Shown: piece by piece, positions 1-64,000 of the stretch
Layout of the letters: the number at the start of each line of letters is the position of its first letter
How positions within the stretch are numbered: position 1 is the first letter of the stretch
Assembly: GCA_002748265.1 (NCBI GenBank)
Contig: PDRY01000012.1
Coordinates: 310,001-374,000, forward strand
DNA length: 64,000 nucleotides
Origin: Rhodobacterales bacterium
Lineage (GTDB): Bacteria; Pseudomonadota; Alphaproteobacteria; Rhodobacterales; Rhodobacteraceae
Direction: 5' to 3'
Made by a program: the position numbers and the translations under genes
Notes under the pieces: generated by a model
Databases searched by the model: none
Seen by the model: the letters and a program-made list of their open reading frames with translations, nothing else
What the model was told of the DNA's origin: nothing

Positions 1-593
1 TCCAGGGTCGGGTCGGCCTCCAGATAGCCCAGCTCCGCGCATTCGTCGAACAGCACGTTATAGCCCTGGCCCGTGGCCTCCATGCGGGTGAGGATATAGT
101 TGCAGGTGCCGTTCATGACGCCCATCACGCGGGTGATGCGGTTGCCCGCCAGCCCTTCGGTCAGCGCCTTCACGCAGGGGATCCCCCCCGCGACAGCGGC
201 CTCATAGCGCAGCGCCACGCCCTGCGCTTCGGCGGAGATGGCCAGGGCCTGTCCGTGGATCGCCAGCAGCGCCTTGTTGGCGGTCACCACGTCCTTGCCC
301 GCGGCAATGGCGGCTTCGATCGCGTCCTTGGCCGCGCCCTCATGGCCGCCCATGAGTTCGACGAACACGTCCACATCATCGCGGCGCGCCAGTGCGACCG
401 GATCGTCTTCCCAGCCGATATCGGTCAGGTCCACGCCCCGGTCCTTGCCCTTGGAGCGGGCGGACACCGCGCTCACCGTGATCTCCCGGCCCGCGCGGGC
501 GGTGATCAGCTCGGGGTTTTCGCGCAACATGCGGATCACACCGACGCCAACGGTTCCAAGTCCTGCGATGCCGAGGCGAAGGGGCTGTGTCAC
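1..593 (-). CDS. hom: Homoserine dehydrogenase (N-terminal part, cut by window edge)
   Basis: NAD(P)H-dependent reduction of aspartate semialdehyde to homoserine, the branch point to threonine and methionine, in the cytoplasm. The visible 197 residues hold the Rossmann motif GLGTVG (residues 11-16), the TANKALL segment (about 104-110) with its conserved Lys, and the GGIPCVKAL and MNGTCNYILTRM signatures of the catalytic domain. The C-terminal catalytic remainder and any ACT domain lie beyond position 1. The start is a GTG at 593 preceded by a GGAG about eight bases upstream; no ATG fits the conserved N-terminus better. The family assignment is secure; only the truncation limits it. Confidence 0.95.
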   Translation of the reverse strand, partial: MTQPLRLGIAGLGTVGVGVIRMLRENPELITARAGREITVSAVSARSKGKDRGVDLTDIGWEDDPVALARRDDVDVFVELMGGHEGAAKDAIEAAIAAGKDVVTANKALLAIHGQALAISAEAQGVALRYEAAVAGGIPCVKALTEGLAGNRITRVMGVMNGTCNYILTRMEATGQGYNVLFDECAELGYLEADPTL

Positions 594-646
594 GGGGATA
601 CTCCGGGTTGGCGTTGGTCTCACAGCGGCTTATCCCGTGGCGCGCC

Positions 647-922
647 CTACTGCAACGCCGCGCGGCGCATCCGGGCGCGCAGGGCGGGCGGGATCACCGG
701 ACCGCGCAGCGCCTGTGCCCGTGCGCGCAGCCCCGCCACCCGCGCATCCAGCGATATGGCCGGGTCGGACAGGGCCGCCTGCCCCTCTGCCTGGGCCAGA
801 ACGTCCCCCAATGGCGCAAGCGCCGGGGCGGCCAGCCGCTCCCCACGGGTGGGGGCACCGGGCACCTGCGGCGCGGGCGTGCAGGCGGCCAGCGCCAGCA
901 AAAGGGCAAGGGTCACGCGCAT
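647..922 (-). CDS. Small predicted lipoprotein, unknown function
   Basis: A 91-residue protein with a signal peptide ending in the lipobox LAAC (Cys14), so probably lipid-anchored in the cell envelope. The mature part is Ala/Arg/Pro rich, with no motif I recognise; the second half looks helical and basic. It lies just upstream of hom on the same strand with a gap of about 50 bases and could be co-transcribed with it, although nothing links the functions. Two other frames over this stretch are open but lack a signal peptide. The function is unknown. Confidence 0.7.
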   Translation of the reverse strand: MRVTLALLLALAACTPAPQVPGAPTRGERLAAPALAPLGDVLAQAEGQAALSDPAISLDARVAGLRARAQALRGPVIPPALRARMRRAALQ

Positions 923-1009
923 GACGGGCTCCCGGTGATCGTTGCGCGCACCCTATCCCCGGCAATCGGGCCTAGGCAACCGGGGCCGCGCGGGGTTATT
1001 AAATGACCC

Positions 1010-1630
1010 ATGGCGCGCAAACAGGGCTCACATTCCGATATCACCCGCCCCCGGATCCGGGAGGCTGCCCTGCGCTTGATCGCGCGGGACGGCTTTGCTG
1101 CGGTCTCCATGCGGCAGATCGCGCGCGAAGTGGGGGTGCAGGCCGGGGCGCTCTACAACTACACCGACGACAAGCAATCGCTGCTGGTGGACCTCATGGC
1201 CCGCCACATGGAAGAGCTACTGGCCGCCGTGGCCGACACCGATCTGGGCAGCGGCAACGCGCCAGAGCGGCTCGACGCCTTTACCCGGTTCCATATCCGC
1301 TGGCACCTGCCGCGCCGCGACGGGGTCTTTGTCAGCTATATGGAGCTGCGCAACCTCAGCCCCGAAAACTTCGCCCGGATCGAACAGCTGCGGCGCCGCT
1401 ACGAAGACGTGCTCGAAGACATCTTGCGCGACGGCATGGAAGAAGGCGCCTTTGAACTGGCCGAACCGCGCCTGACCACCATGGCGCTGATCTCGCTGCT
1501 CACCGGCGTGACCAACTGGTACAAGGCCGAAGGCCGGCTCGATCTCGATGAGCTGGAAGCGCTCTATGTCGGGCTCGTGCGCCGGGCGGTGGGCGCCGAC
1601 AACGACCCGCAAGGCATGGCCGCAGAATAA
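1010..1630 (+). CDS. TetR/AcrR-family transcriptional regulator
   Basis: A 206-residue one-component regulator. The N-terminal TetR helix-turn-helix covers about residues 11-57, with the typical run REAALRLIARDGFAAVSMRQI and then GVQAGALYNYTDDK. The C-terminal two-thirds is a helical ligand/dimer domain of the kind found in regulators of fatty-acid or CoA-ester metabolism, but the ligand cannot be read. ATG 1010 is chosen over the in-context ATG at 1003, which is in another frame; there is no clear ribosome binding site, so the mRNA may have a very short leader. An 8-bp palindrome GCCTAGGC at 970-977 in the divergent gap is a possible but weak operator. The stop is nine bases before the membrane-protein gene, so the two are probably co-transcribed. 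Confidence 0.9.
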   Translation: MARKQGSHSDITRPRIREAALRLIARDGFAAVSMRQIAREVGVQAGALYNYTDDKQSLLVDLMARHMEELLAAVADTDLGSGNAPERLDAFTRFHIRWHLPRRDGVFVSYMELRNLSPENFARIEQLRRRYEDVLEDILRDGMEEGAFELAEPRLTTMALISLLTGVTNWYKAEGRLDLDELEALYVGLVRRAVGADNDPQGMAAE

Positions 1631-1638
1631 GGCACCCC

Positions 1639-2103
1639 ATGACATCCCTGACACTGAAAGCCTCGCCCGCGCGGCGATTTCTGGCGCTGACCCTGATCGC
1701 GGGGCTGGCCCTGATCCTGCTCACACTCGCCCTGCGAGGAGAGCTCACCGGACTGTCGCGGCTGGTGCTTGGGGGCTTCGGGCTCGCGGCGCTCGCCGGG
1801 GCCGAAGCGATGCGCCGGGCCACAATGGGCAGCGTCACACTCACCGAAACCGGGCTGGTGGATGAAAGCGGCCGCCTGATCGCGGCCCTGGACGATATCG
1901 AGTCTGTGGATCGCGGGGCCTTTGCCTTCAAGCCGTCCAACGGCTTCATCCTACGCACCCGCACGCGTGGGGCGCGCCACTGGGCTCCGGGCCTGTGGTG
2001 GCGCATGGGCCGCCGGGTGGGCATTGGTGGGGTCACCCCCGCCGCCCCGGCCAAATCCATGGCCGAAGAAATCGGGATGCATATCGCTCAAAGAAACCGC
2101 TAA
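1639..2103 (+). CDS. Small inner-membrane protein, unknown function
   Basis: A 154-residue protein with two hydrophobic helices near the N-terminus (about residues 14-34 and 40-57), followed by a basic soluble part with several Arg-rich turns (RTRTRGARHW, WWRMGRR). The layout, a helical hairpin followed by a small beta-rich domain, recalls PH-like or YdbT-like membrane domains, but I do not recognise a named family. It follows the TetR gene by nine bases and is probably in the same transcript. It converges on the minus-strand pseudopilin gene with only 35 bases between them. Confidence 0.7.
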   Translation: MTSLTLKASPARRFLALTLIAGLALILLTLALRGELTGLSRLVLGGFGLAALAGAEAMRRATMGSVTLTETGLVDESGRLIAALDDIESVDRGAFAFKPSNGFILRTRTRGARHWAPGLWWRMGRRVGIGGVTPAAPAKSMAEEIGMHIAQRNR

Positions 2104-2138
2104 CCCGGCCCCTCAAACAGAGGCGCCGGGAAGCAAGA

Positions 2139-2747
2139 TCAACAGGTCCGGTTGATGCTCTCGGGATCGCTGGTGTTGGTCACGCAAAGCTGCGCCGCGT
2201 TCCGAAGCCGCGCCAACGCTTGCTGTCGCACTAGTAGCGGTTTGAAGCCGACGAACAGATCAACTGGATTGTAGTTGAAATAGGTCTCAACCAGCACGAT
2301 GCCCTCATAGTCCGTCAGAGTCGGCAGACTGTTTTTCAGCAGATCCGCAGACGGCGCTTCGTCCTTGAGATCGCTCATCTGCGAGCCGATCCGCGTGCGG
2401 AACCAGCGCACCCGGTATTTCTTCGTGCTCGGGTCGTAGTCGACCATGGTGATACGGATGCCGGTGGCCTCACCGCCGCCCGAAAGCTGCTTGTAGAGGT
2501 TGTGCATCGTATCGAGATAGTCCGGCGTGATGTTTTTCGTCTCCCGGCTCAGGGCGTCCGCGACGGCATAGCGCGCCTTGGTGTCGCGCCCGATGGCGGC
2601 GTAATACCCGTAGGCCGACACCGGCAGCGCCGCGACCAAAGCAAGCAGCGTCATCACCATGACGAACTCGATAACTGCATGACCGTCCTGATCGCGCCGG
2701 AAACGCAGCATCGTCGCGAGGCGGGAAAAGTGCTTCAGAACTCTCAT
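2139..2747 (-). CDS. TadE-like pseudopilin
   Basis: A 202-residue protein with a short basic leader, then GHAVIEF (Gly22 to Glu27), matching the Gly-x4-Glu prepilin-type processing site of TadE-like minor pilins, followed by one transmembrane helix (about 28-48). The rest would sit outside the membrane; it carries one C-terminal Cys pair (C189 region and the terminal Cys). TadE/F proteins are pseudopilins of Flp/Tad pili or type II-like envelope machines. Last gene of a three-gene minus-strand operon; its ATG overlaps the preceding stop (TGATG). No TadA ATPase, TadB/C or CpaA peptidase is in the window. Confidence 0.75.
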   Translation of the reverse strand: MRVLKHFSRLATMLRFRRDQDGHAVIEFVMVMTLLALVAALPVSAYGYYAAIGRDTKARYAVADALSRETKNITPDYLDTMHNLYKQLSGGGEATGIRITMVDYDPSTKKYRVRWFRTRIGSQMSDLKDEAPSADLLKNSLPTLTDYEGIVLVETYFNYNPVDLFVGFKPLLVRQQALARLRNAAQLCVTNTSDPESINRTC

Positions 2748-3307
2748 CAGCTCGGCTCCTTCACAAATGCCGTGGTGGCCATCACCTGATAGAACCGGTT
2801 CGGAGCATCCGGATCGCTGGTCCGCACCAACGCCCCCCCGACCCCGTAGCCGGGCATGAACGGCTCCACCACCGCACAGACACGCAGGACCACAAGCTGG
2901 TTGCCCTGGGCGGTGTCGAACTCCTTGGGCTCTGTATAGGTCACTTCCTTCAGGCTCTCACAGTCCGGGGTCGCCCCGATGGACTCCCAAGAATAGGGCG
3001 ACATGGCCTTAAGCTGCAGCTTCAGCCGGGTCTCGCATTCGGGGATGATCCGTGCGGTCTCGCAGATCGCCTTGCGCAGCCCCGCGTAGTCATCCGCCGG
3101 GCGCAAGCCCAGCCGAATGCTCCGCGCCTGCACGTCCACTGCACGCTCAAGCATCACCTGCCGGGTCAGCGAAATCCCCAGATCGCCTGCAAACCCCATG
3201 ATGATCCCGATCAGCGGCATCAACACCATGAGCGACATCGCGTAGGTGCCCCGAACGTCCCGCCGCAGCCTCGCGAAGCGGCGTTTGATTGCGGCAAATC
3301 TGGTCAT
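2747..3307 (-). CDS. TadG/TadE-like pilus assembly protein
   Basis: A 186-residue membrane protein. After a strongly basic N-terminus comes RGTYAMSLMVLMPLIG, which is the TadG/TadE N-terminal motif merging into a transmembrane helix (about residues 22-44). The exported part has conserved-looking Cys residues (in ICETAR, PECETR, PDCESL, RVCAVV) that could form two disulfides. The middle gene of the trio overlaps the upstream vWA gene by four bases and the downstream one by one base, so translation is probably coupled. The role is inferred from motif and context only. Confidence 0.7.
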   Translation of the reverse strand: MTRFAAIKRRFARLRRDVRGTYAMSLMVLMPLIGIIMGFAGDLGISLTRQVMLERAVDVQARSIRLGLRPADDYAGLRKAICETARIIPECETRLKLQLKAMSPYSWESIGATPDCESLKEVTYTEPKEFDTAQGNQLVVLRVCAVVEPFMPGYGVGGALVRTSDPDAPNRFYQVMATTAFVKEPS

Positions 3308-4857
3308 AGCGTCAGCCTCAGCTTGATAGCGTCGGAGAGAATTTTCCGGAACGCTTCCTGGATCTGGTCATCAGCCACGTCGAAATAGTTGTTAGAGTCG
3401 TTCCCGACACAGTCCATCATCGGCGCGACACCCGCTCTTGGCATGTGAACCCCGATCCCGAGGATCTCGATCCCCTTGGCCCGCGCCGCCGCACAGATCC
3501 GGCTGAGCTGGTTGTTCGCCTGAGTGTAGCTCATATAGCGCGTGCGCATTGATTCCGGGTAATAGGGATCGGTGTAGCGCGGCCAAACGTTATATTCGTA
3601 GTAGTTGAAGTTGTAGTTCGCCCAGTATTCCCGGTTCAGGCGGTACAGCTCCTGCGTCTCATAGCTCGTCACATAGCACCAGCAGTTCCAGCTCCAGGTC
3701 TGAGAGACCGGCACACGGCGCGAAATCACATAGTCCTGATCGTAGAACTTGTCCTTCGCGCGATAGCTATCGGAATTCTCACCGTCTGAGACGACGATCA
3801 GGAACTTGCGGGTTTCGCCGCCGTAATCCACCGGACGCCCCTTCATCGCCGTGACGAGCTCGCCCCGGACCGTCTCACGGATGGACGGGTCCAGCATGAC
3901 CGCGCCCCATTTCACACCGTTGTTGATCTGGGTCCCGTGCGAGGGCCGTAGCGCAGCGATAGCTGTTTGCAGCGTGGCCAAGTTGTTCGAAATCGGAATC
4001 ACCACTTCCCCATCCAGATAGGGGCACAGTGCACTCGTCAGCTCGAGGGACGGATCTCCGCCGAGATAGGGGTTCTGCTCACTTGCCGATTTCCAGATCT
4101 GAATATGCTGGGTCTGGCGCATGGCCACCGTCGTGTCCAACGCCACGCGGTCATACTCACTGTTGGGCAGATCCACGCAGAAGGAATTCGTATGAGACCG
4201 CTGCGGCTGATAGGGGTCGGTTCTCAGCGTGTTAAAGATGGACTCCGGAATACCGACTTGTTCGGAGAACGGCACGATCGACACGGACGCACCGGATGAC
4301 GTGCTCCCCAACACGGCCTTGACGAAATCGTCCACCGCCGAGCGCAGCGCCTCGATGCGGGTCGTGGCAATGGGACGACCGTATTCGTCCCGGCCCTGCT
4401 CTGCCATGGAGCCGGAGATATCCAGCACCAGCGAAATCTCTACCTTCGGCGCGGCATTTTCTGCGGTCGACGTATTGGCCACCTGCAGCGGGGCACGGAA
4501 CATCTTGAACAATGGGTTGGTCGTGATTTTGGTATTCGCCGTGACGGTGCGCGGCCCCGTGGTGCTGACCACCGGATCGCCGTCCAGCGCACTGGCCAGA
4601 CCAGCGGCGGCCATGTAATCCTTCACGACCGTGGCGGGGTCGCCCTTCTGGTCGATATCGGTCGCCGCGAGGACGGCGGTGTCCAACGCCCCCTGCACAG
4701 CGGATCGCTCCGCCTCGACCCGCATCAAATCCACGGCAAATCCGGCAATGCCCAGAATAATCAGGGCCAGGTAAAGGCCAAACACGACAATCGAGCCGTC
4801 TTCGCCTTGGCGCAGATCGCGAAGACGCCGGTTTTTCTCAACTAAACGAATGCCCAT
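3304..4857 (-). CDS. TadG-like protein with von Willebrand factor A domain
   Basis: 517 residues. The N-terminal GEDGSIVVFGLYLALI segment gives a TadG/TadE-type anchor helix (about 22-43). The exported body is a vWA domain with MIDAS motif DISGS (Asp146, Ser148, Ser150) and a later LIVVSDGEN strand. An unusually Tyr/Trp/Asn-rich insert lies around residues 385-440 (many Y, W and N before the helix SRICAAARAKGIEILGIGV). Such TadG proteins are thought to mediate surface adhesion or pilus assembly. First gene of the minus-strand trio; the start ATG at 4857 faces a 269-base gap to glutamate dehydrogenase that must hold both divergent promoters. Confidence 0.85.
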   Translation of the reverse strand: MGIRLVEKNRRLRDLRQGEDGSIVVFGLYLALIILGIAGFAVDLMRVEAERSAVQGALDTAVLAATDIDQKGDPATVVKDYMAAAGLASALDGDPVVSTTGPRTVTANTKITTNPLFKMFRAPLQVANTSTAENAAPKVEISLVLDISGSMAEQGRDEYGRPIATTRIEALRSAVDDFVKAVLGSTSSGASVSIVPFSEQVGIPESIFNTLRTDPYQPQRSHTNSFCVDLPNSEYDRVALDTTVAMRQTQHIQIWKSASEQNPYLGGDPSLELTSALCPYLDGEVVIPISNNLATLQTAIAALRPSHGTQINNGVKWGAVMLDPSIRETVRGELVTAMKGRPVDYGGETRKFLIVVSDGENSDSYRAKDKFYDQDYVISRRVPVSQTWSWNCWCYVTSYETQELYRLNREYWANYNFNYYEYNVWPRYTDPYYPESMRTRYMSYTQANNQLSRICAAARAKGIEILGIGVHMPRAGVAPMMDCVGNDSNNYFDVADDQIQEAFRKILSDAIKLRLTL

Positions 4858-5126
4858 TTCCAGGTGCCTTCTATACTATTTCCAGTGTCATAATGGTTTA
4901 GGGATTTGGAGCAGTTGGGGCGCAAATGCGGCGAAATCAGGGAGACACTCTCCCTACCTGCGGCGCAACGCCGCGCCGACTGAATCTTCTGCTTGCAAGA
5001 GCCGCTTTTCTCGCGCGCCGACCGCCCCAGAAACGTCTCGCCTCATGAGGGCAAACCTGATTAGGCTGTCATTATGTCGCAGGGCCCGCAGAGGCCCTCG
5101 GTTCTCATCTGGAGGGAGAGGTCACC

Positions 5127-6566
5127 ATGGCCCAGAAGTCCAACACGGCGGAGCCAAGCTTCCGCGAATCTGTCGATCTGATGTTCAACCGAGCCGTCGC
5201 GCTGATGGATCTGCCCGAGGGGCTCGAAGAAAAGATCCGGGTCTGCAACGCGACCTATACCGTGCGGTTCGGGGTCAAGCTGCGCGGGAAAATCCAGACC
5301 TTCACCGGCTACCGTTCGGTCCATTCCGAACATATGGAGCCCGTGAAAGGCGGCATTCGCTACGCGCTCGCCGTGAACCAGGACGAGGTGGAAGCACTCG
5401 CAGCGCTGATGACCTACAAATGCGCCCTGGTGGATGCGCCGTTCGGCGGTTCCAAAGGGGGTTTGTGCATCGACCCCAACGAATGGAACGAAGAAGAGCT
5501 GGAGCGCATCACCCGCCGCTTCGCCTATGAGCTGACCAAGCGCGACCTGATCAACCCGGCCCAGAACGTCCCCGCCCCCGACATGGGCACCGGGGAACGC
5601 GAAATGGCGTGGATCGCGGATCAGTATCGCCGCATGAACACGACCGACATCAACTCCGCCGCCTGTGTGACCGGCAAGCCGACCCATGCGGGCGGCATCC
5701 AGGGCCGCACCGAAGCCACCGGCCGCGGCGTGCAATACGCGCTTCAGGAATTCTTCCGCCATCCCGAAGACATGCGCATCGCCGGGCTCACCGGGTCGCT
5801 CGACGGCAAGAAGGTGATTGTTCAGGGCCTCGGCAATGTGGGCTATCACGCGGCCAAGTTCCTCGCCGAAGAAGACGGCGCCAAGATCACCGCGATCATT
5901 GAGCGCGACGGCGCCCTGGTGGATGACAATGGGCTTGACCCGGAAAAGATCCGCCAGTGGATCATGCGCCACGGCGGTGTGTCGGGCTACCCGGATGCGG
6001 AATATATCGCAGATGGCGCGCCCGTCCTTGAAAAGGAATGCGACATCCTGATCCCGGCGGCTCTGGAAGGGGTCATCAACCGCGACAATGCCGATCGGAT
6101 CAAGGCGAAGCTCATCATCGAGGCCGCGAACGGCCCGGTGACGGCGGGGGCAGACGAAATCCTGCGCAACAAGGGCGTGGTCATCATCCCCGACATGTAT
6201 GCCAACGCGGGCGGGGTCACGGTGTCCTATTTCGAATGGGTCAAGAACCTGTCCCATATCCGGTTCGGTCGCCTGCAACGCCGCCAGGAAGAGGCGCGTC
6301 ACCAGCTTCTGGTCGATGAGCTCGCGCGGCTGGATCGCTACCTGGGCGACAGCTGGTCGATGACCCCGGACTTCAAGAAGAAGTATCTCAAGGGCGCCGA
6401 TGAGCTTGAGCTGGTCCGCTCCGGTCTCGACGACACGATGCGCGCCGCCTATGGCGCGATGTCCGACATGTGGCACTCCCGCGAGGACGTGACCGATCTG
6501 CGCACGGCGGCTTTCATCGTGTCGATCAACAAAGTCGCGAAAAGCTACGCAGCCAAGGGGCTCTGA
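5127..6566 (+). CDS. gdhA: Glu/Leu/Phe/Val dehydrogenase (glutamate dehydrogenase)
   Basis: 479 residues, typical of hexameric glutamate dehydrogenases, which interconvert glutamate and 2-oxoglutarate plus ammonium. Visible signatures are KGGIRYA and PFGGSKGGL of the substrate domain with its catalytic Lys, PAPDMGTGEREM, TGKP..GGIQGRTEATGRGV, and the nucleotide-binding GLGNVGYH. Coenzyme choice cannot be decided from these motifs. The ribosome binding site GGAGGGAGAGG sits directly before ATG 5127. It stands alone, divergent from the Tad-like trio, and ends at a GC-rich hairpin. Confidence 0.93.
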   Translation: MAQKSNTAEPSFRESVDLMFNRAVALMDLPEGLEEKIRVCNATYTVRFGVKLRGKIQTFTGYRSVHSEHMEPVKGGIRYALAVNQDEVEALAALMTYKCALVDAPFGGSKGGLCIDPNEWNEEELERITRRFAYELTKRDLINPAQNVPAPDMGTGEREMAWIADQYRRMNTTDINSAACVTGKPTHAGGIQGRTEATGRGVQYALQEFFRHPEDMRIAGLTGSLDGKKVIVQGLGNVGYHAAKFLAEEDGAKITAIIERDGALVDDNGLDPEKIRQWIMRHGGVSGYPDAEYIADGAPVLEKECDILIPAALEGVINRDNADRIKAKLIIEAANGPVTAGADEILRNKGVVIIPDMYANAGGVTVSYFEWVKNLSHIRFGRLQRRQEEARHQLLVDELARLDRYLGDSWSMTPDFKKKYLKGADELELVRSGLDDTMRAAYGAMSDMWHSREDVTDLRTAAFIVSINKVAKSYAAKGL

Positions 6567-6587
6567 GCCGAGAGCGACGGGTCCGGC

Positions 6588-6607
6588 GGCGCCCCTTCGG
6601 GGGCGCC
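6588..6607 (+). terminator. GC-rich hairpin after glutamate dehydrogenase
   Basis: GGCGCCCC, loop TTC, GGGGGCGCC: an 8-bp perfect stem starting 22 bases after the stop codon. The only T tract is a short TTTT about 10 bases further on, so termination may be partial or Rho-assisted. Confidence 0.55.
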
Positions 6608-6737
6608 CAGCAGTGTTTTGACCGAAAGCGCGCGGTTTTCGGTCACACCGGCCGCGTGCGCTGCTCAAAGGCCTCTTTCAGTGCGGCCTGGAAACGACCA
6701 TAAATCGCGCAGTTTCGGTCACAACGCGGGATCCCCG

Positions 6738-7220
6738 ATGCGTCTGCCTCTCCTAGCTCTTGCCCTGTTGGCCGCCTGCGCCCGCGCGCCCGACCCTGCC
6801 CCGTCCGTGCCGGACTACCGCCGGGACGGAGCCCCAATCGGGTCCGTGGTGGTTCTGGATTCGGCCCGCTTTTCAGGCTCTTGGGTTCAGATCGCCCAAT
6901 ACCCCGGCGCCTGCCCGGCAGAACGCCTGACCCTGACAGCGCGCGATGGAGGCTTTCTGGCCGAACGCAACTGCAACGGCGAAGAAACAACGGAATCGTG
7001 GTCCCTCTCCGCGCCGGGACGGATCGAAACACCGGACGGAACCCTTTGGATTCTTTGGATAGATCAGGGGTATCGCACCGCCGTTCTGGGCCGCCCCGAA
7101 GGAGATTTCGGCGTCATCTGGAACCGCAATCAGTCAATCCCCGCCGATCGCCGCAAGGCGGCGCGTGAAATTCTCGACTTCAACGGGTATGACTTGGGGC
7201 AACTTGTGGAGAATCGCTGA
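6738..7220 (+). CDS. Lipocalin-like lipoprotein
   Basis: 160 residues when read from ATG 6738; the reading frame is open further upstream, but only this start gives a signal peptide with lipobox LLAAC (Cys14). The mature part has FSGSWVQIAQYPG, resembling the lipocalin/Blc opening G-x-W-Y-E-hydrophobic-A, followed by short beta strands and a final TAVLGRPEGDFGVIWNR strand. It is therefore a candidate outer-membrane lipid-binding lipoprotein. Its stop overlaps the next ATG (TGATG), and the third gene again overlaps, so this is a tight three-gene operon. Confidence 0.75.
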   Translation: MRLPLLALALLAACARAPDPAPSVPDYRRDGAPIGSVVVLDSARFSGSWVQIAQYPGACPAERLTLTARDGGFLAERNCNGEETTESWSLSAPGRIETPDGTLWILWIDQGYRTAVLGRPEGDFGVIWNRNQSIPADRRKAAREILDFNGYDLGQLVENR

Positions 7221-7522
7221 TGAAACGTCTGTCTGTTTGTCTCGCCCTGATCGCTCTGGCCGGTTGTGATGGTGCCCTGCCCATGGGCGGTGCCGGGGGC
7301 GGCGGGGCCACATCTGGTGGTGGCGGCGGCGGCTTCCGCGAATATCTTGTGCTTGGCTCAAAGATGAGCTTCGAGCAATGCCGCGCCAAAGGCGGGCTGA
7401 TCATCCGTGACGCGGGCAGCCCGCAGGTTGCCTGCGACCCCCGCGTCGTCGGCCCCGTGGTCCCCGCCGATGAGTTCAACCACCCCGGCGCCCCGGTCGG
7501 CGCCAACGCCACCGCCGGGTGA
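7220..7522 (+). CDS. Small glycine-rich lipoprotein, unknown function
   Basis: 100 residues with lipobox LAGC (Cys16), then a Gly-rich linker (about residues 22-38) and a compact tail with two Cys (FEQCRAKGG and QVACDP). The tail has the look of a small disulfide-bonded domain. No family recognised. It is translationally coupled on both sides: TGATG with the lipocalin gene and GTGA with the fusion gene downstream. Confidence 0.7.
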   Translation: MKRLSVCLALIALAGCDGALPMGGAGGGGATSGGGGGGFREYLVLGSKMSFEQCRAKGGLIIRDAGSPQVACDPRVVGPVVPADEFNHPGAPVGANATAG

Positions 7523-8658
7523 ATCGCGCCGCATTCATAGCCACTGAAGGTGCTTTTTCCGGCTGGGCCGCTCGGTTCCTGTTGATGGGCTGGGACGTGG
7601 CCCTTGCCCCCGGCGCCCGGCGCGGCCTTGTCGAAGACAGGCTGGCCCGGTCCCAGCTTGCCGGGCTGTTCGACAGGCCCCTTCCCACACCCGGACAACT
7701 GATCGACTGCGCCAGCCTCGAAGAGGCCCTCGCGGGCGCGCAGTGGGTCATGGGCGGCGAAGCCCCCGGCACCGATCCCGGCGCCATCATCGTGGGAGAC
7801 ACGGTGCAGGTTAACGGGATCGAACCCGTGGACCTGATCCCCGCCGTCGAAGTTTTTGGGCCCGATTCCAAGCGCGCAATCAACATCTTGCGCGACATCG
7901 GCTGCGACCCCGTGGAGACGCCCGGCGGCGTGCTCCCGGCCCTGTCCGATGCTCTTGGCGAAGCCGCGCGGAGCTGTGTTGGCGCGGGCGCCTCTGCCGA
8001 GGCAGTCTCGCGCTTGCTGGGTCATGGGCTCGCCCAGACCTGGGCGCTCAGCGGCCCGCACCGGGCCGAGGATCCGGTCACCCGCGATGGCGATCTGACG
8101 GCGATCATGCGCGCCCTGAAATGGCAGATGCGCTCCGTCGGGGCGGAGCTCATGGACGCGGATCGCCACCTTGGCGGCCTGCCCGATTTCGAGGCCCTGG
8201 ACCTGACCGCGCCGATCCCGACCCTGCATCAGACGGTGCCTGCCGATTGGGCGGATTACAACGGCCACATGACCGAAGCCCGCTACCTTGATGCCTTCGG
8301 TCGGGCCACGGATCGGTTCATGCAGCTGATCGGCTGCACTCTCGACTATGTGCGCGCGGGGCAAAGCTTCTTCACAGCCGAAACGCATATCTGCCACCTG
8401 GCGGAGACCAAGATCGGCGAGCTCGCCAGGATCGAGACGCAACTGATCGCGGCCCCTGGGCGCAAAATGCACCTGTTCCACAGGCTCTGGGCGGGCGACA
8501 CGTTGCGCGCCACGGGCGAACATGTGTTGATCCACGTGTCGCTCGACACCCGCCGGGCGTGCCCCTTTGGCGATCCGCTCGCGGACCGGCTGGCCGCCAT
8601 CATGGCGCAGCACAGCGCTCTGCCGCGCCCCGATCAGGCGGGACGCGCGATTGAGTAA
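7519..8658 (+). CDS. Degenerate carnitine 3-dehydrogenase fused to betainyl-CoA-type thioesterase
   Basis: 379 residues from a GTG start whose codon overlaps the previous stop (GTGA). Residues about 237-375 form a hotdog thioesterase very like the C-terminal betainyl-CoA thioesterase domain of fused L-carnitine 3-dehydrogenases (PADWADYNGHMTEARYL at 241-257, then FFTAETHICHLAE and RKMHLFHRLW). Residues 1-225 align in spirit with the dehydrogenase part (LIPAVEVFGPDS, then VETPGGVLPALSDALGEAA). They are shortened, however, lack the Gly-x-Gly-x2-Gly nucleotide loop and lack the HPFNP catalytic region. I infer an active thioesterase with a non-catalytic dehydrogenase remnant or scaffold. Confidence 0.75.
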   Translation: MNRAAFIATEGAFSGWAARFLLMGWDVALAPGARRGLVEDRLARSQLAGLFDRPLPTPGQLIDCASLEEALAGAQWVMGGEAPGTDPGAIIVGDTVQVNGIEPVDLIPAVEVFGPDSKRAINILRDIGCDPVETPGGVLPALSDALGEAARSCVGAGASAEAVSRLLGHGLAQTWALSGPHRAEDPVTRDGDLTAIMRALKWQMRSVGAELMDADRHLGGLPDFEALDLTAPIPTLHQTVPADWADYNGHMTEARYLDAFGRATDRFMQLIGCTLDYVRAGQSFFTAETHICHLAETKIGELARIETQLIAAPGRKMHLFHRLWAGDTLRATGEHVLIHVSLDTRRACPFGDPLADRLAAIMAQHSALPRPDQAGRAIE

Positions 8659-8706
8659 AGCGCCTTTGCGCTTTCGTCGGTTGTCGGCCCCGGGCTAGAT
8701 ACGACC

Positions 8707-9597
8707 ATGGAGCCCTGGATTCTCGTCACTCTGCTGGCCGCTTTTGCGCAGGCCACCCGTTTTGTTCTGCAAAAGAAGATGACCGCCACCGGGCTGACAC
8801 CGGCCGGGGCGACCTTCGCGCGGTTCCTTTTTGCGTTCCCCGTCGTCGCGCTTCTGGCCGCGCTCTATGCGGGGATCAGCGCGCAGGCCTTGCCCGGCAT
8901 CCCGGCGCAGTTCTGGCCCTACGCCATGGCCGGCGGGCTGGCCCAGATCGGCGGAACGATTGCGACCGTGTCCCTGTTCCAGCAGCGCAATTTCGCCGTG
9001 GGCATCACCTTCAAGAAGACCGAGGTCATCCTTGCCGCTCTGGTCGGGTTGGCGGTGCTGGGCGAAGGCGTGTCGGGCGTGGCCGTGATCGCAATCGTGC
9101 TGGGGCTGGCGGGGGTTCTGCTGCTCTCCAGGAACCCGACCGGGGGCGGAGTGTTCACCCGCGCGGCCGGAATCGGATTGCTGGCGGGGCTGCTCTTTGC
9201 CATCTCGGGCGTGGCCTATCGCGGGGCTTCTCTGTCGCTGACCGAAGGCAATGCGGTGCTGCGGGCGGCGGTCACGCTGGCTTGCGTGACGGGGTTCCAG
9301 ACCCTTGCCATGATCGCGGGGTTTCTGCTGCGCGATCCGGGGCAGATCGGCGCGGTGCTCCGGCGGTGGAAGGCCGCAGCCCTGGTGGCGCTGACCTCTC
9401 TGGTCGGGTCGCTATGCTGGTTCATCGCCTTCACGCTGCAAACGGTCGCGTTGGTGAAGGCCGTCGGCCAAGTGGAGCTGGTCTTCTCTCTCGCCGCGAG
9501 CTGGCTGATCTTTGCAGAGAAGATCACCCGGCGAGAGCTGGCCGGGATGGCGTTGGTGCTTGGGTCCGTTCTGCTCCTGATCGCCGCTCACCCGTAG
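8707..9597 (+). CDS. EamA/DMT-family transporter
   Basis: 296 residues with about ten hydrophobic helices in two homologous halves, the layout of drug/metabolite transporter (DMT) exporters such as EamA or RhaT-like proteins. The substrate is unknown. The first half contains the conserved polar start TRFVLQKKM and the second VAYRGASLSL. The stop overlaps the end of the convergent uppP gene by ten bases. Confidence 0.85.
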   Translation: MEPWILVTLLAAFAQATRFVLQKKMTATGLTPAGATFARFLFAFPVVALLAALYAGISAQALPGIPAQFWPYAMAGGLAQIGGTIATVSLFQQRNFAVGITFKKTEVILAALVGLAVLGEGVSGVAVIAIVLGLAGVLLLSRNPTGGGVFTRAAGIGLLAGLLFAISGVAYRGASLSLTEGNAVLRAAVTLACVTGFQTLAMIAGFLLRDPGQIGAVLRRWKAAALVALTSLVGSLCWFIAFTLQTVALVKAVGQVELVFSLAASWLIFAEKITRRELAGMALVLGSVLLLIAAHP

Positions 9598-10391
9598 GCG
9601 ATCACCAGAAGGATCACGCCCAAGATCACCCGGTAGATCACGTAGGGCGTGAAGCTGACCGATTGCAAAAGCCGCATCATCAGCGTCAGCGCGGCCAAGG
9701 CGGACGCAAAGGCAAAGCCTGCGGCGATGGCTCCGTCGCGGAACGCCGCCATGTTGGCCTGCGCCGCGGCATCCGCGCCCAGCAGCACCGCAGAGGCCAG
9801 GATGACCGGGATCGACATCAGCATCGACACGCGCGCTGCGTCTTCGCGGGCATAGCCCAGGAACCGCGCACCGGTGATGGTAATGCCCGACCGCGACGTG
9901 CCGGGGATCAGAGCGACCGCCTGCCAGAGGCCCAGGATCACCGCGTGGCGCAGGCTCCAGTCTTCGGTGCGGAGCTGCGTCGCGCCCCGGCGGTCGGCCC
10001 ACCACAGGACAAGCCCGAAGACAAGCATGGTCCAGCCGATCACGGCGATGGAGCGCATCGCGTCGCTGAGCCCTGTGACCTTCAGAAAAAGCCCAAACAG
10101 CACCGCAGGGATGGTCGCAACGATCAGGCACAGCGCCAGCCGCGCCCCCGGTGCCTCAAGGCGCCCCAGCATAAGCGGCGCAAGCCCCCGCAGCCCGAGC
10201 CTCACGTCCCGCCAGAAATAGACCACGACCGCCCCCAAGGTGCCGACATGGACGGACACGTCCAGGAACTGCCCCTGATCGTCGAGGCCGGTGAGGCCCG
10301 GCAGAAGGATCAGATGCCCCGAGGAAGAGATCGGGAGAAACTCCGTAATCCCTTGGATGACAGCGATAAGAATCAGGTGAAACAGGGGCAT
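9588..10391 (-). CDS. uppP: Undecaprenyl-diphosphate phosphatase
   Basis: 267 residues with seven to eight membrane helices. UppP/BacA recycles undecaprenyl diphosphate to the monophosphate used as carrier in peptidoglycan and polysaccharide synthesis. The two signature motifs are present: EFLPISSSGHL (from Glu17) and PGTSRSGITITGA in the second half. The start at 10391 (MPLFHLILIAVIQGITEFLP) matches the family N-terminus; a longer frame upstream adds 39 non-conserved residues and is rejected. Bacitracin resistance is a known side effect of the family. Confidence 0.95.
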   Translation of the reverse strand: MPLFHLILIAVIQGITEFLPISSSGHLILLPGLTGLDDQGQFLDVSVHVGTLGAVVVYFWRDVRLGLRGLAPLMLGRLEAPGARLALCLIVATIPAVLFGLFLKVTGLSDAMRSIAVIGWTMLVFGLVLWWADRRGATQLRTEDWSLRHAVILGLWQAVALIPGTSRSGITITGARFLGYAREDAARVSMLMSIPVILASAVLLGADAAAQANMAAFRDGAIAAGFAFASALAALTLMMRLLQSVSFTPYVIYRVILGVILLVIAYG

Positions 10392-10593
10392 TTGCGCGCT
10401 CCGAGAGATGCCCGATCCGCATAGGGGAGCGCGAAGATGAGCGCAATAGGTCCGTTTTGTGACATAAATTTCCGAATGCGCCCACCGCATGCGACAAAAA
10501 ATCCGCAACGGATGACATTAAGGTCAGCAATGCTGTCTTTTCTTTCACGGAACGTGCCGCTATTCAAAGAGGCCGATCACGAGAGGACCACCC

Positions 10594-12003
10594 ATGGCCG
10601 CAGAAAAGATGCTCAAGTTCGTCGATGTTGCCCGCGACATGCCACAAAAGCGTGACGCTGCGGATCGACGTCAGGATTTTGCAGAGATCTACGCCGAATA
10701 TGCCGCCGAAAAAGCCGAAGAGCAGGCCAGCCGGTGCAGCCAATGCGGCGTCCCCTACTGCCAGAACCATTGCCCGCTGCACAACAACATCCCCGACTGG
10801 CTGCGCCTGACCGCCACCGGGCGGCTGCGCGAAGCCTATGAGATCAGCCAGGCCACCAACACCTTCCCGGAAATCTGCGGCCGCATTTGCCCGCAAGACC
10901 GCCTGTGCGAAGGCAATTGCGTGATCGAACAGTCCGGCCACGGCACCGTGACCATCGGCGCGGTTGAGAAATACATCACCGACACCGCGTGGGAGCAAGG
11001 CTGGGTCCAGCCCATCACCCCGCGTGCGGAGCGGACCGAGAGCGTCGGCATCATCGGCGCCGGCCCCGCAGGCCTCGCCGCCGCAGACCGCCTGCGCCGT
11101 GAAGGCGTGAACGTCACCGTCTATGACCGCTACGACCGTGGCGGCGGATTGCTGACCTACGGCATCCCCGGCTTCAAGCTGGAGAAGGATGTGGTCATGG
11201 CCCGCATGGACCAGCTCGAAAAGGGCGGCGTGACGTTCAAGATGAACTGCAATGTGGGCGACGACATTACCTTTGCGGAGATTCGCGAAGCTCATGACGC
11301 GACTCTGATCGCCACCGGCGTTTACAAGTCTCGTCAGCTGGACGGCGCGGGCGTGGTCAAGGCGCTCGACTACCTCACCGCATCGAACAAGGACGATTTC
11401 GGGGACAAGGTGCCCGAGCTGGAGGATGGCTCGCTCAACGCCAAGGGCAAGCGTGTGGTCGTCATCGGCGGTGGCGACACCGCCATGGACTGCGTGCGCA
11501 CCGCGATTCGCCAGGGCGCGGAGACGGTGAAGTGTCTCTACCGCCGCGACCGCGCCAACATGCCGGGATCGCAGCGCGAAGTGCAGAACGCCGAAGAAGA
11601 AGGCGTGGAATTCGTCTGGCTGGCCTCCCCCGCCGGGGTCACAAAGGACGGCGTTCAGGTGCACAAGATGCGTCTTGGCGCGCCCGACGCCTCTGGCCGC
11701 CGCGCGCCCGAGAAGATCGAAGGCGCCGACTATCTGGAGCCCGCCGATCTGGTGATCGCCGCGCTTGGGTTCGAGCCCGAGGATCTGCCCAAGCTCTGGG
11801 ACACAGACGGGCTCGAAGTCACCCGTTGGGGCACCGTCAAAGCGGAGTTCGGAACTGGCCAGACGTCGCTGGACGATGTGTTCGCCGCAGGCGACATCGT
11901 GCGCGGCGCCTCTCTGGTCGTGTGGGGGATCCGCGATGGCCGCGAGGCCGCCGATGCGATCTTGGCAAAGTTCGGCGCGGCTGCCGCAATCGCCGCAGAG
12001 TGA
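10594..12003 (+). CDS. gltD: Glutamate synthase small subunit
   Basis: 469 residues. GltD takes electrons from NADPH through FAD and passes them to GltB, which makes two glutamates from glutamine and 2-oxoglutarate. Visible parts: N-terminal Fe-S cysteines (CSQCGVPYCQNHCP, and CGRICPQDRLCEGNC), FAD loop GAGPAGLAAA near residue 152, and the NADPH site GGGDTAMDCVRTA. The start is preceded by GAGAGGACCACC. Unusually for a gltBD locus, three small exported proteins separate it from gltB downstream; all run in the same direction. The 202-base gap to uppP holds the promoter. Confidence 0.96.
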   Translation: MAAEKMLKFVDVARDMPQKRDAADRRQDFAEIYAEYAAEKAEEQASRCSQCGVPYCQNHCPLHNNIPDWLRLTATGRLREAYEISQATNTFPEICGRICPQDRLCEGNCVIEQSGHGTVTIGAVEKYITDTAWEQGWVQPITPRAERTESVGIIGAGPAGLAAADRLRREGVNVTVYDRYDRGGGLLTYGIPGFKLEKDVVMARMDQLEKGGVTFKMNCNVGDDITFAEIREAHDATLIATGVYKSRQLDGAGVVKALDYLTASNKDDFGDKVPELEDGSLNAKGKRVVVIGGGDTAMDCVRTAIRQGAETVKCLYRRDRANMPGSQREVQNAEEEGVEFVWLASPAGVTKDGVQVHKMRLGAPDASGRRAPEKIEGADYLEPADLVIAALGFEPEDLPKLWDTDGLEVTRWGTVKAEFGTGQTSLDDVFAAGDIVRGASLVVWGIRDGREAADAILAKFGAAAAIAAE

Positions 12004-12063
12004 TTTTGAGCGGCGCGCGCCCTGTGGCAAGGTCCCGGTGACCTTCAGCCAAGGAGCGCGCCG

Positions 12064-12744
12064 ATGACACGGACGACAAGGATGACCTCTCGCCTTTCCC
12101 TGATACTGGCCCTGTGCGCCGCAAGCCCGCTTGCCGCGTTCGAGCCGCCTTCGGGCTGCACCGGAAAGCTGACGGTGCAGTATCAGGGATGCTTTGTGTC
12201 CAATATCTGGACCTGCGAGGGCGACGCAGAAGGCGAGCAGTGGATTGCGCTGTTCTCTCAAGATGGCCCCTACCAGGTGCGCAAGGTCGACCGCGAATTC
12301 CAGTGGCTTCAGACCTTTCACATGAACCCGCCCAGCACCGAGGTGATGCAAGTCCCGGTCCCGGATCCCGAAAACCTGACAGAGCTCTTTGCCACGGGCG
12401 AAGACCTCTACGATTTCACCATCCAGGAGAGCGGCGGGAACGCCGTGCGCTATCAAGGCTATGACCGCCTGCCCGGCGAAGCGGTCGTCATCGACGGCGA
12501 GCCGCTGCAGCGCACGGAGTTTTCCTACCAGGCCATGACTCCCGAGGGCGAGGTGCTCTATTCCCGGATGGGCCGCCAGTATGTGAGCGAAAAGCACCGG
12601 CTGTTCTTCTTTGGCAGCGTCTGGGACCCGGCCAATGGCGAAGGCGCCGCCGAGGACACGAGCCCGGTGGAGTTCATCTATCCCGAAGAGCCGGGCTTCA
12701 TGTCCTCAAGCCCCAAACACGGCTGCGGGGAGATGGTGTCATGA
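12064..12744 (+). CDS. Exported protein of a tandem paralog pair (A), unknown function
   Basis: 226 residues with a signal peptide (cleavage about residue 25, after SPLAA). Mature cysteines lie in PSGCTGK, YQGCFV, WTCEGDA and KHGCGEM. The same four-Cys frame, and the motifs CEGDA, DxYDF/DFDF, GEAVVIDGEPL, QYVSE and EEPGF, recur in the next gene, so the two are duplicated copies of one periplasmic domain with two probable disulfides. I recognise no named family. It sits 60 bases after gltD, and its stop overlaps the next start (ATGA), suggesting co-transcription with glutamate synthase. Confidence 0.75.
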   Translation: MTRTTRMTSRLSLILALCAASPLAAFEPPSGCTGKLTVQYQGCFVSNIWTCEGDAEGEQWIALFSQDGPYQVRKVDREFQWLQTFHMNPPSTEVMQVPVPDPENLTELFATGEDLYDFTIQESGGNAVRYQGYDRLPGEAVVIDGEPLQRTEFSYQAMTPEGEVLYSRMGRQYVSEKHRLFFFGSVWDPANGEGAAEDTSPVEFIYPEEPGFMSSSPKHGCGEMVS

Positions 12745-13424
12745 GAGCGCTTGCCCTGATCCTCGCCGCCTCCCCGGCGATGGCCGCCGATGAATGGCCC
12801 CTGCCCGAAAGCTGCTCCGGCGTGGTGACGGTGCAGGCGGCCGATTGCACTGTCACGCATTACTACCGCTGCGAGGGAGATGCCCCCGGCGCCATGCGCC
12901 GGGACGATCTGGAGGAAGACGGGCTCGTCTTTCGCACCCGCACCGACAACGAGGCCCGCTGGATCGAAAGCGAGCATGTGGAGATCGGGATCACCGACAT
13001 CCTGGGCGCCGAGCGCGACCCGGCCAGCCTGAGTGATCTGCTGGCCACCGGACGGGACGATTTCGACTTCCTGACCTATTCGTCGGACGGGCAGCGGCAG
13101 CGCTACATCGGCTTTGACGCGCTCACCGGCGAAGAGGTCGTGATCGACGGCGTTCCGCTCAAGCGCACGGCGTTCGAGATGCGGGTCGAGGACATGCAGG
13201 GCAACTGGCTCTGGTCGTCGGTCGGCAATGAATATGTCAGCGACCAGTGGCGCATCTTCATTGGCGGCACCCGCACGGTCAGCTCTCCGCAGGAAGAGTT
13301 CGTCCGCGACGGAACGCCTGAACGCGTGGTGCTTCCGGGTGAGCCGGGCTTTCTGGCGCGGCGCCCGATCTACGGCTGCGGGGTGATGATGTCGGGGCTT
13401 CCGGCGATCGGGGGGGCAGGATGA
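12741..13424 (+). CDS. Exported protein of a tandem paralog pair (B), unknown function
   Basis: 227 residues with a very short signal peptide (about 15 residues, ending SPAMA). It keeps the four cysteines of its upstream neighbour (ESCSGV, ADCTVT, YRCEGDA, YGCGVM) and the segments GEEVVIDGVPLKRT, NEYVSDQWRIF and GEPGFL. It diverges in the acidic stretch around residues 55-75. The start overlaps the previous stop by four bases and the stop overlaps the next start by four, giving coupled translation across all three genes. Function unknown; periplasmic location inferred. Confidence 0.75.
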   Translation: MRALALILAASPAMAADEWPLPESCSGVVTVQAADCTVTHYYRCEGDAPGAMRRDDLEEDGLVFRTRTDNEARWIESEHVEIGITDILGAERDPASLSDLLATGRDDFDFLTYSSDGQRQRYIGFDALTGEEVVIDGVPLKRTAFEMRVEDMQGNWLWSSVGNEYVSDQWRIFIGGTRTVSSPQEEFVRDGTPERVVLPGEPGFLARRPIYGCGVMMSGLPAIGGAG

Positions 13425-14095
13425 TCGGATCCAGTTTCCTGATCGGCCTTCTGAGCGCGCTGCTGCTGCCCGGCACGGCGCCCGATGCGAATATGCGCAT
13501 CCACGGCGACAATGCGGCGGCGTGGGAGGCTCCTGCAGGACATCAGGCGGATTCAGACCAGACCGGCAATGCCGCCCCCGTCGGGGAGTGGCAGATCGCA
13601 GCGCGTTTCGATCCCCAGACCGACATCGCCCGCAATTTCGACGCGGCGGGGCACGATCTGGACCTGCTGCGCGGCCCGCGCGATTTCTATTTCGATGCGG
13701 TGCTCGTTCAGGGCACGGAGAGCCTGACCTCGGGCGTGTCGTGCGAAGACGCGACCGCCCTGCGCCTTGTTGTGATCGCCGAGACCGAAGAAGGCCTGAT
13801 CGAGCTGGACACCAAGCTGTTGCCCGGCGCTCCCGGCACATGGGCTGTCGGCCCCGGCGCGCTGCGTGTCACCGACCGCCATGTCCCGGACTTCGAGACC
13901 TATGCCGGAACGCCCGCAGACCTGATCCAAGAGATCGCCCTGACCTGCCTGTCCAAAGACATGGCCGCCGTGACGGTGCGGCTGGACGGCACGTTGATCG
14001 CGACCACAGCGGGCGACACGCGCCCCGCCCTATCCATGACCCTGAACAGCACAGCCGAAGCGCCGTTGATCGACGCCCAAAGCTACAGACCCTGA
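13421..14095 (+). CDS. Exported protein between gltD and gltB, unknown function
   Basis: 224 residues. The first 20 residues are a hydrophobic signal (MIGSSFLIGLLSALLLPGTA). The body looks beta-rich, with two Cys (SGVSCED and ALTCLSK) and a repeated acidic pattern; it is not visibly homologous to the two upstream genes. It is the last of the three-gene insert; the gap to gltB is about 55 bases with a ribosome binding site for gltB inside it. A role tied to glutamate synthase cannot be claimed, although the shared transcription unit is likely. Confidence 0.65.
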   Translation: MIGSSFLIGLLSALLLPGTAPDANMRIHGDNAAAWEAPAGHQADSDQTGNAAPVGEWQIAARFDPQTDIARNFDAAGHDLDLLRGPRDFYFDAVLVQGTESLTSGVSCEDATALRLVVIAETEEGLIELDTKLLPGAPGTWAVGPGALRVTDRHVPDFETYAGTPADLIQEIALTCLSKDMAAVTVRLDGTLIATTAGDTRPALSMTLNSTAEAPLIDAQSYRP

Positions 14096-14151
14096 CGAAA
14101 ACGACCCGCAGCCCCCGGCACGCCCGGAGGCCCCAGAAGAGGTGAATGACC

Positions 14152-18678
<4,527 letters not shown>

Positions 18679-18682
18679 TTGG

Positions 18683-18711
18683 AAAAGCCCGGCCCTGCGC
18701 CGGGCTTTTTC
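18683..18711 (+). terminator. Rho-independent terminator after gltB
   Basis: GCCCGGC, loop CCTGC, GCCGGGC followed by TTTTT, starting nine bases after the gltB stop. The stem is perfect, and A's on the left arm extend pairing into the T tract. Confidence 0.9.
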
Positions 18712-18802
18712 GTTGTGGCGCGGGCGCGGCAGGCCACTCTTGGGCTGCCTGACACATCTCAATTCAGCCCGCCCGCGCGAGATTTCGTTGCCTTATTTCC
18801 CA

Positions 18803-18827
18803 AATTGGTCTAATTCTCTTACCAATT
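18803..18827 (+). promoter_or_regulatory. Palindromic operator candidate before glcDEF
   Basis: AATTGGT, an 11-base spacer, then ACCAATT: perfect 7-bp arms ending 13 bases before the glcD start. TTGGT/ACCAA arms are the style of sites bound by FadR-type (FCD) GntR regulators such as PdhR and GlcC. The position over the leader fits repression or ligand-switched control. No GntR gene lies in this window. Confidence 0.6.
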
Positions 18828-18840
18828 CGGGAGGTTCGCC

Positions 18841-20274
18841 ATGGAAATGCCCATTGCTGATGCCAATGTCCTATCGCGCCGCGCGCGCGTGCTGGATCGT
18901 TTGTCCGCAGCCCTGCCCGCTGATGCTGTGATCTCGGATCCGGCAGAGCTTCTGGCCTATGAATGCGACGCGCTCACCGCCTATCGCTGCCCGCCCATGC
19001 TGGCGGTGCTGCCGTCTTCGACCGAAGAGGTCTCGGCCGTCTTACGCATCTGCCATGAGGAAGGCGTGCCGGTGGTGCCGCGGGGGTCGGGCACATCGCT
19101 GGCAGGCGGCGCCCTGCCGACGGCGGACAGCGTGATCCTGGGCGTGGCGCGCATGACCGAGGTGCTGGAGGTGTCGCCCGAAGACCGGCTGATCCGCGTG
19201 CAGAGCGGGCGCACGAACCTGTCCGTGACCGGAGAGGTCAGCGATCTGAGCTTTTTCTACGCGCCCGACCCTTCGTCGCAACTGGCCTGCGCGATTGCGG
19301 GCAATATCGCGATGAATTCGGGCGGGGCTCATTGCCTCAAATACGGGGTGACGACGAACAACCTTCTGGGCGTCACGATGGTGCTGATGGACGGCTCGGT
19401 CGTGGAGCTGGGCGGCGGGCATATGGATGCGGGGGGGCTGGACCTTCTGGGGCTGGTCTGCGGATCGGAAGGGCAGCTTGGCGTGGTGACCGAAGCCACG
19501 CTGCGCATTCTGCCCCAGCCCGAAGGCGCGCGGCCGGTGCTCATGGGGTTCGACAGCTCCGAGGTGGCCGGAGCCTGCGTGGCGGACATCATCCGCGCAG
19601 GTGTCTTGCCCGTGGCCATCGAGTTCATGGACCGTCTGGTGATCGCAGCGTCGGAAGCCCATGCGGGCGCGGGCTATCCCGATTGCGAGGCGCTGCTGAT
19701 CGTGGAGGTCGAGGGCTCCGAGCCCGAGATCGCGCACCAGCTGGGGCTGATCCGCGAGATCGCGGAGCGGCACAACCCGGTGGAGTTCCGCGAGGCGCAG
19801 GATGCCGACGAGAGCGCCCGCATCTGGCTGGGCCGCAAGAGCGCCTTTGGCGCCATGGGCCAGATCAACGACTACATGTGCCTCGACGGCACAATCCCGG
19901 TCAGCGCCCTGCCCCAGGTGCTCCGCCGCATCGGTGAGCTGAGCCAGCAATACGGGCTGGACGTGGGCAACGTGTTCCACGCGGGCGACGGAAACATGCA
20001 CCCGCTGATCCTGTTCGACGCCAACAAGCCCGGCGACCTGGAGCTGTGCGAGGCCATGGGCGCGGATATCTTGCGGCTCTGCGTCGAGGTGGGCGGCTGC
20101 CTCACCGGCGAGCACGGCGTGGGCGTGGAGAAGCGCGACCTGATGGATGTGCAATACGGGCCGGGCGATCTGGACGCACAGATGGCGGTGAAAGACGTGT
20201 TCGACCCCAACTGGCTGCTGAACCCGGCGAAGGTGTTCCCCCTGACCGTCAGCGCGGCGCGGCGCGCGCAGTAA
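18841..20274 (+). CDS. glcD: Glycolate oxidase FAD-binding subunit GlcD
   Basis: 477 residues. With GlcE and GlcF it oxidises glycolate to glyoxylate at the membrane and passes electrons to quinone. The FAD-binding (PCMH/VAO) domain covers about residues 40-220, with VVPRGSGTSLAGGALP and the CAIAGNIAMNSGGAHCLKYG loop. The C-terminal FAD-linked oxidase cap has the signatures DVGNVFHAGDGNMHP and GGCLTGEHGVGVEKR. The start ATG follows GGGAGG. First gene of glcDEF; an operator-like palindrome lies directly in front, and a 64-base gap with a repeat-like hairpin separates it from glcE. Confidence 0.95.
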   Translation: MEMPIADANVLSRRARVLDRLSAALPADAVISDPAELLAYECDALTAYRCPPMLAVLPSSTEEVSAVLRICHEEGVPVVPRGSGTSLAGGALPTADSVILGVARMTEVLEVSPEDRLIRVQSGRTNLSVTGEVSDLSFFYAPDPSSQLACAIAGNIAMNSGGAHCLKYGVTTNNLLGVTMVLMDGSVVELGGGHMDAGGLDLLGLVCGSEGQLGVVTEATLRILPQPEGARPVLMGFDSSEVAGACVADIIRAGVLPVAIEFMDRLVIAASEAHAGAGYPDCEALLIVEVEGSEPEIAHQLGLIREIAERHNPVEFREAQDADESARIWLGRKSAFGAMGQINDYMCLDGTIPVSALPQVLRRIGELSQQYGLDVGNVFHAGDGNMHPLILFDANKPGDLELCEAMGADILRLCVEVGGCLTGEHGVGVEKRDLMDVQYGPGDLDAQMAVKDVFDPNWLLNPAKVFPLTVSAARRAQ

Positions 20275-20275
20275 A

Positions 20276-20338
20276 GGGGGCTCTGCCCCCCTGCGCCTGC
20301 GGCGCATTCCCCCCGAGGTATTTTGGACAAATAAGAAG
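20276..20338 (+). repeat. Intergenic GGGGGCTCTGCCCCC hairpin element
   Basis: GGGGGC, TCT, GCCCCC, then a GC-rich second part ending in CCCCGAGGTATTTTGGAC and a purine-rich AT tail just before glcE. A shorter relative (AGGGGGCTCTGCCCCT, then CGATATTTGG) lies at 45074-45100. From memory such elements recur in Roseobacter-group intergenic spaces; here two copies are seen directly. Confidence 0.6.
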
Positions 20339-21403
20339 ATGATCGAGCCAGCAGACGAGACCGCGTTGAGCGAAGCCCTGGCCGGGGCAGGCGGCCCTTT
20401 GGAAATCCGCGGCGGCGGCACAAGGCCCGTGGGGCGCGGTGAGGGCGAGGTGCTGAGCACCCGCGCGTTGTCCGGTGTGAAGCTCTATGAGCCCGAGGCG
20501 CTGACGCTGGTGGTGGGGGCCGGGACGGCGTTGGCCGAGGTGGAGGCTCTGCTCTCTGCGGAGGGGCAGCGGCTGGCATTTGAGCCCATGGATCACCGGG
20601 CCCTGATGGGGATCGTGGGAGAGCCGACCATCGGCGGCATGGTCGCGGCCAACATCAGCGGCCCGCGCCGCGTGCAGTCCGGCGCCTGCCGCGATCACCT
20701 TCTGGGCGTGCGGTTCGTGGATGGGGCCGGGCGGGTCCTGTCGAATGGCGGGCGGGTGATGAAGAACGTCACCGGCTACGATCTGGTCAAGCTGTTGGCC
20801 GGGAGCTGGGGCACGCTCGGCGTTCTGAGCGAGGTCAGCCTGAAGGTACTGCCGGTGCCAGAAACCTTTGGCACCCTGCGCCTGCCGGAGCTGGATGTCT
20901 CGGAGGGTGTGCAGGCGATGTCGGCGGCGCTTGGGTCTCCGTTCGAGGTGACCGGCGCGGCCTGGGGGCCGGAGGGGGTGAGCCTTCGGGTGGAAGGGTT
21001 TGCCGATCAGGTCGCCTATCGCCTGGGGCGGCTGCGCGACATGCTGGGCGGCGAGGTCATTGACGAAGACCCCTGGCCCGCCATCCGCGACGTCACCGAT
21101 TTTGCGGGGCAAGAGGGCGATGTCTGGCGCATCCACGCGCGGCCAAGCGCGGCGCCTGAACTGGCAGAGCGCATTCGCGGCACTGAGCTGCGGATGGATT
21201 GGGGCGGCGGCTTGATCTGGGCGCTGTGCGCACCGGGGCATGATCTGAGGGCCGATCTGGGTGCCTTTGACGGCCACGCAAGACGGGAACGCGGTTTGGG
21301 TCCGGCCTTTGGAGCACGCCCAAGCGGCGTCGGAGCCTTGGAGCAAGGTATCCGCCAGCGGTTCGACCCGCGCGGCATCCTTAACCCCGGAAGGATGAGC
21401 TGA
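20339..21403 (+). CDS. glcE: Glycolate oxidase subunit GlcE
   Basis: 354 residues, a shorter FAD-binding paralog of GlcD. It has the PCMH fold with LRI/EIRGGGTRPVG near the N-terminus and GEPTIGGMVAANISGPRR. It continues with the GRVMKNVTGYDLVKLLAGSWGTLGVL core, which defines GlcE. It probably relays electrons between GlcD and the iron-sulfur subunit. ATG 20339 follows the AAGAAG tail of the intergenic repeat. Its stop overlaps the glcF ATG by one base (TGATG). Confidence 0.93.
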   Translation: MIEPADETALSEALAGAGGPLEIRGGGTRPVGRGEGEVLSTRALSGVKLYEPEALTLVVGAGTALAEVEALLSAEGQRLAFEPMDHRALMGIVGEPTIGGMVAANISGPRRVQSGACRDHLLGVRFVDGAGRVLSNGGRVMKNVTGYDLVKLLAGSWGTLGVLSEVSLKVLPVPETFGTLRLPELDVSEGVQAMSAALGSPFEVTGAAWGPEGVSLRVEGFADQVAYRLGRLRDMLGGEVIDEDPWPAIRDVTDFAGQEGDVWRIHARPSAAPELAERIRGTELRMDWGGGLIWALCAPGHDLRADLGAFDGHARRERGLGPAFGARPSGVGALEQGIRQRFDPRGILNPGRMS

Positions 21404-22695
21404 TGCGGACCGAATTCACCGAAGAGCAGCTGCGCGACCCCGGCACCGCCCGCGCGAACGAGATCCTGCGCGCGTGTGTTCATTGCGGTTTCTGCACCGC
21501 GACCTGCCCCACCTATCAGGTGCTGGGCGATGAGCTGGACAGCCCGCGCGGGCGCATCTACCTGATGAAGGAGATGCTGGAGAGCGGTAAGGCGCCCGAT
21601 CCAACCACGGTGAAGCATGTCGATCGCTGCCTGTCCTGCCTCGCCTGCATGACGACCTGTCCGTCGGGCGTGCATTACATGCATCTCGTCGATCACGCCC
21701 GCGCCTATATAGAAAAGCACCACACACGGCCCTGGCATGAGCGCGCCCTGCGCTCCGTGCTGGCGGCGATCCTGCCCCATCCGGGGCGGTTCCGGCTGGC
21801 GCTTCTGGGGGCCAAGATCGCGCGCCCGTTCCGGCGCCTGGTCCCCGACGCGAGGCTGCGCGCCATGCTGGAGATGGCGCCCAAGCGCATCCCCGCCGTG
21901 AGCCCCAACGACAATGCCCAGGTGTTTCCCGCAAAGGGCGCGCGCAAGATGCGGGTCGCGTTGATGACCGGCTGCGCGCAGCGGGCGCTCGACACCGATA
22001 TCAACGATGCCACCATCCGGCTGCTGCGGCGGCTGGGATGCGAGGTCGTGATTGCCGATGGTCAGGGCTGCTGCGGCGCGCTGACCCACCATATGGGCCG
22101 CGAATCGCAGGCCCATGCCTCGGCGCGGGCCAATATCGCCGCTTGGGAGGCCGCGGGAGAGTTGGACGCGGTGGTCATCAACACCTCGGGCTGCGGCACG
22201 ACCGTGAAGGATTACGGCTACATGCTGCGCGGCACGGACGTGGCAGAGGCGGCGGAGCGGATCTCCTCCATTGCCTGCGATGTGACCGAGCTGCTCTCGC
22301 GGCTCGACCTGCCCGAGCGGGGAGCGCAGCCGCTGCGCGTGGCCTATCACGCGGCCTGCTCGCTCCAGCACGGGCAGAAGGTGGTCGGCGCGCCCAAGGC
22401 GCTGCTGCGCAAGGCGGGGTTTGAGGTGGTCGAGCCCAAGGACAGCCATCTGTGCTGCGGGTCGGCAGGCACCTACAACCTGCTTCAGCCGGAGATCTCC
22501 CAAGAGCTGAAGCGCCGGAAAATCGCCACGCTTGAGGCCAAGGAGCCGGACGTGATCGCCGCCGGGAATATCGGCTGCATGATGCAAATCGGGTCGGGCA
22601 CCGGAGTGCCCGTCGTGCATACAGTCGAGCTTTTGGATTGGGCGACGGGCGGGCCACGACCGCGCAAGCTGCCACTGGACCTGCGCCCCGGCTGA
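21403..22695 (+). CDS. glcF: Glycolate oxidase iron-sulfur subunit GlcF
   Basis: 430 residues. Two 4Fe-4S ferredoxin motifs, CVHCGFCTATCP (from about residue 22) and CLSCLACMTTCP (about 73), carry electrons toward quinone. Two CCG-type cysteine-rich repeats follow (GQGCCGALTHHMG and HLCCGSAGTYNLLQ), as in GlcF and heterodisulfide-reductase-like subunits. The C-terminal part of the third repeat (NIGCMMQIGSG) is also intact. It is coupled to glcE; the next gene, a protease, starts 16 bases later and may ride on the same transcript. Confidence 0.95.
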   Translation: MRTEFTEEQLRDPGTARANEILRACVHCGFCTATCPTYQVLGDELDSPRGRIYLMKEMLESGKAPDPTTVKHVDRCLSCLACMTTCPSGVHYMHLVDHARAYIEKHHTRPWHERALRSVLAAILPHPGRFRLALLGAKIARPFRRLVPDARLRAMLEMAPKRIPAVSPNDNAQVFPAKGARKMRVALMTGCAQRALDTDINDATIRLLRRLGCEVVIADGQGCCGALTHHMGRESQAHASARANIAAWEAAGELDAVVINTSGCGTTVKDYGYMLRGTDVAEAAERISSIACDVTELLSRLDLPERGAQPLRVAYHAACSLQHGQKVVGAPKALLRKAGFEVVEPKDSHLCCGSAGTYNLLQPEISQELKRRKIATLEAKEPDVIAAGNIGCMMQIGSGTGVPVVHTVELLDWATGGPRPRKLPLDLRPG

Positions 22696-22711
22696 AGGCA
22701 CAAGAGGCGCC

Positions 22712-23518
22712 ATGTGGATGCGTCTCGCCTTCTTCCTATTGCTGCTGGCCACGCCGCTTCGGGCGCAGGATCAGGATACGCCGCTGACCCGGCTCGATAC
22801 GCTGGGCGCGGGTAAGGCATGGCAGGCAGTGGGGCGTCTGGACGTGGACGGGAAGGGCTTTTGCACCGGCACGCTGATCTCCAGCGATCTGGTTCTGACG
22901 GCGGCCCATTGCGTGATCGTCGAAGGCGCGGTGGTCGATCCCGGCCGGATCGGGTTCCGCGCCGGGCTGCGCGACGGTGCCAGCCATGCGGAGCGCCGCG
23001 CACGCCGGGTTCTGGTCCCACAGGACCGGGTGACCGATGACAGCCGAATGGATCTCGACATGGCTCTGGTGGAGCTGAGCCGCCCCGTGCGCCGGGCCGG
23101 GTTCGAACCGGCCATCCCTGCGGGCGGGCTCGCGCGCGGCACCGGGGTGGGGGTCGTGTCCTACGCCCAGGAGCGCGCCGAAGCGCCTTCGCTGCAATCG
23201 CTGTGCCGGACGCTGGGGGTCTGGCAGGGGGTCGCCGTGCTGAGCTGCGAAGCCAATTTCGGGTCCAGCGGCGCGCCCGTGTTCCGGTTGCTGCGCGGGC
23301 GGCCTGTGGTGGTTGGCGTGCTCACCGCGATCAGCGAGCTGAACGGGGAGAAGGTTTCCATGGCGGTGCGGATCGAAGATGTCCTGCCCGGCCTGATGCA
23401 GCGCGCGCGCGAAGGCGACGGCGTCTGGGCAAACGGACGTCAGGGCGCGTTCCAGAGCGTCACCCCGGGACAGCGCCGTGATACGGGTGCCAAGACGGTC
23501 CGCGTGCCGCAGCGCTAG
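22712..23518 (+). CDS. Exported trypsin-like serine protease
   Basis: 268 residues with a signal peptide (about 1-18, LLLATPLRAQ). It has an S1-family chymotrypsin fold with an apparently complete triad: His66 in LTAAHC, Asp116 in DLDMALV, Ser186 in FGSSGAPV. The usual Asp before the nucleophile (GDSG) is Ser here (GSSG). The last 45 residues are Arg/Gly-rich and extend beyond the fold. Bacterial members of this type are secreted or periplasmic. It follows glcF by only 16 bases, with no obvious metabolic link. Confidence 0.85.
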   Translation: MWMRLAFFLLLLATPLRAQDQDTPLTRLDTLGAGKAWQAVGRLDVDGKGFCTGTLISSDLVLTAAHCVIVEGAVVDPGRIGFRAGLRDGASHAERRARRVLVPQDRVTDDSRMDLDMALVELSRPVRRAGFEPAIPAGGLARGTGVGVVSYAQERAEAPSLQSLCRTLGVWQGVAVLSCEANFGSSGAPVFRLLRGRPVVVGVLTAISELNGEKVSMAVRIEDVLPGLMQRAREGDGVWANGRQGAFQSVTPGQRRDTGAKTVRVPQR

Positions 23519-23533
23519 GTTCCACGGGCGGCT

Positions 23534-23561
23534 CTTGAAACTGCGTCAGATGACCCCAGAT
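23534..23561 (+). promoter_or_regulatory. Heat-shock sigma-32-type promoter of hsp20
   Basis: CTTGAAA, 13 bases, CCCCAGAT: nearly the sigma-32 consensus (CTTGAAA, N11-15, CCCCATNT), with one mismatch in the -10 box. It lies about 94 bases before the hsp20 start, which independently supports the gene call. Confidence 0.7.
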
Positions 23562-23654
23562 TCGAACCACGGGATGCCCATGATGGGGCCCGTGTCACTG
23601 CTCTGCCCGATCCGGGAGGGCCACGAAAATGTATCGCTCAACGGAGGATGCGAC

Positions 23655-24113
23655 ATGCGTAATTTTGATCTTGCCCCGCTGTATCGGGCCACAGTCGGTT
23701 TCGACCAGATGGCTGAAATGATGGACCGGGTGCTGTCCGGTGATGCTGGCCAATCCAGCTACCCCCCTTACAACATTGAGAAAACCGGAGAAGATGCCTG
23801 GCGCATCTCTGTCGCCGTGGCGGGGTTTAGCCCCGAAGATCTGGGCGTTGAGGTCAAGGAGCAGAAGCTCCACGTGACGGCCCGCCGCGCGGAGGACGAC
23901 TCCGACGCCGCCCGCACCTACCTGCACCGCGGCATCGCCACCCGCGCGTTCGAGCGCCGGTTCCACCTGGCCGATCACGTCCGGGTCGAAGGCGCGAGCC
24001 ACGAGGATGGGATGCTTCATATCGACCTGCTGCGCGAGGTGCCCGAAGCCCTCAAACCCCGCCGGATCGAGATCGCCCGCGCCTCGGACGGCCCGGCGCA
24101 GATCGAAGCCTGA
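23655..24113 (+). CDS. Small heat-shock protein Hsp20 (IbpA-like)
   Basis: 152 residues from ATG 23655, which has GGAGG seven bases upstream; the frame is open further 5' but that part is not conserved. The alpha-crystallin domain covers about residues 37-130: YPPYNIEKTGEDAWRISVAV, AGFSPEDLGVEVKEQKLHV, and YLHRGIATRAFERRF ending in the GMLHIDL strand. The N-terminal MRNFDLAPLYRATVGFD is typical of IbpA/HspQ-like alphaproteobacterial Hsp20. It holds unfolding proteins for refolding by DnaK. Preceded by a sigma-32 promoter and followed by a strong terminator, so it is monocistronic. Confidence 0.95.
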   Translation: MRNFDLAPLYRATVGFDQMAEMMDRVLSGDAGQSSYPPYNIEKTGEDAWRISVAVAGFSPEDLGVEVKEQKLHVTARRAEDDSDAARTYLHRGIATRAFERRFHLADHVRVEGASHEDGMLHIDLLREVPEALKPRRIEIARASDGPAQIEA

Positions 24114-24119
24114 TCCAGC

Positions 24120-24148
24120 AAGGCCCGGTGGCAACGCCGGGCCTTTTG
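24120..24148 (+). terminator. Rho-independent terminator after hsp20
   Basis: AGGCCCGG, eight-base loop, CCGGGCCT followed by TTT. It starts seven bases after the hsp20 stop and also separates it from the convergent EamA gene. Confidence 0.85.
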
Positions 24149-24149
24149 C

Positions 24150-25073
24150 TCAGTGCATGGATTTCGCGGCGATCTTGCGCTCGGCATTGGCGCGCAGGCC
24201 AAGCTGCCTCTCTCGCGCGACGATGATGGCCCCCGACGCGATGATCAGCCCCGCGCCCATCATCATCGGCCATGTGGCGGTTTCCCCGAACCACAGGTAG
24301 CCGATCAGCAACGACCACAGCATTGACACGTAGGTGAAGGGCGCCAGCACCCCGGCTTCGGCATGGCGATACGAAGCGGTCACCAGGATCTGCCCCAGCC
24401 CGCCTGTGATCCCGGCACCGGCCAACCAGAGCCATTCCCACCCGTGCGGCATCACCCAGCCGAACGGCCATGAGCACAGGGCCAGTGCCGCCGCCGTGAG
24501 CTGAAACCAGAACACGATGGCGGCGGTTTTCTCCCGGCCCGACATAGCCTTCACGAAGACCTGCGCGAGCGCCGCAAGCCCTGCAGAGCCCAGGATCATC
24601 AGCGCCCCGACGGCCTCGCGCGATCCAAAGCCCCCCGACAGGCGCGGCGCGGTGATGACGGCGGTTCCCACCAGCCCCAGCACCACGGCCGAGATCCGCA
24701 CAAGCCGGATGCGTTCTCCTAGGATCAGCGCGGCCAGCAGCACGATCAGCACGGGCGTCACGAAACGGATCGCGGTGACTTCGGGCAGCGGCAGGAACCG
24801 CAGACCCGCAAAGCCCAAGGCCATGGCCAAAGACCCCGCGATGCCCCGCACCGCATGGCTGCGCACGTTGCGGGTGGCGATCCCTCCGGGCAGGTCTCCG
24901 CGCATCGCGAGCCAGACCAGCACGACCGGCAGCGCCCCCGCCGCACGGAAGAACATCGCCTCCCCTGCCGGGATGCGCGCGGCTTCCTTGACGAAAGCCG
25001 ACATCAAGACGAACACAGTGATCCCCAGCGTCATCAATCCGATGCCGCGCAGGAGCGATTTTTCAGAGGTCAT
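24150..25073 (-). CDS. EamA/DMT-family transporter
   Basis: 307 residues with ten predicted helices in two EamA repeats (FRAAGALPVVLVWLAM in the first, APFTYVSMLWSLLIGYLWFGE in the second). The family exports metabolites, amino acids or purines; this member is close in style to S-adenosylmethionine or riboflavin-type DMT proteins, but the substrate cannot be read. It ends against the hsp20 terminator and precedes no gene on its strand closely; queG lies 77 bases upstream on the same strand. Confidence 0.85.
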   Translation of the reverse strand: MTSEKSLLRGIGLMTLGITVFVLMSAFVKEAARIPAGEAMFFRAAGALPVVLVWLAMRGDLPGGIATRNVRSHAVRGIAGSLAMALGFAGLRFLPLPEVTAIRFVTPVLIVLLAALILGERIRLVRISAVVLGLVGTAVITAPRLSGGFGSREAVGALMILGSAGLAALAQVFVKAMSGREKTAAIVFWFQLTAAALALCSWPFGWVMPHGWEWLWLAGAGITGGLGQILVTASYRHAEAGVLAPFTYVSMLWSLLIGYLWFGETATWPMMMGAGLIIASGAIIVARERQLGLRANAERKIAAKSMH

Positions 25074-25150
25074 AGGGCAGGCATATCCGACCGGCCCGCG
25101 CGCTTCCAGCCTCGCATTTCGCAGGCGGACGGTGATCGTTCACCCGTCGC

Positions 25151-26188
25151 TCACGGCGCGGCGTTCAGGCGCCCCAAGGCCCATTGCGCCGCCTCCGCCA
25201 AGGCCGCATCGGGATCGCGGGTCAAAGGCTCCACCGCCGGGATCAGAGTCGGATCGCCCGAGTTGCCGATCGCGTAGCACACATTGCGCAGGAACCGCGC
25301 CCGTCCGATCCGCTTGACCGGAGAAGCCGTGAACAATGCCCGGAACCCCGCATCGTCCAGCCCCGCCAGCTCCGCCAGTTTCGGAGCGCTCAGAACATCA
25401 CGCTCCAGCAGCCGGGCATCGCGGGCCTCCTGGGCGAACTTGTTCCACGGGCAGACGGCAAGGCAGTCATCGCAGCCATAGATGCGATTGCCCAGGGCGG
25501 GGCGCAGCGCCGGATCGACCGGGCCGTCATGTTCGATCGTCAGATACGAGATGCACTTGCGCGCATCGAGCCGATGCGGCCCCTCGAATGCGTCGGTAGG
25601 GCACACATCCAGACAGGCCCGGCAGGAGCCGCAGTGATCCTCCCCGCCGGGATCGGGCGCCAGCTCAAGGGTCGTGAAGATCGCCCCCAGGAACACCCAG
25701 TTGCCAAAATCGCGGCTCAGAAGGTTGGTGTGCTTGCCCTGCCAGCCCAGCCCCGCAGCCTGCGCCAGAGGCTTCTCCATCACCGGCGCGGTGTCGACAA
25801 AGACCTTGATCTGCTCGTCCGGCGCCTGCTCCAGCAACCACCGCCCGACCCTCTTGAGCCGCTTCTTGACCACATCGTGGTAATCCCGCCCGCGGGCGTA
25901 AACGCTGATCGCCCCGCGATCCGGCTGCTCCAACACAGCGCGCGGATCAGATTGAGGCGCATAGCTCTCGGCCAGCATGATGATCGAGCGCGCCTCGGGC
26001 CATAGCTGAGCGGGATCGCCGCGCCAGCCCATGCGTTCCTCCATCCAGCCCATCTGCCCGTGCCAGCCCGACCCCACGAACCCGTCCAAAGCAGAACGCA
26101 AATCGGGCAGCGCACGCGGATCGCACACGCCCATGGCGACAAACCCCTCATCTAGGGCCTGCCGGTGGAGCCGCGCCTTCAGGTCCAT
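25151..26188 (-). CDS. queG: Epoxyqueuosine reductase
   Basis: 345 residues. QueG reduces epoxyqueuosine to queuosine in tRNA anticodons, using cobalamin and two 4Fe-4S clusters. Visible motifs: the N-terminal DUF1730-type B12-binding domain ([29 protein letters not shown]), both ferredoxin motifs [16 protein letters not shown] and [14 protein letters not shown], and a C-terminal HEAT-like segment ([14 protein letters not shown]). Length matches the family. On the same strand as the downstream EamA gene; the GST-family gene lies 87 bases upstream, also on this strand. Confidence 0.95.
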
Positions 26189-26275
26189 GACGGGCCCTCA
26201 CGCTTTTCTAGGATCGAAACGCGCCGGGCGCAGCACCTTGGGCGGAGGGAGCAAGTCCCCTCGCCCCGCCCTATC

Positions 26276-26941
26276 TCAGAAATCGAGATCGGCATAATGC
26301 GGCGGCTGCGGGAAGCCGGGGATCTGGTCTGTCAGCAGGGACCGGAAGGCCGGGCGCGACTTGATCGTCGCGTACCAATCCTTGACCACATCCGACCGGT
26401 TCCAATCCACATCGGTGAAATAGTCGATGCAGGACAGATGCGCGGCGGCGGCGAAATCGGCCAGGCTCAGCGTATTGCCCGCGAGCCACCGGCGCTGATC
26501 CAGCAGCCAGGTCATGTAGTCCAGGTGATACTTGATCGCCTGAAGCCCCGCGCGCACGTTCTTGCTGTCCGGATAGCCGGTGCCCTGCAGCTTGCGATAC
26601 ATCCGCTCACCAAGCAGCTTCGAGGTGACCTCGTGATAGAACGTGTCGTCGAACCAGCTCACGAGGCGGCGCACCTCATAGCGGTCCTCGGCCGATTTCG
26701 GCAGCAGGGGCGGCTCGGGGTGCTTGGCTTCGATGTATTCGCAGATGGCCATGCTCTCGGGCATCAGCCGGTCGCCCATCCGCAGCACCGGCACCTTCCC
26801 GGCGGGGTTGCGGCGCATCAGCTCGGGGCTCTTCTCCCAGTAGCGGTCTTCGACAAGCTCAAGCTCGATCTTCTTCTCGGCCAGAGTCAGGCGAACCTTC
26901 CTCGAAAAGGGGCAAAGCGGGAAATGGTACAGTCGTGTCAT
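26276..26941 (-). CDS. Glutathione S-transferase-family protein, possibly FzlA
   Basis: 221 residues with an N-terminal thioredoxin-fold GST domain (LYHFPLCPFSRKVRL; GKVPVLRMGDRLMPESMAICEYIE) and an all-helical C-terminal domain. A hydrophobic/aromatic tail ends PHYADLDF. The CPFS motif could support a redox or GSH role. The length, divergent active site and conserved C-terminal tail recall FzlA, the FtsZ-binding GST homologue of alphaproteobacterial division; the tail is needed for its function in Caulobacter. It is flanked by the peptidoglycan enzyme gene mtgA (53 bases upstream) and by queG. Enzyme or division factor is undecided. Confidence 0.75.
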   Translation of the reverse strand: MTRLYHFPLCPFSRKVRLTLAEKKIELELVEDRYWEKSPELMRRNPAGKVPVLRMGDRLMPESMAICEYIEAKHPEPPLLPKSAEDRYEVRRLVSWFDDTFYHEVTSKLLGERMYRKLQGTGYPDSKNVRAGLQAIKYHLDYMTWLLDQRRWLAGNTLSLADFAAAAHLSCIDYFTDVDWNRSDVVKDWYATIKSRPAFRSLLTDQIPGFPQPPHYADLDF

Positions 26942-26994
26942 GCGGGCTCCGGTCGCGGGCTTGCTGTCCTATCTGCCCGAGCACCGGCGCGGTT

Positions 26995-27714
26995 TCAATC
27001 CTGGAAGCAGTCCGCGCGCCCGTCCCGGTCGATTGTCGCCGCCCCATCCATCACAGCGCGCATCTTGCGCAGCAGGTTCGGCGGCAGATCGGCGGCGTTG
27101 CGGCTCTTGGGGGCGGGAAGGACCGTGGCCAGCCTCGCGGCCTGTTCGGGCGTCAGATCGGCGGCGGAGCGGCGGAAATAGTGCCGCGCGGCGGCTTCGA
27201 CGCCGAACACGCCCTCGTCGAACTCTGCCACGTTCAGGTAAATTTCGAGGATCCGTCTCTTGGACCAGAACGCCTCCACCATCGGCGTCAGAAGCGCCTC
27301 GATGGCCTTTCGGGTCCAGCTCCGGCCCTGCCAGAGATAAACGTTCTTGACGGTCTGCTGAGAGATGGTCGATCCGCCCCGCTGCGCGCCGTCCTCTAGA
27401 GCGGCCTGGATCGCCTCCAGCTCCAGCCCCCAGTGCTGGCAGAACCCGGCATCCTCGGCCGCAACGGCCGAGCGCGCCATGGCCGGAGCGATCTGCTCCA
27501 GCGGCACCCACTGACGCGCAATCCCGTCCAGCCGGTGCGATTCCGCGCGCATATACGGCCCGGCGGGCGGGTTCACGAAGATCGGCAAAGCGACAAGCGC
27601 GAGGATGGCGAACATGATGCCCCCGATGATCCGCAGCAGCCACTTGCGCACAAAGGCACCCGGCCGGGGACGGGCGGAGGCTTTGCGCCGGGACCTGCTG
27701 CTCTTCTTGGCCAT
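26995..27714 (-). CDS. mtgA: Monofunctional peptidoglycan glycosyltransferase
   Basis: 239 residues. A basic N-terminus and one membrane helix (about 27-47) anchor a GT51 domain that polymerises lipid II into glycan strands outside the membrane. Motif 1 is EDAGFCQHWG with the catalytic Glu87; motif 2 is RGGSTISQQTVKN; the KRRILEIYLNVAEFDEGVFG motif completes the family pattern. No transpeptidase domain is present, as expected of MtgA. Start ATG 27714, with the GNAT gene 60 bases upstream on the same strand. Confidence 0.93.
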   Translation of the reverse strand: MAKKSSRSRRKASARPRPGAFVRKWLLRIIGGIMFAILALVALPIFVNPPAGPYMRAESHRLDGIARQWVPLEQIAPAMARSAVAAEDAGFCQHWGLELEAIQAALEDGAQRGGSTISQQTVKNVYLWQGRSWTRKAIEALLTPMVEAFWSKRRILEIYLNVAEFDEGVFGVEAAARHYFRRSAADLTPEQAARLATVLPAPKSRNAADLPPNLLRKMRAVMDGAATIDRDGRADCFQD

Positions 27715-27774
27715 GGCAAAGGTATCTCAGGGGCGACGCGTTGAAGCAAGGGTGCGATGGGCCGCCGCGCGCCT

Positions 27775-28308
27775 CTAAATCCGCCTGAACATGTAGGTTG
27801 TGGCATGAAAACCGGTGCCATCGGGGTCGAGCGCATAGTCCGGGATGATCCCGGCCTGTTCGAACCCGACCGCCCGATAGAGATGCTCTGACACATCGCC
27901 GGTCCGGGTATCGAGGGTGAGAAGCGTCTTTCCCGCCTCTCGCGCCAGATCAAGAGCGGCCCCCATCAGCGCCTTTCCGATCCCCTGCCGCCGGGCGTCC
28001 GGATGAACGATCATCTTGGCGATCTCGGCGCGGTGCGGCTGGTTGAGAGGCATCGCCACGACCAGTTGGACCGTGCCGATCAGTCGATCCTTCTGAAAGG
28101 CGCCCAGCAGGTGCCGATCTCCGGCCTCGACGAAAGCCTGCACGTCCGTCTTCCAGAACCGCGCGGCATCCATCGGGGACAGCGGCGCCAGAAAGCCAAT
28201 CGCTGCGCCGTCGTCCACGCTGTCGATCAAAACGCGGCACAGATCGGCCGCGTGCCGGTCGATCTCTGCCGCGCCCAGGCTGCGGATCCGCACCTCCCCG
28301 CCGATCAT
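27775..28308 (-). CDS. GNAT-family N-acetyltransferase
   Basis: 177 residues from ATG 28308. The start codon overlaps the stop of the upstream XRE gene (ATGA), which favours it over the in-frame start eight codons earlier. The acetyl-CoA loop is seen as MIVHPDARRQGIGKALM (Arg/Gln-x-x-Gly-x-Gly/Ala type), followed by LLTLDTRTGD and HLYRAVGFEQAG. Substrate unknown; such enzymes often detoxify or modify small amines. Co-transcribed with an XRE-cupin regulator that may sense the same compound. Confidence 0.85.
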   Translation of the reverse strand: MIGGEVRIRSLGAAEIDRHAADLCRVLIDSVDDGAAIGFLAPLSPMDAARFWKTDVQAFVEAGDRHLLGAFQKDRLIGTVQLVVAMPLNQPHRAEIAKMIVHPDARRQGIGKALMGAALDLAREAGKTLLTLDTRTGDVSEHLYRAVGFEQAGIIPDYALDPDGTGFHATTYMFRRI

Positions 28309-28865
28309 TTGAGAGCAATCAGATAGCGGCACGGTTCATCTGCCGTGTAAAACACCGTCGGCCCGACCAGGAGATAGCGCAGGCAATCCCCCGCACCGAG
28401 CGTGTGCGAGCACCCTTCCACGGTGACCTCCATCCCGCCCGAGAGCACATAGAGGTGATGTTCCTGTCCGGGGATGGCTGCGGCATCGTAGGCGATGCGC
28501 TGCCCCGGGGCGAGATCGCATTCGATCAACTCCACGGAGAGCGGGCCATTCGCCGGCGAGACCGCGCGGCGGGTAAACTGATGCACAGGATCGTGCCAGA
28601 CGGTTTGCTGGCCTCGTGTCAGAACCGGCAGGAAGGCGTCGTCCAGAGGCGAAAGCAGCCGCGAGATGGGCAGCCCATAGGTCGTGGCGAGCCGCCCGAG
28701 GGTCTCTGCCGTGGGGCTGGTTTCCCCATTTTCGATCCGAGAGAGGGTTGCGCGGCTGACGGCACTTTGCGCCGCGAGCGCAGCCAGCGTCAGGCCTCGC
28801 GCTTCGCGCAGCTCTCGAAGATGCCGGGCCAGGGCGGCTGTGGCAGGTGCGTGCGTGATGCCCAT
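28305..28865 (-). CDS. XRE-family regulator with cupin domain
   Basis: 186 residues from ATG 28865 (an upstream in-frame TTG at 28883 would add six residues but lies inside a palindrome). Residues about 13-67 form an HTH_3 DNA-binding domain (LTLAALAAQSAVSRATLSRIENG), and 105-180 a cupin barrel (GQEHHLYVLSGGMEVTVEG). The same plan is seen in PuuR/SutR-like regulators, where the cupin binds a small ligand. The promoter palindrome at the start codon suggests autoregulation, and overlap with the GNAT gene indicates a two-gene operon. Confidence 0.88.
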   Translation of the reverse strand: MGITHAPATAALARHLRELREARGLTLAALAAQSAVSRATLSRIENGETSPTAETLGRLATTYGLPISRLLSPLDDAFLPVLTRGQQTVWHDPVHQFTRRAVSPANGPLSVELIECDLAPGQRIAYDAAAIPGQEHHLYVLSGGMEVTVEGCSHTLGAGDCLRYLLVGPTVFYTADEPCRYLIALK

Positions 28866-28866
28866 A

Positions 28867-28884
28867 ATTGGGATAATTCCCAAT
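28867..28884 (-). promoter_or_regulatory. Palindromic operator candidate at the XRE start
   Basis: ATTGGGA, four bases, TCCCAAT: perfect 7-bp arms immediately 5' of the XRE ATG. A related half site (TTCGGGATATTCG) follows at 28884-28896. The location fits a site bound by the XRE protein itself. Confidence 0.55.
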
Positions 28885-28920
28885 TTCGGGATATTCGTAA
28901 AGCCCCTTTGACGCGGGATG

Positions 28921-30954
28921 TCAGCGCCGCCCTTCGCGCAGCCAGCCCCACAGCATCAGGCCCGCCGCCAAAAGCAGCGCGAGCCAGGCGGGCAGGAGCG
29001 GGGTGAGCCGCAGATCCGCCGTCAAGTAGGCACCTCGCGGGGTCACGCCCAGCCAGCCAGCCCCCGCCGCGATGCGGCCCGCACGGACCTCGCGGATGCG
29101 GGGCAGCCCGTCTTCGATGGCGATGTTTCCCCCCTGCCCGGCTGCGATGGCCGGGGCCAGAAGATCGCTCGTGGCAATCGTCTGCTCGAACTCCCGGGGC
29201 GCGGCGGGGCCGGTGGCGGTGACCGCCTCAAGCGTATCGTCGCGCAGCCGATAGATGCCCGGATCGGGCGCGGGGATCACCGCCTCAAAGAGGCCCGGTG
29301 CGCGCAGCGCCAACGGCAGGGTCTGCGTGCTCCCGTCGGGGCGGGTGACGGTCACCTCTGACGCGCTGTCCTCAAGCGTGCGCCGCTGCACGCGCAGCTG
29401 GCCATCCTCGGGCAGCGCGGTGAGCACCTCTTCCTCCAGCTCAGGCTCTTTCATCTCCCAATGGGCCAGGCGCCGGAGCAGCTCCAACTGCGGCCCGCCA
29501 CCCTCGAACCCGCGCCCCCAGAGCCAGGCCTGATCCGAAGCCAGAAGCGCCACGCGCCCCTCGCCCACCCGCTGCAAGAGCAGCAGCGGACGGCCCTCAA
29601 GCCCCTCCATCAGGATCTGGGCATCGGGGGCGGGGCGCAGGTCGATCTGGCGGAACCAGCGGCCCCATTCGGCGTCATCGCCCAGCCCGCGCGTCACCGG
29701 GTGGCGCGCACCCAGCTCTGTCAGGGTCGGGCGGAAGCCCTGCTCTACCACGCGGGCGGTGGGCGAGCCGGGGAGGATATTGCCCAAGGGCGAGCGCCAC
29801 AGCGAATCCGCGCCCGCAAAATCAGGCCCCGCGGCCACGAGGATGGCCCCGCCATCTTCGACATAGCGCTGAATATTGGCGAAATACTCGGTGGGCAGGA
29901 TCCCCCGCCGTTTGTAGCGGTCGAACACGATCAGATCGAATTCGTCGATCTTTTCCAAGAACAGCTCGCGGGTCGGGAACGCGATGAGCGACAGCTCCGT
30001 CACCGGCACGCCGTCCTGCTTTTCGGGCGGGCGCAGGATGGTAAAGTGGACCAGATCGACGGAAGGATCGCTCTTGAGCAGGTTGCGCCATGTGCGCTCC
30101 CCGGCATGCGGTTCCCCCGACACCAGCAGCACCCGCAGCCGGTCGCGCACGCCGTTGATGCGCACGATGGCGCCGTTGTTGCGGTCGGTCAGCTCGCCCT
30201 CGACGGCGGGCGTTTCGATCCGCAGCAGGTTCATCCCGCCATGGGGCAGCCTGTAAGGCAGATCGACGGAACGCCCGACGGGCACGGTGAAGACCTGCTC
30301 GGGTCCGCCATCGACGGCGATCACCAGATCGGCCTGATCCGCGCCGGGGGCGGCGCCGGTGTCTTCGACACGGAAGCGCAGGGTGATGTCTTCGCCAAGG
30401 ATCGCATAGGCGGGCGCGGATTCCATCACCAGCCTGCGGTCCCAGTCCTGCGCGCGCCCCGTGCGCAACAGATGCAGCGGCGCGGGCAGGTCCGGCGCAA
30501 GGTCGGTGTCGTGGATCACCCCGTCCGACAGGGCAAACACCCCGGCGATGCGGCTGCGCGGCAGATCGGTCAGCGCCTCTGAAAGTGCGCTCATCAGCCG
30601 GGTGCCGCCGCCCTGCGCGGCATCGGTGATCTCGACGGTCTCCACTTGCCCCCGCGCGGCAAGCTCGCGGCGCAGATGGGCCAGAGCGCGCTCCGTCTGA
30701 TCAGGCCGCGTGCCCAGCTCTTGCGAGGCGCTGCGATCCACGGCCACGACGAAGATATCGTTGAGCGTCTCGCGCTCTTCCTCGCGCAGGGCCGGGCCGG
30801 ACAGCGCGGCCAGCAGGACAAGCCCCGCCAACCCGCGCAAAGGCCATCCCCGCAGCCCCTTCCACAGCGCCCAGACCGTGGCCAAGGCGACAAGCGCGGC
30901 GAGCGCGGCCAAAGCCCAAAGCGGCACAAGCGGGGCAAAGACGATCCCGGTCAT
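28921..30954 (-). CDS. Membrane protein with vWA-like and GATase1-like domains
   Basis: 677 residues. Two N-terminal helices (about 8-30 and 36-55) are followed by a segment with an Asp-Arg-Ser-Ala-Ser motif after IFVVAV, resembling a vWA MIDAS. Further on, LRVLLVSGEPHAGERTWRN and FDLIVFDRYKRRG look like a class I glutamine-amidotransferase fold without a visible catalytic Cys. A last helix lies near 648-668. Last gene of the MoxR-DUF58-DUF4159 operon; its start overlaps the previous stop by four bases. These envelope proteins are conserved in many Proteobacteria, but their task is unproven. Confidence 0.8.
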   Translation of the reverse strand: MTGIVFAPLVPLWALAALAALVALATVWALWKGLRGWPLRGLAGLVLLAALSGPALREEERETLNDIFVVAVDRSASQELGTRPDQTERALAHLRRELAARGQVETVEITDAAQGGGTRLMSALSEALTDLPRSRIAGVFALSDGVIHDTDLAPDLPAPLHLLRTGRAQDWDRRLVMESAPAYAILGEDITLRFRVEDTGAAPGADQADLVIAVDGGPEQVFTVPVGRSVDLPYRLPHGGMNLLRIETPAVEGELTDRNNGAIVRINGVRDRLRVLLVSGEPHAGERTWRNLLKSDPSVDLVHFTILRPPEKQDGVPVTELSLIAFPTRELFLEKIDEFDLIVFDRYKRRGILPTEYFANIQRYVEDGGAILVAAGPDFAGADSLWRSPLGNILPGSPTARVVEQGFRPTLTELGARHPVTRGLGDDAEWGRWFRQIDLRPAPDAQILMEGLEGRPLLLLQRVGEGRVALLASDQAWLWGRGFEGGGPQLELLRRLAHWEMKEPELEEEVLTALPEDGQLRVQRRTLEDSASEVTVTRPDGSTQTLPLALRAPGLFEAVIPAPDPGIYRLRDDTLEAVTATGPAAPREFEQTIATSDLLAPAIAAGQGGNIAIEDGLPRIREVRAGRIAAGAGWLGVTPRGAYLTADLRLTPLLPAWLALLLAAGLMLWGWLREGRR

Positions 30955-33629
30955 GGCTGCGCCTCCAGACGATCCAGCAGGGCGGGCACATGGACCTGAT
31001 CGCTTTTGTAGTTGCCGGTGAGCACATGCATCACAAGGTTCAACCCGAACCGATGCGCCAGCTCGCGTTGGCGCTCTCCGGCCGTGCCCCGCCCGACCGG
31101 CAGGAGCGGGTTGCCCAGATCATCCGTCGCCCAGGCCGCAGCCCAATCGGCGCCGCCGATCACCACCGGGCTCACCCCGTCGTTGAGATCGCGGAACGGC
31201 ATCCCTTCGGCGGCCTGCGCGCCGGCCGGAGCGGCTTCGACCCAAACCTCACCCGCGTAGCGGCCCGGAAAGCTGTCGAGCAGGTAGAAGGCCCGGGTCA
31301 GCACGTGGTCCTGCGGCATCGGCTCCAGCGGCGGAATATCGAGCGCGGCGGCCAGGGCGCGCAGCTTGCGGCCATTGGCCGTGGTGTCGCCATAACCCGC
31401 CAGATCGGCATCGCGGGTGTCGAACACGATCATCCCGCCGCCGAGCAGGTAGCGGTTCAGCCGCGCCACTGCCTGCGCCGAGGGCAGCGGCTGGGTTTCG
31501 GTGATCGGCCAATACAGCAGCGGGAAGAAGGCAAGCTCGTCCGTTTCGACATCCACGCCCATCGGGATCCCCGGCTCGATCGAGCTGCGGCGGAACAGAG
31601 TGTCCGAAAGCCCCTGAAGCCCGGCCTGCGCGATCTCATCCACCTTGGCATCGCCCGTGAGAACATGGGCCAGCACCACGTCGCGCGTGGCTTGGATGGC
31701 GAAGTCATCCGCCTCCTGCGCCTGCACGTCAGGGGGCAGAAGCAGCACCAGCATCAGCGCCAAAAGCCGCCCGCCAAGCGCAAGCGTCGCCGCCACGTCG
31801 ACGGCCAACAGGATCAGCGCAAGCGCCAGAAGCGGCCCGCCCAAGGCACGGGCGGGCGCGGCGCTGCCCTGTTCGATCACGGTGCCCGCGGGCCAGTCGG
31901 CCAACCCCGTCACACGCGGGGCGTTGAGCACAAAGACGCGGTCGTCGCTTTCATAAAGGCCCGGCGGCAGGTCTGGCCCCGCGGCACCTTGCAAAGCCGC
32001 GCCATCGACGCCCGAAGCGGGCTCCGCGCCGGTCAGAGCGCCGTCCGCCCGCAGGCTCTGGGTGATCTGCCAGATCGTGCCGTCTTCGGCCTTTGCGTCT
32101 CCGGTCGGGCTGCCTGCGGCGATCGCCAGGCGCTCCAGCATCTGCACGAAGAGCCCCGAAAGCGGCAGGGTGGACCATTCCGCATTGGCCGTGACGTGAA
32201 ACAGGACAATCTGCCCCGCTCCGACGGGTTTGCGGGTGACAAGCGGTGTGCCGTCGGCCAGCCGCGCGATCACGCGGCCTTCCAGATCCGGGCCGGGCTC
32301 GGCCAGCACCTGGGCAGAGACCTCCACGTCGCCCGGCACGCTCAGGCCGTGAAACGGGCTGGTCACGTCGAACGGTGCGAGCGCCTTGGGCGTGCCCCAG
32401 CTCATCGCGCCGCCGATGGTGCGCCCGCCGGCCCGCAGCCGGACAGGCAGCAGCGGGTCTTCGCCCGGCTCGGCCCGCGCCATGGACGGCCCGGCAAAGC
32501 GCAGCAGCAGCCCGCCTTGCTCCAGCCACGTCGTCAGCGCGTCCACCTCGGCCCCGGCGAGCCCGGCGACATCGGCCAGCACCAGCACATCGGGATTGGC
32601 CTGCAAGAGGTCCAGCAGCGTGCCCTCAATCAGCTCCGCCGTCGGGGTGAGCGCCTGGCGCAGATAGTGGAGCGGGGCCAGCAGCTCCATCGCCTCGCGC
32701 TCCGCCCGGCCAGCCACAAGCCCGATCTCACGCCGGGTCAGCGCGCCGCCGGTGAGCCAGACCCGTCCGGCAGAGCGGGCGCCCTCGATCTTGAGCGACG
32801 TGACGCGGTTGCGCAGCTCTGCTGGGAGCGTGAGACGCGCTTCGCCCTCGCCGCCATCAAAGCGCATCGGGGCCTCGGCCAGCACCCGCTCCACGCCCGA
32901 AGGGTCGGGGCCGATGGCCTGCACGGTTGGGTCATCGCCCTGCCCCGCGCGCCAGCCGGTGACCGACAAAAGCCCGTCCTGCATCGCCACACCGGTCAGA
33001 ACGGGGCGCGGGGCGGCGGGCTCCACCACCCGCAGGTTGCCCCGCTCGGTGAGCGCCGCATGCAGGGCGCCGCGCTCGGGCCAGCCCAGACCGTCGCTGA
33101 TCCACAGGGTATCGAACCGCTCCTCCGGCACCCAGTCGGGTGCGGCCAGGCCCCAGGGGCGCGGCTCAAGTCCCGGCAAGTGGCTAACCGTCTGGTCCGG
33201 GGCGGCGAAAACGGGGGTTTCAGGGGCAGAGGCCAGCACGACTGCGACAGGCCGCGCCTGCGACATGAGCCGCCGCCGCAGATCGCCGCGCAGCCCGTCC
33301 CAGCCCGGAGCCTGCGCCCATGTGCCATCGACCACGATCAAGAGCGGGCCGTCGCCGTCCGCGTCGCTGGCCACCGGGTTCAGCACCGGCCCGGCAAAGC
33401 CCAGGATCAGCGCCGCCACCGCAAGCGCCCGCAGCAAGAGCAGCCACCACGGGGTGCGATCGGTCACCTGGTCTTCGTCGCTCAGCCCAAGCAGCAGCGC
33501 CACCGCCGGGAACCGCCGCCGCAGGGGCGCGGGCGGGACCGCGCGCAGCAGCACCCACAGGAGCGGCAGCACCAAAAGCCCCAGCAGCAGCCAAGGCGCG
33601 GTGAAACCGACAGGGCCCAAGGTCAGCAT
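30951..33629 (-). CDS. BatA-type/DUF4159 membrane protein
   Basis: 892 residues from ATG 33629 (the 12 extra upstream residues of the open frame overlap the previous gene and lack support). The N-terminal BatA domain has two helices (LLLGLLVLPLLWVLLRA and LLLLRALAVAALILGFAGP). The middle, about 90-600, is a large exported region with GATase-like stretches. Helices near 615-655 are followed by the DUF4159 domain (RLNRYLLGGGMIVFDTRD) and end in HVLTGNYKSDQVHVP. It is in a four-gene operon with MoxR, which probably acts as its chaperone ATPase. Substrate or partner unknown. Confidence 0.88.
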   Translation of the reverse strand: MLTLGPVGFTAPWLLLGLLVLPLLWVLLRAVPPAPLRRRFPAVALLLGLSDEDQVTDRTPWWLLLLRALAVAALILGFAGPVLNPVASDADGDGPLLIVVDGTWAQAPGWDGLRGDLRRRLMSQARPVAVVLASAPETPVFAAPDQTVSHLPGLEPRPWGLAAPDWVPEERFDTLWISDGLGWPERGALHAALTERGNLRVVEPAAPRPVLTGVAMQDGLLSVTGWRAGQGDDPTVQAIGPDPSGVERVLAEAPMRFDGGEGEARLTLPAELRNRVTSLKIEGARSAGRVWLTGGALTRREIGLVAGRAEREAMELLAPLHYLRQALTPTAELIEGTLLDLLQANPDVLVLADVAGLAGAEVDALTTWLEQGGLLLRFAGPSMARAEPGEDPLLPVRLRAGGRTIGGAMSWGTPKALAPFDVTSPFHGLSVPGDVEVSAQVLAEPGPDLEGRVIARLADGTPLVTRKPVGAGQIVLFHVTANAEWSTLPLSGLFVQMLERLAIAAGSPTGDAKAEDGTIWQITQSLRADGALTGAEPASGVDGAALQGAAGPDLPPGLYESDDRVFVLNAPRVTGLADWPAGTVIEQGSAAPARALGGPLLALALILLAVDVAATLALGGRLLALMLVLLLPPDVQAQEADDFAIQATRDVVLAHVLTGDAKVDEIAQAGLQGLSDTLFRRSSIEPGIPMGVDVETDELAFFPLLYWPITETQPLPSAQAVARLNRYLLGGGMIVFDTRDADLAGYGDTTANGRKLRALAAALDIPPLEPMPQDHVLTRAFYLLDSFPGRYAGEVWVEAAPAGAQAAEGMPFRDLNDGVSPVVIGGADWAAAWATDDLGNPLLPVGRGTAGERQRELAHRFGLNLVMHVLTGNYKSDQVHVPALLDRLEAQP

Positions 33630-34480
33630 GACGCCCCCTCCGGGCCAAGGGCGCGCATCATCCACAGCAGCGCCTCGGCTGCGGGGGTATCCGTGCGATG
33701 GGTCAGGACCTGCCAGCCGGTGCGCTCTGCCAACCGGCGCAGATCGGCCTGCCGCTGCGCAAGCCGCTCAAGGTAGCGATCGCGCAGGCCGTCGGCCTTG
33801 AGCGTCTCATGCTGCGGCGTGCCGGTCATGTCTTCAAAGATCGTGCGGCCCTTATACGGGAACTGCACTTCGTCGGGGTCGAGCACCTGGCACAGCACAC
33901 CCTTGACCCCGCGCGCGGCGGCTTCGGTCAACACGGCCTCAACCGGCGCCAGATCCCCCAGGAAGTCGCCCAGCAGCGCCAGCCGGCCATGGGGCCGCAC
34001 ATGGACGGGATCGAGCGACACGCCATCGACCAGCCGTGTGGCCAGCCGGGTCACCTGCGTCTCTCCTCCGCGCGGAGGGGTGGGATCGAGCGGGCCGATC
34101 CGTTCTCCGCCCCGCGCGGCGAGGATGGCAACGGCAAGCGCCAGCTCCTGCGCGCGCTGCGCTTTGGTCACATCGCCCGATGCAAACCCCATGCCGGGGC
34201 CGGGATCGACCCAGACCTGCACCACCTGCGCCACCTGCCATTCGCGCTCACGGGCGAAAAGATCGTCACCCCGCGCCGAGCGGCGCCAGTCGATGCCGCG
34301 CATGCCGTCGCGCGGCTCTGCGGGACGGAACTGCCAGAAGGCTTCTCCCGCTCCGGCCCGGCGGCGACCGTGAAGGCCGGTCTGCACCGTGCTGGCCAGC
34401 CGCTCCGCCCCCGCCAGAAGAGCAGGCAGCGGCGCGGCCAGACCTTCGGCCCGCGCGCGAAGATCGGCGGCGCCGCTCAC
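33623..34480 (-). CDS. DUF58 domain protein
   Basis: 285 residues, cytoplasmic. Contains the DUF58 signature FRPAEPRDGMRGIDWRRSAR followed by LFAREREWQVAQ and a vWA-like continuation (VWVDPGPGMGF, then ALAVAILAARGGERIG). DUF58 proteins are the standard partners of MoxR ATPases. Overlap with moxR is four bases and with the DUF4159 gene seven bases, so all are translated together. Biochemical role not established for the family. Confidence 0.9.
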   Translation of the reverse strand: MSGAADLRARAEGLAAPLPALLAGAERLASTVQTGLHGRRRAGAGEAFWQFRPAEPRDGMRGIDWRRSARGDDLFAREREWQVAQVVQVWVDPGPGMGFASGDVTKAQRAQELALAVAILAARGGERIGPLDPTPPRGGETQVTRLATRLVDGVSLDPVHVRPHGRLALLGDFLGDLAPVEAVLTEAAARGVKGVLCQVLDPDEVQFPYKGRTIFEDMTGTPQHETLKADGLRDRYLERLAQRQADLRRLAERTGWQVLTHRTDTPAAEALLWMMRALGPEGASC

Positions 34481-35481
34481 GCGGGGGCGATCCCGGTGCG
34501 GCTTTCGGTGATCTCAGCGATCAGCGCGTCCAGATCGGTGCCCCGGGCGCGCGCCGCGAAGGACAGGGCCATGCGGTGTTTCAGAACCGGCCCGGCCATG
34601 AAGGCCACATCCTCAGGCGCCGGGGCCAGCCGCCCGCGCAGCATCGCTTCGGCCCGCGCCAGCAGCATGAGCGCCTGTGCGGCCCGCGGCCCCGGCCCCC
34701 AGGCCACCGCGTCGCGCACCACGTCCGGGGCGCTGTCATCAGACGGGCGGAACGCCCGCACCAGATCGAGGATCATGTCGACGATGCTGTCGCCTACCGG
34801 CATTCGCCGCAGCAGAGCCTGCGCGCGGGTCAGCTCTTCGGCGGCAAAGACGGGTTCGGCGGCGGCCTCTTCACTACCGGTCGTCGCCAGCAGGATCGCG
34901 CGTTCGGTATCGCGCGCCGGGTAGGGCACATCGACCTGAACCAGGAACCGGTCAAGCTGCGCTTCGGGCAGCGGGTAGGTGCCTTCTTGCTCAAGGGGGT
35001 TCTGCGTGGCGAGCACGTGGAACGGAGGCCCAAGCGGCCGGTGCTGCCCGGCCACGGTGACCTCGCGCTCCTGCATCGCCTGAAGCAGCGCGGATTGCGT
35101 GCGCGGGCTGGCGCGGTTGATCTCATCCGCCATCAGAAGCTGCGTGAACACAGGGCCTTCGATGAAGCGAAAGTTGCGGCGGCCATCCTCGCCCGTTTCC
35201 AGAACTTCGGAACCCAGAATGTCGGCGGGCATCAGGTCCGGCGTGAACTGAATGCGGCTGGTGCCCAGCCCCATGACGGTGCCGAGCGTATCGACCAGCC
35301 GCGTCTTGCCCAGCCCCGGCAGACCGATCAGCAGCGCGTGCCCCCCGGCCAGCAGCGCCGACAGGGTCAGGTCCACGACCTTCTCCTGGCCGATGAACCG
35401 GGCCGCGATGGCGCCGCGCGCCTCGGCCAGCCGGGCTTCTAGCGCTTCGATTTCGGCCACCGGATCGAGGGTCTGGGTCAT
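34477..35481 (-). CDS. MoxR-family AAA+ ATPase
   Basis: 334 residues from ATG 35481; the open frame extends 71 codons upstream across the divergent DUF1285 gene and is rejected. Walker A GLPGLGKT (53-60), Walker B LLMADEINRASPRTQSALLQAM and sensor region HVLATQNPLEQEGTYPLPEAQLDRF are all present. MoxR proteins act as chaperones that activate or assemble vWA-containing partners, fitting the three downstream genes. First gene of the operon; divergent from DUF1285 with 67 bases between starts. Confidence 0.93.
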   Translation of the reverse strand: MTQTLDPVAEIEALEARLAEARGAIAARFIGQEKVVDLTLSALLAGGHALLIGLPGLGKTRLVDTLGTVMGLGTSRIQFTPDLMPADILGSEVLETGEDGRRNFRFIEGPVFTQLLMADEINRASPRTQSALLQAMQEREVTVAGQHRPLGPPFHVLATQNPLEQEGTYPLPEAQLDRFLVQVDVPYPARDTERAILLATTGSEEAAAEPVFAAEELTRAQALLRRMPVGDSIVDMILDLVRAFRPSDDSAPDVVRDAVAWGPGPRAAQALMLLARAEAMLRGRLAPAPEDVAFMAGPVLKHRMALSFAARARGTDLDALIAEITESRTGIAPA

Positions 35482-35548
35482 GGCAATCGGCCTCCTGCCG
35501 CAGTAATGTCCGACAAGACCTAGCGCAGCCAGACCGGAGGGCAAAGCC

Positions 35549-36124
35549 ATGAGCGGACAAAAACCCGAGAGCCCGAGCGCCGAAGGCATCGCGCAGGCCG
35601 CAAAGGCCGCCTCCAGAAAGGGTCCGCCCCCCGTGGACAAGTGGAACCCGCCCTTTTGCGGCGATCTGGACATGCACATCGCGCGAGACGGCACCTGGTT
35701 CTACCTGGGCACGCCGATTGGCCGAAAACCGCTGGTGAAGCTGTTCTCCTCGATCATCCGCAAGGACGGGGAGAGCTATTTCCTCGTGACCCCGGTCGAG
35801 AAGGTGGGAATCACCGTGGAAGACGCGCCCTTCATCGCCGTCGATATCGACCGGGTGGCCGAGGGTCTGCGCTTTGTCACCAATGTCGAAGACGAGGTGA
35901 TCGCAGGGCCCGACCACCCGATCCGCGTCGCGCGCGATCCCGAAACGGGAGAGCCATCGCCTTACGTCCTGATCCGCCGCAATCTGGAGGCGCTGATCGA
36001 CCGCAAGTCCTTCTACCGGCTGGTGGATATGGGCGAAACGCGTCCCCATGACGGTGAGGACTGGTTCGGCGTCGTCTCGAACGGGGCGTTCTTCCCGATC
36101 ATCCCATCCCGCGAGCTGCCCTGA
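35549..36124 (+). CDS. DUF1285 protein
   Basis: 191 residues. After a low-complexity N-terminus the conserved DUF1285 pattern begins at about residue 30: PPVDKWNPPFCGDLDMHIARDGTWFY, then GTPIGRKPLVKLFSSII and DGESYFLVTPVEK. Family proteins are small alpha/beta cytoplasmic proteins of unknown role found next to moxR genes in alphaproteobacteria. GGAGGG lies before ATG 35549. Its stop overlaps the hyi start. Confidence 0.9.
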   Translation: MSGQKPESPSAEGIAQAAKAASRKGPPPVDKWNPPFCGDLDMHIARDGTWFYLGTPIGRKPLVKLFSSIIRKDGESYFLVTPVEKVGITVEDAPFIAVDIDRVAEGLRFVTNVEDEVIAGPDHPIRVARDPETGEPSPYVLIRRNLEALIDRKSFYRLVDMGETRPHDGEDWFGVVSNGAFFPIIPSRELP

Positions 36125-36873
36125 TGCCGCGATTTTGCGCGAACCTGTCGATGCTGTTCCCCGACCTTCCGCTGCCGCAGCGGATCGGCGCCGCGCGTGC
36201 CGCCGGGTTTGAGGCGGTGGAGATCCTCTTTCCCTACGAGGTCAACTCCGCAGAGCTTCTGGGGCCGTTGCGCCAAACGGGGCTTCCCCTTGCTCTGATC
36301 AACGGGCCGCCGCCCAGCTATGCGGGCGGCCCGCGTGGCTTTGCCGCGATACCGGGCGGGCAGGCCCGGTTTGCCGCCGATCTGCGCCGGGCCCTGCGCT
36401 ATGTCGATGCGCTTGGGGCGCAGCACCTTCACCTGATGGCCGGTGTGGCCGAGGGCCCCAAGGCCCGCGCCGCTTTCGTCGAAAACCTGCGCCATGCGGT
36501 GCAGACAGCCCCGGCCCAGAGCTTCACCATCGAGCCCCTGAACCCCGCCGATATGCCCGGCTATTTCCTGTCGGATTTCGACGTGGCAATGGACATACTC
36601 GACGAGATTGACGCCCCCAACCTGCACCTGCAGTTCGACGCCTACCATGCGCACCGGATCACCGGCGATGTGATGGGCACCTGGGCCAAAACCCGCAGGC
36701 GCGTCGCCCATGTGCAGATCGCCGGGTATCCCGGACGGCACGAACCCACAGGCGGAGAGATCGACTACCCGGAGGTCTTCGCCATGCTCGACGCCGATGG
36801 ATATGACGGCTGGGTCAGCGCGGAATACAACCCCAAGGGCGACACGGTCGCCGGTCTGGGCTGGCTGCAATAG
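36124..36873 (+). CDS. hyi: Hydroxypyruvate isomerase (TIM-barrel)
   Basis: 249 residues of the xylose-isomerase-like TIM barrel family. Hyi interconverts hydroxypyruvate and tartronate semialdehyde. Metal-ligand segments are seen: FTIEPLNPADMPGYF (Glu), LHLQFDAYHAHRITGD (Asp and His), HVQIAGYPGRHEPTGGEIDY and WVSAEYNPKGDT (final Glu). Length fits. It overlaps DUF1285 by one base, so the two share a transcript. It could serve glyoxylate/glycolate carbon flow together with glcDEF elsewhere in the window. Confidence 0.85.
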   Translation: MPRFCANLSMLFPDLPLPQRIGAARAAGFEAVEILFPYEVNSAELLGPLRQTGLPLALINGPPPSYAGGPRGFAAIPGGQARFAADLRRALRYVDALGAQHLHLMAGVAEGPKARAAFVENLRHAVQTAPAQSFTIEPLNPADMPGYFLSDFDVAMDILDEIDAPNLHLQFDAYHAHRITGDVMGTWAKTRRRVAHVQIAGYPGRHEPTGGEIDYPEVFAMLDADGYDGWVSAEYNPKGDTVAGLGWLQ

Positions 36874-36905
36874 CTGGCCCGGAGGCGTCCGCGCCCTGCC
36901 CTGTT

Positions 36906-37688
36906 CTAGCCCACGAACGCTTTTTCGATCACGAAATCGCCGGGCGACGCGTTGGAGCCTTCTTCGAAGCCCCGCGCTTCCAGCAGCGTTTTCATGTCGG
37001 TGTTCAGCGAAAGCGAGCCGCAGATCATCACGCGATCTTCCTGCGGGGATAACTCGGGCGCGCCCAGGTGGTCGGCCAGTCGGCCATCCGCGATCCAGTC
37101 GGTGATGCGGCCCATGTTCGGGCTTTCCGCGCGGGTCGTCGTCGGGACGTAGCGCAGGCGCGCGGCGTGCTCTCCGACCAGCGGATCTTCGGGCAGCGCC
37201 GAAACGAGCGCGGCGCCATAGGCCAGCTCATCCGGAGTGCGGCACGTATGGGTCAGCACGACCTCATCGTAACGCTCAAAGGTCTCCGGCTCACGCAACA
37301 GCGAGGCGAACGGCGCGATCCCTGTGCCCGTGGCGACCAGATAAAGCCGCCGCCCCGGCCGCAGCGCATCGTGAACCAGCGTGCCCACGGGCTTGGGCCG
37401 CAAGATCACCGGATCCCCGGGACGCACATGTTGCAGGCGAGAGGTCAGCGGGCCGTCCTCCACCTTGATGGAGTAGAACTCCAGCTCATCGTCCCAGGCG
37501 GGCGAGGCAATGGAATAGGCCCGCAGCAACGGGCGGCCATTGTCACCCATCAGGCCGATCATGACGAATTCGCCCGAGCGGAACCGCAAGCTGCGCGGAC
37601 GGGTCAGCCGGAAGGAAAAGAGCCGGTCGGTGTAATGCGTGACGGCAGTCACGGTTTGCGCATCGGGCAGCGCGGCGGGAGCATTCAT
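36906..37688 (-). CDS. fpr: Ferredoxin--NADP reductase
   Basis: 260 residues from ATG 37688, which overlaps the preceding stop (ATGA); the longer open frame is rejected. FAD domain: FSFRLTRPRSLRFRSGEFVMIGL (R-x-Y/S-S-like site is RAYSIAS). NADP domain: RLYLVATGTGIAPFASLLREPET and VMICGSLSLNTDM, with C-terminal VIEKAFVG that stacks on FAD in the Fpr subclass. It can supply reduced ferredoxin or flavodoxin to sulfite reductase, matching its place at the end of the cys operon. Confidence 0.93.
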   Translation of the reverse strand: MNAPAALPDAQTVTAVTHYTDRLFSFRLTRPRSLRFRSGEFVMIGLMGDNGRPLLRAYSIASPAWDDELEFYSIKVEDGPLTSRLQHVRPGDPVILRPKPVGTLVHDALRPGRRLYLVATGTGIAPFASLLREPETFERYDEVVLTHTCRTPDELAYGAALVSALPEDPLVGEHAARLRYVPTTTRAESPNMGRITDWIADGRLADHLGAPELSPQEDRVMICGSLSLNTDMKTLLEARGFEEGSNASPGDFVIEKAFVG

Positions 37689-38098
37689 CGGGGGGTCTCC
37701 GGCATCAGACGGGATTGATAGCTTTGGCCAAAGCGGACGGATTGCCACTGCGGCTCGGGGTTTCGGTCGGCCTGCGGGGCGCTGATTTCGATGTCGTCGA
37801 AGCCCGCCCGCACCGCCGCGCGCAACTGATCGACCAGCAAAGCGCCGCTGGCCCGCAGATGGCCTTTGTAACCCAGCACCCGCAGTATCGCCGCAAGAGA
37901 GAACCCGCGACCATCCGCGTGGGTTTCAAACGGGATAACAATCAGATCGAGCCGGGCGAAATGCGCGCTCAAGCCGGTCGGGTCCGTATCCGGCGCCAGG
38001 CGCAGCGCCGGGCCGTTTTCATAGCTGTCCATATCCGGCACCGGGGTTCCGGCGAAGATGTCTTCGACGAAACCCTGTGCGGTAATCACCTGTGTCAT
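37685..38098 (-). CDS. DUF934 protein of the sulfate-assimilation operon
   Basis: 137 residues. The conserved core is LIVIPFETHADGRGFSLAAILR followed by GYKGHLRASGALLVDQL, which defines DUF934. The family travels with cysH and cysI in proteobacteria; a supporting role in sulfite reduction or electron transfer is proposed but unproven. It overlaps cysH upstream by four bases and fpr downstream by four. Confidence 0.92.
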   Translation of the reverse strand: MTQVITAQGFVEDIFAGTPVPDMDSYENGPALRLAPDTDPTGLSAHFARLDLIVIPFETHADGRGFSLAAILRVLGYKGHLRASGALLVDQLRAAVRAGFDDIEISAPQADRNPEPQWQSVRFGQSYQSRLMPETPR

Positions 38099-38805
38099 CC
38101 CGCTCTCCTTTGGGGACGCCCGTCAGGGGCGAAGTGGATGCCGCATTCCTCGCGGGCTTCGCCGCGCCACCGCCCGGCGCGGCTGTCTTCCCCGGCATTC
38201 ACCGGGCTGGTGCAGGGCGCGCAGCCGATGGACGGATAGCCACGCGCGACCAAAGGGTGACGCGGCAGGTCATGAGCCTCGAAGTAAGCCGCGACCTGTG
38301 CGGCGCTCCAGCTTGCCAGCGGGTTCACCTTCAGCCGCCCGGCCTCGAACTCAAAGGCGGGCAGCTCCGCGCGGTGGCGGGTCTGAAAGCGCTTGCGCCC
38401 GGTGATGACCGCATCGAAGCCGGTCAGCGCCGCTTCGAGCGGCGCGACCTTGCGCAGGGCGCAGCAGGCTTCGCTGTCGCGCAGGTGAAGTGTCCGGTCG
38501 GGATCGGTCGCTTCGTCCGGCGTAATCCGCCGCACATCGCTCAGGCCGAAACGTTCGGTCAGATCGGATTGGTAGGCCAGCGTCTCCGGGAACAGGAGCA
38601 GCGTGTCCAACATCAGGATCGGCACTGCCGGGTCGATACGGGACAGCATGTGAAGCAGCACCGCTGCCTCAGCTCCGAAGGAGGATACGAGCGCGACGCG
38701 GCCCTCGAAGCGGTCCAGGGCGAGCGCCAGAACCGATTCAGCCGGGGCAGCACCAAAGCGTGCACTCAGGCGGCGCGCGGTGACTTCGTCAGGCGGCTGC
38801 TGCAT
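38095..38805 (-). CDS. cysH: Assimilatory APS/PAPS reductase, iron-sulfur type
   Basis: 236 residues from ATG 38805, which has GGAG six bases upstream; ATG 38817 is the alternative. The PP-loop-like SSFGAEAAVLLHML (from 41) binds the sulfonucleotide. Cysteines C114-C115, C195 and C198 (EACCALRK; GCAPCTS) are the four ligands of the 4Fe-4S cluster found in APS-reducing CysH, and C221 in ECGIH is the catalytic Cys. It therefore probably reduces APS directly, with thioredoxin as donor. Overlaps the cysI end by 17 bases. Confidence 0.93.
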   Translation of the reverse strand: MQQPPDEVTARRLSARFGAAPAESVLALALDRFEGRVALVSSFGAEAAVLLHMLSRIDPAVPILMLDTLLLFPETLAYQSDLTERFGLSDVRRITPDEATDPDRTLHLRDSEACCALRKVAPLEAALTGFDAVITGRKRFQTRHRAELPAFEFEAGRLKVNPLASWSAAQVAAYFEAHDLPRHPLVARGYPSIGCAPCTSPVNAGEDSRAGRWRGEAREECGIHFAPDGRPQRRAG

Positions 38806-40441
38806 CACGATCTCCATAGAGCGCTTGCTTGAAGGGATCGATACCCACGCGGCGGAAGGCGTCAAGGAAAGTTTCCTGCGGGCCGTCGCGCAGCGCCAGG
38901 TAGGCTTCGATCACCCGCTCGACGGCTGGGACGATCTCGTCATGGGCGAAACCGGGGCCCGTCCGGGTGCCAAGCGCCGCCGCCTGGGTGCCATCGCCGC
39001 CCAGCGTGATCTGGTAGTTTTCCACCCCAGCCTTATCGAGCCCGAGGATCCCGATATGGCCCACATGGTGGTGCCCGCAGGCGTTGATGCAGCCGCTAAT
39101 CTTGATTTTGAGCGGTCCGATCTCGTGCTGTGCATCGAGATCGGCGAAGGCTTCCCCGATCTGCTGCGCAATCGGGATCGAGCGCGCGGTGGCGAGGGCG
39201 CAGTAGTCCATGCCGGGGCATGCGATAATGTCGGAAATCAGCCCGACATTTGCCGTGGCCAGCCCCGCTTCGCGCAGTTCCTGATAGACCTGCGGCAAAT
39301 CGTTGCGGTGCACATGGGGCAGGATCACATTCTGCTCATGGCTGATCCGCAGCTCATCATGGCTGAAGCGCTCCGCGAGGTCGGCAAGCACGCGCATCTG
39401 GTCCGAACTGGCGTCACCGGGCGTGGCGCCGATGGCTTTCATCGACACGGTGACGATGGCGTGATTGGCCTGCTTGTGGGGCGCTGTGTTGGTTTCCATA
39501 AAGGCGCGCAGGCCCGGGCCGGGCTCCGGCATGGTCACCGGACGCGGATCGAACGCGGGATCGAAAAAGCCCGCTTCGATCCGTTGAAGAATCGCAGGAT
39601 CAACATCGGGCAGCAGCCGCTTTTGCGTCTCGAATTGCTGTTCGATCTGCGCTTTGAGCGTCTCAAGACCGGTCTCGTGGACCAGGATCTTGATCCGTGC
39701 CTTGTATTTGTTGTCGCGGCGGCCCGACAGGTTGTAGGTCCGCAAGATCGCCTCAAGATAGGCGAGCAGGTCGCGCTTGGGCAGGAAGTCCCGCACGACC
39801 TTGCCAATCATCGGCGTGCGGCCCAGACCGCCGCCAATCACCACCTGATACCCGACGTCGCCGTCCTGGCGGACCAATCTCAGCCCGATATCGTGGAACC
39901 GGATCACCGCGCGGTCGTCTTCACTTGCGGTGACCGCGACCTTGAACTTGCGCGGAAGCCAGGCGAATTCCGGGTGATCGGTGGACCACTGACGGATCAG
40001 CTCAGCGGTGATGCGGGGGTCTTCGGGTTCATTGGGCGCGGCACCGGCAAAGTGATCGGCGGTCACGTTGCGAATGCAGTTGCCGCTGGTCTGCACGGCA
40101 TGCATCTGCACATCGGCCAGAGCGTCGAGGATGTCCGGGATGTCCCCCAGCTTCGGCCAGTTGAACTGGATGTTCTGGCGGGTCGTGAAATGGCCATAGC
40201 CCTTGTCCCAGCGATCCGCGATCATCGCCAGCTGCCGCATCTGGGCGCCGTTGAGCGTGCCATAAGGGATCGCCACCCGCAGCATGTAGGCATGAAGCTG
40301 AAGATACACGCCGTTCATCAGGCGCAGGGGCTTGAACTCCGCCTCGGTGAGCGATCCGTCGAGCCGCCGCGCGACCTGATCGCGGAACTCTGCCACGCGG
40401 GCGCGGACGAACGCTTGGTCGAATGCGCTGTAACTATACAT
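38789..40441 (-). CDS. cysI: Siroheme sulfite/nitrite reductase
   Basis: 550 residues from ATG 40441. Two ferredoxin-like half domains (GHFTTRQNIQFNW; ELRISHEQNVILPHV) flank the siroheme-4Fe-4S site with Cys408, Cys414, Cys451 and Cys455 (CPGMDYC and SGCINACGHHHVGHIG). It reduces sulfite to sulfide (six electrons). Position between cysG/DUF2849 and cysH argues for sulfite over nitrite. A longer open frame upstream overlaps DUF2849 and is rejected; even the chosen start overlaps it by eight bases. Confidence 0.93.
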   Translation of the reverse strand: MYSYSAFDQAFVRARVAEFRDQVARRLDGSLTEAEFKPLRLMNGVYLQLHAYMLRVAIPYGTLNGAQMRQLAMIADRWDKGYGHFTTRQNIQFNWPKLGDIPDILDALADVQMHAVQTSGNCIRNVTADHFAGAAPNEPEDPRITAELIRQWSTDHPEFAWLPRKFKVAVTASEDDRAVIRFHDIGLRLVRQDGDVGYQVVIGGGLGRTPMIGKVVRDFLPKRDLLAYLEAILRTYNLSGRRDNKYKARIKILVHETGLETLKAQIEQQFETQKRLLPDVDPAILQRIEAGFFDPAFDPRPVTMPEPGPGLRAFMETNTAPHKQANHAIVTVSMKAIGATPGDASSDQMRVLADLAERFSHDELRISHEQNVILPHVHRNDLPQVYQELREAGLATANVGLISDIIACPGMDYCALATARSIPIAQQIGEAFADLDAQHEIGPLKIKISGCINACGHHHVGHIGILGLDKAGVENYQITLGGDGTQAAALGTRTGPGFAHDEIVPAVERVIEAYLALRDGPQETFLDAFRRVGIDPFKQALYGDRDAAAA

Positions 40442-40733
40442 GGCCAGCCTGCTTTCCATGAGGGTAATTGGACGGACCGCGCGCGCGGAACGCTTCGCGG
40501 AAATGGGCGGGCGCGGGCACGCCGGAGGACAGATCGACATCGGCCAGAGTGACTTCGACCGTTTCGCCGGGATGGCGGGACGCCTCGGCCAACAGGGCAT
40601 CCGCGTCCTCAGGCGTGTGGGCAACCGCAGCTTCGGCCAGGTGCCGGGTCCAGCCGGGGCGGGTGAAGTAGATCACGTCACCTTCGATGAGGTGATTGGT
40701 CGTCGCAACCTTCGGGGCAAACGGGCGGACCAT
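40434..40733 (-). CDS. DUF2849 protein
   Basis: 99 residues, small and soluble. Contains the family pattern NHLIEGDVIYFTRPGWTRHLAEAAVAHT followed by a variable tail with VDLSSGVPAPAHFREAFRARGPSNY. DUF2849 occurs almost only between cysG and cysI in alphaproteobacteria; a role in sulfite reductase function is likely but unproven. Start overlaps the cysG stop by one base; stop overlaps cysI by eight. Confidence 0.92.
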   Translation of the reverse strand: MVRPFAPKVATTNHLIEGDVIYFTRPGWTRHLAEAAVAHTPEDADALLAEASRHPGETVEVTLADVDLSSGVPAPAHFREAFRARGPSNYPHGKQAGHV

Positions 40734-42103
40734 CAGAGCACCTCGCGCAGGTCGGCCGCCGCCTGACGCGGTGCCAGCCCCAGCATCAGGACGGCGGGGC
40801 CGTCGACCCCTCTGAGCTGTTCGGCCAGGGTCACCAGGGTCGCCGCAGCGATCCGCTGGTCGGGGCGCGAGGCATTCTCAACGATGCTGATCGGCGTGTC
40901 CGGGGCCGCCCCGTGCATCAGGAGCCGCCCGGACAGAAACCGCGCCGCCGCCTTGCCCATATAGATCGCCGCCACGGCGCCGGGCACCGCCAGAGCGCGC
41001 CAGTCCTGATCGGCGAAGCCGCGCGCGTCATGGCCCGTGATGATCCGAAGATCGCCGTTGCGGCCCCGCTGCGTCAGGCTGAGCTTCATCGTGGCCGCCG
41101 CGGCGGAGGCCGCCGTGATCCCGGGGGTGACGGCATAGGCGATCCCCGCCGCATCGAGCGCAGCGGTTTCCTCGTCCAGACGTCCGAACACACCGGGATC
41201 GCCGGATTTCAGCCGCACCACCTGCGCGGAGCCACCATGTTCGACCAGCAAGGCGTTAATGTCTTCCTGTTTCCACGACCGGCCAAACGGCACCTTGCCG
41301 ACCTCGATCATGGTCGCTTCCCTGCGGGCCAGCTCCAGCACCTCGGGCGAGACGAGCCGGTCATGGATCACCACATCGGCATCGTGCAGCAACCGCCGCG
41401 CGCGCAGGGTCAGAAGCTCGGGATCGCCCGGCCCGGCCCCGATGAAATCGACATGACCCTGACGCGGACCCTCTTGGCTCATCTCGTCCAGAAGGGCGTT
41501 GAGCACATGCTCCGCCGCCCATTCCCCTTCGGCCAAAGCCTTGGGTCCCTGATCGAAATAGTAGCGCGCCCAGAAATCGCGGCGCGCCCGACCAAATGGG
41601 AGACGCGTCACCATCGGGCGGAACGCCTGACCGATCCGCGCCAGAAGGCCCAAAGACGGCGGCAGCATCGCCTCCACATCAGCCTTAATGCGGCGGGCCA
41701 GCACAGGGGCTGCGCCTTCGGTGCCAATCGCCACCGTGACGGGGGCGCGATCCACAATGGCCGGGGTGATGAAATCGCTGTCATCGAGGTTGTCGACGAT
41801 CAGGCAGCGCACGCCCGCAGCGCGGGCAAGCGCGGCCGCCTTCTGATCCGCGTCGGGCTCATCGTTGGCCGCGTAGAGCAGCAGTGCCCCACCCAGATCG
41901 GAGGCCACCAGCTCCCGGTCGTGATACGAAAGCCGCCCCTCGCGCGCCCAGGTCACCACCTGCGGATCGGGGTCGGAGCCGAACACATCCACCTGCGCCT
42001 CGGTCTTGAGCAGAAGCCGCAGCTTGGCCACGGCGCAGTCCCCGGCGCCGGACACAACGATCCGTTTCCCTTGCGTGTCGAGATAGATCGGAAAATGGCG
42101 CAT
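40733..42103 (-). CDS. cysG: Siroheme synthase CysG
   Basis: 456 residues from ATG 42103, preceded by GGAGGAAAG; the 29-residue upstream extension would run through the promoter. The N-terminal precorrin-2 dehydrogenase/ferrochelatase has SGAGDCAVAKL and LLLYAANDEPDADQ. A linker precedes the C-terminal SAM-dependent uroporphyrinogen methyltransferase (VDFIGAGPGDPELLTLRARRLL; RLKSGDPGVFGR; TPGITAASAAAA). It makes the siroheme needed by the downstream CysI. First gene of the operon. Confidence 0.95.
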   Translation of the reverse strand: MRHFPIYLDTQGKRIVVSGAGDCAVAKLRLLLKTEAQVDVFGSDPDPQVVTWAREGRLSYHDRELVASDLGGALLLYAANDEPDADQKAAALARAAGVRCLIVDNLDDSDFITPAIVDRAPVTVAIGTEGAAPVLARRIKADVEAMLPPSLGLLARIGQAFRPMVTRLPFGRARRDFWARYYFDQGPKALAEGEWAAEHVLNALLDEMSQEGPRQGHVDFIGAGPGDPELLTLRARRLLHDADVVIHDRLVSPEVLELARREATMIEVGKVPFGRSWKQEDINALLVEHGGSAQVVRLKSGDPGVFGRLDEETAALDAAGIAYAVTPGITAASAAAATMKLSLTQRGRNGDLRIITGHDARGFADQDWRALAVPGAVAAIYMGKAAARFLSGRLLMHGAAPDTPISIVENASRPDQRIAAATLVTLAEQLRGVDGPAVLMLGLAPRQAAADLREVL

Positions 42104-42177
42104 CGGCTTTCCTCCGGGGTGCGTGGAACGTTTGAGCAGTGATTTGGCGATAAATGTGACCAACGTTCTGGAATTGA

Positions 42178-42200
42178 CAATCATTGCCACCGCATGATTG
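42178..42200 (-). promoter_or_regulatory. Inverted repeat in the cysG/Lrp divergent gap
   Basis: CAATCAT, nine bases, ATGATTG: perfect 7-bp arms, 75 bases before cysG and 50 bases before the Lrp-type gene. The symmetry and place suggest a dimer binding site for the adjacent Lrp/AsnC protein that could control both directions. Confidence 0.6.
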
Positions 42201-42250
42201 ACCAGTTTTCACTTATCACCCGAAAGACGGATCAACCTTCGGAAACGATC

Positions 42251-42721
42251 ATGACCGACCGAACACCCTCCCTTGACGATGACGACCGCAAGATCCTGCG
42301 CGAGGTCCAGAGCGACGGAACCCGCTCTTTGGAGCGAATCGCGGCGAAAGTCGGCCTGTCCAAGACGACCGTCTGGAACCGTCTGCAACGGCTCTTGCAG
42401 AGCGGGACGATCCTACGGCAGGCCGCGATCCTGGATGCCCGCAAGATCGGCCTGAAGGAGACGTTTTTCGTCTCTGTCCGCACCGCGCGGCACGACGCGG
42501 AATGGCTGGCCGAGTTCCGCGCGGTGATCGACGCCATGCCCGAGATCACGGAAGCGCACCGGCTGGCCGGAACGCTGGACTACCTGTTGAAAGTACAGGT
42601 GACTTCCACCGAAGCGTTCGACACGTTCTACAAGGATCTCGTCTCTCGGATTTCGATCTATGACGTGTCATCGAGCCTCTCGATGGAGGAGATGAAACGC
42701 TCGCTCGATCTGGTGGTTTAG
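42251..42721 (+). CDS. Lrp/AsnC-family transcriptional regulator
   Basis: 156 residues from ATG 42251 with GGAA seven bases upstream; an earlier ATG at 42194 would add 19 residues through the palindrome. The N-terminal winged HTH (LDDDDRKILREVQSDGTRSLERIAAKVGLSKTTVWNRL) is followed by an AsnC-type ligand domain (RLAGTLDYLLKVQV; FDTFYKDLV). Members of this type sit beside cys operons in Rhodobacterales and are probably the cysteine/sulfur regulator, but the ligand is unknown. The gene after it is convergent. Confidence 0.9.
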   Translation: MTDRTPSLDDDDRKILREVQSDGTRSLERIAAKVGLSKTTVWNRLQRLLQSGTILRQAAILDARKIGLKETFFVSVRTARHDAEWLAEFRAVIDAMPEITEAHRLAGTLDYLLKVQVTSTEAFDTFYKDLVSRISIYDVSSSLSMEEMKRSLDLVV

Positions 42722-42730
42722 GCGATCCGG

Positions 42731-43651
42731 TCAGCCCGCCAGTTGCCGCGCAACATCGGAGCACCATTGGTCGCTGACGTCCCAACTGGCGGCGCGCGCC
42801 GCGAGGACAAGCGCCCCCGGCAGGGGGGTAAAAGCGGGCTCTGCTGGCGGGCCGATCTGGCCCACGACGGCCTGAGCCACATGCGGATTGCCCAGGACCG
42901 ATCCGGCGCCGCTCCACGCAAACCGCAAGCCAAGCCCGGCGCGCAGGGCGGCGGCCTCTGCCATCTTGGCCAGCTCGCGCCCCGCCGAAGCCAACAGCGC
43001 CTGTGCCGCCGGATCGCCCGCTTCCGCCAGCTCCGCGACATGCCCGGTCAGGGCCGCGATCTCACGCCGGGGCTTGCCCGCACTCCACGCGTAGAGCGCC
43101 TGCGGATCGGCGGCGATGCCAAGCGCGCCGCACAGCGCCTGCGCAAAATCCTCCTCTTCCCAGCCGGTTACCCCTTCGAGCCCGTCAGAGGCCTGCCGCA
43201 AGGCGGCCCGTGCGATGGCGTATCCGCTGCCCTGATCCGAATAGAGCGGCCCCCAGCCCCCCGCGCGGGCCGCGCCGTGCGGGCCTTCCGCGATGGCGAC
43301 CGATCCGGTTCCGGCAACGATCAGAACACCGTGCCCGCCACCAAAGGCTGCGGCGCGGGCCAGATCGGCATCGCCCATCAGCGTCACCGGCGCGGCGATC
43401 ACCTCGCTCAGCAGAGCATGGGCCGCCGCCTTGGCAGAGGGGTCTTCGGCCACGCCCGCCATCCCGGCCACCAGATGCGCCGCGCCCGTCGCGGGTGCCA
43501 GAACATCCGTCAGCACGGATCGCCACTGCACGACATCGGTTGGCGAGCAGCCCGACCCTTCGGGGCAGCGCGTGACGCGCCCCGCACGGTCGGCCAAAGC
43601 CAACCGGGTCCGGCTGCCGCCGCCATCAAGGGCGGCGACGCACTCAGCCAA
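42731..43651 (-). CDS. BadF/BadG/BcrA/BcrD-type ATPase (N-acetylglucosamine kinase-like)
   Basis: 306 residues of the ASKHA fold: phosphate-1 loop [13 protein letters not shown] (9-16), connect motifs [15 protein letters not shown] and [18 protein letters not shown], and the C-terminal [11 protein letters not shown]. Members phosphorylate amino sugars (GlcNAc kinase) or belong to unknown classes. It overlaps the end of the upstream aminotransferase gene by eight bases, so they form an operon. The substrate is not determined. Confidence 0.8.
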
Positions 43652-45017
43652 GGATCTTCCGCACGCTGTCCACGGTCGCGCCGACGATGCGGTCGGCCTC
43701 TTCGCGGGTCAGGCAGAAGGGCGGCGAAAAGCCAAGGATGTCGCCTTCGGGCATCGCGCGGGCGATGATATTGTGCCCGGAGAGCATTTCGGCCGAGACC
43801 TGCGCAATGGTCTTCTTCGCCGGATCGAAAGCGGCCCGGTCGTCCTTGTCTTCCACGATCTCGACGGCGCAGAGCATCCCCGTCCCGCGCACCTCGCCCA
43901 CATGGGGATGATCGGCGAGCGCCTCTTTCATCGTGGCGTTCAGGTATTCCCCGACCTCGCCCGCATTGTGAACAAGGTTCAGATCGTCCAGCAGAGTGAG
44001 GTTGGCCACCGCCGCCGCTGCACCGATGGGATGGGCGGAATAGGTCCAGCCGTGGCCAATGGGGCCGTTGCGGTCGGCCCCTTCCGCGAACACCTTGAAC
44101 AGCTTGTCGCTGATGATGGAGCCCGACAGCGGCGCATAGGCCGAGGTCACGCCCTTGGCGATGGTGATGATGTCGGGCTCGATCCCGTAATGGGTCGATC
44201 CGAACATGGTGCCAAGCCGGCCAAATCCGGTGACGACCTCATCCGCGATCAGCAGGATGTCGTGCTTTTTCAGCACCGCCTGCACCTTGTCCCAATAGCC
44301 CGGCGGCGGCGGCACGATGCCGCCGGTGCCCAGATGCGGCTCCCCGATGAACGCGGCGATGGTGTCGGCGCCCTCGCGCGCGATCATGGCCTCCAGCTCT
44401 GCGACGCAGTGGTCGGTGAACTGTTCCGGCGTCATGTCCGCGTCCTTGCGGCGGTAGTAATAGGGCGCTTCGGTGTGGAGCACCTCCACCAGAGGCAAGC
44501 CGAAATGGCGGTGGAACGTGTGCAGCCCGGTGAGCGATCCGGTCAGAAGCCCCGAGCCATGATAGCCCCGCCACCGCGAGATGATCTTGCGCTTTTCGGG
44601 ACGGTTCTGGAGCGCCCAGTAGTGCCAGACCAGCTTCACGTTGGTCTCGTTCGCGTCGGATCCGCCGAGGCCGAAGAACACCTTGGACATGTGATCCGGT
44701 GCTCGGTCCAGGATCATCTTGGCGGCGGTGACGCTCGCCTCCGTGCCGTGGCCCATATAGGCATGATAATAGGCAAGCTCCTTCGCCTGGGCGGCGATGG
44801 CGTCCGCGATCTCCTGGCGGCCATAGCCGACATTGACGCAGTAAAGCCCGGCAAAGGCGTCCAGCAGATCGCGCCCGTCGCGGTCGGTGATGGTGCAGCC
44901 GGAGGCGGTTGAGATGATACGCGTCTCTGTCTCCCCGCGCTCATGGGCGCCAAGCGCCGTCGAGGGGTGAAAGAAGTTCTCCCGGTCCCATTGGGCGAGC
45001 TGGTCGTTGGTGCGCAT
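43644..45017 (-). CDS. Class III aminotransferase (omega-transaminase family)
   Basis: 457 residues. PLP enzyme with the class III signature [34 protein letters not shown], where the Lys binds the cofactor. N-terminal features [18 protein letters not shown] and [17 protein letters not shown] fit the taurine/beta-alanine/putrescine:pyruvate transaminases. The substrate is most likely an omega-amino acid or polyamine; exact identity is uncertain. The first of two genes, with the BadF kinase downstream. Confidence 0.9.
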
Positions 45018-45073
45018 CTATGCCTCCCTCATGCGATATGCGGCGAGCCTAGGGGAGAATATGCAAGCGTGGA

Positions 45074-45089
45074 AGGGGGCTCTGCCCCT
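45074..45089 (+). repeat. GGGGGCTCTGCCCC hairpin element, second copy
   Basis: AGGGGGC, TCT, GCCCCT: core of the element also seen at 20276, here between the divergent aminotransferase and argE starts. The following CGATATTTGG echoes the ATTTT tail of the first copy. The stem could act as a terminator or regulatory hairpin. Confidence 0.5.
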
Positions 45090-45148
45090 GCGATATTTGG
45101 GCTACCAGGGCACGCAAGGCTTGCGCGGGCGGCCATACCGCAGACAGG

Positions 45149-46303
45149 ATGGCGGCCATGCTGGAGCGCGCGATTGAACATCTGGAAGTGCTGGTCGGGT
45201 TCGACTCCGTTTCGGAGCACCCCAACGGGCCCATTGCGGACCATCTGGCCGGGGTGCTTGAGGGGCTGGGCGCGCAGGTCGAACGGCAGGTCAACGGCGA
45301 GAAGGTCAACCTTTGGGCGCGGTTGGGGCCCGACGGTCCGGGCGGCGTGATCCTGTCGGCGCATATGGATGTCGTGCCCGTGGCGGGGCAGGACTGGACG
45401 CACCCGCCCTTTGCGCTCACGCGCGATCGCGGGCGGCTCTATGGGCGGGGCAGCTGCGACATGAAGGGGTTCATCGCCTGCGTGCTGGCAGTTCTGGAGA
45501 CCGCACCACCGCAGGTTCCGATCTATGTCGCGCTGACCCATGACGAAGAGGTAGGCTGCCTGGGCGCGCAGCATCTGGTGGAGTGGCTCAAGGCCCGCGA
45601 TGCGCATCCTGCCTTGTGCCTTGTGGGTGAGCCCACCGAGATGCGGGTGATCGACGCGCATAAGGGCTGCAACGAATACACCACGCGATTCACGGGCCGC
45701 GCCGGGCACGGTTCCGACCCGGATGCGGGCGTGAACGCCGCCCAGTATGCGGCGCGGTTCGCGCTCGGGCTTGAGCAGATCGCAGCCGCGTTGCCGGTGC
45801 CCGAGGACAGCCCCTTCACCCCGCCGCACACCACGCTCAACATCGGCGCGATCCGAGGCGGCAGCGCCCACAACGTGATCCCGGAGACGGCTGAGATTGC
45901 GTGGGAGTTTCGCGAAGTGCGCGCCGATCATGCCGCGCAGGTCCGCCAAAAGGCCGAGAGCCTGCGCACAAAGCTGGAGGCCGAGATGCAGGCGCGCGAC
46001 CCAGCCTGTTCGATCCGCACCGACACCATCGGCGAAGTGGTCGGCCTGGCGCCACAGGAGCCGCACCCGATGCGCGATCTGATGCTGTCCCTGACCGGCG
46101 AAAACCGCGCCATGAGCGTGGCTTTCGGGACCGAAGCGGGACTGTTCCAATCGCTCGGCGCGGCGACGGTTGTGTGCGGCCCGGGCTCCATCGCGCAGGC
46201 CCACAAGGCGGATGAGTTCATCGAGGAAAGCCAGATGGCCGCCTGCTGCGCGCTGCTGGTTCGACTGCTGCGCCGCCTTGCCTCGGACCGGGGGCTTGTG
46301 TAA
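45149..46303 (+). CDS. argE: Acetylornithine deacetylase
   Basis: 384 residues of the M20 metallopeptidase fold. ArgE hydrolyses N-acetylornithine to ornithine in arginine synthesis. Zn-binding signature segments: VILSAHMDVVPVAGQDW, RLYGRGSCDMKGFIA, LTHDEEVGCLGA and CLVGEPTEMRVI; the dimerisation domain has CNEYTTRFTGRAGHGSDP. An ATG three codons later is also possible. The family can also act on N-acyl amino acids, so ArgE is the best but not the only option. Followed by a weak terminator. Confidence 0.85.
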   Translation: MAAMLERAIEHLEVLVGFDSVSEHPNGPIADHLAGVLEGLGAQVERQVNGEKVNLWARLGPDGPGGVILSAHMDVVPVAGQDWTHPPFALTRDRGRLYGRGSCDMKGFIACVLAVLETAPPQVPIYVALTHDEEVGCLGAQHLVEWLKARDAHPALCLVGEPTEMRVIDAHKGCNEYTTRFTGRAGHGSDPDAGVNAAQYAARFALGLEQIAAALPVPEDSPFTPPHTTLNIGAIRGGSAHNVIPETAEIAWEFREVRADHAAQVRQKAESLRTKLEAEMQARDPACSIRTDTIGEVVGLAPQEPHPMRDLMLSLTGENRAMSVAFGTEAGLFQSLGAATVVCGPGSIAQAHKADEFIEESQMAACCALLVRLLRRLASDRGLV

Positions 46304-46346
46304 CGCAAGGACCGATGGCCCGGATTACCAACATAAGCGACCACGC

Positions 46347-46367
46347 CCGCCTCCCATGGCGGTTTTT
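46347..46367 (+). terminator. Possible terminator after argE
   Basis: CCGCC, six-base loop, GGCGG, then TTTTT. The stem is short (5 bp) but the T tract is clear; leuC starts about 80 bases later. Confidence 0.5.
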
Positions 46368-46446
46368 CGGCGCGGCGCGTTCGGTCCGGGCACGGCAGGG
46401 GTAAGCCCTTCACCCCCCTTCCCTTCTGTCCAGCCCGGAGATTCCG

Positions 46447-47847
46447 ATGACCGCCAAGACACTCTATGACAAGATTTGGGACGCCCACCTTGTCGATGAA
46501 GCCGAAGATGGCACCTGCCTGCTCTATATCGACCGCCACCTCGTCCACGAAGTGACCAGCCCCCAGGCCTTTGAGGGCCTGCGCATGACGGGCCGCACCG
46601 TCCGCGCGCCCGACAAGACGATCGCCGTCCCGGACCACAACGTCCCCACCACGGAAGACCGCGAAAACGGGATCGAGAACGAAGAAAGCCGCATTCAGGT
46701 GGAGGCTCTCGACAAGAACGCGCGTGAATTCGGGGTGCATTACTACCCGGTCGATGACATCCGCCAGGGCATCGTGCACATCGTCGGACCGGAACAGGGC
46801 TGGACCCTGCCCGGCATGACTGTCGTGTGCGGCGACAGCCACACCGCGACTCACGGCGCCTTTGGGGCTCTGGCCCACGGGATCGGCACGTCAGAGGTGG
46901 AGCATGTGCTGGCTACCCAGACCCTGATCCAGAAGAAATCCAAGAACATGAAGGTCGAGATCACCGGCCAGCTTCAGCCGGGCGTGACCGCCAAGGACAT
47001 CACGCTGGCCGTGATCGGCGCTACCGGCACGGCGGGCGGCACCGGCTACGTGATCGAATATTGCGGCGAAGCGATCGAATCCCTGTCGATGGAAGGCCGC
47101 ATGACCGTGTGCAACATGGCCATCGAAGGCGGAGCCCGCGCGGGCCTGATCGCCCCCGACGAGAAGACTTTCGAATATGTCAAAGGCCGCCCCCACGCCC
47201 CTAAGGGCGCACAGTGGGAAGCCGCGTTGAACTGGTGGAAGACGCTCAAGACCGACGAAGGCGCCCATTGGGACAAGGTCATCACGCTCAAGGGCGAAGA
47301 GATCGCGCCGGTCGTCACCTGGGGAACCTCGCCCGAGGACGTGCTGCCGATCACCGCGACCGTGCCCAACCCCGAGGATTTCACCGGCGGCAAGGTCGAC
47401 GCGGCGCGCCGTGCCATCGACTACATGGGACTGGAAGCGGGTCAGAAGCTGACCGATATCGAGATCGACACCGTGTTCATCGGCTCCTGCACCAATGGCC
47501 GGATCGAAGACCTCCGCGCCGCCGCTGCCATTCTGAAAGGCCGCAAGATCAAGGACGGCATCCGCGCCATGGTGGTGCCGGGCTCCGGGCTGGTGCGGGC
47601 GCAGGCCGAAGAGGAAGGCCTGGCCGACATCTTCAAAGAGGCCGGGTTCGAATGGCGGATGGCGGGGTGCTCCATGTGCCTGGCGATGAACCCCGACCAG
47701 CTCGCCCCGGAAGAGCGCTGCGCATCGACCTCCAACCGGAACTTCGAAGGGCGCCAGGGCTATAAGGGCCGCACGCACCTGCTGTCCCCGGCCATGGCGG
47801 CGGCAGCGGCGGTGACGGGTCGCCTCACCGACGTGCGCGATCTATAA
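46447..47847 (+). CDS. leuC: 3-Isopropylmalate dehydratase large subunit
   Basis: 466 residues of the aconitase superfamily. With LeuD it isomerises 2- to 3-isopropylmalate. The [4Fe-4S] ligands lie in [15 protein letters not shown] and [13 protein letters not shown]; other motifs are [32 protein letters not shown] and [13 protein letters not shown]-like ([29 protein letters not shown]). The start matches the family N-terminus [14 protein letters not shown]. Its partner leuD lies 1.8 kb downstream behind a terminator and three antiparallel genes, which is a split leuCD arrangement. Confidence 0.97.
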
Positions 47848-47876
47848 GCGCCCAGGCTTAGGTCCAATCTACGAAA

Positions 47877-47908
47877 AGACGGGGGCGGGTGACGCCCCCG
47901 TCTTCGTT
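47877..47908 (+). terminator. Rho-independent terminator after leuC
   Basis: GACGGGGGCG, five-base loop, CGCCCCCGTC, then TTCGTTCT: a perfect 10-bp stem with AAAA on the left side, so it can work in both directions for leuC and the convergent small gene. Confidence 0.85.
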
Positions 47909-47939
47909 CTCAGACCCGCATGACGCGGACCGGGACGCT

Positions 47940-48212
47940 TCAGGCCTCGTTAATGAAGCAGACGAACGGCTCTTCATCGCCATGCAGGACGAGCACGCCG
48001 AGCGCCGTCACTACATGCTTCTCCTTGTTCTTCATGGCGGCGTTGAGCTGCCATTCGAACGGGCCAAGCCCGGCATGTTCGGTCAGATGCTCCATGAACC
48101 GGCGCACGGTCGACATGGCCGAGTTGTCGATCAGCCCGTCTTCGGCCTCGAAGGTGTACTTGCCTTCGCCGCCGCGCTCACCGTGCATCAGGGTCGCGTT
48201 GTAGGTTGCCAT
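47940..48212 (-). CDS. Small conserved-looking protein, unknown function
   Basis: 90 residues from ATG 48212, with AAAGGA eight bases upstream. Acidic and soluble; contains MHGERGGEGKYTFEAEDGLIDNSA and a helical segment TVRRFMEHLTEHAGLGPFEWQLNAAM. Looks like a compact alpha/beta domain, no family recognised. It lies 26 bases after the atoA stop on the same strand, so it is probably the third gene of atoDA transcription, and converges on leuC across the terminator. Confidence 0.7.
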   Translation of the reverse strand: MATYNATLMHGERGGEGKYTFEAEDGLIDNSAMSTVRRFMEHLTEHAGLGPFEWQLNAAMKNKEKHVVTALGVLVLHGDEEPFVCFINEA

Positions 48213-48238
48213 CGTCAAAATCCTTTGTTCGTTGGGGC

Positions 48239-48895
48239 TTAGACAGCCATTTCCGGCACATCGTCCGGTATGATCAGCGTCGCGCCGGTGCGAGCCGCGA
48301 TCTCATCCACCGAAACGCCGGGCGCGCGTTCACGCAGAACCAACCCGCGCTCTTCCGGGGCGATCACGGCCAGGTCGGTCACAATCAGGTCCACCCGCCG
48401 TGTGGAGGTCAGCGGCAGGCTGCACTCCTCGACGATCTTCGGCGTGCCTTTGTGATCGTGGATCATGGCCACGACCACGCGCTTTGCGCCGGAAACAAGA
48501 TCCATGGCGCCGCCCATGCCGGGCACCATCTTGCCGGGCACTTTCCAGTTGGCCAGCCGTCCCTCAGCGTCAACCTGCAATCCGCCCAGCACGGTCATAT
48601 CGAGATGGCCGCCCCGGATCAGGCCAAAGCTCATCGCGCTATCGATCGACGCAGCGCCCGGCACAGCAGAGACAAAACCCCCGCCCGCATCGGTGAGATA
48701 CACGTCCTCCATGCCTTCCGGGGGGCGAGCGCCCAACCCGACGACGCCGTTTTCGGCCTGAAAGAACACGTCCATCCCGGCGGGCAGGAAGTTGGCCACC
48801 ATCGACGGCAGGCCGATCCCCAGATTGACGAGGCTGTCAGGCTTGACCTCCTGCGCGACGCGGCGCGCGATCATCTCTTTGGCTTCCATCACCAT
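48239..48895 (-). CDS. atoA: 3-Oxoacid (acetoacetate) CoA-transferase subunit B
   Basis: 218 residues. With AtoD it moves CoA between acyl-CoA and acetoacetate. N-terminal AKEMIARRVAQEVKPDSLVNLGIGLPSMVANFLP and the catalytic Glu loop AENGVVGLGARP are near-identical in layout to E. coli AtoA; the end has ERAPGVSVDEIAARTGA. The closest recollected match is AtoA, although ScoB/PcaJ share the fold. Start overlaps the atoD stop by one base. Confidence 0.9.
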   Translation of the reverse strand: MVMEAKEMIARRVAQEVKPDSLVNLGIGLPSMVANFLPAGMDVFFQAENGVVGLGARPPEGMEDVYLTDAGGGFVSAVPGAASIDSAMSFGLIRGGHLDMTVLGGLQVDAEGRLANWKVPGKMVPGMGGAMDLVSGAKRVVVAMIHDHKGTPKIVEECSLPLTSTRRVDLIVTDLAVIAPEERGLVLRERAPGVSVDEIAARTGATLIIPDDVPEMAV

Positions 48896-49548
48896 TACGA
48901 GGCCCTCCGCACGACATGGTTCACCAGAACGCCGGGCGTTTTCACCGCGTCGGGCGGGATGACCCCGACCGGGACGATCTCATCGGGCTCCGCGATCACG
49001 GTCGTCGCGGACAGCGCCATGATCGGATTGAAGTTATGCGCGGTCAGCGTGTAATCGAGATTGCCGACATAATCACAGTGCCGCGCACCGATCAGGGCGA
49101 AATCGGCGTGAAGCGGCTTCTCAAGCAGCCACCGCTGCCCGTCGATCTCCACGACCGGCTTGCCGTCTTCGACCTCGGTGCCGATGCCCGTCTGGGTCAG
49201 CGCGCCGCCAAGCCCGACACCCGCACAGCGGATGCGTTCGACCAAAGTGCCCTGCGGGACCAGCTCGACCTCCAGATCTCCGGCAATCATCTGCGCCTGG
49301 GTCTCGGGGTTCAGCCCGATATGAGACGTGATGACCTTCGCCACCGCGCGGGCCGAAACCAGCAGGCCGATCCCCACACCCGGTTTGGCCGTATCATTGG
49401 CGATCACGGTCAGCCCCGTGCGCCCGCTTTCGGCCAAGGCCGCCAGCAGCCGGTGCGGAGAGCCCACGCCCATGAAGCCGCCCACATGCAGCACCGCCCC
49501 GTCCGGGATCAGCGCGACGGCATCGCTCAGATCAATTGCTCGTTTCAT
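48895..49548 (-). CDS. atoD: 3-Oxoacid (acetoacetate) CoA-transferase subunit A
   Basis: 217 residues. Alpha subunit of the family I CoA-transferase; conserved parts are GAVLHVGGFMGVGSPHRLLAAL, LTVIANDTAKPGVGIG, VITSHIGLNPETQAQM, LVPQGTLVERIRCAG and HNFNPIMALSA, which follow E. coli AtoD closely. Together with AtoA this makes an acetoacetate or short-chain fatty-acid activation pair. The start ATG 49548 follows AAGGAT. It diverges from leuD with a 115-base gap. Confidence 0.9.
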   Translation of the reverse strand: MKRAIDLSDAVALIPDGAVLHVGGFMGVGSPHRLLAALAESGRTGLTVIANDTAKPGVGIGLLVSARAVAKVITSHIGLNPETQAQMIAGDLEVELVPQGTLVERIRCAGVGLGGALTQTGIGTEVEDGKPVVEIDGQRWLLEKPLHADFALIGARHCDYVGNLDYTLTAHNFNPIMALSATTVIAEPDEIVPVGVIPPDAVKTPGVLVNHVVRRAS

Positions 49549-49663
49549 GGATGTATCCTTCTTCGCGCGGAAACATAGGAGGCTCGTTTGACAGTTCTGC
49601 GACAGCCCGGCTTGCCGGACCGCCTCTGGCGTGCTTTATCCGTCAAGGATCAAGGAGGCCCTA

Positions 49664-50269
49664 ATGGACAAGTTCGAAAAGCTCACCGGGATCGCGGCGC
49701 CGATGCCGCTCATCAATGTCGATACCGACATGATTATCCCCAAACAGTTCCTCAAGACCATCAAACGGTCGGGGCTGGGGCAGAACCTGTTCGACGAGAT
49801 GCGCTTTGACCGCGACGGCAACGAGATCCCCGATTTCGTGCTGAACAAGCCCGCTTATCGCGCGGCCGAGATCCTCGTGGCAGGCGACAATTTCGGCTGC
49901 GGCTCCTCGCGCGAACATGCGCCCTGGGCGATCAAAGATTTCGGCATCCGCTGCGTGATCGCACCCAGCTTTGCGGACATCTTCTTCAACAACTGCTTCA
50001 AGAACGGCATCCTCCCCATCGCCCTCCCGCAGGAGACAGTCGATGTGCTGATGAAGGACGCGGAAAAAGGCGCCAACGCGCGGATGACCGTCGATCTGGA
50101 GGCGCAGGAGATCACCACATCGGAAGGCGAAGTGATCCCCTTCGATGTGGATCCGTTCCGTAAGCACTGCCTGCTGGAAGGGCTCGACGACGTCGGCCTG
50201 ACCCTCGAGAAAGCCGCGGCCATCGACGGCTTCGAAGCAAAAGCGGGCCTGGAGCGCCCCTGGGTCTGA
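49664..50269 (+). CDS. leuD: 3-Isopropylmalate dehydratase small subunit
   Basis: 201 residues from ATG 49664, which has the strong ribosome binding site AAGGAGG; an in-frame start 11 codons earlier is rejected. Swivelling domain signature: [56 protein letters not shown]. Works with LeuC. A TTGACA lies 71 bases upstream (49588-49593) in the divergent gap with atoD, but no matching -10 box is clear. Confidence 0.95.
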
Positions 50270-50362
50270 CCGCTCGGACATTCCGATTGCCACATTTCGG
50301 GTCGCGTTACGGCGCGGCCCCAATATCTTCGATCTGAGGTTAAGATCGCCCTCTAATCGCTT

Positions 50363-50380
50363 GAGAATGGTTGCATTCTC
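50363..50380 (+). promoter_or_regulatory. 18-bp palindrome upstream of the membrane-protein gene
   Basis: GAGAATG, GTTG, CATTCTC: perfect 7-bp arms. The pattern (AAT...ATT halves) is reminiscent of Fur-family sites. It lies about 180 bases before ATG 50562 inside an open stretch; the rest of the 292-base gap 50270-50561 shows no other gene. Confidence 0.45.
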
Positions 50381-50561
50381 GCACCACCTCCGCCGCAAAA
50401 CCGCCCTGTTCCTTACTCATCTGTTACCTGAAGGCTTGCCGTCAGGGAGAGAAATGGGCAACTTTGTGTCATCAATGAGGCACCCGTCAGAGCAGGCGGG
50501 ATCATCTGGCCCCAAAGGCACCGGAAAAATCCGGGCACGGGCGGATAGAGGGTTTGACAAC

Positions 50562-51398
50562 ATGCTGTCCCGATTGGCCGGGGCGGTCCTGCGCGGGTTC
50601 CTGATCGCGTGGCTGATCGCCTTACCGACACTGGTTCTCCCCGGCACGCCCGGAGACACAGCGCTGATCGCCCTGTTTCTTGCATCATGCGCCGGTGCGC
50701 TCACCGTCAGCGAATATCTCAGCGGCTCGCCCTCGCTTGTGGAATTCCGCGATGCCCCGCCGTTCAACCGCATTCGCTTCTTTGCCGCCGCCGCGACTGT
50801 TTTGCTCCTGACCCTTCTGGTGCGCGAACAGATCACCCCATCTCCGCTCGGGGGCGCGGTCGAAAGCGTTGCGCAGAGCGTGGCCAATCTTCTGGATCAG
50901 CCTTTCTCGCCCGTGCGGTTGATGGGGCTCATGCTCCCGCCAGAGATGCCCGCCTCAATGACCGCACTTGTCATCACGGCGTCCGCAGTCGCCTACATGA
51001 TCGGCTGGCTGTCCGTCGCGTTCTTCGCGTTGTCACTGCGGACGATGGGATGGCCGACCCGGCGCCGCGACTTCAACCTCTGGATCAACTTGCCGACCTT
51101 CGAGGCCTCCAGCCGCGGAGACCTGATCCAAAGGCTGGAACGCACTGGCCAAATTAACCTCGTATTAGGATTTCTCCTGCCATTCCTGTTCCCAGCAACC
51201 GTCGAATATAGCGGCGGACTGATTGACGTGACACGGCTTGTCTCTGCACATAGCCAAATCTGGATGGTATCGGCATGGGGAGTCATTCCGGCCGGGCTGA
51301 TGATGCGGGGCATCGCGCTTCTGCGGGTGGCCCAAATGGTCGAAGAACAGCGCCGCGAACGCGCCCAATCCGATACGGCGGAGCTCAGCGCCGCCTGA
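50562..51398 (+). CDS. Inner-membrane protein with about six helices, unknown function
   Basis: 278 residues from ATG 50562. The open frame goes back to 50361, but the 67 extra residues are polar and carry no signal. Predicted helices: about 5-28, 33-52, 68-87, 125-155, 190-212 and 222-248. A tail RRERAQSDTAELSAA follows. No family recognised; position before an EEP-family exported protein and a sugar transferase hints at an envelope role. The last bases overlap the next gene. Confidence 0.75.
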   Translation: MLSRLAGAVLRGFLIAWLIALPTLVLPGTPGDTALIALFLASCAGALTVSEYLSGSPSLVEFRDAPPFNRIRFFAAAATVLLLTLLVREQITPSPLGGAVESVAQSVANLLDQPFSPVRLMGLMLPPEMPASMTALVITASAVAYMIGWLSVAFFALSLRTMGWPTRRRDFNLWINLPTFEASSRGDLIQRLERTGQINLVLGFLLPFLFPATVEYSGGLIDVTRLVSAHSQIWMVSAWGVIPAGLMMRGIALLRVAQMVEEQRRERAQSDTAELSAA

Positions 51399-52507
51399 GC
51401 ACTCCCGCACGGGGCAAACGGGCGCACTTATGGCGTGCGTGGCTTTGCGCCATTCTCCTTGCAGCACTAGCACCGAGCGCCACCCTAGCCGATGCGGTTC
51501 GCGTTGCCACCTACTCTGCTGCGTTCAGCCGCGACGGGCCCGGCCTTCTGCTGCGCGACCTTCTCAAAGGCGATGCCCAAACCGATGGCGCCATCGACGT
51601 CATCGCGCATGCCACGCCCGACATTTTACTCCTGACAGAGTTCGATTACGACGCAGGCGGCGCCGCGCTTTCCGCGCTGATCGACCGGCTGGCGGACAAA
51701 GGCCTGCACTACCCCCACCATCTGGCGCTGCGCCCGAATACGGGCCGGGTCAGCGGCCTAGACCTGAACGAGAACGGACGGCTGGGCGACGCTGAGGATG
51801 CTCAGGGCTTTGGTCGGTTCGCGGGCGATGGCGGCATGGCGATCCTGTCCCGCTTCCCAATCAGAGAACCGCGCGATCTGTCTTCGCTGCTTTGGCGCGA
51901 CCTCCCTGGAAGCCGCGCACCCGAGGTCCTGACGCCCGACGCCCTGGCTGCGCAACGCCTCTCCTCGACCGCGCATTGGGTCGTTCCGGTGGAGACCCCC
52001 GGTACCATCCTGACGCTTTTGTGCTTCGCCGCAACAGCGCCCATTTTCGACGGCCCCGAAGATCGGAGCGGCGCGCGCAATGCCGACGAAATCATGCTCT
52101 GGCTGCGCTTGTTCGATGGCGCGTTGGGCGACGCACCGAACCCGCCCTTCGTCGTGCTGGGAAGGGCCAATCTTGACCCCCAAGACGGGGAAGGCCGCCA
52201 TGGCGTGATCCGGGTCCTGTTGTCCGATCCGCGCCTACAGGATCCCGCCCCCAGCAGCGGCGGTGCAAGAGCGGCCGCCGACCCCGACCATGACGGCGAC
52301 CCCGCGCATGACACCGCCGATTGGCCACGCGGTGCGCCGGGCAATCTGCGGGTGTCTTATGTGCTGCCTTCGGCGGATGTGGACGTCATGGATGCTCAAG
52401 TGGTGTGGCCAAGGCCTGGATCCCCCTTAGACCATTCCATCGAATCCGCCGGCCCTCATCGGCTCGTCTGGATCGATATCACAATACCCCGCCATCAAAA
52501 TAGGTAA
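51275..52507 (+). CDS. Exported endonuclease/exonuclease/phosphatase-family protein
   Basis: Up to 410 residues. EEP-fold landmarks: LADAVRVATYSAAF, DILLLTEFDYDAGG (Glu), GDGGMAILSRFPI, VVLGRANLDPQDGEGRHG and the final PGSPLDHSI Asp-His. Around residues 50-72 lies a signal peptide (LWRAWLCAILLAALAPSATLADA). The only ATG in frame is at 51275, inside the upstream gene by 124 bases; the residues it adds are not signal-like. A CTG at 51395 overlapping the previous stop (CTGA) would fit better, so the true start is unclear. Likely hydrolase of nucleic acid or phospho-ester in the periplasm. Confidence 0.75.
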   Translation: MGSHSGRADDAGHRASAGGPNGRRTAPRTRPIRYGGAQRRLSTPARGKRAHLWRAWLCAILLAALAPSATLADAVRVATYSAAFSRDGPGLLLRDLLKGDAQTDGAIDVIAHATPDILLLTEFDYDAGGAALSALIDRLADKGLHYPHHLALRPNTGRVSGLDLNENGRLGDAEDAQGFGRFAGDGGMAILSRFPIREPRDLSSLLWRDLPGSRAPEVLTPDALAAQRLSSTAHWVVPVETPGTILTLLCFAATAPIFDGPEDRSGARNADEIMLWLRLFDGALGDAPNPPFVVLGRANLDPQDGEGRHGVIRVLLSDPRLQDPAPSSGGARAAADPDHDGDPAHDTADWPRGAPGNLRVSYVLPSADVDVMDAQVVWPRPGSPLDHSIESAGPHRLVWIDITIPRHQNR

Positions 52508-52685
52508 AATAGATGACACAACCCCATGAAAATAAGAGGTTGCACAAATTCATACCAAACAGTTAAACGTCACACGCCTGCTATGATTCCAGTGTTAGAT
52601 GTACCACACCGCGTGGTTCCCGACGTTTATTCCTTTTCTGTCCCATTCCCCCTTCGAACCGAAGGGCGAGCTTGAGGAAAAATCA

Positions 52686-53378
52686 ATGAAACGCCTTTCT
52701 TTGGGATCTGGCATTGAGTCTATTGGCATGCCGGACCGGACCAACCCGGTTGCCAAACCCTCTGACCTCTATGCCCGTGGCGGCAAGTACGTATTCGACT
52801 TACTTCTGATTCTCCTCAGCTTGCCATTCCTGCTACCAGTTTTCGCAATTTTGATTGTCGTAGCGTCACTTGACGGCGCCAGCCCGTTCTACATTCACCC
52901 CCGCGTTGGCAAGAACGGGAAAGCATTTCACTGCTTCAAGTTTCGCTCAATGGTGCCGGATGCTGACAAGAAACTGAAAGACCTTCTTGATAATGCCCCT
53001 GAAGCACGCAGCGAATGGGAACACTATCAGAAGATCAAAAATGATCCGCGCGTAACCAAATTCGGTCGATTCTTGCGTAGCAGCAGTCTCGATGAATTAC
53101 CCCAACTCTTTAACGTCTTGAGAGGCGAGATGAGTTTGGTCGGACCGCGCCCATTCATGCCGAATCAAAATAAACTCTATAAGCAAGCAGGTGGAGGTCA
53201 TTACTATGACCTGAAGCCGGGCATTACTGGCGCGTGGCAAGTCTCATCGAGGAACTCCTCGAGCTTTAAATCACGTACCGACTACGATGATCTGTACTAT
53301 CAGAATATGTCGTTGTCCGAGGACGTGCGCATCCTTGCCAAAACGATCAGCGTCGTGCTCAAGCGCACCGGCCACTGA
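52686..53378 (+). CDS. Bacterial sugar transferase (ExoY-like)
   Basis: 230 residues from ATG 52686 with GAGGAAAAA upstream. One membrane hairpin (about 37-60: [20 protein letters not shown]), then the conserved polyprenyl-phosphate glycosyl-1-phosphate transferase core: [48 protein letters not shown], and [12 protein letters not shown]. These enzymes start polysaccharide repeat-unit synthesis. The gene and its 5' region are visibly richer in A/T than neighbours, and no other glycosyltransferase is near, suggesting acquisition. Confidence 0.9.
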
Positions 53379-53450
53379 CCGCGCCCGTTCTTGACCACTT
53401 CGCGGGGCCGGGCTACCCCGGCAGGCGATGTGTCAAGAAAGGACAGCCCC

Positions 53451-54557
53451 ATGTCAGCCCAGAATGTCAACGCTTCGCTCCTGATTCTGCCTGGTGACGG
53501 GATTGGTCCCGAAGTCATGGCCGAGGTCCGCAAGGTCATTGACTGGTGCGGCACGCAAGGGCTGGCGTTCGACGTGTCCGAAGGGCTGGTCGGTGGCGCA
53601 TCCTATGACGCCCACGGAACGCCCCTGACGGACGACACCATGGCCCGGGCTCAGGAGGTCGACGCCGTCCTGCTGGGCGCCGTGGGCGGGCCGAAGTATG
53701 ACGATCTGGATTTCTCGATGAAGCCCGAACGCGGGCTGTTGCGCCTGCGCAAGGAGATGGACCTTTATGCCAACCTCCGCCCCGCCCAATGCTTCGATGC
53801 CTTGGCCGATTTCAGCAGCCTGAAGAAGGACGTGGTTGCCGGGCTCGACATCATGATCGTGCGCGAGCTGACCTCCGGCATCTATTTCGGAGAGCCCCGC
53901 GGCATCTTCGAAGAGGGCAATGAGCGCGTCGGCATCAACACGCAGCGATACACCGAAAGCGAGATCGAGCGCGTGGCGCGTTCCGCGTTCGAGCTGGCGA
54001 TGCGGCGCGGCAAGAAGGTCTGCTCGATGGAGAAGGCCAACGTGATGGAGAGCGGCATCCTGTGGCGCGAAGTCGTCACCCGCGTCTCTGCCGACTACCC
54101 CGAGGTTGAGCTGTCCCACATGTATGCCGATGCCGGCGCCATGCAGCTGTGCCGCTGGCCCAAGCAGTTCGACGTGATCGTGACCGACAACCTCTTTGGT
54201 GACCTGCTCTCCGACGCCGCCGCCATGCTGACCGGATCGCTGGGGATGCTGCCGTCCGCCTCGCTCGGCGCGCCGATGGCGAATGGCCGCCCGAAGGCTC
54301 TTTATGAGCCGGTCCACGGCTCCGCCCCCGATATCGCGGGCGAAGGCAAGGCCAACCCGATCGCCTGCATCCTGAGCTTTGCCATGGCGTTGCGATATTC
54401 CTTCGACGCCGGAGACCTGGCGACGAAGGTAGAACAGGCCGTGGAAAAGGTCCTGGCCGATGGCGCCCGCACAGCGGACCTCATGGGCCCGGATGGCGGC
54501 ACGCCGATTTCGACATCGGAGATGGGCGACAAGATCGTCGCCGCGCTGTCTGCCTAA
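53451..54557 (+). CDS. leuB: 3-Isopropylmalate dehydrogenase
   Basis: 368 residues from ATG 53451 with AGGACAG upstream; the 20-residue extension is rejected. Oxidative decarboxylation of 3-isopropylmalate. Signature pieces: [31 protein letters not shown]-like ([22 protein letters not shown]), [15 protein letters not shown], and the NAD site [17 protein letters not shown]. Family-size protein. Downstream of the sugar transferase by 72 bases; followed by a long GC hairpin. Confidence 0.96.
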
Positions 54558-54586
54558 GTGCTTTCACGCCCTTTTGGCGCGACCGG

Positions 54587-54613
54587 TTGGGGGAGAGCTC
54601 TGCTCTCCCCCAA
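54587..54613 (+). terminator. Long hairpin after leuB
   Basis: TTGGGGGAGAGC, TCT, GCTCTCCCCCAA: a perfect 12-bp stem 30 bases past the leuB stop. No T tract follows directly, so it may act as an RNA-stabilising stem or weak terminator; it shares the GGGGG/CTCTGC core of the two intergenic elements. Confidence 0.6.
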
Positions 54614-54707
54614 ACCCGTTCTAGGGATGATTCTGGCCAAACGAGATACGGGTTGACCATCAGAGGCCGCGCGATACGCTTTGCCTGAAAGCCTTTGACG
54701 TGACGCC

Positions 54708-55667
54708 ATGACCCCGAACCTGCGCGCGGCGCTGTTTGCGCTGCTGGCCTTTGCGATCTTTGCCGGGCACGACGTGGTCGTGAAGCTTCTGGGCGCGCTC
54801 TATTCGCCTGTTCAGATCGTGTTTTTCGGAGCACTGTTTGCCTTCCCCTTGGCCACGCTGATGATGCTGCGGGACAAGACCCACGGAACCTTGATCCCGG
54901 TCCACCCCTGGTGGCTGGCTCTGCGCACCGGGGCGGCCGTGCTCACGGCCCTGTCGGCTTTCTACGCCTTTTCGGTCCTGCCGCTGGCGCAGGTCTATGC
55001 GATCATCTTTGCCACGCCGCTGTTCATCACATTGCTATCCGTGCCTTTGCTCGGGGAACGCGTCGGCCCCCACCGGGCGGGCGCGGTCATCTCGGGGCTG
55101 GCAGGCGTTCTGGTCGTTCTGCGCCCCGGCACTGAGGCGCTCACGCTCGGGCATCTGGCGGCGCTCTGCACCGCGGGGTGTGGAGCCCTGGCCTCCGTGA
55201 TCGTGCGCAAGGTCGGTCGGGATGAGCGCCCCGTCGTGCTGCTGCTTTTGCCGATGATGGCCAATGTTATCCTGATGGGCGCCATGCTGGGCTTTGTGTA
55301 CAAGCCCATGCCCGCCGGTCATCTGGGCATGCTGGCCGTGATCGCGGTGCTAAGTTGGTTCGCCGGGCGGCTGATGGTGGCGGCCTATTCTTCGGGCGAA
55401 GCGGCTGTGGTGGCACCCATGCAGTATTCGCAGATCCTTTGGGCGTCGGCCTATGGGTGGCTGATCTTCGACGAAAGAATCGACCGCTGGACGGCGATTG
55501 GCGCGGGGATCATCATCGCATCGGGCGTCTATATCGTCTGGCGCGAGGGGCGTGGCGGGCACTCTGTCAATCGCCCGGTGCTGCGGGCCCGGCCACGGCC
55601 CGAAACGGGAACCAATCCGCGATCCATCTCTTCGATATTGCGCGGCATCGACGGTCGCCGCCCCTGA
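54708..55667 (+). CDS. EamA/DMT-family transporter
   Basis: 319 residues with ten helices in two halves: AIFAGHDVVVKLLGALYSPVQIVF, LRTGAAVLTALSAFYAFSVLPLAQVYAIIFATPLF in the first, and VVAPMQYSQILWASAYGWLIFDERID in the second. A basic tail of about 40 residues closes the protein. Third member of the DMT family in this window. Substrate not determined. Confidence 0.85.
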   Translation: MTPNLRAALFALLAFAIFAGHDVVVKLLGALYSPVQIVFFGALFAFPLATLMMLRDKTHGTLIPVHPWWLALRTGAAVLTALSAFYAFSVLPLAQVYAIIFATPLFITLLSVPLLGERVGPHRAGAVISGLAGVLVVLRPGTEALTLGHLAALCTAGCGALASVIVRKVGRDERPVVLLLLPMMANVILMGAMLGFVYKPMPAGHLGMLAVIAVLSWFAGRLMVAAYSSGEAAVVAPMQYSQILWASAYGWLIFDERIDRWTAIGAGIIIASGVYIVWREGRGGHSVNRPVLRARPRPETGTNPRSISSILRGIDGRRP

Positions 55668-55678
55668 GCCGCGCCAAA

Positions 55679-55692
55679 TTGACACATGTCAA
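55679..55692 (+). promoter_or_regulatory. FNR/CRP-family-type box before the octaheme cytochrome gene
   Basis: TTGAC, ACAT, GTCAA: a perfect 14-bp inverted repeat of the FNR-family pattern (TTGAT-N4-ATCAA with a C/G at the inner position). Centre is 63 bases before ATG 55749, a workable activator distance. The same bases hold a TTGACA, so overlap with a -35 box is also possible. Confidence 0.6.
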
Positions 55693-55700
55693 GGCGTAGA

Positions 55701-55724
55701 TATTCACATGCTTGCATGAGAATA
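55701..55724 (+). promoter_or_regulatory. 24-bp palindrome in the same promoter
   Basis: TATTCACATGC, two bases, GCATGAGAATA: 11-bp arms with one mismatch. It begins eight bases after the FNR-type box and ends 24 bases before the start codon, covering the likely -10/start region, as a repressor site would. Confidence 0.6.
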
Positions 55725-55748
55725 GGAGGCTCTTTCGAAAGGACCGTC

Positions 55749-57380
55749 ATGATTCGACATTTCTCAGCATCGCTCGCGCTGCTGCTGGCGCTGCCGATCA
55801 GTGCTCTGGCGCAAGAGGCCGTGGCCCCCGACATTCCCGCAAGTGGCTCCACCGCCGATCACACGAAATTCGAGATCCTGCAAAAAGACTTCGCATCCGG
55901 TCCCGAAGTCACCGAAGCCTGTCTGACCTGCCACACCGAAGCGGACAATCAGGTCAAGCATACGACCCACTGGAACTGGGAATACTCTCACCCCACGACC
56001 GAACAGCTCCTGGGTAAGCGTTTCGTCATCAACTCCTTTTGCGGCAACGTGCCGTCGAATGAACCGCGCTGCACCTCGTGCCATGTCGGTTACGGCTGGG
56101 ACGACATGCGGGAAGACCCGCCCATGGCCGATGCCGCCGTGGACTGTCTGGTCTGCCACGACCGTTCGGGCCAATATACCAAGTATTCCAACCGCGCCGG
56201 AGCCGTGCCTCTCGATCCCGTGCCGGACGGGGCCAAGACGATCACCGGCGCCGCCGCCTGGCCCGTGGATCTGAGCGAAGCCGCGCAAAGCGTGGGCATG
56301 CCGGGCCGCGACAATTGCGGCAACTGCCACTTCTATGGCGGCGGCGGCGATAACGTGAAGCACGGCGATCTGTCTTCTGCCCTGTATGAGCCCAGCTTCG
56401 AGGTGGATGTGCACATGTCCGCCGTCGAGGATGGCGGCGAAGGCTTTGTGTGCGCCACCTGCCACGTGTCGGATCAGCACGCCATTGCCGGATCGCGTTA
56501 CAACACCACTCCCGAAGACCACCCGGATATGAAGCCGGGCGAGCGCCGGGATGTCGCCACCTGCCAGAGCTGCCACGGCGAAGAGCCGCACCCCACCACG
56601 CTGATGGGGCTGAAGCTGAACGACCATACCGACCGGCTGGCGTGCCAGACCTGCCATATCCCCGAATTCGCCCGCGGCGGCGTGGCCACAAAGACGGTCT
56701 GGGACTGGTCCACCGCCGGGCAGTTGCGCGACGGCAAGCCCTATCACGAAGAGGACTTCATCCAGTCCGACGGACAGCACCTGCACACCTACATGTCGCA
56801 GAAAGGCGATTTCGAATGGGGTGAAGATGTCGTGCCGTTCTACAGCTGGTTCGACGGTCAGGTGCGCTACACCGACACCAACACAAAGATCGACCCGAAC
56901 GGCGTTGTGTCCGTCAACGCCGTCGGCGGCGATCCTGCCGATCCCCACGCCCGCATCTGGCCCTTCAAGCGCATGATCGGCCGTCAGGCCTATGACAGCC
57001 AGCTCAATGAGATGGTCATGACCAATGTCTATGGCCCCACAACCGACACTGCGCTGTGGACCAATTTCGACTGGGCCAAGGCGATCCAGGCAGGGATGGA
57101 CTACATCGGAGAAGAGTATTCCGGGGAGTTCGGCTTCGTGGACACAGAGATGTTCTGGCCCACGACCCATATGGTTGCCCCGGCGGAGCAGGCTCTCGAT
57201 TGCGAAAGCTGCCACGCCCGCGACGGGCGCCTGAACGGGCTGACCGGGATCTACATGCCCGGCGCGACCCTGCCGCCCGCCGCCAAGATCGGCCTGCTGC
57301 TGGTGCTGGCTGCTCTGGCCGGGGTCCTGATCCACGCCGCCCTGCGCATCTTTGGACCGAAAGGGAACAGCCATGACTGA
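55749..57380 (+). CDS. Octaheme c-type cytochrome, tetrathionate-reductase family
   Basis: 543 residues from ATG 55749, with AAAGGA upstream; an in-frame ATG at 55686 lies before the operators. Signal peptide 1-21 (LPISALA). Eight CXXCH heme sites: C58, C108, C133, C190, C235, C272, C299 and C485 (start Cys of each), and a helix about 511-535 near the C-terminus anchoring it in the membrane. Spacing, with a long gap between the seventh and eighth heme, matches octaheme tetrathionate reductase (OTR). Direction (tetrathionate, nitrite or sulfur-compound chemistry) cannot be read. A cytochrome b gene overlaps its end. Confidence 0.9.
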   Translation: MIRHFSASLALLLALPISALAQEAVAPDIPASGSTADHTKFEILQKDFASGPEVTEACLTCHTEADNQVKHTTHWNWEYSHPTTEQLLGKRFVINSFCGNVPSNEPRCTSCHVGYGWDDMREDPPMADAAVDCLVCHDRSGQYTKYSNRAGAVPLDPVPDGAKTITGAAAWPVDLSEAAQSVGMPGRDNCGNCHFYGGGGDNVKHGDLSSALYEPSFEVDVHMSAVEDGGEGFVCATCHVSDQHAIAGSRYNTTPEDHPDMKPGERRDVATCQSCHGEEPHPTTLMGLKLNDHTDRLACQTCHIPEFARGGVATKTVWDWSTAGQLRDGKPYHEEDFIQSDGQHLHTYMSQKGDFEWGEDVVPFYSWFDGQVRYTDTNTKIDPNGVVSVNAVGGDPADPHARIWPFKRMIGRQAYDSQLNEMVMTNVYGPTTDTALWTNFDWAKAIQAGMDYIGEEYSGEFGFVDTEMFWPTTHMVAPAEQALDCESCHARDGRLNGLTGIYMPGATLPPAAKIGLLLVLAALAGVLIHAALRIFGPKGNSHD

Positions 57381-58062
57381 GACGACCCAGACCCCTGATC
57401 GGACCGAATACTGCGTCAAGGTCTACACGCCGTTCAACCGGCTCTGGCACTGGAGCCAGGCCGCCTCGATCCTGATCCTGGTCTTCACCGGGCTGCGGAT
57501 CGCGGGGCTGCACAGCCTGATCCCGTTCAAGGCGGCGGTCGGGATCCACACCATCACCGCGCTTGCACTGCTGCTGCTGTGGATCTTCGCGACCTTCTGG
57601 CTCTTCACCACCGGCGCGTGGAAGCAGTTCCTGCCGCGCTCCAAGGGCTTTCTGACCATGGTGAAGTTCTATGCCTGGGGTGTGTTCCATGGCGAGCATT
57701 CGCCCTACCGCAAGAAGCTCAAGCAGCGGCACAACCCACTGCAGGCGGCCACCTATATGGCACTGAAGATGGTGCTGTTCCCGGCGATCTGGTCCACGGG
57801 GATCATCTACCTGCTCCACACGTTCTGGAGCGATCTGGACCGCGGCAGCTTCTGGCTGACCATTGTCGCCAACCTGCATATCCTGGCGGGCTTTGCGATC
57901 ATCGCCTTCGTGGTCGCCCACCTTTACCTTCTGACCATCGGCGGGTTCCGCAAGCATGTCGCGCCGATGATCACCGGGTTTGACCGCATCAACCTGACCA
58001 AGGAAGAGGCCGCTTACCTCAAGCAGGACGAACCGGGTCGTTTGCGCGAAACGCGGGACTGA
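57373..58062 (+). CDS. Cytochrome b561-type membrane subunit
   Basis: 229 residues; ATG 57373 overlaps the end of the octaheme cytochrome by eight bases. Four helices (about 27-45, 57-79, 128-150, 162-188). Candidate heme-b ligands: His26 (RLWHWSQ), His59 (GIHTITAL), His169 (NLHILAG) and His183 (VAHLYLL), as in formate dehydrogenase gamma/thiosulfate reductase-type b subunits that exchange electrons with quinone. It likely links the periplasmic cytochrome to the quinone pool. Followed by a hairpin and tRNA-Pro. Confidence 0.9.
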   Translation: MTETTQTPDRTEYCVKVYTPFNRLWHWSQAASILILVFTGLRIAGLHSLIPFKAAVGIHTITALALLLLWIFATFWLFTTGAWKQFLPRSKGFLTMVKFYAWGVFHGEHSPYRKKLKQRHNPLQAATYMALKMVLFPAIWSTGIIYLLHTFWSDLDRGSFWLTIVANLHILAGFAIIAFVVAHLYLLTIGGFRKHVAPMITGFDRINLTKEEAAYLKQDEPGRLRETRD

Positions 58063-58076
58063 ATCCGCTTGCAATA

Positions 58077-58103
58077 ACGCGCGGCGAGGTATACGCCGCG
58101 CGT
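58077..58103 (+). terminator. Hairpin between cytochrome b and tRNA-Pro
   Basis: ACGCGCGGCG, seven-base loop, CGCCGCGCGT: a perfect 10-bp stem without T tract, ending seven bases before the tRNA. Could terminate the cytochrome operon or serve as a tRNA 5' processing mark. Confidence 0.55.
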
Positions 58104-58109
58104 CACGGT

Positions 58110-58186
58110 CGGAGTGTAGCTCAGCCTGGTAGAGCACTGTCTTCGGGTGGCAGGGGTCGTGAGTTCGAATCTCGCCACTCCGACCA
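58110..58186 (+). tRNA. tRNA-Pro (CGG)
   Basis: 77 bases with the 3' CCA encoded. Acceptor stem CGGAGTG/CACTCCG, D arm GCTC AGCCTGGTA GAGC, anticodon stem CTGTC/GGCAG with loop TTCGGGT (anticodon CGG at 58144-58146), variable loop, and T arm with GTTCGAATC. The C1-G72 pair is typical of bacterial tRNA-Pro. Reads CCG codons, abundant in this genome. No integrase or attachment duplication follows. Confidence 0.95.
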
Positions 58187-58269
58187 AAAAATCTAGGCCT
58201 CGCCCTGATGCCAGAACCGCCATGATCGCGGATCCAGCCCCCAGAAATTGACATAGAACAAAGTGTCGC

Positions 58270-58293
58270 AGGCGAGACGTAGATATCTCGCCT
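58270..58293 (+). promoter_or_regulatory. Inverted repeat in the SQR-like gene leader
   Basis: AGGCGAGA, eight bases, TCTCGCCT: perfect 8-bp arms 35 bases before ATG 58329. A TTGACATAGAACAA stretch at 58248-58261, a partial FNR-type match, precedes it. Could be an operator or leader hairpin. Confidence 0.5.
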
Positions 58294-58328
58294 TTGGAAT
58301 ATGTATTTACCCAATATCGGAGGGATAT

Positions 58329-59630
58329 ATGGATCGCAGACAGGTACTTTCGCTATTGGCGGGCGGCGGCGCTGCTGCCGCAGTGGCACCGCAGATTGGT
58401 CAGGCCCAGACACAGCGCGCGCAGACCAATGCGCGGATCGTGATCATCGGCGCCGGCGCTGCGGGGACCGCCCTTGCCAACCGGCTGGTTGCCCGGCTTG
58501 AGGGCGCGCAGATTACGGTGATCGATCCGCGTCAGAACCATCTCTACCAGCCGGGCCTGTCTCTGGTTGCAACCGGGCTGAAGCCTGCGGATTACGTCGT
58601 GTCCGACACCGCCAAATGGCTGCCGGAGGGCGTGACCTGGCTGGCCGAAAAGGTCGCCGCCGTCGATCCCGTGGCCAAGACCGTCTCCACCGAAAGCGGC
58701 GAGACGCTGGGCTATGACTGGCTGGTCGTCGCGCCGGGGCTGATCTTGGATCACGGGGCCATCGAAGGCTTCAGCCGCGACCTGATCGGCCAGAACGGGG
58801 TCGGTGCGCTTTATGGCGGACCCGAGGACGCTGCCAAGACCTGGGCCGCCGCGTCCAAGTTCTCCGAAGAGGGCGGCGTCGGGATCTTCACCCGCCCCGC
58901 CACCGAGATGAAATGCGCGGGCGCTCCGCTCAAGCACACCTTCCTGATCGACGATATTGCCCGCCGCGCGGGCACGCGCGGCAAGGCCGAATTCCGCTAT
59001 GCCGCCCCGCAAGGCAGCCTGTTCGGCGTGCCGATCGTGGCCGAGAAAGTGCGGATGCTGTTTGCGGATCGCGGCGTCGACACCGCAATGAAGCACGCGC
59101 TGATCTCCATGGAGCCCGGCGCGAAGCGCGCGACCTTCATGACCGATGGCGGCCCCGTTGAGATGGATTACGACTATATCCATGTCATCCCGCCGCAGCG
59201 CGCGCCCGAATTCGTGCGCCAGTCCGGCCTGAGCTGGGCCGACAAATGGACCGATCAGGGCTGGGTGGAGTGTGACAAACATACGCTTCAGCACCTGCGC
59301 TACCCCGAGATCTTCGCGCTTGGCGATGTCGCCGGGGTGCCCAAGGGCAAGACCGCGGCCAGCGTCAAATGGCAGGTTCCCGTGGTCGAAGACCATCTCG
59401 TCGCCGCCATCACCGGCGCTCAGGCGACCGAGAGCTATAACGGCTACACCTCCTGCCCGATGATCACCCGCGTGGGCCGGGCGATGCTGGTCGAGTTCGA
59501 CTATCAGAACAATCTGGTTCCGTCCTTCCCCGGCGTGATCGCGCCGCTCGAAGAGCTTTGGATCAGCTGGCTGATGAAGGAAGTCGCGCTCAAAGCGACC
59601 TACAACGCCATGCTGCGCGGCCGCGCCTAA
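58329..59630 (+). CDS. SQR-like FAD-dependent oxidoreductase, Tat-exported
   Basis: 433 residues from ATG 58329 with GGAGGG upstream. A twin-arginine type signal opens the protein (MDRRQVLSLLAGGG, with Arg3-Arg4) to about residue 27. FAD loop GAGAAGTALANRL (41-46). Cys196 in KCAGAP and Cys376 in YTSCPMIT match two catalytic cysteines of sulfide:quinone oxidoreductase; another Cys is at 315. Final C-terminal amphipathic helices (PLEELWISWLMKEV) fit membrane binding. It probably oxidises sulfide or polysulfide with quinone in or near the periplasm. Co-transcribed with the next small gene. Confidence 0.85.
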   Translation: MDRRQVLSLLAGGGAAAAVAPQIGQAQTQRAQTNARIVIIGAGAAGTALANRLVARLEGAQITVIDPRQNHLYQPGLSLVATGLKPADYVVSDTAKWLPEGVTWLAEKVAAVDPVAKTVSTESGETLGYDWLVVAPGLILDHGAIEGFSRDLIGQNGVGALYGGPEDAAKTWAAASKFSEEGGVGIFTRPATEMKCAGAPLKHTFLIDDIARRAGTRGKAEFRYAAPQGSLFGVPIVAEKVRMLFADRGVDTAMKHALISMEPGAKRATFMTDGGPVEMDYDYIHVIPPQRAPEFVRQSGLSWADKWTDQGWVECDKHTLQHLRYPEIFALGDVAGVPKGKTAASVKWQVPVVEDHLVAAITGAQATESYNGYTSCPMITRVGRAMLVEFDYQNNLVPSFPGVIAPLEELWISWLMKEVALKATYNAMLRGRA

Positions 59631-59642
59631 GGAGACACGACG

Positions 59643-60005
59643 ATGAAAGAACTTACCCTTTCCACCCTCATCGCGGTGTTCGAAGAGATCTTCGGCCGCG
59701 GGTTGTTCTGGATCATGGTCGCGGTCGCGGCGGTGATCACTCTCGCCTATCTGTTCGTGCTGATACGGGACCGCTCGGTCAGCTGGCGCAAGTTCCTGCT
59801 CGCGCAGCTGTCCATGCCCATCGGCGCGGTCGCGGCGGTGTGGTTCGTGCTGGCCATGACCCACTCCCAGCTCAAGGATCTTGGCGGGCCGATTGACCTG
59901 TTCGTCTTCCTTGGCGTGGCCGTTCTGGGCGCGATCGGGATGGCGATCCTGGTCTATACGACCGAATCCCTGCTGCGCTCGGACCGCGGCAGCAGCGACA
60001 GCTGA
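59643..60005 (+). CDS. Small three-helix membrane protein (DUF5368-like)
   Basis: 120 residues, start 12 bases after the SQR-like stop. Helices about 20-42, 53-74 and 84-107. I recall similar Rhodobacterales proteins listed as DUF5368, but have not checked. Close coupling suggests it is a membrane partner of the flavoenzyme or of quinone transfer. No heme His pair or catalytic motif is visible. Confidence 0.7.
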   Translation: MKELTLSTLIAVFEEIFGRGLFWIMVAVAAVITLAYLFVLIRDRSVSWRKFLLAQLSMPIGAVAAVWFVLAMTHSQLKDLGGPIDLFVFLGVAVLGAIGMAILVYTTESLLRSDRGSSDS

Positions 60006-60021
60006 TCCTGAATGACAGCTT

Positions 60022-60043
60022 CCGGGCGGCACATGTCGCCCGG
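60022..60043 (+). terminator. Bidirectional hairpin between converging genes
   Basis: CCGGGCG, eight bases, CGCCCGG: perfect 7-bp stem, 17 bases after the small membrane gene stop; no T tract. Lies in the 88-base gap between converging transcription units. Confidence 0.5.
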
Positions 60044-60093
60044 ATTGCACCCTCCGCCCCGACGTGATCGCAGCACGCGATGCACCGGGGCGC

Positions 60094-60795
60094 TCAGACC
60101 ATGCGGATCACATCCTTGTCGATGGCCAGCATGTAGCCCTTGCGGGCGATGTTGCGCACCAAAAGCTCGCTCACCATCTGGTTGCCCAGCGTGTCGCGCA
60201 GCCGTTTGATCCGGGTGGCGCCTGCCGCCTCCTCGCACTCCGCCGCGCTACGGCCCGAGATCATGGCCTCAATCTCCGCGCCCGACAGCACGTCATCATC
60301 CATCCGCGCTTCGGCCAGCACCGAGAGCGTCTCAATCGCGGCCGGGGTCAGCTTGAATTCGAAGTTGTTCAGATAGACGAGGTTCTGATCGCGGTTGATC
60401 ATCAGCGACGACACCTGAATGCCCGATTGCTCAATCTGGCCCATCCGCCGGTTCAGCGTGATGAGCATGACCAGAAAGACAAGAGCGGCCACCAGCATGG
60501 CGGTGGCAAAGACAAGCAGCACGAAGATCACGAAGCGGTACGATGTCAGCGTTTCGGAAAAGATCGTGCCCGACTGCGCGAGGATTTCGAGAAGCTTGAT
60601 CTCCGCCGGGGCGGTCAGATCATTTTCGACGAAGATCTGCGTCACCTGATCGTTGAACGCGCCCGCATCGGGCAGGTTCAGGAACAAGAGCACAGCAGCA
60701 CCTGTCAGGAAGGCGACAATCGCCGCGATCCCTATGATGACAGTCCGATCCCCAAGAGCCTTGGCCTCAGAAGCTGAGATAGTGGTCTCCCGCAC
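60094..60795 (-). CDS. Membrane-anchored protein with OmpR-type winged helix
   Basis: 233 residues from GTG 60795, chosen because AAAGGA lies six bases upstream; ATG 60822 would add nine residues without one. Helix 1 at about 18-40, a loop of about 45 residues outside, helix 2 at about 87-114, then a cytoplasmic C-terminal domain (140-225). The pattern FEFKLTPAAIETLSVL ... VLSGAEIEAMI ... IKRLRDTLGNQMVSELLVRNIARKGYML follows the beta-alpha-alpha-beta wing of OmpR/PhoB DNA-binding domains. I infer a one-component membrane regulator, like ToxR with reversed order. It overlaps the upstream exported-protein gene. Confidence 0.65.
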   Translation of the reverse strand: MRETTISASEAKALGDRTVIIGIAAIVAFLTGAAVLLFLNLPDAGAFNDQVTQIFVENDLTAPAEIKLLEILAQSGTIFSETLTSYRFVIFVLLVFATAMLVAALVFLVMLITLNRRMGQIEQSGIQVSSLMINRDQNLVYLNNFEFKLTPAAIETLSVLAEARMDDDVLSGAEIEAMISGRSAAECEEAAGATRIKRLRDTLGNQMVSELLVRNIARKGYMLAIDKDVIRMV

Positions 60796-61045
60796 GTGCT
60801 TTCCTTTCTTCCAGCCCGTCATCCCCGAATGTGCCCATCACATCGAGAAGGGTCCACCCCTTCCCGGCAAGGCGTGGGGTCAGTTCGGCCACGGCTGATG
60901 CGGCGTCACAAGGGCCGGTGATCTCGGCCACACCGTAGGCCAGCCGCAGGGGGTCGTCCTGCTTGGCCTTGTAATCAGCATAGCAGGCGGCCTGAGCGGC
61001 AGGCGCGGCGGCCAGAGCCAGAAGGAGAGAAAGCGTGCGTATCAT
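60767..61045 (-). CDS. Small exported protein, unknown function
   Basis: 92 residues from ATG 61045. Signal peptide to about residue 19 (LALAAAPAAQA). Mature part is short, with two cysteines (Cys21 and Cys46) and the helix LTPRLAGKGWTLLDVMGTFGDDGLEERKARAGDHYLSF. Larger in-frame extension upstream crosses the divergent gap and is not supported. Its end overlaps the start of the membrane winged-helix gene by about 29 bases, suggesting a sensor/partner pair. No family recognised. Confidence 0.7.
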   Translation of the reverse strand: MIRTLSLLLALAAAPAAQAACYADYKAKQDDPLRLAYGVAEITGPCDAASAVAELTPRLAGKGWTLLDVMGTFGDDGLEERKARAGDHYLSF

Positions 61046-61077
61046 GCGGATGACCATGCCCGTGCGGAAGGCGCTAA

Positions 61078-61132
61078 TCAATAACGCGCGATGGAAATTG
61101 ACGGCTATCGGGTGCGCCGCCGTCGTTATTGA
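61078..61132 (+). promoter_or_regulatory. Spaced inverted repeat in the divergent gap
   Basis: TCAATAACG at 61078-61086 and CGTTATTGA at 61124-61132: perfect 9-bp arms with 37 bases between, centre-to-centre 46 bases. It lies between the divergent exported-protein genes at 61045 and 61196; two sites for one regulator are possible. Confidence 0.5.
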
Positions 61133-61195
61133 GCGGCACGCCCGCATCTGCGCCCATCGCGTCATCCCGCATCGGCTGACACGAAAGGAGCCCCC

Positions 61196-61633
61196 ATGCG
61201 CAAGACCCTCACCGCTCTTGGCCTGATCCTTGGCCTTGCCACCACGCCCGCGACCGCCCAGACCTATCCGCCGCAGGCGCGCTCGGCCCAGACGGGCGAG
61301 CAGGTTCTGGGCGCCATTGTCGGCGCGCTGATCCTGGGCGCCATCGTCCATGAGGTCACGAAGGACAAGAAGAAGTCCTCCTCGCCCTCAGAACCGCCCC
61401 GACGCCCTGACCGAGACCGCGATACGCCTCCGCATCGCGTGATCCCGGCGCAGTGCCTCGCCTTCACCGGCCCACGGCATGGGCACATGGAGGTCGCCCA
61501 AGCGCACTGCCTGGAGGCGCGCTATGACTGGCGCACTCTCCCGGCGGCCTGCCTGACATCCTACGGGCGCCACACGCGCAACGAGGGCTACGTGGTCAGT
61601 TGCCTTGAGCGGCACGGATGGCGCCTGCCCTAA
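61196..61633 (+). CDS. Exported protein with glycine-zipper-like helix, unknown function
   Basis: 145 residues, ATG 61196 with AAAGGAG upstream. Signal peptide 1-21 (ATTPATA), then a hydrophobic stretch VLGAIVGALILGAIVHEV that is Gly/Ala-rich and may insert into a membrane. A charged Lys/Arg/Pro linker follows, then a C-terminal module with four Cys (AQCLAF, AHCLEAR, AACLTSY, VSCLERH) ending HGWRLP. Two disulfides are likely. Family not recognised; similar Rhodobacterales envelope proteins exist. Confidence 0.75.
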   Translation: MRKTLTALGLILGLATTPATAQTYPPQARSAQTGEQVLGAIVGALILGAIVHEVTKDKKKSSSPSEPPRRPDRDRDTPPHRVIPAQCLAFTGPRHGHMEVAQAHCLEARYDWRTLPAACLTSYGRHTRNEGYVVSCLERHGWRLP

Positions 61634-61720
61634 AGGTCAAGTGACGCTGCGGCGCGGCGGACCTCCGCGCCGCGCTATGATAAGCGCCAACGCAGGGAGG
61701 ACATATCAGGAGCAACCGCT

Positions 61721-61849
61721 ATGACCGACCAGCCCCAAGACCGGCTTTTGCCCGAGTTCGACTATTACGACATTCTCGCCCTGGCCCACGATGCCAAGGC
61801 CCGCGCGCAAGAGCCTCAGCCGCGCCCGCAGCCGGCCTCCAAGGACTGA
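61721..61849 (+). CDS. 42-residue microprotein upstream of rnhB
   Basis: Open frame of 43 codons ending in TGA at 61847-61849, with AGGAG ten bases before ATG 61721. Acidic-aromatic first half (LLPEFDYYDILALAHDAKA) and Pro/Gln-rich tail. The SD, codon use and clean spacing between a 5' gene and rnhB favour a real gene. No homology recognised; it might be a small regulator or adaptor. Confidence 0.6.
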   Translation: MTDQPQDRLLPEFDYYDILALAHDAKARAQEPQPRPQPASKD

Positions 61850-61885
61850 CCTTGCACCCGGCCCGTGTGGCTGGTTGATGGGCCC

Positions 61886-62519
61886 ATGACACATGGACCC
61901 GATCTTTCCTTTGAACAGGCCGCCATGGCGCGCGGCCTGACCCGTATCGCCGGTGTTGACGAAGTGGGCCGCGGCCCGCTTTGCGGCCCGGTCACGGCAG
62001 CGGCGGTGGTGCTGGACATCTCCCGCCTGCCCCCCGGCCTCGATGACAGCAAGAAACTGACCGCCGCCCGCCGCGCCGCTCTGGCCGAGGCGCTTGAGGG
62101 CTGTGCCGAAATCTCCATCGCCCATGCCAGCGTCGAAGAGATCGACCGGCTCAATATCCTCGCCGCCAGCCACCTGGCGATGTGCCGCGCGATTGAGGGG
62201 CTCGCGACGCTCCCCGACCTTGCGCTTGTGGACGGCAATCGCCTGCCACGCGATCTGCCCTGCCCCGGAGAGGCGATCGTGAAGGGCGATGGGCGCTCCG
62301 TGTCGATCGCGGCGGCGTCAATTGTGGCGAAAATAAGCCGCGACGCCATCATGGAGACTCTGGCGCAACAGCACCCCGGATACGGCTGGGAACGCAACGC
62401 AGGTTACGGGACGAAAGAACACAAAGCTGCGCTTCTAAATCTTGGCGTGACCCCACACCATAGACGTTCCTTCGCACCCATCCGCAACATCTTGTTGCAA
62501 GAGAAATCTTCAAACCCCT

Positions 62520-62521
<2 letters not shown>
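61886..62521 (+). CDS. rnhB: Ribonuclease HII
   Basis: 211 residues from ATG 61886; a GTG seven codons earlier is possible. Removes ribonucleotides from DNA and RNA-DNA hybrids. Signature [21 protein letters not shown] with Asp25 and Glu26, [19 protein letters not shown], and [29 protein letters not shown], which are all family motifs. Length fits. The ccrM gene follows after 90 bases that contain the GANTC cluster. Confidence 0.95.
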
Positions 62522-63721
<1,200 letters not shown>

Positions 63722-63768
63722 CATTCACTTCGCCGGAGCCTGCGGCCCTATAGCCCGCAGGCCCACTT

Positions 63769-63824
63769 TCCCGCCATCGTCATGCCCGAGGCCTCCTCCG
63801 GCATGATGTGGCGGGATTTTTTTT
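63769..63824 (+). terminator. Terminator between ccrM and the alkB-like gene
   Basis: TCCCGCCA...TCATGCC pairs with GGCATGA...TGGCGGGA, then TTTTTTTT (63817-63824). A second stem, GCCTGCGG/CCGCAGGC at 63738-63762, lies before it. Effective in the ccrM direction. Confidence 0.9.
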
Positions 63825-63836
63825 GCGCAGGTGCGC

Positions 63837-64000
63837 TTACGATCCCTTTGGCAGGGGCGTCGTGCCCGCCTTGTAGGCCGACCAATCGGTGATCTGCGGA
63901 TAATACTGCCGCCGCCAGGCCCGCACGCGCGGGTTCATCACCCGCCGCCAGACCGGCGGCACCATCGCCGCCATGGTCATAAGCGGATAGCCATAGGGCA
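63837..64000 (-). CDS. Alkane 1-monooxygenase-like membrane hydroxylase (C-terminal part)
   Basis: Only the last 54 codons are in the window, ending at TAA 63837-63839. The read end LPYGYPLMTMAAMVPPVWRR then VMNPRVRAWRRQYYP matches the C-terminus of AlkB-type fatty-acid desaturase-family hydroxylases (PxGYxxM...PPLWRRVMDPRV), which hydroxylate alkanes or similar substrates with rubredoxin and a di-iron centre. The His-rich catalytic motifs are outside. Substrate unknown. Confidence 0.75.
   Translation of the reverse strand, partial: PYGYPLMTMAAMVPPVWRRVMNPRVRAWRRQYYPQITDWSAYKAGTTPLPKGS

Follow-up and report, generated by a model that had tools for sequence, protein, structure and literature searches.

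An octaheme cytochrome–cytochrome b pair beside a sulfide:quinone oxidoreductase–DUF5368 pair in a Rhodobacterales genome: one redox module or two units?

Genes that lie side by side on a common strand and share a common theme are easily taken for an operon. In the genome of a Rhodobacterales bacterium, a window of 64,000 nucleotides (the whole stretch of DNA that was analysed) contains ORFs for an OTR-family octaheme cytochrome c, a cytochrome b, a sulfide:quinone oxidoreductase (SQR)-like flavoprotein, and a small membrane protein, all four on the + strand. The first-pass annotation, which described them correctly as codirectional, treated them as one module. Do these genes serve one electron transport chain, or do they only happen to be neighbours? 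Comparison with relatives corrects the tempting picture of a single operon, since neither the adjacency nor the common strand and theme are borne out there.

The octaheme cytochrome and its cytochrome b partner

The first gene pair spans positions 55749-58062. It opens with the octaheme cytochrome (55749..57380, + strand), which has a signal peptide and a C-terminal anchor. Its proposed likeness to OTR was checked by a profile search, in which TIGR04315 scored 587.6 bits against a curated cut-off of 375. PF11783 and the PDB entry 1SP3 (E 1.4e-100) were also matched. The eight CXXCH motifs and the C-terminal anchor helix reported earlier were recovered as exactly eight motifs and a hydrophobic C-terminal stretch. 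Translation probably starts at ATG 55749 rather than at the longer ORF start, because the latter shares sequence with an FNR-type box (55679-55692).

The heme ligands of this protein are conserved. For the alignment, two copies of the window locus (L001 and L124) and a fragment (L091) were left out, and identical sequences were collapsed, which reduced 135 sequences to 117. The histidines of all eight CXXCH motifs are present in 118 of 118 rows. The same is true of the equivalent of Lys153, which we take to be the lysine ligand of the active-site heme, and the equivalent of Cys64 is found in 117 of 118; the window protein has both. The exceptions are one row without Cys64 and two without His218.

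The second gene of the pair (57373..58062, + strand) encodes a PF01292 cytochrome b (77.3 bits, cut-off 30.1), likely a diheme quinol-oxidising subunit. An overlapping b561-type subunit with four candidate heme histidines had been predicted. Indeed, its ATG at 57373 lies within the octaheme gene, whose stop ends at 57380, and His 26, 59, 169, and 183 are conserved in 111 of 112 rows, with a gap in the remaining row. The pairing was followed in 80 related OTR loci (the best 80 of 95, a sample that leans to close relatives and partly overlaps with the same-family genomes) and in a phylum-level set of 29 loci besides the window's own, drawn from the matches over the cut-off. The cytochrome b gene adjoins OTR in 80/80 related loci, in 11/11 other same-family loci, and in 25/29 loci at the phylum level. 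Because of this partner, the link of the octaheme cytochrome to the quinone pool, already part of the original annotation, is likely. The two proteins may form a complex.

The four phylum-level OTRs that lack the cytochrome b neighbour have short tails (27–38 aa vs 52–65) and group with 1SP3 with a support of 1.0, in a tree whose deep branches are weak (support 0.22 to 0.78). The window protein, with its anchor and adjacent cytochrome b, falls outside the 1SP3 group and is not of the soluble Shewanella type. In the sampled Proteobacteria, OTR usually takes the anchored, cytochrome b-linked form and not the solved soluble one.

Two gene pairs and the tRNA gene between them

The second gene pair occupies positions 58329-60005. 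Its first gene (58329..59630, + strand, with ATG 58329 as the probable start) encodes the Tat-type SQR-like flavoprotein recognised at the outset; the twin-arginine signal motif DRRQVL and the cysteine motifs KCAGAP and YTSCP are all in the ORF. The FAD-binding domain PF07992 was matched and both cysteine motifs recur in 21 of 21 SQR sequences, which places the protein among the SQRs. The score for the type III SQR selenoprotein subtype (NF049943), 216.2 bits, is below the curated cut-off of 525. The following gene (59643..60005, + strand) corresponds to the helical membrane protein seen in the first pass. It is a DUF5368 protein (PF17336, 165.6 bits, cut-off 25), and its ORF is predicted to form helices.

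SQR and DUF5368 form a strict pair. Of 149 same-family genomes, 30 contain both, and DUF5368 adjoins a close SQR homologue in all 30 of the genomes with an over-cut-off match, the gap being 25 bases or less in 28 of them (from hit coordinates). The cytochrome bd oxidase genes cydAB lie upstream of the pair in 7 of the 20 loci examined. A Foldseek search of the PDB with the DUF5368 model (mean pLDDT 76.5, pTM 0.54) returned no match at E 0.001 or better, and no literature on this family was found. The Tat-exported SQR would oxidise sulfide at the periplasmic face and reduce quinone, with DUF5368 as its putative membrane partner, and the pair may feed oxidases such as cytochrome bd. The constant pairing, together with cytochrome bd genes beside a third of the examined loci, offers a first functional lead for DUF5368.

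Do the two pairs belong together? The gap between the cytochrome b and SQR genes measures 266 bases and contains a tRNA-Pro(CGG) gene (58110..58186, + strand; ARAGORN), which the first reading had overlooked. The synteny of the four genes was checked in relatives, and their order is not kept, an outcome that the first reading had itself named as refuting. Neither SQR nor DUF5368 was found in any of the 80 related OTR loci, 74 of which extend at least 3.5 kb beyond OTR, or in the 11 other same-family OTR loci, and neither OTR nor its cytochrome b was found in the 20 SQR loci fetched. Clustering of the genes around the 80 OTR loci gave clusters present in up to 25 of them. A single four-gene operon is rejected in view of the synteny in relatives and the intervening tRNA gene, and the earlier grouping of the genes into one module falls with it. 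A consensus scan of positions 55500-60200 gave no promoter-like sites and 3 terminator-like sites vs 2.4 expected. A role for the tRNA-Pro gene as a landing site conserved for one pair or the other was likewise rejected: the 80 OTR loci lack tRNA-Pro(CGG), and none of the 20 SQR loci has a tRNA-Pro.

It had further been proposed that SQR and the octaheme pair act as one quinone-linked chain that joins sulfide or polysulfide oxidation to octaheme chemistry. The adjacency on a common strand in the window speaks for such a chain, as do FNR-type boxes common to both pairs in relatives (24/80 OTR upstreams and 9/20 SQR upstreams). However, the mutual absence of the pairs from each other's loci and the tRNA gene between them argue against it. 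Moreover, both pairs are present in 4 of 149 same-family genomes, which is not above chance (2.2 expected, p 0.16) in a comparison that covers one genome of this genus; in the three of these besides the window's own, the two pairs are separated by about 123 kb or are found on separate contigs. Membership of SQR in an octaheme chain is thus very improbable. We consider it rather probable that there are two units, an octaheme–cytochrome b pair acting as a ubiquinol-linked sulfur-oxyanion reductase and a separate sulfide-oxidising SQR–DUF5368 pair, which are neighbours by chance. They would be transcribed independently, brought together by the accidents of genome history.

Promoter motifs and the role of the octaheme pair

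What, then, might the octaheme pair do, and when? Upstream of OTR, the window contains a predicted FNR/DNR-type box, TTGACACATGTCAA (55679..55692, + strand), which matches the relaxed pattern TTGAY-N4-RTCAA, set after the first scan, and departs from the strict FNR consensus at two positions. Two overlapping degenerate half-matches to the SqrR-type operator ATTC-N8-GAAT, with one mismatch each, follow at 55702..55723 (+ strand). The window promoter has no exact operator, and its one-mismatch sites are not significant alone, since about 0.09 such sites are expected per upstream region; six other stretches of this genome also hold scattered one-mismatch sites, not judged enriched in a count made without a control. 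In the relatives, the FNR-type pattern is found in 24/80 OTR upstreams vs 10/813 control ORF upstreams, and the exact operator in 13/80 vs 5/813, so that 56 and 67 of the 80, respectively, are without them. The controls were greedy mechanical ORFs, some of which are not genes, and the shuffles kept base content and not dinucleotide content.

This enrichment suggests that OTR is controlled by low oxygen and sulfane sulfur, a link that is new here; among the literature matches listed, none brings an octaheme cytochrome and SqrR together. An FNR-type regulator would probably increase expression when oxygen is scarce, and in some relatives sulfane sulfur would probably lift the block imposed by a SqrR/SoxR-type repressor. 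The FNR-type boxes upstream of both pairs in relatives also make a shared regulon possible.

The octaheme pair is probably a ubiquinol-linked reductase with tetrathionate as the substrate; the sulfur-compound substrate proposed earlier is, as such, plausible. The cytochrome b would draw on membrane ubiquinol and hand the electrons to the anchored periplasmic enzyme. At its Lys-ligated heme, this enzyme would reduce a sulfur oxyanion; the most likely reaction is that of tetrathionate to thiosulfate. The potential of ubiquinone is about +0.1 V. The tetrathionate/thiosulfate couple, given as +198 mV in the part of the source available (PMC5146829), is above it, and the reductive direction is therefore favoured. 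That couple and the FNR-type boxes, which point to low-oxygen use, make it quite unlikely that the pair works in reverse, with thiosulfate oxidised to tetrathionate and quinone as the electron acceptor, even though many OTR hosts are, by name, aerobic sulfur oxidisers and SoxB is encoded in this genome (815.6 bits, cut-off 550).

A nitrogen substrate is also to be weighed. The Shewanella OTR reduces nitrite and hydroxylamine too in vitro, according to the portion of the published account at hand, and several relatives carry TTGATATATGTCAA boxes upstream of OTR without a SqrR-type operator. Such boxes may represent nitric oxide-linked DNR/NnrR sites and would then agree with DNR/NnrR control of a reductase that acts on nitrite or hydroxylamine or is related to nitric oxide. 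The enrichment of SqrR-type operators points to sulfur instead, at least in that subset, and the nitrogen reading seems unlikely. As a separate observation, the OTR holder Caldithrix abyssi is described, in the excerpt available, as not growing by the predicted sulfur-compound respirations; this failure and the in vitro activities of the Shewanella enzyme count against tetrathionate.

The sulfur reading can tentatively be extended. In Rhodobacterales and some of their kin, the anchored pair may be a quinol:tetrathionate (or polythionate/polysulfide) reductase used at low oxygen, inducible by sulfane sulfur, and controlled jointly by FNR-type and SqrR/SoxR-type regulators, with the unlinked SQR–DUF5368 pair partly in the same regulon, although this picture is at present a possibility rather than an expectation. 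If true, a sulfide/thiosulfate oxidiser could return electrons to its own sulfur intermediates when oxygen runs out, in a small internal sulfur loop. The promoter motifs give a testable regulatory hint on the role of the anchored OTR.

Comparison with known systems

According to the annotation, sets of this kind are poorly documented in Alphaproteobacteria. This has to be qualified, as OTR–cytochrome b pairs are published outside that class and about 67 of the 80 related OTR loci are from Rhodobacterales-type organisms (sorted by title); as far as the partial sources go, the rest of the statement stands. Published pairs are those of Thermosulfurimonas dismutans (TDIS_1882-1883; PMC4911364) and Ignavibacteriae Ch128a (PMC7509429). 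In the sections of these papers available, they share with the window the two-gene arrangement and the proposed membrane/quinone link; they come from other phyla, and the likeness is one of description, not of sequence.

The window SQR finds its best PDB sequence match in mitochondrial-type SQOR (E 4.5e-65), which shares both cysteine motifs, and differs in its Tat-type signal and the DUF5368 gene that follows. As for SqrR/BigR-type operators, the putative sites of the 13 relatives have the motif that the consulted part of PMC9774250 gives for SqrR of R. capsulatus, whereas the window has one-mismatch sites only. The closest counterpart of the octaheme enzyme in the PDB search, Shewanella oneidensis OTR (1SP3), belongs to the same curated family, with eight CXXCH motifs and the Lys153 and Cys64 positions in common, but it groups with the short-tailed OTRs that have no cytochrome b beside them, whereas the window protein is tethered by its C-terminus next to such a partner.

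Gene content and heme ligands

The four co-directional reading frames claimed in the first-pass annotation are present at 55.6–60.0 kb of the window, all on the + strand. The first, the octaheme tetrathionate reductase-family cytochrome (OTR, 55749–57380), scores 587.6 bits against TIGR04315 (cut-off 375) and also matches PF11783 in a profile search and PDB entry 1SP3, the Shewanella oneidensis OTR, in a sequence search (E 1.4e-100). It is followed by CytB (57373–58062; PF01292 by profile search), a Tat-type SQR (58329–59630) that among PDB sequences matches mitochondrial SQOR chains best (E 4.5e-65), and a membrane protein assigned to DUF5368 by profile search (59643–60005). Judged from the sequence, translation likely starts at ATG 55749 for OTR and ATG 58329 for SQR, in place of the start codons first proposed. 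A tRNA-Pro(CGG) gene, absent from the earlier annotation, lies between cytB and SQR (58110–58186). On the - strand, a membrane protein gene (60094–60822) is convergent with DUF5368; the C-terminal part of its product weakly matches a transcriptional-regulator-like domain (PF00486, 21.6 bits, below the cut-off of 26.2).

To assess conservation of heme ligands, 117 distinct OTR sequences were aligned with 1SP3 (118 rows). All eight CXXCH histidines and Lys153, which we take to be the ligand of the active-site heme, are kept in 118/118 rows, and Cys64 in 117. His 38, 154, 171, 190, 226 and 400 are each found in every row and His218 in 116; these seven further histidines and Lys153 thus supply the eight distal positions needed in OTR. 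By its predicted ligands, the window octaheme protein is a sound OTR. A divergent copy with nine CXXCH motifs (L162, G007:C13) occurs in a genome that has three OTR-cytB pairs. Weak TIGR04315 matches of about 66–80 bits, found in many phylum-wide genomes and mostly in ORFs of 720–750 codons, probably represent another multiheme family.

The OTR anchor and its cytochrome b partner

The cytB gene lies 3' of OTR on the same strand in 80/80 relatives' loci (the best 80 of 95), in 11/11 other same-family loci and in 25 of the 29 phylum-wide loci examined. The tail past the last CXXCH measures 52–65 residues in 113 distinct OTR sequences with cytB and 27–38 residues in four without it; these four form one group with 1SP3 in the tree (support 1.0). 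In five loci having cytB, the hydrophobic peak of the tail (1.28–1.58) is below the threshold of 1.6 set for a C-terminal anchor. The predicted OTR anchor occurs together with cytochrome b. In CytB, His 26, 59, 169 and 183 are present in 111/112 alignment rows and the last row has a gap at these positions; this is the pattern expected for two b hemes. A tRNA-Arg(CCG) gene is inside the fetched stretch of 22/80 OTR loci (best 80 of 95), often 1 to 5 kb from OTR, and OTR-cytB may occupy a recurrent chromosomal spot.

Separation of SQR-DUF5368 from OTR-CytB

All four genes had been proposed to form one quinone-linked sulfur-redox module, a linkage that synteny does not bear out: OTR or CytB was found at 0/20 SQR-DUF5368 loci fetched, and co-occurrence of the pairs is not significantly above chance. 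Among the 149 same-family genomes, 11 encode OTR, ten of them above cut-off, and four carry both pairs (the window's own, G044, G052 and G138) vs 2.2 expected by chance (Fisher p 0.16). The pairs are on different contigs in G044 and G138 and about 123 kb apart in G052. No GC content jump was found at the junction of the pairs. In this same-family comparison, where the window's genus is represented by its own genome (88% complete, 56 contigs), OTR-CytB and SQR-DUF5368 are not linked.

SQR-DUF5368 is a distinct unit. DUF5368 is above the profile cut-off in 30/149 same-family genomes; a close SQR homologue (55–100% identity) occurs in the same 30 and adjoins DUF5368 in all of them, with a gap by match coordinates of at most 25 bases in 28 and larger in G037 and G011. 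The RR signal motif was found by pattern in 20/21 SQRs, and in the 21st (L137) it is further down a long upstream frame. In 7/20 loci (L132, L134, L135, L137, L143, L147 and L149), SQR is directly preceded on the same strand by cydA and cydB, which encode cytochrome bd oxidase; these genes may form a sulfide-tolerant unit from SQR to bd oxidase. A SLAC1/TDT-type transporter and a metallo-beta-lactamase-fold protein, which could be a persulfide dioxygenase, each occur in 7/20 loci.

Promoter motifs, function and known systems

The FNR-type box TTGAY-N4-RTCAA is upstream of OTR in 24/80 loci (best 80 of 95) vs 10/813 control ORF upstreams (p 1.4e-19). For ATTC-N8-GAAT, the site deduced for R. 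capsulatus SqrR in the available part of PMC9774250, the counts are 13/80 and 5/813 (p 5.5e-11), with spacer bases that vary among loci, and both motifs stand 29–37 bases apart in 8/80 vs 0/813 (p 3e-9); these p values overstate the evidence because the OTR loci are related. SQR upstreams carry the FNR-type pattern in 9/20, the operator in 2/20 and both in 1/20. Upstream of the window OTR are an FNR-type box, TTGACACATGTCAA, with two mismatches to the strict consensus, and no exact SqrR-type operator, only one-mismatch sites (~0.09 expected per region). The window genome encodes SoxB and two ArsR-type proteins with a Cys pair like that of SqrR/SoxR. These two small repressors are encoded at G000:C2:228221 (L199), about 5 kb from soxB, and at C33:62664 (L197).

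The candidate FNR-type boxes would fit low-oxygen use of OTR-CytB. The ubiquinone potential is near +0.1 V. The tetrathionate/thiosulfate couple is given as +198 mV in the part of PMC5146829 available, so electron flow from ubiquinol to tetrathionate would be downhill. It is also possible that OTR-CytB acts on a nitrogen substrate, because Shewanella OTR is stated, in a source available in part, to reduce nitrite and hydroxylamine, and TTGATATATGTCAA boxes occur without the operator in some relatives' OTR upstreams.

Neither the OTR promoter pattern nor the SQR-DUF5368-bd neighbourhood was met in the open-licence literature searched. An octaheme OTR-family protein is named in Thioclava electrotropha (PMC9226611). 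In Thermosulfurimonas dismutans, OTR TDIS_1882 is described as tied to the membrane via cytochrome b TDIS_1883 (PMC4911364), and the Ignavibacteriae Ch128a cluster combines OTR with a cytochrome b561, proposed to be fed by the quinone pool (PMC7509429). As far as the available portions of these sources go, the window OTR-CytB is like both in pairing OTR with a cytochrome b partner, and it therefore belongs to an already known kind.
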